NCBI GenBank assembly: GCA_009602725.1
Contig: WELB01000013.1
Coordinates: 353,855-398,539, forward strand
Source: Spirogloea muscicola
Lineage: Eukaryota; Streptophyta; Zygnematophyceae; Spirogloeales; Spirogloeaceae
DNA: 44,685 nt
Direction of reading: 5' to 3'
Shown: positions 1 through 44,685 of the stretch, piece by piece
Position numbering within the stretch: the stretch's first letter is position 1
How the letters are laid out: each line of letters opens with the position of its first letter
Program-made: the position numbers and the translations under genes
Notes under the pieces: model-generated
Seen by the model: only the letters and a program-made list of their open reading frames with translations
Databases searched by the model: none
What the model was told of the DNA's origin: nothing

Positions 1-86
1 GCGGCGAGCAGCTGCCGCTGCGGCGTGGCCGGTGGCCGAGCTCGGGCGCTCGGGAAGCCGTCGCCGGAGCTCCCGGGCGGCGCCTC

Positions 87-3000
87 GTGGCCATGGCCCA
101 GCGGGATGGGCCCCGCGGCGGCTCCGTCGCGGCGCCGACGGCGGACGAGGACAAGGGAGCGGCGCTGGACCGCACGGCCGAGCTGCTCGAGTGCTTCTGC
201 GCGGTCGCCGCCATCGACGCTGCCTGGTGCACGCCCAGCCAGGGTGAGAGCTCACTCGTGTTGGCCTAGTGGACCTTCCTCCCGCTTCATTGTCCGCGTC
301 TGATGCCAGTGGGGGGTCCTCAAGCACTTCTTACATGTCAAAGGTTGAGCAAGTCGCTTGCACCAACATCGACCCCTAAGCGAAGTCGGAAGTGACGTTT
401 AGACGATAAGACGCGATAAGAGGCAACAGCTGCACGCCCTACCAGCACTGATTGATGAGAGCTGACTTGCCTGCGTGCAATCTGCGCTCCTTGGCAGAGC
501 TGCAATAGGCCAACATATCAGAATAGAAGCCGCACTTGCTCCAGCTTATGTTGAACACAATACTAGAGCCGCTATACTCCTTCTTCAAACTGTAGGTGAC
601 GACTCTGCCGGCGAGCTGGATGTGCTGGTTTTTGCAAGCCAGCGCAACCTGGCGGCCAACACCGTGAGGCGACACATCTCCTTCGTGCAGCTGTCCCTGC
701 CCGGCGGCACGCACCGGTGGTCGCCTTTCCCATTCGAGCTCAGCCCCCACGCTGCAGCCTGCCCGTCCCCCTCGGGCAGCCGCCTCTTCATAGCCAAGAA
801 CGGCGATGGCTCTGGCAAGGAGGGGCCTGCCGCCGTGAAGCTTGAGTTGTGGGGAGGCGGCCGCCTGCTGAAGGAGATACATGTCCCTCCAGCAGTGCAT
901 GGAGCTGTCTATAATGACAAGTGGTGAGTTGCATTCCTGCCCATTCGTGCAAGCAGCATTGATGCGCTCAGCCATGTAGACTTGGGCCAGAGAGAGGGAG
1001 TAAGAATCAGAGAAGGCTCATGCATGACGACGTCCCATACGAGGAAGGTTGCGGACGGTGATCTGTAAGTGCAAGCGGAAGCCCGGTTGGATGGTCATTG
1101 TATACCACCTCAAATGTTCCTGTTCTAGAAGGATAGTCAACTCCGTCCGTGTGTGTGGGCGTGCAGGTTTGAGGGCATGTCCTGGAATGAAGAGGAGTCG
1201 CAGGTTGCATACATTGCTGAGGAGCCAACACCAAGCAAGCCGGTTTTTGGGAGGTACAGTGTGGCGGTTGGCAAGAAGAAGCTGGGCCATGATGACTCAG
1301 AGCAGCCCAAGGAGGACGAGAGTGCCGGAAGCGAGGCTGGGTCGTGGAAGGGCCGTGGCGAGTGGAAGGAGGACTGGGGCGAGCGATACACAGGAAAAGC
1401 AAGGCCTGTCGTCTTCGTGCTTGACATTCCCAGGTCTTGCACGTTATTCTGCTCTCTGGTACTTATTATAGTCATTGTGGAGGAGTAGTCAGTGATTCAG
1501 ACTGTCAGTATGGACTAGAAATCAAAGGCTAGTATGTTGGACCAAGCATTGGCAGTTTCTGTGTGCAGACCCGTAACACTTGTAGGGGCTAGTATCCCTG
1601 TCCGAATCACAAAAGGGTAAGATCTGCACACTTATCAGGAGGCACTGCGCTGCCTACATTTGACCAGTAACTTGGCTTGGTTGTCTGGCAGCGGTCAAGT
1701 AGAGGCCATGAGGGGGCTCCCAGAGGACCTCAGCGCTGGCCAGGTGGTCTGGGCGCCCTATGTAGCCTCTGCTGGAAAACCGCAGACCCTGGTATTTGTC
1801 GGCTGGCCGTCAGCTGCCTCCAATTTTCAGACGCCCAAGAAGCTCGGCATGGTCTACTGCTACAACCGCCCCTGCTACCTCTATACCGCCTCCGCACCTA
1901 CTTTCTCCTCCATGTATGTTGGGAGCTTAAGGTCCAGGATTTTGGGGCTTAGCGTCAGCAAAGTGCGATGCAGCGTTCCAACTCTGAAAGCTATCCTTGG
2001 ACACAAGCGTAAATACAGCCTGCCATCTGCTGTACTCACTAGATCAGATGGTGTTGCTCAAGGAAGGTCGTGAACACAGGCCTAGTATTGGAAAAGCTTC
2101 AGCGCAGCGCTGAAGCTTTTCTCTGCAATGACGTATATGTGGTGCCCCTGTGGGCCTATCCCTGTGCTTGCCCTGTGCCAGCAGGAACTCCTCCGGTGAG
2201 CAAGCAGAAACAAACATTGCGAAGCTCACAAGCAAGATCAGTTCTGCCTACTACCCTTGCTTCAGGTACCTCTGATTGCACACTGCTCAACCTGCACATC
2301 ATGTGCGCAAACATGTTTGCTTTCTCACTTATGAGAATCGATCACATCAACTCCCTGATCAAATTAATTGGCGCATGCGGCAACACCCACAAGAGCTGTG
2401 CACCCTGATGCCTTCTTAGTGTTTGTGGGGCAGCCCAGATGGTCGCCAGCTTGTCTTCTTGTCCGCCAATGCCGCTGTTGACAGCGGGGCTCACGCTGCA
2501 ACAAACTCGCTGCACTCCTTGGAGTGGCCTGTTGGTGGCAGCCCTGAGCTCTCGTCAATCAGGACCATTGTGAGCGGCATTTGGAGCTTTGTACTTCTGC
2601 CTTCATGCGTAATCGGTCAATGAACTATGCATGCGTATCTGAAGCGCATGCATGCGTATCTATCAATCATAAAGTAGCATGCTAATTGACATGTATATCA
2701 AATAATTTCAAGAATTGCAGCCTGACAAGCCTGACAATTCTCTTGTCAAGCTGCAGGTGAATGTGGTGCAATGCCCTGAGACAGAGGATGCTTTCCCTGG
2801 GCTCTATGCTACTAACCTGCTAGCTCGGCCTTGGATTACCAATGGTTCTTCGCTGGTGGTGGGCACAGCGTGGAGAAGTACCCTTGCAATTGTAGAGGTT
2901 GATGTAGCAAGGTATGATGGCATGTAAGCCCTCCAAGATGCTCTGCATGGACATGCCTTTTCATTCGGCGGCATTGGACCTTGTCCAGGTCCACACTGTA

Positions 3001-5450
3001 GGGAAATATGCACACTGCAGGAATGTGGCCAGCCAATCTGTCATCGTGATCCTTGAGATCCTTGCTTCTTGATGTTCTTCCGCATCAACATTGTAAGAGG
3101 TTGATGCAAGCACCTTTCACAGAGTCTGCATGATATGGCCCATGCGCAGTGGTTCATTGGAAAGGATCAGCCCTGCAGGGTCAGAGGCTTGGAGTCTGCT
3201 TGCGGCGCATGGGGATGTGCTCATTGCTGGTAGCAACCCATCCTGATATTGAATGTTGCTATATGCAGCAATTTACAGTGCATGCACACCAAGCTGATCA
3301 TGACAAGATCGAGCACAATCAAAGGAACTTACTTGCAAGCTGTTGTTTAAGCGCAGCTGTTAGCACGCCGATCAGCCCTGCCAAGCTGATGCTGGGCATC
3401 AAGGAAGAAGGAAAATGGAGTTGGTCACACTTACCTAAGCCCTCTGTTGAATATGCTACTCAGGTGCACACACGTGTTCTCTTCATGAAATGGTTGGTAC
3501 ATCTTCTATGAAGCTATGATTATAGCTACAGCAAACTCTGAGTCTGAATCCACAACCTTGCTGACAACTGTTTCTGCCCTGCAAGCCTGCAGGTGGAAAA
3601 CATAATGCAGGAAGCAAGCTTTGAGATACTGAAGATCGAGGTCCCAAGGACAGAGCAAGGAAGGAATCTGTCACAAGGTCCACAAGACTTCCACAGTCCA
3701 TACCATTACCTTGCTGGGCAGGAGGCATAGCCTAGGAATTTATAGTGAGTATGGGATCATGCTGAAGCCTGCCTTTTGGTGACTGCCAGGAGGCAGCCTT
3801 CCTTTCGAGGCCATACTTGTCAGGGGCCAGCCAGAGCCAGCACCCCTGCTGGTGGTCCCTCACGGTGGGCCACATGGCGTTACCACTACGAGCTTTGTGA
3901 TGTCCTATTTATTCCTTGCCTCCTTAGGCTACCACGTCGTTCACGTGAATTACAGGTTTGCCCTCCTGCCAGCAGCTTCCTGCACAGCGATGTTGCCTAT
4001 CAGCATTGCTGTGTCAAGCATGCTCTTTTGGCTAAGCTGGTAGGTGGTGTTCTGCAGGGGTTCCACTGGCTTTGGGGAGGAGGCTCTTCAGTCATTGCCA
4101 GGTCATGTCGGCAAGCAGGTAGTGTGGATCCCAGCTTTGTCCCTGCAGCAACCTGCTTCCAAATTTGCAGCAAGCTTGCCAGGCACATCATGCGCCATGT
4201 GGTGAGCATGCAGGATGTGGCAGACATCCTATCAGCCCTCGCAATAGTCAAGGAATATGTCAAGGACGACCGAGTGGCTGTTGTGGGTGGCTCACATGGG
4301 GGCTTTCTGGCCGCACACTTAATCAGTCAGGTATGAGCACACTGATAAGTAGACTCAAGATAGCACGACTACCTGAAAGGCTTCTTCTTTACATTTTCGG
4401 CCACCTAGTAATTTCCTGCCTTAATCGTCATACGATGCTCACATCCGTAATCTCATGGGTGTGTATCATTTTGCTGGCATCAGGCACCTCGCTCTTTCAA
4501 GACGGCTGTTCTGCGCAACCCTGTGTGCAATCTTGCTTCCATGATGGGCGTCACCGACATTGCTGACTGGTGCTTCACAGAGACCTTCGGTGGCGTTACT
4601 GGTCTCTCAGCCTACACAGAAGCACCAGGATCCGATGTTTTGAAGGCCTTCCACGATGCCTCTCCCATCGCTTTGGTGGACAAGGTACACTTGACATTGC
4701 AGATATTCAACAAGTACTTGCTTCTTGTGAAGGCAATCGGAGTCTGACCTTGAGGAATTCCTGATGGTCCTTTTTTCTTTCGAATTGGACAGATTGAAGT
4801 TCCAACACTTTTCCTCTTGGGTGCGCAAGATCGACGAGTGCCTTACTTCAATGGCCTGCAAGTATGAGCTGCATGCGGCAGTCTGCTTGCTGCAGACTAT
4901 GCTTCTCACATGTCCTCGGAAGCTGACAGCATTGCATGGAAGTACAGATACGCCTTCTTAGAAGCACTTCCCAGTAGGTTTCTATCACAAAGTTACGCTG
5001 CATGTGCAGATCATCTAAGACACTTCTCTTGTATCGAAGTTTGTGCATGCTCTTCGAGCTAGAAATCTGGAGGCGAAAGTGCTGATCTTTCCGGAGGACA
5101 ATCACGCCATTGACAAGTCAGTCTTCTTTCCTGGAACATTCCCAAGCGCATCTTGTAGGACCAGGAACAAGTACCTGCATGCAGTCCTGCGGCAGTGTGC
5201 TATTCGGCCTGCATTGCACTTGCTGGTCAAATCTGCGGTCTCGCTTGGCAGCCTAAGCTACGCATGCACCTGCTTGAGGTACCATGTAGTGTTGATGACA
5301 TCTTGGAGAAATGGCTGATGCTCATGCACCACCATGAGCTCTGAAACGATTAGATAGCTCATTACTTTCAATATGCATTGCTACTGCAGGCCGCAGAGCG
5401 AGTTCGAGCACTGGGTCAACGTGGCTGTCTGGCTGAAAGAACACCTATGA
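87..5450 (+). CDS. Acylaminoacyl-peptidase (acyl-peptide hydrolase, serine protease family S9C)
   Basis: Removes N-acylated amino acids from blocked peptides in the cytosol (family knowledge). The N-terminal part reads as a beta-propeller: FASQRNLAANTVRRH in exon 596-923 and SPDGRQLVFLSAN at about 2430. The C-terminal part is an alpha/beta hydrolase. It contains VVPHGGPHG (exon 3790-3955), YRGSTGFGEEALQSLPGHVG (4058-4118), the nucleophile VGGSHGGFLAAH (4214-4330), RNPVCNLASM (4484-4684), the acid LGAQDRRVP (4793-4861) and the histidine PEDNHAID (5040-5116). The last exon, 5390-5450, ends WLKEHL-stop. Other exons are 87-243, 1167-1433, 1692-1913, about 2419-2569, 2721-2911 and pieces near 3152-3220, 3350-3460 and 3576-3677. 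ATG 87 opens a GC-rich first exon in phase with exon 2; ATGs at 25 and 32 are out of frame. The junctions between 1913 and 2419 are unresolved, so a small exon may be missing from this model. All three catalytic residues are present. Confidence 0.9.
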
Positions 5451-6279
5451 GAGGCACAGGGGCATTTGTAGAGTCTGTCTCACATATCACAAATGCACAG
5501 ACTTCTACTATTGGCGCTGCATTACCGCTCCACATCTGGCAATCCCTTTGATGATGACGCGCCTATGCGCCCCTCGTAGCAGGTGCTCCTTTCGCCGCGT
5601 CCATCGTCGGCGTCAGATTGTTGCAGTAGCTCTGTGGCAGAGACCCCAGGGCAGATCCCCCGCAGCAGGCACGCACTGCTCGTCATCAGTGAGCGGATGC
5701 TGGCTGAGCGCCCAAGCGCTTTCGATACCTTAGGTACCTCAGTTTTCCTAGTCCTTGGACAATCCAGCAGGAGCATGAATGCGTTTGCTGGCGCAGACCT
5801 TTCATCGTCACTATAACAATGATCAGCAATATCATACACGTGACGTCCCGTTGTGGCAGCGATCGAGGCCTGGCCTCAGCAGTCGAAGTGCGCATGCGCG
5901 GCCGCCGCCGCCGCCGCTGCCGTGGAGCAAGCCGCCATGCACGCGGGCCGCGCCATGCATGGCGGTGTGATTTTGACCTTGAGCTTGACCGTGTTCCCGG
6001 GCCGCCCTCCCTCCTCCCCCCTCTTCCCTCGCCCCGCTCTCCTCCTTGAACGGCCCCCCTCTTCCACACTTGTATCCGTCCACAGCTCCTCGTCTCCGCT
6101 TTCCATCTACCAATCACTCAAAACATGGATTCTTTCCTCGCCGATCTCCGCAGCCGCATTCGCCTCCGCAGCTCAGCAGGAGCCATCGCGGCAGCCTGCG
6201 CCGCCGCCGCCGCCGCCGTCGCGGTCAGGCTCAAGAGGAGGCCTGTGCATGACCAGCTGCGCCTGCCGCAGCCGCCGCC
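5451..6279. other. Intergenic / 5' region of the aldehyde oxidase gene
   Basis: This gap lies between the peptidase stop and the aldehyde oxidase start. A 105-codon minus-strand ORF (5522-5839) has no family motif and no supporting splice structure, so it is not called. The segment 5890-6270 becomes GC-rich, with a short CCG run near 5902 and pyrimidine-rich stretches near 6005-6070 that fit a 5' UTR. An upstream ATG at 6125 is in another frame from the domain-bearing ATG at 6280. No TATA box or RNA gene was recognised. Confidence 0.5.
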
Positions 6280-9200
6280 ATGGGGCTCGGCCAGGAGGAG
6301 CAGCCGCCGCCGAGCTCCACGCTGCGCTTCGTGCTCAACGGGCGCTGCGTGGAGGTGGCCAGCCCGGACCCCGCGGCGACGCTCGCCGAGTACATCCGCG
6401 ACGTCGCGCACCTCAAGGGCACCAAGGTGTCCTGCGCCCAGGGCGGCTGCGGCGCCTGCACCGTCGCCATCGCCCCAGCTTCCGGCGGCCGCACGCTCGC
6501 CGTCAACTCGTGCCTGCGGCCCCTCTGCTCCATGGAGGGCCTCGCTGTCACGACCGTGGAGGGCGTCGGCAGCCAGGCGTCTGGCCTCAGCGACGTGCAG
6601 AAGCGGCTGGTCCAGCACAACGGCACGCAATGCGGCTTCTGCACCCCTGGATTTGTACGCACGTCCTCCTGAAGTTGGTCCTAGGAGGGTAGCAAGTCAG
6701 GCTTACAGTATCCGCTTTGGAAGTGCTCCGACAATTGACCTCAACTGTTGTTGTTTTGATATCAGCAAGACACCGCTGCCCTCCACAGCTCAAAGCATAC
6801 ACGGGAATCTGCAACTTGATCTGGTGGTTGTCGAGGTCTACTGTCGCAAGCAATCTGCATTTGCCTCACTTACGTCTGCCACACATACCGAGGTAGCCTT
6901 TTCCGGTACAAGTGACTTCCCTCAGCTTGTGCTACTTGGCTGCAGGTCATGAGCATGCACAGCCTCCTCAAGGAGACCCCAGAGCCATCTAAGCAGAGGA
7001 TCGAGGACCAGCTGGACGGCAATATCTGCCGGTACAAAGCTGTAATGCAGACACATTGGCTTCAAGAGTTGCTTTGATGCAAATGTGCAAGTGAGCATAA
7101 GGAGCTTTGTGACAGGTCACCGCAGGCAGGCAGCTGAGCAAGAAGTGATTCCAGCAGGTCGTTGCGTCGACGACCAATGCTCTGGCTGACATTGTGCTGC
7201 AGATGCACAGGATATCGTCCCATCTTGGAGGCCTTCCAGTCGTTTGCAGCCGAAGACGGGTGCGCACCCTCCAGCTGCTCCCGCCTGTCACAGCTGGACA
7301 TGGAGGATGTAGCAAGCTGCCGTTTGCTGGAAGCACAACCCAAGCCGTTCCGCTCCTACGGTGGAGGCGTCGAGTGGGTCAGGGCCTGCAGGCTGAGCGA
7401 CCTACAGTCACTGCTGCAAAAGCACACCGGGAATATCAGAATGGTCTGCGGGAGTACGTCCACTGGCATCTACCCCCCTCCACTCAAGCGATTCCTGGTC
7501 GACATTGCCAGCATTCCGGAGTTGAGGGTGATTGAGGTTGACAGAGATGGCTTGAAAATAGGTGGAGCTGTGTCGATTGCTGATCTCAAGCTCACTCTGG
7601 AGGAAAATGCAAGCCTCTCACGCAATTATGCTCCGCTGGCCTCGCACATTGGCAAGGTTAGCATTTTATGACCCCGGTTGTGCCTACATTGAATTTGAAG
7701 GTTTTTATGATGACTTGAAGCTCCTGTATTCTGATTTTCTGTTCAAATCAGGACAGATCGGCAGCAGTAGTAAGAGCCTTTGCAAGCCTTGGCTGCCACT
7801 CTTGATACTTGATGCTCCTTATCCATGTGAAGCAATTCTTCCTGCTCTGCTCAGAGAAGACCAGCTCGTATGCAACAAAGGCATGCGGTTGATGTAAGCA
7901 CACATTGTGCAGGTTGCACATCCCCTGGTGAGGAACGTTGGGTCGGTGTCCGGGAATCTTGTACTGGCTCACATGTATGCGTCCTTCATCTCCGACATGG
8001 CCACCATTCTCATGGGGGCCAATGCAAGTCTTCACGTCGCCTGGGCGAAAGCTGGAAGGGAGGATATCATCAAGCTGGATACCTTCTATTCTCTTTCGTC
8101 GTTGGATGGGCTTGTTATCCTCGCCTTGCACCTCCCGGTCCTGCCCTCATCCTCCGTGACGTTCACTCAACGAATAAGTCAGCGAAGAGTGCATGCCCAT
8201 GCCATTCTTGTCGCATCCTTCGTCTTCGACTTGGACAAGGACCTCTATGGTATGCAGCTTTCAGTAAGGAGCTGACATGAGCACTCCAGATATTTGAAAT
8301 ACATTTTGCAGACTTTAGGCACAATTGTACAAGGCAATACTAATTTGTTGAGTTAAAGGAGAAGTTTCTCACAATCATGAGCAGCCTGCTTTGGTGATCC
8401 TTTAGATGCTGTAGAATGCTGTTGTTGATGAGGTCCTCAATGCCTTGACAATCTTGACTAGGGAGATGCAAGTTGCTTTCAGCAGGCATACTCACAAAGT
8501 GCCGCTTGTCCACAGCCCAAAAGACGCCCTGCATAGTTTATGGAGGTGTTCAGAGAGGGCCACAGCATGCGACCAAGACTGAAGCGTATCTTCATGGCAA
8601 GTGTCTACTTAATACCCAGGTACTAGAAGCTTCTCACCTTTACTGCACCACGCCTGAAAGTGATCGAGTATTGTCTCTCCATTTACCATCTGGCTGTAGA
8701 ATACGTGTCAAACGATAGTCGGACTATTGTCTTTGTGCCTCTTACTTAGCCATGATGATCATTGAGATCATTGTCCAAACACGTATATATGCAAGCTGGT
8801 CACCTGCCAGGTGATCGGTAAGGCTATGGATATTCTGACAGGGGAGATGGCTGGTGACATGACCTTCAAGAAAACGGAGTATAGAGAGAGACTAATTCAA
8901 GCCTTCTTCTTCAAGGCCGTTCTCAATTGTCTGCCGCCCAAGAAGATTCCGCAAAGCCTGGTATCAGCCGCTACAGAGGTGAGATCAAGTCCAGCAACTT
9001 ACAGCAGTCTTTTAGAATAGGTACCTCTCTGTGCTCTGACAGGTTTCTTGCATGGGAGCTGGCTTCACATACTTCACGAACCTTAGTCTCTCCTGCAATG
9101 CCCTCTCATTAAGCTCTTCCCATTTCTTTTCATAGTTTACCTTTCTCTTCCTGAGAGAGGTAGAATCTTGGTCACTTCTGCCATGCCCTCCCAATTAGCT

Positions 9201-12200
9201 CTTCCCCTTTCTTTTCATAGTATGCCTCTCCTTTCCTGGTCTGATGGCAGAATCATGTGTTGTAGGATTCCATTCCACCCTGCTCAATTTCCTTGCAAGT
9301 CTAGATGTTCAAGCCCAAGCTTCTGCAAGCAAATATGATATACAATTCTGAGTGGAGCAAACCTCTGTATTTCCCTTGCAGTATGAATGCCCAGTATCCA
9401 GCGGGACTGTTGACTTTGACACGGTAAGAAGATGGTTAAGTTGCCAGTTATTTTATCACACCACCATTGTGCACCTTTACAGCCTCCATAGAGCCGAATC
9501 TCACGTACTTCACTTATCAGCACACTCATTGTCCACTGTCTGTTATGTTTTGAAAAGTGCAGGACGAAGCTGAATACCCTGTCTCAAAGCCCATTTCAAA
9601 GCTCTCAGCTGCCATCCAGGTAAACATCAAGGCAAAGGACCTCTTAACACCGTTGACCTCCAAGCAGCAGCTCATTCGGCTCTTCTTGCTTATTGATGTG
9701 TTTGTCATGAGGCTGAGCCAGCTTATCAGTTGTTGGATCATTTTGTAGACCACAGGGGAGAGTATCTACACAGATGACACACACTTTGCTCATGAGCTTT
9801 ACGGCGCATACGTCCTTACCACAGAGGGCAATGCAGCAATTGCTGGCATAGATGCATCTGCGGCATTGGCCTTGGAGGGAGTCGTTTCATTTTTCTCATC
9901 GGAGACCTTAGCCGAAGATGGCTATTGCAATCAATTAAGGTCAACTTCTTGTTCATTGGCAAGTTGCCTCATCAGGACTTGTAAGGACTTCAAGCCAGTG
10001 GTTGCGAGAGAAGTAGATCACAGAATATCTCTCTAGGTGCACAATTGCGCATATAGGTCCTACCAATGAGGGGCCAAGCTGTGCAGCAAGGAGGTAGCTC
10101 AGTGTGGACGTGGCTGACCACGTCCTTTTGACCTTCAGTGATTACGAGGAGCTCTTTGCAACCAAGAGGTCGCAGTACTGTGGCCAGGTCGCCGGCCTGG
10201 TTGTGGCCAAGACACTGGTACTGCAATAGCTCTTCATTGTATCGGACTTGAGGTGGCAATCTCTGTCTGCATTGGCTGCTCTTCACAAGTCCTGTCTACA
10301 ATGTTCCCAGCTACAAGCTATGGTATCAAGAACCAGTCTGAATCAGCTCTGCAGTGTACAGAGCCACAATGTGCTTGAGCTTCTCAAGCTGAGCACTGTG
10401 ATTTGCGTGCTTCTCCTAACCTCCTCTGCTGCTTACAGAGACGTGCCAGGAAAGCCGTGGAACTTGTGAAGATTGAGTATGCAGACATAAGTACGCCACT
10501 ACTGTCAATTGAGGATGCCATTATGGCGAATTCATTCTTCAATGACAGCCGAAAAGTGGTGAAACAAGGTTGCTAAGCAGACGCAAGTGATAAATATAAC
10601 TCAAGCAGCTGCCAAAAGTGATCTCCCGTAGTAGAATCCCGTATCTAGGGCATGTCAGACCACTGCATAGAGAGAATATTGAGGTTGATCATGACATAAG
10701 CTGTCACCTTCGGGATAGTTTGCACATTCTTAGCATTTGAAGGTGGACATCTTGAAACGACAAGTGGAAGTAAAGTTCCTGCCTAATGTCAACTTGCAGG
10801 CTCTGTGAAGGCTGGCATGTCTGAGGCTGACACTGTTGTAGAGGGGGAGGTAAGCTGTTCCTGGCATACAATGCACCTACTATGCCAGCAGACCTAAAAT
10901 GTATTCTTTGTTGTGCTTTTGCTGGCTTTCAGAGTATGTACTGATTCTCTTTGTTTGGCACTTGCAGGTATGTGTTGGCCATTGCAAGCACTTCCACCTG
11001 GAGCTACAGAAGGCAGTAGCTGTCCCCACGGAGAATGATGGCATCACTATATATGCAAGCAGCCAACACCCATCTCAGGTCACAAGCCGGAGCCCTACTG
11101 ATACCTTACTCTTCCAGTAACTGGCATGAGCAAGCTGTCTACCAATTTCGCTGCTCATATCTCAGCTTGTGCACGTACAGTTGCAATATTGCGCTGCCGC
11201 AGCTACAAGATTACCTCATCACAAAGTGCGAGTGAGTAATTCAATTCCAGCTTGATGGTATGTACAACAATTGAGAAGGCATGTCAGACTTGATTAGCTG
11301 CGCAAAGTTGCGGAAGTTGCAAGACTTAGCCGTTCATTATGCTGCAATTCCTAGAAGTGGGATGTCATATTCGTGTTGGCTTGACTGCCACTGATACTTG
11401 CGTACAGGGGTGACATACAGCAATTACCTGCACAACATGTTTCAGATGGCCACTCATGAATGAGATATCATATCACATCACTTCTGCATTCTCCAGGTTA
11501 TTGTCAACCGTGTAGGTGGTGCATATGGTGCCAAGATAAATAGGTCAACACCCATTGGTGCAGCAGCTGCAATTGCAGCTCATAAACTGCGGAAGCCCGT
11601 GAGGCTTTCCCTTGATCTATCTACAAACATGCAGGCAAATTAACTGGCCTTACATGCTCTTGCATTAATTACCTGGACATCACACCTTTCATCACCTGCT
11701 TTGCTACCATGTGTATTCTGTATAATCTGAACAGCACTTGCCATCAGTAACCAAGACGAATTTTTGGAGCTCACCAAGTATGCTGGTATATCTCAAGTCG
11801 TGTCCAGTCAATTCATATCAGCTGACTCTTGATTTCTAATTCCTAGCCGATACCCTTTGCTTAACCAGGCAGTAGGTGGTCGAAGCCCTTACATGATCAA
11901 GTACAAGGTGGGGCTGAGGAGGAGCGGCAAGCTTGCAGCAATAACGTTGAGTGCATACAACAACCACGTGAGTGTAAAGTTCGAAAACTAGGTGCTGCAG
12001 ATGGCCATTGCTTGTTGACAGGTGCTTTGCAGGACTTGACCTGCACCATTATGCTTCCCTCAATCAAGATGTGTACCTCTCACCACCCTGCTACTCTTGC
12101 CATCCTACTCGTAAGGGAAAATTATAATGGCACCTCAGAAACAGACCGGGTTGGCTGGGACAGGGTGCACATAGAGATCTGGATGGCTACCCAGATATGG

Positions 12201-15200
12201 ACATGCTCTTTGTGAGTATAGACAACGTATACAAATGCCCCAACTGGGAAATGACAGGAATATGTGCAAGGACCAACCTACCCTCGTCTACGTACATGCG
12301 GGGTCCAGGTTCTCTGTCAGATCCAATGGAGCTGCTTGTTTGTGTATGACTGGCCTGCTCTTTGGCGTTCCTCCTCACCATTTGTCAATTTAAGACATAC
12401 AAGCAAGACTGAGCGTATATTTTTGTGATGGTCAAGTTGTCGCTACCTGCAAACAGCCCCATTCAAGCATAACTCTTGCTTCCTGCAGGATATGTTGAAG
12501 CAGTTTTCTTTGCAGAGACTATGATTGAGCATGCAGCAAAAAGCATCAACATGCCAGCCCACGAGTTCAAATACATGAACATGTACGAGAGAGGCGATGT
12601 CATCCCCACGAAGCAGAGTCTAAGTTACTGCAACGCTAAGATGGTGTTTGAGAAAATGAAGGTATCTGTAACGCTAGTGCAACTTTCTCAGGGTTCCTAA
12701 CCAGGAGATCTCCGACCTGCAGAAATGTAGCTTGTGTCGGACTTTACACCCTGTTTGAGTGCAGGCGCTGATGCTATCTGCGAGGTGCAATTTGCATGCT
12801 GGCCCACATCTTAGACAAACAGGTCATAGATGGATGTTATCACCACAAAGAGAAATAGAATGAAAGTCCAGAGCTCATGGTTGAAAATCTCACTTCTGCA
12901 GCCTTCTGCATTGTGTGCTTGCTCCACTCGGACAGAATGACAGCAACTACGAGAGCAGGTCGAAGGATGTGGAAAGGTACAACAATGGCAGTCGATGGGT
13001 GAAGAGGGGCATCAACATGATGCCTGTCAGATTCTCTGCTGCCTGGCATTTCTTGCAATATACAGCGATGGTGAACGTGTACCCAGATGGAAGTGTGGTG
13101 GTGCACCAATCAGGCATCGAATGTGGTCAGGGCCTTGATGTCAAAGTCGCGCAGGTACCTCATTTGTGGCCCCTCCCATTTCGTTCCTGCTCCGTTGGGA
13201 ATACTCGTCTCTTAAGTAAAGAATGCCAATCTTAATTTCCAGCTTTGGAGCTGTTGAAATTGTCTTTTCCTGGCACCATGACCAATAGACTGCTTCCTTG
13301 GCTGGTCCCTGTAGGTAGCAGCGTTGACTCTGGGCATGGCGGCAGGCGGCGGCGTGCCCCTGGAGAAGATTCGGGTCGAAGCTGTTGACACAAATGTTGC
13401 CAGCAATGGTTCCTGTACTGGGGGTTCGGTGACCTCTGAGCTCAATGCCATGGCTGTTCGGGTATTCTTTCCCTATCCAGAGTAAAAGGAGACTTGGGAC
13501 TCAGCAATTACCAGAAGATGATGAAGTTATGAGTCCCAATACGTTGTCAGATATCGTTCAAAGGCTTCACGTTCTAGCCGCAACTATATGGGAGGGGCAC
13601 AGATTGAGCATGGGTGTTCATGAACTCTCTTTGCCGCTTGTCAGGAAGCTTGCAAAATCATCGTAAAGCGTCTCGAGGTTGTTGCTGCCATGATGGCTAT
13701 ACATGGTGGAGATCAGCCAGCATGGGAGGAGCTGGTTTACAATGCTGTTGTTGCAGGGGTAGATCTTCAGGCTCGAAGTCGCATCCATCCCCCCCAAAGC
13801 AAGGATGGCACTTTTCAGTATGTCAATTTGCTGCAATACTTTGTAGTCCTGCTTGGATGCAGTTGTCATGTCAAACCACCACTTGGACCACGGCTCTTGG
13901 GAAAAGATTGGGTTTCCTATCCTCTGGTGTTGAGATCAAACATCTTATTTATACGACCCTTGAACCAGGTACATGTCTTATGGAGCAGCAGTCAGTGAGG
14001 TGGAGGTTGACATACTCACAGGTATGCAACTATCTTGTGGTCCTCACATGCATACTTGTCCTCGCATACATTCTTGACCATGCACAAGGCAACAAAGCTC
14101 TCCACATAATATAAATTTTGAAGGAATTTCAATGAAAGTGGTGAAGATGGTGGAATGGCAATGCTTGCTTGCTCGTTGTGCCACAGAATCTGGACAATTG
14201 AGAGTCTGCATGAGCAATGGAGGAGCATTAGAACGTCCTTGCGATTGGGGCTCCCAACATGCAGAATCTGATGTGCAAATTGGTCTTGGGAAACAGGCGA
14301 CACCCGGATTCTCCGTTCAGATGTATTACTGGATTGTGGCACAAGCTTAAACCCTGCAGTGGATGTAGGACAGGTTGGCAAATGCAAGCTTCCAATGACA
14401 TCTGAGGTCGACAGCTTCTGTAGAGGACGATCACCCCAGAAGCTTAGAGCTATGAAGCGCTCAGCTGACCTTGTCGTCTTTGAGTCAGATGAGACAGGCA
14501 GTTGCTTACAGGCATTTCTGCTGGCATGCAGGTCCATGGAGCGTTCATCATGGGCATCGGCTACTATCTGATGGAGGAATGTGCTTTTGACAATAACACC
14601 GGCAAGGTATATCCAGCAAGCCTGCAGCTCAACTTGCAGCTCAGTGCCCTGCCTTAAGCTGCACTTGGTCCAAGATTGTGCATGAGTATCCCAAGATTGT
14701 GCATGAGTATCCCAAGAGCTATCAACTGCAGAACATTGAAATTTCCAGGGCTCGTGAACCTGCAGTAACCCAACCACTTTGCACGTTGTCAAGGCCAGTC
14801 CTTAAAGACCAGTTCGCAAATGATAAACAATTCAGCAGCTCCTGACACTGTCATAAGCATAGGTCAAGTTTTGTGGGCTTCCATTCAGCTGCTGACTGAT
14901 GACACTTGGGAGTACAAAGTGGCACTGAGCAAGGACATCCCACGAGACTTTAGGGTGGCACTCCTTCGAAATTCAGCAAATCCTTCTGGATTTTTACGCT
15001 CCAAGGTCAGATGCTCAGAGGCATGGAAATATTTACATGTTTCCAAGACACTGTCTTCCTGTTCTTGTACTGTCAATAACACTGAAGTATCCTAGTTCAT
15101 CATGCGTGTGTGACGGCTTTATACCTGGTAGCCGATGCTTGACATCTGACTTGGTTTGACAAAATTCTGGAGAACCTCCTCTTGGACTTGCTGCCAGGTA

Positions 15201-15543
15201 TGTTGGTGACTACCTCGTCTCGTTTCAAGGAACTTGCAAGTAGTGCCTGACGTACTTTTGTATCACTTGATCTCATTCCACACATAAGAGTCGATGTTGA
15301 GCATGCTGTCCACTTGTCATTCGCAATGAGTCGTCATTTCTGGGCATCCAGTGATGATAGCAGTTGATTTCTTGCAGTGTGCTGATAGCGGTCGCAATGG
15401 CATTATCTGCGGCGCGTGCCGAGTCTGGTGATGCCTCGTGGGTGCCTCTCAGCGCACCAGCAACTGTTGAGAAGGTGGCTTTGGCTACGCCTGTCAGTCT
15501 GAAAGACCTTCTGAATGACCTCTCTAACTGCCTTGGGGCTTAG
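6280..15543 (+). CDS. Aldehyde oxidase, plant-type molybdenum hydroxylase
   Basis: Oxidises aldehydes to carboxylic acids using two 2Fe-2S clusters, FAD and molybdenum cofactor. Exon 1 (6280-6654) carries the plant ferredoxin-like cluster (CAQGGCGAC) and CGFCTPGF. The CTGYRPI motif follows at 7203. The FAD domain has PLVRNVGSVSGNLV (7913 on). The Mo domain has YPVSKPISKLSAAIQ, TTGESIYTDD, NRVGGAYGAK, ARTNLPSSTYMRGPG, ECGQGLDV, and GAFIMGIGYYLMEE (14532-14606). Exons: 6280-6654, 6946-7031, 7203-7656, 7913-8249, 8516-8619, 8811-8978, 9382-9423, 9563-9619, 9749-9939, 10139-10217, 10439-10568, 10800-10849, 10968-11078, 11166-11231, 11497-11634, 11869-11967, 12164-12308, 12489-12661, 12936-13154, 13315-13461, 13645-13817, 13969-14021, 14297-14373, 14532-14606, 14889-15005, about 15166-15197, 15378-15543. 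The model gives about 1,287 aa, close to the family length. The SIGGN-type FAD segment and SGEPP favour aldehyde oxidase over xanthine dehydrogenase. Oddities: a GC donor at 11635 and no AG acceptor before 15166. A TGTAA motif at 15644 may be the polyadenylation signal. Confidence 0.9.
9098..9250 (+). repeat. Imperfect tandem duplication inside an aldehyde oxidase intron
   Basis: Two copies of about 70-80 bp lie side by side in the intron between exons 8811-8978 and 9382-9423. Both contain GCCCTCTC or GCCCTCCC, then AGCTCTTCCC, TTTCTTTTCATAGT and a CT-rich end near CTTCCTG. The copies start near 9098 and 9178. They are pyrimidine-rich on the + strand and have no coding content. Confidence 0.75.
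14670..14711 (+). repeat. 21-bp perfect tandem duplication in an aldehyde oxidase intron
   Basis: The unit CCAAGATTGTGCATGAGTATC occurs at 14670-14690 and again at 14691-14711. It lies in the intron after exon 14532-14606 and is probably a recent slippage event. Confidence 0.9.
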
Positions 15544-16439
15544 AGAGGAGTTACTGGTCTGCTGTTCTCGCTATTCACTTAGACGAGCTAACTAGAAGCA
15601 CAGGTACTTGGAAGCTTCATCGCTGCAGCCTCACCTTAGCTCATGTAAATAAGTATAGCAATAACACTCTGGTCGGTTTGAAGCCGCATTGGTCACTGTG
15701 AACTGCTGGACGAGAATCTACAACCAGTCAAGAAGCTCCCTTCTGTCATGTTCAACCAACACAAGAAGCAGCAGGTAATTGTGGAGGCTGATCAGTCAAT
15801 GACTGCGATGATCATCAAGGTCCAACCAAGAAGCTAACCTCATAAGCTTTCCTCTCATCTTTACCATTGGTCAAATCTCACTCACGCAGGCAATAGCAGA
15901 GTGAGTGTGCAGGCACACTTGTAGGATGATTGCACACGGCAGCCTAAGGCTAATTGCTCACCCAAAATTGATCAGGTCGAACTGTCGGCAGGGTACTTGC
16001 GGACGTGCCATATTATCAAACCAGTAAGGAACAACACAATCAACCATGAGTAGATGGGCGTCTAGATAAATTGAAAGACGACCGTTGAACATCGACAACA
16101 CTTCAGCAGGTGTGACACGCTTACATCAATGCAAACCTAGACGTTGACAACACCAACTGTACAGCAATGGTTGCTACCTGGCCGATGCAGCCAACGCTGG
16201 AGAGCACTGCCTTCAGACACATCCAAAAGGAAACCTGGTATGAACTTTCAGACCACACAAACCCCGTCCCCATTCTCACGCTTGCTCGCGGCAATGTGCG
16301 CTACTGCTCAATGCTGCTTCAGGGCCCTGCAGGGATGAAGAAGTGAGCTCTACCAGAGGGGGCGAGTGCTATGACAATCGACAACAAGGTCCGAAAGGGT
16401 CGAAAAGTGCTGAAAGACAGAAATTATTACTTAGTGACC
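15544..16439. other. Intergenic, no gene seen
   Basis: Only short ORFs without family motifs are present between the aldehyde oxidase stop and the first repeat. The region has ordinary base composition and no clear repeat or RNA gene was recognised. Confidence 0.5.
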
Positions 16440-16560
16440 TCTACTTATCGGCCGCAAGTCACAAAAGACTAGCCGCCGGAAAGCAGTCACCTTGACGAAA
16501 GCCAGAGGCTGCAGCTAGAGCACGGCCAGCACAAAGCACGCAGTTGCAAGGCGTTGGCCC
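16440..16560 (-). mobile_element. Fragment of an RLE-type retrotransposon 3' end (minus strand)
   Basis: The reverse translation gives CAGRALAAASGFRQGDCFPAAS, with short flanks. It is the same C-terminal peptide found at 23590-23660 (AGRALAAASSFRQGDSFPAA) and 37260-37310 (AGRALAAASGFRQGDVFPPA). Only this terminal stretch is recognisable, so the copy is heavily truncated. The adjoining 16725-16855 resembles the right half of the foldback element at 33.5 kb (shared GGGAGGCCAAT and GTGAGCACA). Confidence 0.75.
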
Positions 16561-17719
16561 GAAATGGGATGCCGAATAGCTCCCCCGCAGGGCAGGTGCC
16601 AGGAACGTGGCGGGCAAGCGGGCGGCTGCCGTCAGCGGTGAGGGGCGGCAGTCGCCGGCGCCCTTTGGGGCGTTGACCGCGGGCGCCGTCCCCCGACGGC
16701 GGGAAACCATAAGAAGAGGAGAAGACGCCCGGTGCTCATGAAATTGAAAGGGAGGCCAATACTAGCCTTACAAATAATGTCCAGTTAACTGGGTGATGAG
16801 CTGGCTAGGGGGGACACTATTATCCCCGAGTGAGCACAAGCATTAGTTGACAAGCTATACGGAGGCGCCAAAAGCAGCGACTGTTGAAGGAGCAGCTCGT
16901 TGGGGAGCTGGCCGTCGCAGCCGAGAGCTACCCGACCGTGAGGAGGCGATCGCCCCGCATCCCGGCCACTCGCCGTGGCCGCTGGCCAGACGGAGACCGC
17001 CGCCGCCGCCGCCGCCAGAGACGGCGGCGACGGCTGCGCGCCAGCGTCGGCGCTCCATGCTCTGCTCAGGTGCGAGGCCCCTTCTCCACTCCCAGCTTTT
17101 GGCACAATGCCGCAGAGAGCTGAAGCTGAGTGGCGGCTACTGCCTTTATGAGGCCCTGCGTGGCGGCTCGATCGGCCACCTACGGACCCTGCATTCCCCG
17201 TCAGACGCGTCTCTCTGAGCTGAGAGCGTGTCGCGTGAACGCGTGCAGCAGCAGTCACCCTGCCTGCTGCGGCTTCACCTTTGGCATAGCTCCATCACTC
17301 TTCATGAGCAAGCATTGCTCTGGAGAAGTGAATCCTTGCCAGGAAATCTACGCTGCCTCCTGCAGCTGCTGGACTGAGACTGACAGACTGTACCTTGACT
17401 CCATCCGCTGTGTCTCCCCCTGCGATTGTAAGCATGTTGCAAAGATGTGTAGTTAACAATGTAGCTTATATACTGCAGGCATGGGGATGCCTTGTGACCC
17501 CGAGTTCCTGCCAAGGGAGACGACTTAGAGCTCACGTATCAGGTCTAGAGGCAGTAACTTTTGAACTTTGTGCACCTTCTGGCAGCAGTAGCTTTCATTC
17601 ACGACTCTGGCCCCAACTTCACCCAATTAACTACGTTAGCTAAATGTGGGAACACTGATAATCTGAAATCTGAGTCACAATACGCCTTGTGCAAGTCGCA
17701 GAGTATCTTGCACAGCAAG
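16561..17719. other. GC-rich then mixed region upstream of the pectate lyase, no confirmed gene
   Basis: Segment 16860-17220 is GC-rich and open in several frames on both strands, as expected from composition alone. A cysteine-rich ORF (17130-17427 on +, then a possible GTAAGC donor) could be an exon, but I found no matching downstream exon and do not recognise it. The pectate lyase model does not need this region. Confidence 0.35.
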
Positions 17720-20483
17720 ATGGCACACTTTCTTCTTGCCGCTCTTGCTATCAACATCTTCATGACAACCATAGGTCCAAATGCAAAACATCTCTCACTA
17801 GCGAATGTTACAACTAGCATGCCTCCTGCTATCAAAATTCGTAATTGCCAACATTGGAGATCAGGCTCAGGCTGAGGCATGTGGTTGATGTCAAAGCAGC
17901 TGCAATGTAGACATTTGCTGTCAGCGGCAGCCCAACATATTGAAGCCGAAGACCTTAGCTCCAGCAGTGCACTGCTCAGTTGTTATGCTTCATGCACCTT
18001 ATGGTCCTTACTGTGTCAGACGCACGTACTTCATGGCTTGCAGGAGCACAATCACCTGTGGACATCACATCTCGAATACTGAGTCAGATAGGTGCTGCTG
18101 AATCAGCTCTCACAAGCTTTGTCACCCTCTCCATACCTGTGGCAGACTGCCAGGTGTGCCCGAGTTGCTGCGCAGTGTGTAGCCTCACGCGAGCTCTGCA
18201 CTCTTATCTACGTTATTGATCTTATGCAGCTGTCGGAGGCTGGCTGCATGTCAGTACAAAATCTGCCTCTGTGGTCTGCATGCAGGAAGCTGTGCCTGCC
18301 ACCTTAGGGGATCTTGATCAGACAATCTCTTTCCTGAACATCAAGAGCATCGGCCATGCTTACCAAAGCCTGCTGGCTGCGCAAACGGAGGTGAGATCCT
18401 CAATGGCTTCACTTTACTTCACTAACTACCACTTTGTCAGAGCTGTGGAGAGCATCTGATGTACGCTAAGAAGCAAAAACTGGACCTCAAATGCAAAGGA
18501 GGAGGCAAGCTAAGGAGACAACAAGGGCGCTCACTGCTTTGCAGACCCAGCTGTGTGCGAGCGCGCTCGCCGGCTTCCAGGGCCCCACTGCTGCATACGC
18601 CAGGTACTTCATCAACACGGCAGCTGTGGACATTGCCGGCGTCGCCAGCCTCCTGCCCCAGCTCGGGAGCGTTGTGCTGACCCCCAACCCACCGCCGCCG
18701 CCCATTCCTCCACCACTACCACCAATGCCTCCTCCCCCCCCTGGAACACTCCTGCCTCCTCCATCTCCGCCGCCTCCGCCGCTTCTGCTGCCTCCGCCGC
18801 CTCCGCAGCTTCCGCCGCCTCCGCCGCCGCTGCTTGTGTCGCCTCCACCAGGAGCTCCCCTGCCGCCCTCATCCCCAAGGCCCACGGGCCACCATAAGCC
18901 GCTCCCACCACCGTCGCCGCCACCTCCTCCCAGACCGCCTCCAAGGCCTCCTCCTCTGTCTCCACCGCCCCCCCCGAGCCCTCCGCCACTATTCCCGATC
19001 CTCCCTGCCACACCTCCGCCCCCACCAGATTGCCCTTTCCGAGCTCTGGGGGCAGGGCAGAACTTGGTCAAATGCGCCATGGGTTTTGCCACTGGCACTC
19101 GTGGTGGCTACCAAAAGACGAGATACGTGGTCACGGACCCCTCCGACAATGCTCAAACAGTCAAAGAAGGGACGCTGCGCTGGGGCATAGCTAATCTGGA
19201 TAAGGGAGTGTATATTACGTTCGCCAGGTCCATGACCATCACCCTCCAGGCAAGGCTGTTCCTCAGCTCGTACACCACCGTTGACGGAAGGGGGGCTAAG
19301 GTGGTGCTACTGAAGAATGGTCTTGTTGTGGAGAACATCCAGCATGTTATCATTCACAACATAGAGGTCGGAGACGTGCTCGGTGACAGTGATGTAATAC
19401 CAATCAGAAGCTCCAGGCAAGTACTATTGTCTTTGTCGACTTGCAGTGGAAGCGATGATTTATTGTGCTGGAAAATTAACGACTCACTATAATTTCTCCA
19501 AGCTGATGCGAGAGCAACTCAAGTTGGACATTGACATCAGGATGATGTTCCTGCAATCATAATGCAACTTCAGGATGGTCTGGGTGGACCACTGTCGCAT
19601 CTACAATGCATCCCGAGGTACCGTTGACGTCGTTATCGGCAGCACAGACGTGACTATCTCAAATAATTTCATCCACAACGGCGTCTCCCCGTATGCAACC
19701 CTTCTAGGAGCCTCGGACACGGTATGAGATGGTTTGATGCACTGTTTGTGTAGCCTTGACATGTGGATGGATGAAGTTCATCCATGTCCTATAGTCTTGG
19801 TCTTACATCGTACCACACCAATTCAGAAGCAAGGGGCAGCTGTCATCATTTTCAGCATTTGTTGACTCAGACAATATCGAGAGAGCTGTTTCATTGTGGT
19901 GCAGGACCGCATTGACAACAACCTAAGAGTAACTGTCTACAGAAATTGGTATGCCAACAACAACCAGCGGCAGCCCCACTGCCGGCGGGGCAGGTGCCAT
20001 GTTGCCAATAACGTGTACACCAATTGGGCTTACTATTGCCTTGGTGGCCGTGTGTTTGCAAATATGAAGTCCCAAAGCAACATATACTTTGCTGGTGAGC
20101 TACTTGCTCGAGACTTGCCTTATGCATGGGCTCCATGTTCTAGATTGGAGCTCTTCAAGCCCATAAGTATGCAACCTACCTCCAACGCCCTTGTGAATCT
20201 AGACATCAGGTAGTGACTGCTTACAGACATTTTGTTGCCTGTTGGCTACTGCGCAGGGCCCGTTACGAAGGAAGTGACGCCGTGGTTCAGTAAAGCCCTC
20301 ACCACGCCCGGGTTTGACCGCACCGCCACCATTCTCTCCTTTGGTGACCTACTCCTTAATGGGGCCACCTTCCACCAGTTTCCGGGAACTACGTTTACAA
20401 CGCCTTACCAGCTTCCCCTTCATGTTGCGGACTACACGCTCCTCAAATTTGTCATGATAAATGTCGGTCCTCATACAAGCTAA
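17720..20483 (+). CDS. Secreted pectate lyase (polysaccharide lyase family 1) with N-terminal domain and proline-rich linker
   Basis: Pectate lyases cleave polygalacturonate by beta-elimination outside the cell (family knowledge). Seven exons join in frame: 17720-17774, 18044-18153, 18286-18390, 18545-19416, 19574-19721, 19905-20094 and 20257-20483, giving 568 aa. The first exon encodes a signal-peptide-like start, MAHFLLAALAINIFMTTIG. An uncharacterised region of about 130 residues follows. Next comes a linker of about 105 residues made of PPPP/PPSP/PLPP runs (18680-19035), like hydroxyproline-rich wall glycoproteins of green algae. The lyase domain contains TLRWGI, TVDGRGAKVVL, VWVDHCRIYNASRGTVDVV, DVTISNN, LGASDT and QRQPHCRRGRCHVANNVY, whose R-x-P-x-x-R fits the catalytic arginine motif. 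The intron after 19416 uses a GC donor (AG|GCAAGT). The phase 1 join from the signal exon to 18044 is the reason for choosing ATG 17720. Confidence 0.85.
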
Positions 20484-20571
20484 CAATCCGTACATGGTAC
20501 TCCTGTGCTTACAGCTTATTGGGCTTTTGCCAGCAGCTTGAAGGGGCCTTTGTATTGATCTCAATGTAGGA

Positions 20572-20628
20572 CAAGGTCCTCAAATTAGATTAAGGACTAG
20601 CAAGGTCCTCAAGAAGATTGAGGACTAG
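20572..20628. repeat. Two-copy direct repeat with internal hairpin, 3' of the pectate lyase
   Basis: CAAGGTCCTCAA-N-GATTRAGGACTAG occurs at 20572-20600 and 20601-20628. The second copy holds a perfect 8-bp stem, GTCCTCAA/TTGAGGAC, around a GAAGA loop. It lies about 90 bp after the pectate lyase stop, so it could fall in the 3' UTR. Confidence 0.8.
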
Positions 20629-20754
20629 CAGGATCTCCTTACTTTCAAGCTTTCTAGGACAATTCAGAAGCATGCACTCATGCGTTTCTACCAGCATCAG
20701 CTTCAACAATTGTCAAGCGTGAGGGCGCTTTGGCATTACAGCGCATTTCAGCCC

Positions 20755-21335
20755 TTTCAGACCTTGTCAACTCATTCTTTTTGGCTTTCACAGCCCTTGC
20801 CAACTCTGGATCAGCTCACTTGCTTTTCTTGTAGATTCCTCTGCCTTGCATTGGAAGAGCTATGTTGAGGCCCTCTCCTGGAAGCGTCGTTCTTCTACAC
20901 TGGAGCCAAAGCATGCAAATACGTGTTTAAGACCGGGAGTAAGAAGAACATCTGACAGGTAAGAAGGTAACAAAATGGACCTCACAACTGAAGTGGGACT
21001 TTAGTCAGACCTTGTCCATTTCTTTGGGCGGGCCTCTCGCAGCCATTGCTGTCAATTTGGAATAGCTGTTTCCTTCCTAGTACCCGATGAGAAACAGCTC
21101 TTCCGATGGAAAGAGAGGAAGACTTTTTCATTAGAGGGCGATGGCTATGATTGGCCAGCCGGGACAGAAGGATATTAGGCAAATGGCTGTGAGAGGCCAG
21201 CCTAGAAGAGATGAATAAGAGGGACATATTTCCAGCAGATTGGCGATGGCTTTCATCGGCCAGCCCAGGAAGAAGAAGAAAGAATGAACAAGGTCTGTGA
21301 GGGCTGGGGGTGTGCTGGGCGCTGAATGCCTCCTA
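20755..21335. repeat. Array of degraded retrotransposon 3' tails in both orientations
   Basis: The + strand carries ACCTTGTCAACTCATTC-TTTT-GGC-TTTCACAGCCCTTGCC near 20762 and GACCTTGTCCATTTCTTTGGGC-GGGCC near 21007. From 21139 to 21300 the minus strand carries at least three GGCTGGCC units spaced about 50-60 bp apart, ending in a reverse-complement GAACAAGGTC near 21286. These match the tail of the RLE-type retrotransposon family described elsewhere in the window. No coding sequence is left. Confidence 0.65.
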
Positions 21336-21339
21336 GCCA

Positions 21340-21905
21340 CTTTTGTCTATGTGCCTACAGCGGTCCCAGGCGATTGCTCTGCATCGCCGGGCTCGTCGCG
21401 CCCTTGCAGCAGCCTCTGGCTTGCGCAGCGGGGTTGTTCTTCCTCCCCCGAGGGATAGTTTGGGGATAGTTTCCCGGCAGCTAGTCTGTCGGGAAACTAT
21501 CCCCAGCAGCCCTAAACCCGGCAGCTAGTCTGTCGGATGTGAAGCTCCTCACTCGTAACTACTAAGCGGTCCATCCTCCCCCGTTCTGCGCTAGCCTCTT
21601 CAGGCCCCGCAGTCGCTGCTTAGCTCGTAATTTGGCCCCTTCGAACCTTGTCAATTCTTTTCGGGCTGGCTTCTCACAGCCCTTGCCCCCATTGGGAGAG
21701 CCACTTCTTCTTTCTAGTCTGTCGTATTTGCGGCTCCTCACTCGTAACTCCTGAGTGGTTCATCCTCCCCCGTTCTGCCATAGCCTCTTCAGGCCCCGAA
21801 GTCGCTGCTTAGCTCGTAGTTTGGCCCCTACGAACCTTGTCAATTCTTTTTGGGCTGGCTTCTCACAGCCCTTGCCCCCATTGGGAGAGCCACTTCTTTC
21901 TCCCC
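21340..21905 (+). mobile_element. RLE-type retrotransposon 3' end followed by two tandem 3' tails
   Basis: A remnant of the C-terminal peptide (ALHRRARRALAAASGLRSG) at 21370-21440 is followed by the element's 3' flank. The flank reads CGGCAGCTAGTCTGTCGGAT, CTCCTCACTCGTAACT, CATCCTCCCCCGTTCTG, CTCTTCAGGCCCCG, CGAACCTTGTCAATTC, and the hairpin GGGCTGGCTTCTCACAGCCC (21663-21682). The whole flank is then repeated from about 21716, with a second hairpin at 21852-21871. The second tail has no coding part. It could come from tandem insertion, template jumping or duplication; the sequence does not decide between them. Confidence 0.8.
21462..21504. repeat. Perfect 15-bp inverted repeat
   Basis: GGGGATAGTTTCCCG (21462-21476) pairs perfectly with CGGGAAACTATCCCC (21490-21504) around a 13-base loop, GCAGCTAGTCTGT. 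The loop and left arm match the retrotransposon flank that elsewhere reads GGGGATAGTTTCCCGGCAGC (23631-23650). The right arm is an inverted piece of the same flank, so this copy is rearranged. Confidence 0.9.
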
Positions 21906-22554
21906 TCAGCTCATCTGACTTCCCTCCTGTAGACACGGGGGTACTAAGGGCCGATTTACACCGGGACGGACGGAGGGACGGAGGGGTACGTGTCGCGCAG
22001 TGTATGGAACGCCCGGCTTCACAACCTTGCGCGCCCGGACGCGGACGCGCGCCACGGAGGCGCCACATTGGCCGCTGACTAGGACGCCTCTTGCCCCCGT
22101 TTAGGACGAAACGGCTCTGTTTGCCACGAGGGCGGACGGAACTGGGCCCTCCTCTCGAGGAGGGCCGACCCCCGCCGCCCGCGTCCACCCCCTTCGGCCT
22201 GCCCGATAATGGACAGCACCCTCCCAAATGTAAGGTACACCGCCCTACACACGCAGTTAGGGTGAGCAGTCCTTGAGTTCGGCTTTAGGGACCAACCCAC
22301 TACACAGGCAAAGCACTAGCGCATAGGCGCAGCGGAAGACAGACCCCGTGGCGCCGCCGTCCGGCGGCGACTCCACCTTCTGGGCGCAGGCCGGCGCAGC
22401 AGGCCCCGCAGCAGAGTGCGGCGGCGGCTGCGGCGGCGAGCAGCGGCAAGGCTGCTCCTGGGCTTCACCGGTTCGAACTCCTTCGAGCCTCAGCCCCAAG
22501 GCTCTTCGTGCTTCCCCCGTGCCACCCCCCCTCCAGGGGTGTGAGCGGGTCGCC

Positions 22555-22620
22555 CCAAGGCCTGCCCTTGCGGCGGGCCCAAGGTCTGCCCTTGCGGCGG
22601 GCCCAAGGTCCCTCCTTGGC
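22555..22620. repeat. 24-bp tandem repeat, about 2.7 copies, inside element A
   Basis: CCAAGGCCTGCCCTTGCGGC-GGGC (22555-22578) is repeated with one change at 22579-22602, followed by a partial copy, CCAAGGTCCCTCCTTGG. It is GC-rich and open in several frames, so short ORFs here are not evidence of genes. Confidence 0.85.
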
Positions 22621-22709
22621 AGGGTGGAACCTGGCGAGGGTTAGTCCAGGACGGGCGGGAGTTGCTCGCACCTGGGCGGCCCACTTGTCCATCAAGCGGC
22701 TAGCGGTCA

Positions 22710-22830
22710 TGTAACGCTAACAGCACCGTGTGGCATAACCAAACGGCTGGATCGTTACATACCTCCCCACTCTGGTGTTCACGTCCTCGGGAACAACGAG
22801 AGAACAGCCGACAGGTTTTACGCCCGACGG
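22710..22830 (-). mobile_element. Possible LTR-retrotransposon 3' end fragment (minus strand)
   Basis: Reading the minus strand, a purine tract AGAGTGGGGAGG is followed by TATGTAACG. A similar layout occurs where a Ty3/Gypsy polypurine tract meets TGTAA-starting LTRs. TGTAACG and CGTTACA bound a 50-bp segment (22710-22759). There is no gag, pol or full-length LTR, so this may be a fragment or a coincidence. Confidence 0.3.
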
Positions 22831-23089
22831 ATGCGGCCTCGACCAAGCCTAGGGATTTATCACCCCACCCTTGGCCAAGTGTTCCAAAAGTGCAGGCGGA
22901 AAATGTGCCAGATTGGCCGCAGGCTGCACGTGTGCTCAGGCCCATACCCGAGCCACTTCACCAGACTCGTGGGTCTTGGATGAGGTGGTTTTTACGCCGC
23001 AGCGAGAGCAACCATTCCCCTCCATAGCTGGCTTCTCCAAGCCTCTCATGGGACGGATGTTCAGCCCTCGGGCCGAAACTCCTCCGGGT

Positions 23090-23780
23090 CCCTCTCTGCG
23101 TCAGCAGATACTCCCGCCTCAAGCAGGTAGCGCTTGCCCAATACACAGTTGCGATGGAGAATACGTCTGTCATGCCCATCCTCCAGAGGGCCGACGGACT
23201 CCACACGCGCCGCGTCGACCTGGTGGCGTCCACGACGGGCGGCGGCGGGCGCATCATTGCCGATGTGGTCACCACTGATGTGGTCGACCGCTCCAACCCG
23301 GGGCTTTCTGCCTCGCGGGCTGGCCACGCTGCGGCGAAAGCCGCTCGCAGCAAGGCGGCCAAACACGCCGACCACCCGGCTGCTGATGAGTTCGTCCCCC
23401 TGGCTGTGGACGTGCACGGGGCTCTCGGATCCCACTGGCTCGACCTGTTGGCCAAGCTTGCACGGCGCGCTGTGTCCCGCAGGCGCGGTGAGCCGGCTGA
23501 CTTCAACGCCGCTGGCTCGTGGGCTCAGGTGTATCGTATGCGCTTGTCCGTCTCCCTCCAGCGGTCCATGGCCCACGCCTTGCATCTGCGTGCTGGCCGT
23601 GCTCTCGCTGCGGCCTCCAGCTTTCGTCAGGGGGATAGTTTCCCGGCAGCTAGTCTGTCGGATGTGAGGCTCCTCACTCGTAATTACGGAGTGGTCCATC
23701 CTCCCCCGTTCTGCCATAGCCTCTTCAGGCCCCGAAGTCGCTGCTTAGCTCGTACTTTGGCCCCTTCGAACCTTGTCAAT
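23090..23780 (+). mobile_element. RLE-type non-LTR retrotransposon, truncated copy inserted in element A
   Basis: An ORF from 23154 encodes the C-terminal endonuclease-like region: LQRADGLHTRRVDLVAST, then ADVVTTDVVDRSN, an Ala/Lys-rich helix, FVPLAVDVHGALGSHWLDLL and YRMRLSVSLQRSMAHALHL. This layout, R-x-D then D-V-V-x-T-D followed by a VPLAV-x-x-G-x-x-G motif, is common at the C-termini of algal and fungal-like reverse transcriptases. The reverse transcriptase domain itself is absent. The 3' flank stops at CCTTGTCAAT (about 23780), just before the usual tail hairpin. There the element A reading frame resumes, so the copy lacks both ends. Confidence 0.75.
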
Positions 23781-24198
23781 ACACTTGGATAAGTGTTCAG
23801 CACCTTCCTGGCGTGCTCCACCAGCTGGGGCAAGTTGGCAAGGGCTGCGAAGTTGCGGACTCCACCGCCCCACTTTCGCATCGGCTCGGACAGCCCAGCC
23901 TCAAATCGCTGCCACTGATTGACAGCCTTCATAGGCTCGTTGCGCAGCTTAGAGACCAGCAGCCTCAATTGCCGCACTTGGTCCGAAAAGTCTCTGCGCA
24001 TACGAATAGCATCAGCTCATTACGAGCCTTCAGCTCCCCATAAATCTCACCACACACCTTGGTGAGCGAGCTCGAGAAGCACTTCCAGGTGTTGCACACC
24101 TCTGGCATGGAGGTCTTCTTCATGGAGTCCCACCACAGGGATCTCCCTCGAGATAAGTGGCAGCTAGCGGCAGTCTTGCCGTCCCCTCCCCAATACAC
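23781..24198 (-). pseudogene. Minus-strand coding remnant of element A
   Basis: Two overlapping minus-strand frames give protein-like sequence: YWGGDGKTAASCHLSRGRS and WDSMKKTSMPEVCNTWKCFS, then RRDFSDQVRQLRLLVSKLRN and AVNQWQRFEAGLSEPMRKWG. The reading breaks at 23781 where the retrotransposon is inserted. Position inside element A suggests a protein of the transposon, possibly the accessory DNA-binding type, but I do not recognise a domain. A frameshift separates the two parts. Confidence 0.4.
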
Positions 24199-24323
24199 GA
24201 GGTTTCAAATACGGTTCTGCACGCGCAGGCGGCCTCGGCCTCCGTGGTCCGCGTCCACCCCCGTGACAGAGCGTCCCGGACGCCAGGCGTCCGTCCGTCC
24301 GTCCCGGTGTTGATCGGCCCTAA

Positions 24324-24747
24324 GGGCCGGGTTACACTGGGGCGGGGTCGGCTGCCGCCGAGGGCACGTGTCGCGCGTTGTACGGAATGACCGCCGTAAA
24401 CTGGCCCGCGCCCGGTCGTGGTCGCACGCCACGAAGGCGCCACATCGGTCGCTGACCAGGACGCCATTACACGGGCGCGTTGATGGAAGAAACGCGCGCG
24501 TTTGCCACGCTGGCGGCCGGAATCCAGACCACCTCCCGAGGTGGTCTGGATTTCAACCAAGCCCCCCCCCCCCAATCCCCGGCCCCCGCCCGAAACGGGA
24601 CAGCTGGCACTAGCCCCTCCAAATAGACGAAAATTCCAAATACCATTCCGCACGTGCAGGCGACCTCGGCCTCCGTGGCAGCGACCAACGCTTGACCCAG
24701 CGGTCAAAAACGATTTTGGCCGACCGACCCGGTGTGTGACCCGGCCC
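24324..24747. mobile_element. 424-bp TIR element B, non-autonomous relative of element A
   Basis: The left end GGGCCGGGTTACACTGGGGC and right end GTGTGTGACCCGGCCC (24732-24747) are imperfect inverted repeats. The flanks are TAA on the left, shared with element A, and TAG on the right. Both subterminal regions are homologous to element A. On the left, CGTGTCGCGC and GGCGCCACAT-GGTCGCTGAC match 21989-22085. On the right, CGACCTCGGCCTCCGTGG matches 24225-24245. An inverted repeat with two 15-base arms lies at 24521-24552. It has no coding capacity and looks like an internally deleted, MITE-like derivative. Confidence 0.75.
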
Positions 24748-24750
24748 TAG

Positions 24751-25900
24751 TCTGCCTAGCCTGTTGCTCCGTCATGAACACCTGTGTGCATCTCGCTGGA
24801 TTTTTACAGCCGGTTTTTAGTATCAGCAGCCGCTTTATATGCAGCTTCGTTTGACGTCGTGGGTGCTTGAACCCAAACCCCGCCCCGGTCCCTCCGCCCC
24901 TTGGCGGCGGCGGCGGGCGGAGGTCCTCGCGGCGCAGGGCGGCCTTCGCGGCGGTGGGCAGGCGACGCCGCCACCACGGCGGGGGCCGCCAGCTGGGGAT
25001 ACCGGTGAGGCCGGCCACGCCCAGCCCGCCGGCAGCGTCTGCGCCATCAAGTGGTACGTGGATTGAGGAAGAAGCACTCACGTCGCCGTGAACCTTGTCT
25101 CGCCCCAAGCGAGACGAGCGCCCGCCCCCGTGCGGCGACGGCGCCCTTGTCCCCGCGTCTCCGTTGCGGGCGTCGTCGGGATGACCGCTTCTAAACGAGG
25201 CGACGGCGGCGGCGGCGGGGCGAGCCCGGTGATGTCTTACAACAAATAAACTGCCGAGACCGGCCGGGGGGGCCCTCCCCTCGCGGCGCTGAGGACTGAT
25301 CGATAGGCCTGAGGGCTCACGCCGCCGTCTGCGCCACCGCCGCCGCCGCCGCCGTCGTCAGCCCCATGGCCGCCGCACTCCTCACCCGCACCATGTGGGT
25401 TCTCGGCGGCCTTGCAATGGGAAGCAAGGCTGTCAAGCAGACCCTGACTGGTCGTCCTGTTGGTGGTTCCTGCTGCTGCCGCTGCCGTCGCCGCCACAGC
25501 CGCCGGCCTGTGATGACAAGACACACCTTATCTACATTTTCTGACCCCTGAAGATCAACTCCGAGACCTGAGCTGAGGCCGAGTGACCCGCGACCAGCAG
25601 GCGGCGGCGGCGGCCATGGGCCGGTCCAGTCTCGGTCATGCTCTCGGTTCTGGTCGTGCTCGGGTCCAGGGTTTTGGCTGCACCACTAGCAAGCCTGCTG
25701 GTCAGCGGGCTTGCTTAAACCCAAGCTCTCAGACCCCAGCTGTCGATATTGCCAGGTAGCTTCGTCAGTGCAGTCCCCTTGTTGATGAGCTGCCTGTGTG
25801 GTGGGGCCGGGCTGTGACGAACCCACGCTCATGGCAGCGAAGATGCGAGAGGGTGCAACTGTGCGTCCGCTGATCCGCTCTATAAAACCAATGGATCCTT
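24751..25900. other. GC-rich region without a supported gene
   Basis: Between 24880 and 25640 the sequence is GC-rich with GGCGGC and CCGCCG runs near 24905, 25206, 25340 and 25600. Long open frames exist on both strands but overlap each other, are rich in Ala, Gly, Arg and Pro, and show no family motif. An ATG at 25368 (+, 61 codons) and one at 25524 (-, 95 codons) are the best alternatives, but neither is convincing. Confidence 0.4.
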
Positions 25901-25929
25901 CTGAGCTCTACCCCGCTGACTCTATGGCG

Positions 25930-27200
25930 GCCATAGTGGCTGCGGTTGTGAATCATTCAAGTAGTGTGTCATGGTAGTGCAAGTGGTTGCCGTCTGCAGT
26001 GCCCGCCTGGCGAGTGTGGAAGGCTGTGGGATGATGACAAGATTACCCTTTTGTTCAGAGCCATCAGTGTGCTGATCCTCATAGACTACAATTCCCTGAC
26101 CATGGCCTGCCACATCATCAGTTCACGGTTCCACTGAAGCCACAGGCTGTCTTAAACCACACGGTGCCTTCTTGTCCTTCTTGGTTGAAGTCACTTAGAC
26201 GTTGCTTGGCATGTAATGAGTGCAGGCAGAGCCGCCTTACTACGTTCTGGTGTCACCCCGGGTTCAGCACTGAGATGCATTCCTTTGACACCGGAACCCC
26301 ACTTAAAGCTCCTGGTGAGTGATTGCTCATAGTTGCTCATTGGGGAGTTATGATGCGGACTAGGTCGGCAGCCACGTGTTTTTGCAGGATGGTGTTCATC
26401 CAGGATGATGATCGAAGGTGTAATAATAGTGCTCATACCCACCCATACTGGCTGGCACCTTCTGCTGACACCACTCACTGGATGGGAAAGGTAGCTGCTC
26501 AATGACCACATACTCCAGGCCCTCCTCGTCGGCTTCAAGAGACTTGAATCATTGATACGGACTTGCACAGTGCTAGCCGATTGATGAGCTCTGTGATGCA
26601 AGTCATTGGTTCAGGTCGAAAGCATTCCATTGTGATGAAGCAGTGGAACAAATAATCTGGTTCACGCACTGTCATCCATGACTTGCTAGAATCATGTTAA
26701 GGACAGGCTTCAGAGTATTAGCATATACCATGTCAATGCTCTCTCTACACTGGCTAGAGTATTACCTGGCCTACGAATTGCGCCTGCAATGCGCCGACTA
26801 GTCATGTTGCGTGACAGGACTTCAGCCCTGCCTCCTCAAAAGGATCAACAAGCATTTGACTTATATCTTGACACATGCGCTTATTCCAATAAACCGTACA
26901 CTCCCACCTCCTCTGTGGCAAACTTAAAGAACCCGTCATAGATGACAGTCCAAGTCACTTTGCAACAGTGTTCACGCTTGGGAGGATGCACTGCACCAAG
27001 TATGAAAGGCAAAGTCTTGTATCTGGCAAGACTCCCGAGCTAACCAGCTGGAGTGACCAACATGATCAGTTCACCTTGTACATCATGGAGCCCATGTTAG
27101 CACTCTGGGGCCTGCGACCTAGAAGCACTTTGCTTTACCGACCACCGATGTACAGATGCACTACCAATCGTAGGACACTCCTGCACTTCTGCGGCCTCCT
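25930..27200 (-). CDS. Exons of an unidentified minus-strand gene
   Basis: Several minus-strand segments read like ordinary protein and end at plausible splice sites. One is HPPKREHCCKVTWTVIYDG followed by FFKFATEE (26908-26990, phases 2 to 0). Another contains SWMTVREPDYLFHCFITMEC and CFRPEPMTCITELINRLALC (about 26562-26690). A third has EADEEGLEYVVIEQLPFPSS, then EWCQQKVPASMGG with a GTATGAG donor (about 26445-26540). A fourth has GHGQGIVVYEDQHTDGSEQK and GNLVIIPQPSTLARRAL (about 25990-26110). I do not recognise the family. The joins between the later exons are not resolved, and neither the start nor the stop is established. Orientation matches the two following genes. Confidence 0.4.
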
Positions 27201-27439
27201 TTGATGCAGATACTCTTGCAAAGGATCACTAAGACAAGCATTTCTGGGCAGTGCACTTGATACTGGTATTAAAGTGTCGCTTTCCACAGTTGCATTGGCA
27301 GCCCAGCAGCATGCCCAGTAACATACGGAGTCGTTCCAAGTGCAGCAGTAAGATTACACATATAGTCCATTGTAGTAAGAGATAAGCTACCAAAGAGAGG
27401 AGAAACTCTAAGCATCAGATCAGCCTAAGTCCAAGAAGA

Positions 27440-28550
27440 TCAAATGCCACCTAGCACCCGCTTGCGCCTGTGAAACAATAATGCGAAGCCCACAACAGGA
27501 AAGGTGATCGCCAGTGCACCATATCCCAAGAGCCACCGCTGGCGGCTGCTTGTGGTACCCCACAAGCCTCCCCGGACAGACTCGTTTAGCATCTCTAACC
27601 TGTCAATCGACGCAAATCCAAGGTTCAGAAAGCGCTAGATGATGAAGTATTAGTGTCAAGAATTCCTCAAGGTGTGCGACTTGAGCACGACTCGCTTTGA
27701 CTGACTTTACGATCTTGCAGTCTTACACCACATCTGTGACAAGCTAACAGCAAACAAACTCAAGGCAGTGCCAGCCATCAACATAGGATATGTTGCATGC
27801 ATGATGTGCTCCGTCAACACAGGCTCTAACCTTGTGCCTTCAGCCACAGAAACCTGCTGCTGCAAAGTCTCCTCAAGTTTCTCTGCTTGTCAAGGACAAC
27901 AACATAAGAGTGTGCAAGCATTCAAACAGCAGGGCTTAGAAGAATGTTGAAGGGGGAAGAATCAGCTTGTAGAGAATCTTAGAACCACTGCCAAAAAACT
28001 GACCTCTGCCAGGAGCATTGCCAGAGTCAGTTTCTTTGTGAAGCATTGATAGAATCGTCGCTGCACTTGTTGCAACTGAGGCTGCTGCTGCAGCTATTGC
28101 GGATGTGGACGTCACCACCGCAGACGTGTCGTTACTGGATGCCCCACTAATTGCCAACATCTGTGTATTTGCGGCTGCATCATCTGGCATTGCCTTCTGC
28201 ATCTGGAGATACGGAGAGGAGAAGCAGGCACGCCATACACAAGCCTTCATCAAGCAGTGCAAGCAATTGGTACTCACGCTGCCCACCACGGCTGTATTGG
28301 CATGTCATGAGGCTTCTGACAGGTCCAGATGTTGCAATCTGGCATGGCAAAGCATCATAGAAAAATGGTCGCGCATGATGTGCAAAACAGGTGTCTTCAC
28401 CTGTTCAAGAAGGTGTGTGAAGATCTGCTTCAACAACCAAATGTCATTTGCAGACTTGAAACTTAGGGTCATGCTTATCTCATGCACCTCTGCTACCAGC
28501 CTTTTTTGCTCCTCGTTCTCTTGAACTTGTTCAGTTGGTGAACCCATCAT
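27440..28550 (-). CDS. Single-pass membrane protein of unknown function, 186 aa
   Basis: Four exons join in frame on the minus strand: 28550-28401, 28202-28004, 27882-27831 and 27599-27440 (stop TGA at 27440-27442). The protein starts MMGSPTEQVQENEEQKRLVA. It has a helical N-terminal half, then an Ala/Ser/Thr-rich stretch (SAIAAAAASVATSAATIL) and a Glu/Gln-rich, coiled-coil-like stretch (REKLEETLQQQVSVAEGTRL). One hydrophobic segment, WLLGYGALAITFPVVGFALL, sits just before the basic end FHRRKRVLGGI. That layout suggests a tail-anchored or type II-like membrane protein with a short basic tail. I do not recognise a family. The gene lies about 200 bp downstream of the EMB8-like gene on the same strand. 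The antisense frame over 28105-28280 also looks hydrophobic and is treated as a shadow. Confidence 0.65.
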
Positions 28551-28748
28551 ATTGCCTGCACAACATAAAGTATCAATCAGTGGCCTTTATTGCTTATGAC
28601 TGCATTGGATGACTTGACAGGAATTTAATGGAGAGAAGAGAGGGCCCATAACCAGAAACAGATTAGTGGGCTGTTCCAACACGTGTGTTGCTAGAAGGTA
28701 CACAGAGATGTGCAGGAGGTCTTCTGTCAACCTTAACGACCAAGAAAT

Positions 28749-31700
28749 TCAGCCCAGCAATCCTGATTGCATAGGTGGAGAAGTACACAGACTAAATCTA
28801 ATTGGATGCTGCTCTTCTACACATTCACACATATGCGTACCATCACCATTAGGTGTTTGCAATGGGTTTCCCAGCCTTTCTTTGCTATCCATGTTATCAA
28901 TATCTGCAACGGGAGCTGCAGCCATGGCAGAGGAAGAGAGAACCATGAAGGGTGCTCTATCAAAGCTGGATTGCATAGACTTGCCCTCGTGTTGCGAGGC
29001 CTGCCAAGCAAGTCAAATCATCAAGATGTTAGTGACTATCGTAATGACAGCCTTGAAGTAAATGAGTATCTTAGGAGTACAGCACAACTTCTAGCATGTC
29101 AGCATATTGTCTGCGTGTCACAATTGGCCATCTTGAATACACACATCACTCCAGTGTTACCTGCTGGTTTTTGAGTGGCGGCGATGCAGCCAAGGTAGCT
29201 GCTAGAAATTTGAACATTGGACTCATCCACCTGCTCACAGCCAGGATCTTACACGAGATTTTACGGCAGCAGAATAGTACAACATCATGCCAGGATGAGA
29301 TGCTTCGAAGAAAATGATGTGTGCTAAGGTGATGCTGTAGATTGTTGCGCTGGGCCTATCTTATCCTAAACTTTGCATGACTGTTAGCAATGGTGAAGTT
29401 TTACACACAACAAGCAGCTTCCAGTAAAGGACCCCTCCACATGGTTGTGCACATATTCACCACATAGTGTGAGCAGTGATGCCCTCCAAGTACGCCAGAT
29501 GACCCCCAGCTTGAGTTGTTACAAGGATCACATTTGGGTTTGCCCTGCACATGCAGAAGGCATTGTCAGGACTTGCGAGTGTAAGGGTGCATATATAAGC
29601 TCCTCTATTGCACAATGTCAAGGCCAGATAGTTCTGTCCAGCTTGACTCAATAACAGTGTTCGGCATGTGTTACTCTGGCATGTGTCAGTCAGCAAAGAA
29701 GAAAATGACATCTCATCATTAGAGATAAGACAACTTGTACAGGGCACCTGTCCATTACCTACACTCATCCCAGGGTATGGCTTCCTTTGTGCAGATTGGA
29801 TCGTCAAGAGCGCTGATGCACAAAAGCGGGATGCCTACTCCAGATACATAAGGGGCACAGCTTGATTTCCTATAGTAAGTGTCCACTGTCTGCCACCAGT
29901 TAGAGACTGAACAATACTTAGTCCTCTCCTCCACCAGATGATGCAGACTCAATGAGGGTGCACATGTTGAAGCCTTCTCGCTTCGCTTAAAGTTACTCAA
30001 AGAAACTTTATAAGCGGAAGGCAAAGAAACAATTGTATTCAGATGAATCTCACTAAAGGGATACGAGTTTAGAGTTGCTATGTCAGCCAAAGGCTGCTCA
30101 ACAAAGCAAGCATATGAGCTACATATATTTCGAAAGACTGCTGAACTACCTCAAAATTGCCACATATCCTTGTGATCCGATCATCAAATTCACGAATCGT
30201 TTGAGACTGCAATTGACAGGATTGGTGTGTATCACAACAGAAAGTACTTCCAATATTATGCATGTAGCTATGAGATAAGACTGGCCATGTCACTTTGTAA
30301 ATTGAGCAGAGCCGAACAGTTGCAGACATCACAGGAAAGTCATCAACCAGTACTAGAAAGATGGAGAGCTATTGAGTACTTGGAAGAGGTAGTCCCAGTT
30401 TGCAATTCTGGAGAATATATCTTTATGCCTGTACATCAGTCAGTGATTTCAGTCCTGGAACTTGCCATACCTTCGGGCAAAAACAGCAGGCAGCTCAGAA
30501 AACAACCCCATAGACTGTGCCGTCAATTTACTCTGAGATTCTAATCACTTCTTCCCATGTCTGTGCTCTTGCACTCTGCTTCTTCAGTATTGGCGAGTGC
30601 ACAGTAATCAAAAGTAGAAGTGAAAGAAAAGAGGAAGACAGACGACCAAGAAGGGTTTTGGCAAGTATCTATATCAGAAAAAGAGAGTTGACCTGAGATC
30701 TTACAGATTTGCAAATCCCTTGAGCCCTATTGCTAAAGCGGCATTATAGAATTTCTGCAAATGCTTACGGTGCATCCAGCGATCACAGACCTGAAAAAAG
30801 AAAAAATAAAGAAAGAAAAGAAGAGGTACGAAAAGGCATCAGCGAGGAGTGGTCCTCTGTTGACTTGGAGATAAGGTCGAACTTAACAACAAAACACCGG
30901 TGCACTACTTACACTCACTTTTCTGAATATTGCTTTACACCCCATGTCAGTGCTCTGCTATACATTATCTGCTTACTCCTCCTAAGCAGAGCCCTATCCA
31001 TCACCTGAGCAAATTGCAAGCTGTCCATGTATTACTAAGTCATACTGCCATCCTACAGTATAAAGTTTGTCAAAGATCACCATATGCAGTGCCATTGTGA
31101 CTTCTGCATGCACGTATTGAAAGTTGTGCATGCATGATCGACCACCTAAGATTGGCATACCAGTAAATCCCAAGGATTACCCACTGTGGCTGCTGCTAAT
31201 AATGGAGTGTTAGAGCCTTCCTCTCCCAAGTATTTCACCTATATGCCAATCCAAGGTAGTCAATCATGGAGCAGTCTTGCAGGCTCACTTCTCTTCCATA
31301 CTTTCACTAGGAGAACTAGTGGTCACAAAATATGCGGTCGCCTACAAACGCTTGCACACGCTCTCGTCAGCAGCATCAAGGGTACCAAGTAGATACTGGA
31401 CAAGTTTGTGTGCCAAGATACCAGAATGTTAGCACCCAGGCTAGTACCGACGGCCACAACAGCACCATTAGGCTTCAGCTCTCTGACGTGATTAATAATA
31501 CACCGCAGATCCTCCGTCCAACCAGCGTTGTAGAAGGTGTCTGACTGCAGTCAAGCAAAGGCTGTTTGTTGGTGCATCTCTGCAAGTACATCAAATGCAG
31601 TAGCAAAGCATAGATGTAAATTCAATGCCAAGGGGGAGACAGATCATTTATGCATAGATGTTGCTTCTAGACAGCCTCAAGTCTGTTGGAAGCATAGCTG

Positions 31701-32996
31701 AACCATAGTTCAGCACGTATATGAAGCATACCGTGAGAGACACGCCACCAAGGCCTCTGTGATTAGTGACGAGGACTTGCCAGCCGAGTTGAAGAAGACC
31801 TTTAACTGTTTGCAGGATATACTGCGAAGTAAGTTGCATCACGCCATGCCAGGGAAAGTGGTCTCTCTCAGCTCAGCATAAGTAGAAAGGCAAGCGCTCT
31901 GTAGCTTAATAGCAAAAGAAGCGCGCAAGGATTCACTGTGGGTGATAACTCACCCCACTCTGGGAGTCACTTGTCAGGCCAGGAACAAGAACAACCACAG
32001 GTGTTCTATCGGAGCCTGCATGAAGTCCTTCCTTACCACCTGCTGGTGCATCAACTTCGATCTAATCAGCCTGGCAGCTAATGGCAATCCAAAGTTGGCA
32101 TCATCAGCTGCCTGCCCAGCTGGGCCTTGCAAGGGTTGGGAGACTGCCGACAGTACCTGGAGGGTCAGCCCAATCAAGAGCTAGCGTGCCACCATCAGGT
32201 GTTTTAAGCAACTCCCTGGTGTCATACAACAACAAGCATGTCAATTTGAATACATGAGAGCCCTCTGCACAAGTGGCCTTCTTCTCTTTACACGAGAAGG
32301 GGAGCTCCTCACCTCCGATAGTCAATACTAGGTGCGTGAACTGCAAAGTGTAAGAAGGCTGTCTGGAAGTGTGGGCTGCAGAGCCAAGGCGTCAACCAGA
32401 TCCTGAAGTGCAGGTGGAGAATCAGCAGGATATTAGGGACACAGACTATATGATGGATGCACAACGACCTCTGTAAGAATACAAGAAGGCCTTCTTGTAC
32501 ATCTAACCAACTCTTGAGACTGACTGCTTTAAAATGCGCAAGTATCTGCAGACCATGACAAATCTTAGGTGGCGTTCTTGCAGAACAATTTGGACTTGCT
32601 TGATTCTCTTTCAAGACTAGGCACCTGAGGTAGGTTAACTATCTACTTACTTTCTCTACGGCAAGACGCAACGAAGTGTGTCGATCCTTCGTGAGATGCA
32701 CAAGAGGCCATATGCGGCAAGTTGAGCTTGTAAATGTGGAGTTTCTCGCCGCTGACTTACTTCTTATACAGCTCAGAGCAGTGCGGTAGCACCGCTTTGG
32801 CGACGTGAGAGTCCGGGTGGTAGACGAGGCTGACTGAGTCACCGACGAAGAGCTGGCGAAGGAGGCGGAGGTCGAGCCAGCGGTAGAGGCTGATGGCGAG
32901 TAGCAGCAGAGCCAGCGTGACCGGGTCCCATAGCGTCGGCGCGGAGGCGGCAAGCAGGCCGCGAGGCTCTCCGATCTGGTGCGGCGCGGCAGCCAT
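28749..32996 (-). CDS. EMB8-like / ABHD1-3-like alpha/beta hydrolase, 481 aa
   Basis: Fourteen minus-strand exons join with GT-AG sites and continuous phase: 32996-32761, 32402-32313, 32215-32157, 32015-31954, 31821-31732, 31544-31422, 31238-31161, 30790-30705, 30407-30380, 30206-30150, 29889-29759, 29544-29461, 29230-29161 and 29000-28749. The N-terminus has a membrane segment (PVTLALLLLAISLY). Family landmarks in order are TPDGGTLALDW, VVVLVPGLTSDSQSG (oxyanion region), VTNHRGLGG, DTFYNAGWTEDLRCIINHV, nucleophile VAVGTSLGANIL, KYLGEEGSNTPLLAAATVGN, TIREFDDRITRICGNFE, acid CISALDDPIC and base TTQAGGHLAYLEG. So Ser, Asp and His are all present. Relatives include plant embryogenesis-associated EMB8, yeast Eht1/Eeb1-type acyltransferase/esterases and animal ABHD1/3 phospholipases. 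The substrate here is unknown. The first exon is GC-rich and the 28-nt exon 9 is unusually small. Confidence 0.9.
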
Positions 32997-33257
32997 GGCG
33001 GGGCCGGGGGCCGGCGGGGAGTGCTGTTGCGGCACTCGCAGCCGCCTGTCCGCGCTGTCTCGAGTTTCCGAGGCAGCTTTGCTCGTTTCAAACACACGAA
33101 ATTGTCTTTGCTCGGCGCTTCTACGCTTGTCACACGACTAGCTGTTGCTACGTCGCCGCCCGCCATGAGAGCTCTGCCGGCACGTCCAGTCCCATCTGGC
33201 AACAGCTCGATTGCCCCAACTTATCATTCTGGCAGATTTTCTACGCGCTAACTCCAG

Positions 33258-33650
33258 GGTACTGCAATGCACCTTCACTTGTGTACTTTGTTACCTTAGC
33301 CCGTCGTAATTTTCTTTGTTACTCTCTTACACAATGTACTGCCTTGCTTTGCCCCCTCTCATTTCATGTGCACTAATCCCTTCTATTAGTCCTCTTCCCC
33401 GTAAGAAGCGCAACCAATTCACGCTCAATGCACGGCCAGCCGCCGTAAGTGTCCATAGTGCACGTAGGCTCCTTTAATGGGGACTTTGTTGAGCGCGAAA
33501 TCTGTGGCGCTTCTTACGGGGGAGGCGATGGTGCGCGGTACGCATGAAATGAGAGGGAGGCCAATGCAAGCCAGTACACTCCCTGTAATAAATTCAAAAA
33601 ACGAGCTAAGATAATGAAACAAGAAACACAAGGACAGGGTGTCTAGTACC
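33258..33650. mobile_element. Foldback (long inverted repeat) element, about 390 bp
   Basis: The two halves are diverged inverted copies of each other. The inner arms CCCCGTAAGAAGCGC (33397-33411) and GCGCTTCTTACGGGG (33507-33521) are perfect. Outward, TCTCATTTCATG pairs with CATGAAATGAGA, and TGTACTGCCTTGC with the region of GCAAGCCAGTACA. The outer ends read GGTACT (33258) and AGTACC (33650). Arms are about 150 bp and the loop about 95 bp. There is no coding sequence. A right-half relative is seen at 16725-16855. Confidence 0.7.
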
Positions 33651-33829
33651 TAGTGAGCACATAGACATTTGCCAGACTTAAGTGGGGCGCCGGAGCGCAG
33701 GAGCACCACCCCGCAAGCCAGTGGCCTGGCTTGGTGCGTTCCAGCACGCTGACATTTAGCTAGAGCCTGGGCACGCTGCAAATCAAGCGAGAGAGCATCT
33801 TATTATGAGCGACCAATTCTGCGGGACGC

Positions 33830-34625
33830 TAGTATGCCTGAGCTACCGGCCCGATGATGACGGCGCGCATCGACCAGGTGGTCCAGGCGATGGAGGGAGG
33901 ACAACATGATACAGTAGCCGCCATAGATGTCCATATTGCACGGATAAAAGTGGTCTTCATGGAGGTGGTCCTTGTAGTCGGCTCCTTCTCTGTAGTGCTT
34001 CTCGTGCCACCAGCTAAGGCTCGACCAGCTTTCCGGTTCAAAGCATGAGCCTGAGCTTCCTACAAACAGGCTAACACACAGCGTCGCGAAAATGACAAAT
34101 AGGCTGCCGGCGTGCCCATCTCGGCTGGAAGCATATCCTCACGTCGTGCATATCCAAAACATGCGATGTTCTCAAGTAGGGTATGAAAACGAGGACCCAT
34201 GCAGCCAAAGGTGTCAATTGCAGCTGGTAGGAGGTGATCGTCACGGGGGTAGTCAGAGTAGTGCTGCAGCTTTATCTGCTCTGCACTTCCCACTGCGTGG
34301 CCAGCAATGTGGGTCGATGCTGGACTCTTTTATGCCTCCGTCACAATCTCATCGACCAAGGCTCGTGGACCTTCGCCAGATTGTACGCCCACAATGTCTA
34401 GGGTGCGACGGTGATGGTGTCCCTAAGCGTCCGTGGTGATGGGCATGAAATTGATCACCTCCACAATGGCGCGATAGCCGGCATCCCGCATCAAGTCTGC
34501 TAGGGCCATCCGTAGTGAATTCTGAAAGTCCACCACTTTAGGGCCAGTAGGACATCGCAGCATATGTGTAGCGCAGAGTCCGGCCTCCGCGAAAGCCGCA
34601 CTCACACCGACAAAGTTGATGCGGC
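33830..34625 (-). mobile_element. Second, diverged RLE-type retrotransposon C-terminal fragment (minus strand)
   Basis: The minus strand from 34605 reads CATHMLRCPTGPKVVDFQNS, then LRMALADLMRDAGYRAIVEV (the H-x-C zinc-knuckle end plus a helical linker). From 34293 it reads EQIKLQHYSDYPRDDHLLPA, then AIDTFGCMGPRFHTLLENIA. The second part aligns with the VPLAV-x-x-G-x-x-G-x-H motif of the copy at 23.4 kb but is far diverged. The frame is broken near 34300-34420. Region 33830-34050 continues as minus-strand open frames without a clear motif. Confidence 0.55.
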
Positions 34626-34689
34626 TGCTGCTGACTCGGGGTTACTAAGCTCCCATATGCTGTGGTCTCTTGCATGTCTGTGTGGCTTT

Positions 34690-34915
34690 GGCTCGTTGGA
34701 CCTTGTCCGTTCTGTCTAGGCTGGCCATCCACAGCCCCCGCCCCCTTTGGAAAAGCTCACTTCTTCAAGCAGGTGGGGGGCAGGCCAAGGAACAGGTGGA
34801 GGAACGCCCGATAGGCCTCGGGGCTGATCTTGAAGGCCTTGTGGATGGCATAGAAAGTGCTCGCCCTTAGAGGAGAGGGGCTGGCAAAGCCAGCCTAAAA
34901 AGAATCAATGTCCAA
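34690..34915. repeat. Pair of retrotransposon 3' tails in opposite orientation
   Basis: The + strand tail GGACCTTGTCCGTTCTGTC-TAGGCTGG, then CCCTTTGGAAAAGCTCACTTCTTC, lies at about 34698-34768. A minus-strand tail with the perfect hairpin GGCTGGC-AAA-GCCAGCC followed by TAAAAAGAATC lies at about 34877-34905. No coding sequence is attached to either tail. Confidence 0.65.
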
Positions 34916-34940
34916 AGCCACAGAAGAAGGTGCCGAAAAA

Positions 34941-34980
34941 GGACTACACAACAAAACACGGGACTACACAACAAAACACG
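34941..34980 (+). repeat. 20-bp perfect tandem duplication
   Basis: GGACTACACAACAAAACACG occurs twice in direct succession (34941-34960 and 34961-34980). Confidence 0.95.
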
Positions 34981-35035
34981 AGACGATGCAGACGGAAGTT
35001 CAGTACCCGTGAGTGAGCAACAGGTTTATCGCATG

Positions 35036-35170
35036 CCCTTCTGTCAGGGGGATACTTTTCCGGCAGCTAGCTGTCGGATTTTAGGCTCCTCACTCGTAGC
35101 TACTGAGTGGTCCCTCCTCCCGTTCTGACATCGCATCTTCAGGCCATTTGGCCATTTGACCTTCATTTCT
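35036..35170 (+). mobile_element. RLE-type retrotransposon 3' flank fragment
   Basis: TCTGTCAGGGGGATAC, CCGGCAGCTAG, TTAGGCTCCTCACTCGTAGC, GAGTGGTCCCTCCTCCCG and CATCTTCAGGCC follow the same order as the 3' flank at 23625-23735. The coding part is missing except for the last few codons. Confidence 0.75.
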
Positions 35171-35642
35171 TTCAAATACACGAACTTTTCAGGCCCCTCC
35201 GTCATTGTGGCTTTAGGCCCCTTGTCATGAGATATCCCGTCGGTGGCCCATTTCTGTCGACCTGACAAGAATGGTGACGTGGAGGCGTACGTGGACATAA
35301 CAGGTGGACTCACATATGCTTGAGTGTGAATGAGTCGCAACCAGGTAACCCCCGGCTCCACGTCAGTCAGGAAAGGTGCGCCCCAATCTGGCTCAGTGTC
35401 GGAGCACCATCCGATCCGCCGCCGTCCCTTCCCCATCAACGGCAAGCAGCCCCTATCCTGCCGCCCGAACCGCTCAAATGAAGCCCAAAAGAAGTCGAAA
35501 AGCCCTGAAGAAGGGCTCGCCCATTGAGGACAGGGGCTGGAAAAGCCAGCCCAAAAAAGAATGAACAAAGCACGAGAAGGGGGCCAGGGAAGCGCTAAGC
35601 AAAACAAGCACAACAAGAACCAAAGTAGCTACGTATTACTCA
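35171..35642. other. No gene seen; includes a minus-strand retrotransposon tail at about 35505-35575
   Basis: The stretch 35171-35500 has no recognised feature. At 35533-35552 the hairpin GGGCTGG-AAAAG-CCAGCCC is followed by AAAAAAGAATGAACAAAG. In reverse this is the CTTTGTTCATTCTTTT-GGCTGGC tail of the RLE family. Confidence 0.5.
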
Positions 35643-36353
35643 GTAACCCCTGCTAAACAGCCTCAGGGCAGAGAAGCTAGGCTCCTGGAAGTGGGTCCCC
35701 TGGCCAGAGCCAGAGGCAGCAGCGAGGGCTCTGCCGGCACGCAGGTGCAGCGCGCGGGCCATAGACCTCTGCAGCGAGACGGCCAAGCACATCCGGGTAC
35801 ACCTGCGCTAGCGACCCGGCTGCAGGAAAGTCCCCCGGCTCCCCATGGTTTCCCGCCGATGATCAGCGTACTTGAGCTACTTAGCTCGAGCGTCGCAGGC
35901 GACCGCATACCCAGCCTTGATGGCACATTGGGCTAAGTTTGAGCGGTCGTATGCGTCTGTGGTCACCACGTCCAGGATGAAACGTGGCCCGCCGGCTTGT
36001 GGGGTGGCCACAAGGTCTACGCGACGTGCGTGGAGACCGTCAGCCCTTTGCTGGAGCGGCATGACAGCGGAGTTCTCCGCTGCCACCGAGAAGCCAGCCT
36101 CCACCAGGATGCCATGCATCGCATCCCGGAGGCGGTCGTGGGCCGCTGTCCGCTCTCCGCCGTGGGAACAGCGCAAAACATGAGCGGCCAGCTCCCCAGG
36201 CTCGGCCCCTCGCTCGCCATATTCACACTGACGCACACCCTGGAGACATGGCGGCGGCAGGCCCAGGAGCCGGTGGACGGCACTGCGAAATATCTCGTCC
36301 GGGAGAGTGAGGGCGAGCCCGCTTCGATGGGTGTGACCCACCTTGACGAGCAA
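35643..36353 (-). mobile_element. RLE-type retrotransposon, truncated C-terminal copy (minus strand)
   Basis: This is the fullest copy of the zinc-knuckle plus endonuclease region. The minus strand from 36353 reads VHRLLGLPPPCLQGVRQCEY, then HVLRCSHGGERTAAHDRLRD (C-x-n-H-x4-C pattern). It continues with AMHGILVEAGFSVAAENSAV, LQQRADGLHARRVDLVATPQ and FILDVVTTDAYDRSNLAQCA. After a frame break near 35880 it reads AAASGSGQGTHFQEPSFSAL, then RLFSRGY-stop near 35643. That end matches the termini of the copies at 23.65 and 37.35 kb. The upstream reverse transcriptase domain is absent, which fits 5' truncation. Confidence 0.8.
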
Positions 36354-36410
36354 TGGCGGGTACCGGCAAGGCTAGCGGCGGGTAAAGGTAGGTAGTGGTA
36401 GAAATTACAG

Positions 36411-36464
36411 TCTCGGGCTACACTGACCTTTGAGACGGTCTCAGGCTACACCGGCCTTGAGACC
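36411..36464. repeat. 28-bp-period tandem repeat
   Basis: TCTCGGGCTACACTGACCTT-TGAGAC (36411-36436) is followed by TCTCAGGCTACACCGGCCTTGAGAC (36439-36463). Each unit begins TCTC and ends GAGAC, so each can fold on itself. Confidence 0.85.
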
Positions 36465-36939
36465 TGGGGTGCCAAAAGGCCAAATGGCCAGCTCCCCAAC
36501 CCAATGATTAAAATTAAAAATCAAAAAACAATGATAAGGGGTGCGGAGGGTCGGGGCCGAGCAGTCCACTCGGCGCCGTCTTTTGCTCTTGCCAGAACTG
36601 CCCCCAGCGCCGCCGCCGCCGCCGTATTGCCGTCGGGTGTCTTCGCTACTGTCGAGCCACGCCAGGAAGGCGTGGGCTCACAGGAAGGGCAGCCGCGCTG
36701 CTAAAAACAGCCTTACCTTGGGTGACTCCGCCGCCGGTCGCGTCCTTTACTAGACTATCTTTTCAGAAATGTTCCTATCTGCAGAAGTAGGAACACCTCA
36801 ATTTCGTGTGTTTACTTTTATTCACAATGTGTTGTGCCGCTTGTCTCGTTGACTCCAACATTTCACCTGAACTTTTGAATACTCTGTAATATCGACATTA
36901 TCTGGCACTCGGACGTTGTGTGGCGCGACACCCTCCGTT
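36465..36939. other. No supported gene
   Basis: A GC-rich core (36560-36730) is open in several frames with Ala/Pro/Arg-rich translations and no motif. An AT-richer stretch follows (36760-36900). Nothing else was recognised. Confidence 0.45.
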
Positions 36940-37445
36940 ATTTGGCCCCTTCGAACCTTTGTCAATTCTTTTCGGGCTGGCTTTTCACAGCCCTTGCCCC
37001 CACTGGGAGAGCCACTTCTTCAACATCAAGGCAGAGTAGCTCGCTGCAGGGAAAGAGGCACTCCGCCGAGACCCAGAGGCAGCAGCCAGCGTTGTGGATG
37101 GCTTAGGCCTTGGCATAGGCCTTAGCATAGGCCTTTATTTTATGTAGCCCCACTTTTTGTACTAGCTTTTGCTTGTTCAGTGCATTGGCCGGCTGGTTTA
37201 CCGGATGCGCCTGGCCGTCTCTTTGCAGCGGTCCCTAGCTTTTGCGGTCCACTTGCGCGCAGGCCGCGCTCTTGCGGCGGCCTCTGGCTTCCGTCAGGGC
37301 GACGTCTTTCCGCCTGCTAGCTACTCAGATTTGCATCTACTGACGAGAGGTTACTGAGAGTTCGCTTACTGCTGTCTCAGTCCTTAGCACTCCGACTCCT
37401 TCAGACCTTGTCCATTCTTTTGGGCTGGCCTCTCCCAGCCACCAG
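36940..37445 (+). mobile_element. RLE-type retrotransposon tail followed by a second truncated copy
   Basis: A 3' tail with CGAACCTTTGTCAATTC and the hairpin GGGCTGGCTTTTCACAGCCC lies at about 36951-37022. Then an ORF at 37169-37357 gives YRMRLAVSLQRSLAFAVHLR and AGRALAAASGFRQGDVFPPA, ending LLTRGY-stop, which is the C-terminus of the same family. It is followed by its own tail at 37405-37440 (GACCTTGTCCATTCTTTT, hairpin GGCTGGCCTCTCCCAGCC). This repeats the tail-to-body tandem layout seen near 21.5 kb. Confidence 0.75.
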
Positions 37446-37759
37446 TTAATCTGGCCGCGCTTGCTTCATTGGCTGCGAAAGGGCTTTCTTTCATGCGCAT
37501 CACATGCAGTCTCCCCTCCGGCCACCGAGTGCCGCCTCCAACCCAGGCTGCGCCGCCAGGCTGTGCGGCCGTTGCTCAGCGCCTCCGCCGCTGCAGCCGC
37601 CAACGCCGCCACCGTCGCGCTTGTGCGAGCGTTGAGGGACGTGGTGGTCGCTGGAGTAGGCCCGTGCGAATCGGCAGCTGGCGCTGGCTGTGGGAGGTCC
37701 ATCTGCCACAGCCGCCAGCCCGGATTTGCCAGGCGGTCCGCCATCTCTTGGAGGACAGC

Positions 37760-39924
37760 ATGTGCGCTTACGATGGCTCCAGAGACAGGCCGTCATCTTC
37801 GCCAGAGCGGCTGCCTGACGAGGCAATGCCTGGCGTTAGCACCACTGCCGGAATAGACCAGGAAAGAGCGGAGACGCCACGCCAGCCAGGAGAAGAGTGG
37901 AAGCTGAGATCCAGCAGCTTTGATGAGGCGCTGAAGAACGCGTCCGCCGAGCCAGTGGTGACGCGTTCGCGCTCCGGTCGTTTCTTGGGTGAGTGCAAAG
38001 GTAGGAGCTCCTTAGTAGCACAAACATTGCTGATTCGTAGTACACGCATGGTAATCTTGTCTGAGTAGTTATTCTTCCAAATCTGACGGTTGACAGGGTT
38101 AGCTGTCCTCCTCAGGCACCCAGAGTGCCATAGATGGCTACTACCAGCGGCAAACCCAGATGATAGAGGGCTTCAGCCAGATGGACACACTAGAAGAGCG
38201 CCTTCTGGCACCGACTGCTCTGGTAAGAGAACTGTCAGAGGACTCGCCAAATGGTGCTATAGTTTCAATTAGCCAGCAGACAGAAGCTATTTGACTGTCT
38301 GTATGCTCTCAAGGCCAAGCAAAGTTGACCTCAGGAGCCAAGCTACATGGTGACGAAGGGGCAATCGTCCTGCAGGAAAGGGTGGCAGAAGCTCGGCTGG
38401 AAAGAAGGGTCCGCTTTGCCATCAACATCTCCAACCTTGCTAACGTATTTCTTCTTATTGCAAAAGTCTATGTGTCTGTCGAGTCGGGCAGTCTGGCGAT
38501 CATAGCAAGTGCCTTGGACAGCCTCCTGGATTTGTTGTCTGGATTCATCCTGTATTTCACGGCACGCTCCATGAGGAAGGACAATCCATACCTCTATCCA
38601 ATTGGGAAGAAGCGCATGCAACCCCTGGTAAGCAGGGTGGATTGACGCATCCAATGTCATATCTCATCACCATTCTCATCACAGCAGATGTTGGAGAGTA
38701 TCCTTGCCGCGTTTGCCCCAAAAAGTGGGCATAGCTGCCCCCTATTTAAGTAATCAGAGGTAGTCTGTTTGTCTCGTTTGACACCCGTTTTTTGATGTTG
38801 AAGGGCATCATCGTGTTTGCATCGATTATGGCAACCCTTGGCTTCCAGATTTTCATTGAGGGAATTCGTCGCCTTGTAGGCAAGGTATGGCCTCCAAGGC
38901 TGCTCTTCAGGCTGCTGTCGGTAGTCTCATCCCGGAGCATGCTTACATGTTGAAGCACGCATGAAGTGCTGAACTCCTTCTTGGCTGTAAAATTATTGCA
39001 TGCAATGCGTTCTGCACTTTTCACTTTCAACTAGCTCCTCCGTGGCAGTGGCAGAAAAGACTTGTTACAGAAACGCGTAATATCCTTATGCATATGTGCC
39101 ACTTTGCACTTCTGACTGTTATGCTCACTCTCAGCTTACTCTCGTTTGGCAGAACCACAATGAAAATTTGAGCAAGTGGCAGTGGGAAGTGGGTATTATG
39201 GTGCCAGTGACGGTTACCAAACTCATGCTGTGGTTGTATTGCGCCACATTCAGCAACGACATCGTACTCGCTTATGCCAAAGACCACTTCTTCGACGTGG
39301 TCACAAATGTGGTGTCACTGGCTGCTGCTCTCTTTGCTGGAGCATTTGCATGGTGGATAGATCCAGCTGGAGCTATTTTGGTAAGTAGCATTCCCATAAA
39401 CTTGTACCAGCACGCAACCACTGAGAGTATAACAATCTTTGCAGGCTAAGGCGATTACTGGTTCATATTGGGTTCACAGGACTTTCACAGAACTGACTCA
39501 GAGCATACTGCAACAGTTGGCATTTTACACTATGTTTAATTGGTTTGGAACGGTGCTGGAGAACGTCAACTCCCTCACCGGCCGAACTGCTCCACCCGAG
39601 TTCCTCCAGAAATTGACCTACTTGTGCTGGAACCATCATGAGGCCATTCAATTCATTGACACAGTACGAGCATACACGTTTGGCAACCACTACTTTTCTG
39701 AGGTGGACATCGTGCTGCCACCCGACATGCCACTGAAGGATGCCCACGACATTGGAGAGACCCTGCAGTACAAGATCGAGAGCCTTCCTGAGATTGAGCG
39801 TGCATTTGTGCACTTGGACTTTGAGGTCTCACACCGTCCCGAGCATAGAGGATTGTACATCAACCCTCTGTCGTCTGGAATCGCAGCTGCATCTGACGAC
39901 TCTTCCTGCAGACAGGAGTTGTAG
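37760..39924 (+). CDS. Mn-type cation diffusion facilitator (plant MTP8-11-like metal transporter), about 451 aa
   Basis: Moves Mn2+ (or related divalent metals) out of the cytosol into compartments by metal/proton exchange (family knowledge). Exons join in frame: 37760-37988, 38116-38222, 38325-38627, 38804-38884, 39153-39380 and 39517-39924. Landmarks are [19 protein letters not shown] (N-terminal signature of plant Mn-CDFs) and [18 protein letters not shown]. The first metal site is [13 protein letters not shown] (DxxxD), followed by [20 protein letters not shown]. The second site is [13 protein letters not shown] (DxxxD). The C-terminal cytosolic domain has [30 protein letters not shown] and [12 protein letters not shown]. 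DxxxD in place of HxxxD marks the Mn group. Start choice: ATG 37760 gives a family-like length, whereas an in-frame ATG at 37469 would add 97 low-complexity residues. TGTAA follows the stop at once (39927). Confidence 0.9.
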
Positions 39925-40044
39925 TTGTAAGCTTAAGATTATGGCTTTACTGAGTGCAAGACCTCCCCATTTGCCAGGGTCCAGAGGCCTGAGTTTGCTA
40001 ACAATACATGCATGCTCCAGCCTCGACTGTTTCTCTGGCAGTGC

Positions 40045-40290
40045 TTATGCACTGCGCTTGCCCAATATTAGACCATCACTCTCTTTGAAAAGCCAGCCTG
40101 CAACAGCAGAAACTTCGGGCAGCTCATCACTCGAGTCGCACCGTAAAGAGGCACCCTCGATGAGACCCAGACGGAGCAGCCATAGCGCGGCCTGCCCGCA
40201 CTCTGCGTGAGCCTGCACCGCGTGAGCCTGGGACCATTGGAAGGATACGGATAGCCGCATGCGGAAAACGTGGGCAAGCGGCAAGAAGAA
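40045..40290 (-). mobile_element. RLE-type retrotransposon C-terminal fragment (minus strand)
   Basis: The minus strand reads AHVFRMRLSVSFQWSQAHAV, then QAALWLLRLGLIEGASLR. This corresponds to YRMRLSVSLQRSMAHALHL and the following residues of the copy at 23.5 kb, with a frameshift in the AGRALAAAS part. It lies just after the transporter gene. Confidence 0.6.
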
Positions 40291-40513
40291 AGGTGTCGGG
40301 TCTTAGAGTCGGATGCGCAGTGCGATTTCCAAGAAGAAATCAACAAGAAGGTGGGGTTGTACCAACGTAAACTTCCTGCTAGAACCGCCCCAGGATGTTA
40401 CCAATCATTATGCCTTTTTTTTTGGCCTCTCTTTTCATTTCATGCGCCCCGCGCGCCTTTCTCTCTTTCTCTTTTTTCCACGGAGTTCCCTGACACCGCT
40501 TGCGGCAAAGAAA

Positions 40514-43499
40514 ATGAACGAAAGGCCATCCTTCGATGTGCGAGTGGCGGACAAGGCTAGGTTAAGCTTTAGGCTAGGCGGCCACAGCGACGGCGCCGGC
40601 ACTGTGCTGCGAGTGCGGCGGGCGCCGCAGGCTGGCCCCAGCTGGAGGTTCACGGCGCTGGGAAGGCGGCGCTGGGAGGGCGGCCTGACGGCCATGACGC
40701 CGAGCCCGCCGTTGGCAGCGCCGCCACAAGCGCACCCGGCGGCGGTGGCAGCGTCCCTTGCTGCCCGGTGCGGCCTCCNCCTGGCGTCGGCCGCCCTCGC
40801 TGCCGATGCCGACGCCGGCGCTGCCGAGCCGTGCTGCGGCAGCGGGACCGTGCCGTGGCTGGCGCGCACGCCGGCGCTGGTCGCAGAGGTCATGCGGCTC
40901 ATTGCGGCGACGTCGGGTGGCGCCGCATCGGCTCCGCTGGGATCCGGTCGCAAGCAGGTGATGCAGAGCGGAGGCCTCTCCTCTTGCTCCACTCTAAGAT
41001 CAAAAAAGGTGGTTTTGCTTATCAAAACGCAGTTATCATGTCCAATGGTTGGACATTTCATTGCAATTGTGGTAATCATGGGTTTTTCTATCTTAGATAG
41101 ACAATCAACCCTCGACAGAACACACGCCAAGCCTACATAGAGCTGCAAAGCTGAAACCCTAGACGAGTGCAGTACACACTATATCCTGAAGGCCTGAAGA
41201 CTCCAAGGAAGCCAGTACCTTGGACCTTGTCTAATGCTCCAGCTGTTGCGAGCTTATCACAGTTGGCTCTGATAATCTTGGTCTTGGGGTCTATGATAGA
41301 CGAGTTCCCGCGAATCTCGTGTAACCGCAGCTCGCAAGTTTCTTCTTGGGCTGCACATAAGCAGTGAGCCGATAGCAAGAGTGCGGGTCGTCCAGAGGCC
41401 GCTTATCTTGATGACAATAAGTGAACATTTAGAGGAAGTAGGAGGAACTGGACACACATCGGCACACTAGTTAGGGGCAAAGAGTTGGGGGCCCCAACTT
41501 TGTGGAGGTTTGAGCATGCCCTCACCTGGAGTCGTGCCAATGCCAGGCTCACTTGCAGGAAAGGAGGCCTGAGGAGCAGTTCTGGGCGGAGTTTAGGCAC
41601 GCCAGCCCTGAGGAGAGGTTCAAGGCGTCGGTGGCGCTCCAGGTCGCCGTCCGCCTTCTCCATGCCTCACCACGTCTTTGTCGCGAGGTGGGTTCAGGCC
41701 TTCATTCCCAGCGCTCGTACATGGTTACTGCAATGGGCGATCTGTCAGGTCTTGGTCGACGAAGGATATCCTGAAGTATCTAGCAACTCAGTTGTTCTGA
41801 AGTATCTAGCAACTCAGTTGCTCAATAGCTCAGTGAGATGTTTATAGTCTACTTTTGGCACGTTCGTGTGGAAGTTTCATCCCCGTCTTGGGGGACTGCT
41901 GCAGCTCACTGGTTTTATTTGGTTGAGGCACCAAGTATCACAGGACGGCTGTGCCTTACTGACAATTTTGCGCCCTCCATAATTTTCACCAGCACAGTGC
42001 TGGCTGCCCATTGAAGACTGCCTCTGTTCCATTGTGCCAAGGGCGGAGCTGAGGCAAGGCATAACATTCTGGCTCTACATGCACCCGAAGGTCTGCCCAC
42101 TTACTGGAAAGGGTGTTAGGACGACTTGAACAGGCTTGCTGCTGCTCAAGTAGCCGTAGCTGATAGAGATCTATCGACTGCATGTTTTGCCCAGCAAACA
42201 GGTACTGGGGCTTCTGTGCTTTCGCTGTTGAGATTGGCACCTAGACTGGCATACAGTCATCCAGATCATCTGAGGTGTACAGGACTTTCTGAGGTCAAAC
42301 AACACTGGGAAGCTCCTACGGCAAGTGCTGGGAGAGCACGCTGCCAAGCTCTGCATATTTGGAGTGCAGGAGCACGAGGATGCTATGTGGGCTCAGTTAG
42401 CTGCTGCTGGTCGGTCTTCTTCACAAAGCTTCACAGTGTTGCTGTCCAGTGCACATTCACAGTTCCACGAAGTTAACTGTTCTTTAAACAGTAGGCTTTG
42501 TGAACTTTGTGGCTGGGAGGATAGTCAAAGGCTTCGACCACAATTACTGCCAGCACTGCATCAGCTGATCAAATTGTCATTGAAATCTGCAGGCAGAAAG
42601 TCGGTGTGGTGCTTGTATCCATTCCGGGGCTTTCAGAACTTGACGTCAGAGGCTCTGTTGCAAGGACATATTCCCCAGCACGGCCTATTGCAGGTTCTCA
42701 ACAGTGGCATGTTCTTGCTCTCACAATTGCACAGCTTGCAGAAAAATGTGTGATTGTGTATAGTGGCCCATTATCAGCCACTGAGCCTGTCATGCATGCA
42801 CTCAGGACGTTGACAAGACACAAGTGCCAGAGTGTAAGCTGTTGGCGCACTTCGTCCTGGTGGATGGGACCTGGAACAATTCAAATGCAATGATGAATCG
42901 ACTACAAGTGGGTCACCACTGCTGCCATACTACCCACTCTTTATGGTTGCAATTTATTGCTTGATGAGCATCATGCGACTTGGCTGGTCAAGCCCCTTGC
43001 CGTAAGCTGTCTGCCAATGCTCTGAGCAAGTCACCATCAGCATATACTTGAAGTAACCTTGTCATGTTGTTGCCATTGTTGGTACTTGATAGGAGCAAGC
43101 AAGGCAGGCTTTGGGTTGTGAGCTCGATTGCCTCTCAGTCAAACCCAAGGTCCACTCGGTGATGCACAATCTGAGGTAAGAATTATGACACATCACCAAA
43201 CTGATACTCACTTCAATAAATCCAGTTGCTGCCACTTATGCAAGACAGAGCGAAGCATGTATATGACAATAGAAGCGAAAGCCTTGTGTCTCTGATGCAG
43301 ACCACAGCCAACCAAAGAGCAACTGTGCACTGCGGCATCTGCTGTCAAGCTCCTAGAGGAGCTTGATGCTCTTCCGGGGCTCAGCTCCTTCGGCCTGGGC
43401 AAGTCAGCAAAGGCTCTGGACGAGGCGCTGGCCTGCCTGCAAGATAGGTTGTCAGCCAGGAGAGAACGGTACGGCAGCCCAGGTATCAGGCTAGCATGA
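40514..43499 (+). CDS. DTW-domain tRNA-uridine aminocarboxypropyltransferase
   Basis: DTW enzymes transfer the aminocarboxypropyl group of SAM to uridine in tRNA (acp3U). Eight exons close in frame: 40514-40957, 41559-41687, 41998-42112, 42326-42409, 42593-42693, 42833-42907, 43093-43175 and 43301-43499. The diagnostic N-terminal cysteines are formed across the second junction: LCRE joined to CWLPIEDCLCSIVP gives C-x2-C-x2-P-x3-C-x-C. Then come FWLYMHPKVCPLTGK, LCIFGVQEHEDAMW, VWCLYPFRGFQNL, the catalytic-motif exon LLAHFVLVDGTWNNSNAM, KPKVHSVMHNLR and TKEQLCTAASAVKLLEEL. The start is uncertain: ATG 40514 gives 409 aa, while ATG 40694 gives 349 aa with an Ala-rich, targeting-like N-terminus. 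One base (40779) is unresolved (N) and hides a residue. The first exon is GC-rich. Confidence 0.8.
41771..41822 (+). repeat. 26-bp near-perfect tandem duplication in a DTW gene intron
   Basis: CTGAAGTATCTAGCAACTCA-GTTGTT (41771-41796) is repeated at 41797-41822 with one change (GTTGCT). It lies in the intron between exons 41559-41687 and 41998-42112. Confidence 0.9.
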
Positions 43500-44021
43500 A
43501 ATCCCATAAGTGGCTGTGCAATCCTGAATCTACTTAGGCAAGTCTGCTTGGTCTAGAATTCCAGACCTAGCAGTGCAACCGAAGAAGGTGCAGTGTATCT
43601 GGGACTCAGACATTCACACATCCTCTACATGACAACCTTGGACTGTGCTTGCCAAGTCATGCAGCTGTAGCAACTGCTAGCTGCTGGTCTGTGCGTTTGC
43701 ACGGCACTGCTGTCCACCCAAAAAATTGAGACTGTGCACTGCCCGAAGCAAGGGGAAAAGAACACCTCAGGGTGTATCCATATATCACAGTGAGTTTAGC
43801 GGCCTACAACATTACCTTACACATTGAGCCCTACACCTCTGATGCTGTTATAAACAGCATCGAGCTGACTGGACGAGCACTGGCAAGCAACATGAACCTG
43901 ATGTGGACGAGGTCCCTCCATCTTTCATGGCTTGCATTTATGAGCAGGCCCAAAGGAAAGCAACAGAACGAGAGGAATAAGGTCAACTGCTGCCAGTTAA
44001 TCTTGCCTGCGGGTTTAGGGC
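43500..44021. other. Intergenic between convergent genes, no gene seen
   Basis: This region holds the facing 3' ends of the DTW gene (+) and the zinc-finger gene (-). ORFs are short and lack motifs. No repeat or RNA gene was recognised. Confidence 0.5.
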
Positions 44022-44685
44022 CTATTGCCGGGAGTCAGAAAGGCCACTGTCAGTGCCATCAGGCAGCGTGAGGCACTTGTACACCTTGCACTGCTGACAG
44101 ATGACCACGCCAGCCTGCGCAGCAAGACACACTTGCTACAGTTCAGCACCCAGAGGCAAAGCGGGGCGCCTGTCAAGCAGAACAGGAAGCGGTGGTGCAA
44201 TTCTAGTTGGCCCCAAGTCGATATCGACTTTCCAACTGGTAAATGACTTCCTGGACCGCAGCTGCAGCCGGCTCAGGACGTAACAAGGCTTCAGGAGCAT
44301 TTGACGAGGGACTGCTCGTCCAGTCGCGCTCAGAAGCACGGCCCTTCGCTGCCAGCGGAGGGCGGCACCCTCAACAAGGCAATCGAGCAAGTTGGCCAAT
44401 GCTTGAGGGCCAGCCTGCGAGTGGGTACGCCCCCAGCCTCGCGACTCGCCCGGCGCTGGCTAGCGGTTTCAGAGCAGCCTTCTCGAGTGGGTCCTGCGAT
44501 CTAGGGTTAGGATTTAGGGCAAGGAAGCACTCACTGCGCGGCAGGACGGGCAGCGGCGGTACAGCTTGTTGGCGCGGACCTGCACGTTCACCCGCTGTCC
44601 GCCGCAGAAGTCGCATGGCAGCCAGCCCCGGCCGCCGCACGCGCCGCACGGCACGCCCGCCGCCGACCGCGCCGCCGGCGGTGCG
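44022..44685 (-). CDS. Cysteine-rich (DnaJ-type) zinc-finger protein, 5' end outside the window
   Basis: Two minus-strand exons join in phase 0: 44685-44535 (open at the window edge) and 44114-44022 (stop TAG at 44022-44024). The first gives GVPCGACGGRGWLPCDFCGG, then QRVNVQVRANKLYRRCPSCR with a GTGAGTGC donor. The second gives AGVVICQQCKVYKCLTLPDG and ends DSGLSDSRQ. This makes four CxxC pairs, as in plant DnaJ-like cysteine-rich domains; one related plant chaperone-like family contains a GKGWLxCDFC motif. A thiol-disulphide or assembly-chaperone role is family inference only. The visible first exon is GC-rich, as in the other genes here, and a plastid-targeting N-terminus could lie beyond the edge. 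Confidence 0.75.

Follow-up and report, generated by a model that had tools for sequence, protein, structure and literature searches.

Paired changes in a palindrome at the same position of two related TIR elements of Spirogloea muscicola

PIF/Harbinger-type MITEs, for example the Tourist-like elements, are short, lack a recognised coding gene, and have GGGCC-type TIR ends and 3-bp TAA flanks. To our knowledge, an internal perfect hairpin is not among their defining features. Helitrons carry a short palindrome in which pairing is kept while the sequence is free to change, but they have no TIRs, and the hairpin lies close to the 3' end. Paired change within a stem is classically read as a result of selection.

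A mutational route to the same pattern is given in the available sections of PMC8794818. Template switching is described there as capable of creating perfect stems and multi-base compensatory changes in one event. When the switch takes place within a palindrome, one arm is copied anew from its partner, giving double changes without selection. In the rRNA data of these sections, a 4-nt loop was enriched among instantaneous compensatory changes (56.01% versus 42.13%), while 94.7% of compensatory changes were isolated and uninformative; the part played by template switching in maintaining short stems is said to be less clear. A limited search of the literature, covering partial texts, found no MITE hairpin with compensatory change, which is not proof of absence.

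The window analyzed here is the whole 44,685-nt stretch of DNA. It contains two abutting elements, A and B, as follows.

21948..24320, + strand: element A, 2373 bp, TIR GGGCCGATTTACACCGGGACGG..., defined by inverted arms and by its located ends and flanks
24324..24747, + strand: element B, 424 bp, TIR GGGCCGGGTTACAC..., defined by inverted arms and by homology to A at both ends
22036..22061, + strand: subterminal motif of A, GGACGCG..CCACGGAGGC, with an inverted copy at 24238-24263 near the right end of A

An inverted-repeat search placed the TIR arms of A at 21944-21980 and 24288-24324 (37 nt, 89% complementary) and those of B at 24323-24352 and 24719-24748 (30 nt, 77% complementary), both in keeping with PIF/Harbinger TIRs. 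The subterminal motif of A and its inverted copy are 81% complementary over 26 nt. TAA is found on each side of A (21945-21947 and 24321-24323). B has TAA on its left, the same TAA that forms the right flank of A, and TAG on its right. Because A and B abut with this single TAA in common, a 3-bp TWA target duplication (TAA/TAA for A, TAA/TAG for B) is partly confounded. In blastn alignments the left ends of the two elements matched over 232 columns with 73.7% identity and the right ends over 144 columns with 72.2% identity, with about 2 kb of A being extra relative to B.

These alignments indicate that A and B are two diverged, related TIR elements with a common ancestor. Their ends and TAA flanks are of a kind that we take to resemble PIF/Harbinger elements, and they share with the MITEs of that type the short element without a recognised coding gene. 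They differ in that no transposase partner was seen and in the TAG at the right flank of B. Most likely they are ordinary, PIF/Harbinger-like and non-autonomous, and inherited their internal hairpin. Membership of the Helitrons was rejected, as TIRs are present and the hairpin lies about 200 bp in from the left end.

The extra interior of A was compared with protein families. Five of its open frames had no match in Pfam, nor had one of them in NCBIfam, and a transposase was not found there. One frame has a relative elsewhere in the window.

23028..23792, + strand: open frame (stop to stop) in A, kin to the frame at 35877-36371 (- strand)

These two frames are 67% identical over 54 aa. The frame in A matched neither Pfam nor NCBIfam, and the frame at 35877-36371 had no match among solved structures. 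The frame in A is probably a retroelement fragment inserted there. A dispersed repeat at 21525-21898, 23642-23780, 35039-35145 and 36933-37021 (pieces 83-94% alike by blastn) is present as two tandem copies immediately left of A and as one copy in A that overlaps the end of the retroelement-like frame; it is probably a retroelement 3' region. Of ten frames of the window compared with Pfam, three matched (FAD_binding_5, ZT_dimer and, below the cut-off, Peptidase_S9). The long proline-rich open frame at 18470-19492 had no Pfam match; it presumably resembles cell-wall proteins of green algae.

Further copies of the elements were sought. Self-blastn of the window (E 1e-5) detected no third copy. 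The left-TIR pattern, with up to 3 mismatches allowed, matched twice in the window, at the left ends of A and B only; it misses the right ends of both, so decayed ends could be missed. In viral contigs, DNA-pattern scans gave one match (L001), whose blastn comparison with the window yielded nothing at E 0.01 or better, and 21 stretches matched the pattern of the 35877-36371 (-) protein, none being confirmed by tblastn. Six bacterial records matched in the scan of genome contigs. When 21901-24800 was aligned by blastn to these six records and L001, seven alignments were obtained, which are read as chance because they are short (at most 59 columns) and the best E was 0.008. B had no match in the plasmid collection. 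As the collections searched consist of viral, prokaryote and plasmid records, the absence of further copies from them says little.

The hairpin under study lies about 200 bp from the left end of both elements.

22145..22166, no strand assigned: palindrome of A, 10-bp arms, TC centre
24521..24552, no strand assigned: palindrome of B, 15-bp arms, CC centre, centred 1 bp off the midpoint of the element
22119..22141, + strand: conserved stretch to the left of the A hairpin, GTTTGCCACG..GGCGG.CGGAA, from the A/B alignment
24500..24522, + strand: conserved stretch to the left of the B hairpin, with its final AA within the stem, from the alignment and the pair table

A preliminary description had reported both palindromes and put them at the same place in the two elements. 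The coordinates, arm lengths (10 and 15 bp) and centres (TC and CC) were all borne out. The palindromes lie at homologous positions within an ungapped stretch of the A/B alignment. Folded as single-stranded DNA, A forms 9 pairs closed by the loop CTCG and B forms 14 pairs closed by CCCG, both loops being of 4 nt.

In dinucleotide shuffles (2000 for each element, loops up to 4), an arm of at least 10 was reached by 0.45% of shuffles of the left 354 bases of A (21947-22300) and 0.5% of shuffles of B, and an arm of 15 by none of either set. A chance origin has in its favor the GC-rich region and the choice of the feature by eye from 44.7 kb of sequence. Chance is nonetheless very improbable, given these frequencies and the homologous place of both palindromes.

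With the pairs numbered from the centre outward, A and B have the same bases at pairs 1-4, 6, 7 and 9, while at pairs 5 (T-A/A-T), 8 (C-G/A-T) and 10 (G-C/A-T) both bases have changed and still pair. The two centres have one base in common. The earlier statement that only the innermost CTC/GAG is shared was therefore too narrow, with 7/10 pairs identical; its other half, that the differing bases still pair, is right for pairs 5, 8 and 10. Further out, pair 12 differs on both sides and pairs in each element. In the stem of A, positions 11 and 13-15 do not pair, while 12 and 16-18 do. The stem of B is paired through 15, or through 17 if a G-T wobble at 16 is allowed.

A separate origin of each palindrome, at a fragile or recombination-prone site within the element, is improbable. 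Their stem lengths and outer sequences differ and their right flanks are poorly alike, as such an origin would allow, but shared ancestry is simpler because 7 of the 10 inner pairs and one centre base are the same within an ungapped stretch.

The flanks of the hairpin have diverged at 61 of 198 columns (31%), with 15 differences in the nearest 45 columns; the wider A/B alignment, stem included, has 70 mismatches in 289. The chance that both stems are perfect with at least three double changes was calculated for a perfect ancestral 10-bp stem whose arms drift independently under simple equal rates. At 31% divergence P was about 1.6e-6, and a simulation of 2 million gave 1e-6; at 15% and 35% divergence the values were 0.5e-6 to 1.2e-6. 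Given three differences per arm, the chance that they coincide and are complementary is 1/3240. These values are optimistic, since the feature was picked by eye and the probabilities were computed after the fact. They mean that the focal arms are not independent. The co-variation of the focal hairpin between A and B is real, and its homology, position and paired changes are direct observations. The preliminary description went on to read the compensatory change as a sign of selection, a step that does not follow from two copies.

Selection on the hairpin while the element was mobile is the main rival, and a possible one. The hairpin would be recognized as a cruciform or single-strand hairpin in transposition or replication, or would act as a hairpin of the transcript. 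In its favor, the inner ten pairs hold three paired and no single-sided changes at 31% flank divergence, and 15-bp arms were absent from 2000 shuffles. Against this, the case rests on two copies and the outer stem of A is broken at 11 and 13-15. In addition, known cut-and-paste transposases act at element ends, about 200 bp away from the focal hairpin.

The specificity of the pattern also speaks for selection. Perfect hairpins (arms of at least 5, loops 2-12) were listed 12 times in the aligned block, 6 from A and 6 from B. The focal palindrome, which appears in both sets, kept 10/10 and 11/15 pairs, with 3 and 4 double changes. Nine of the other ten had no double change; the tenth, at 24475-24497, had one, with 3/7 pairs kept. 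Among the 12 listings, several double changes with pairing kept are thus confined to the focal hairpin. The listing at 24475-24497 belongs to another short hairpin, present close to the focal hairpin in both elements (GCGCGTT/AACGCGC in B; CCGTTT/AAACGG at 22097-22114 in A). Compared column by column, it keeps 3/7 pairs with one double change from B to A and 1/6 from A to B, with alignment gaps just before it. Beside the focal palindrome, B has a 14-bp perfect palindrome, AAACGCGCGCGTTT (24490-24503), where A has AAAC/GTTT plus a G-T wobble; it is absent from the listing because loops under 2 were filtered out. RNAalifold predicted five pairs in AAACGCGCGCGTTT, four of them invariant and one changed one-sidedly.

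The wider fold gives selection a mixed account. RNAalifold predicted 69 pairs from the two sequences, of which 11 are double-changed (4 in the extended focal stem, 7 elsewhere). The seven would favor selection, but the prediction was fitted to the same two sequences that it scores. As a whole, B has a stronger fold than its shuffled versions (z -5.79 as RNA and -7.21 as DNA), a second point in favor; the TIRs and the palindrome help to explain this strong fold. The left part of A folds no better than shuffles (z -1.08; 31 of 200 shuffles equal or better). At gathering score, Rfam covariance models had no match in the whole window, and membership of a structured RNA family was rejected. Relaxed searching of 21900-24800 gave five weak matches (E 0.21-4.8), all below gathering score. 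Two of the models, for microRNA precursors, touch the palindromes at E 3.6 and 4.8, far below gathering. A wider conserved RNA fold was likewise not supported, the RNAalifold pairs being fitted and the hairpin-by-hairpin count showing several double changes with pairing kept in the focal hairpin only. On balance, the two sequences contain nothing convincing to suggest a larger structured RNA.

Two other structural readings were set aside. In the first, the whole element folds back with the palindrome as its apex; the halves of B beyond the first 35 bases align only somewhat above shuffles (score 26 versus a mean of 19.6, with 16 of 500 mononucleotide shuffles reaching 26). The location of the palindrome 1 bp from the midpoint of B may be chance. 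In the second, the CTGA...GAAAC stretch is hammerhead-like, for which there was no Rfam support.

The most likely cause of the paired changes is an ordinary one, homogenization of the palindrome arms by template switching, which we hold with evenly balanced confidence. The common ancestor of A and B would have carried a hairpin about 200 bp from its left end with the core CCTC-YC-GAGG. The palindrome would fold during replication or repair, and one arm would be recopied from the other by template switching or quasipalindrome correction, so that the arms stay perfect. Substitutions in a single arm would in this way become paired 'compensatory' changes without selection on structure. The left arm may have been the template in B. 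Across positions 14-23, A and B agree at 9 of 10 places on the left side and at 2 of 10 on the right. The right side of B matches the AA that is common to the left sides at 14-15, as left-to-right copying gives; decay in A is the alternative.

Arm-to-arm copying was compared with the wider pattern of change. Over positions 1-17, the left arms of A and B differ at 6/17 and the right arms at 8/17. The arms differ about as much as the flank, so the stem has not been slowed, contrary to the expectation for paired selection. Stem lengths are unequal, with 10 pairs in A and 15-17 in B. The window has 5 places with perfect arms of at least 10 (loops up to 10), whereas 100 shuffles in 1-kb blocks averaged 0.5 and never exceeded 4. 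Three of them are outside A and B, a number reached window-wide by 3 of the 100 block shuffles.

2091-2121: perfect palindrome outside A and B, arms 15
32480-32499: perfect palindrome outside A and B, arms 10
43345-43366: perfect palindrome outside A and B, arms 10

These three extra palindromes point to a general process. Unequal stems, near-background arm divergence and the extra palindromes all fit homogenization. The background-rate arms and the broken outer stem of A lean toward a mutational cause, without amounting to proof, and each feature cited for arm-to-arm copying could come from selection too. With two unpolarized copies and no outgroup, changes are not placed on branches, no single event is shown and no feature is decisive.

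As far as the available parts of PMC8794818 and PMC8604942 go, the locus shares with quasipalindrome correction and template-switch mutation the paired multi-base changes, stem extension, homogenized arms and 4-nt loop. The same parts of PMC8794818 treat RNA genes with reconstructed ancestors, whereas here two unpolarized transposon copies are compared.

Paired stem changes are commonly taken as proof of a selected structure. Copies of mobile elements are largely neutral after insertion and are a good place to measure palindrome perfection that results from mutation only. Should this family prove to have many copies, mutational and selective causes could be told apart from them directly. A family of TIR elements might use a DNA hairpin in its interior for transposition or copying. 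The hairpin would be set by its pairing and not by its sequence, and every lineage would have a co-evolved stem of its own around the constant core CCTC-YC-GAGG; we consider this unlikely.

One further inverted repeat is located to the left of A, at 21461-21505. Its 20-nt arms are 95% complementary and separated by 5 nt, TGGGGATAGTTTCCCGGCAG.
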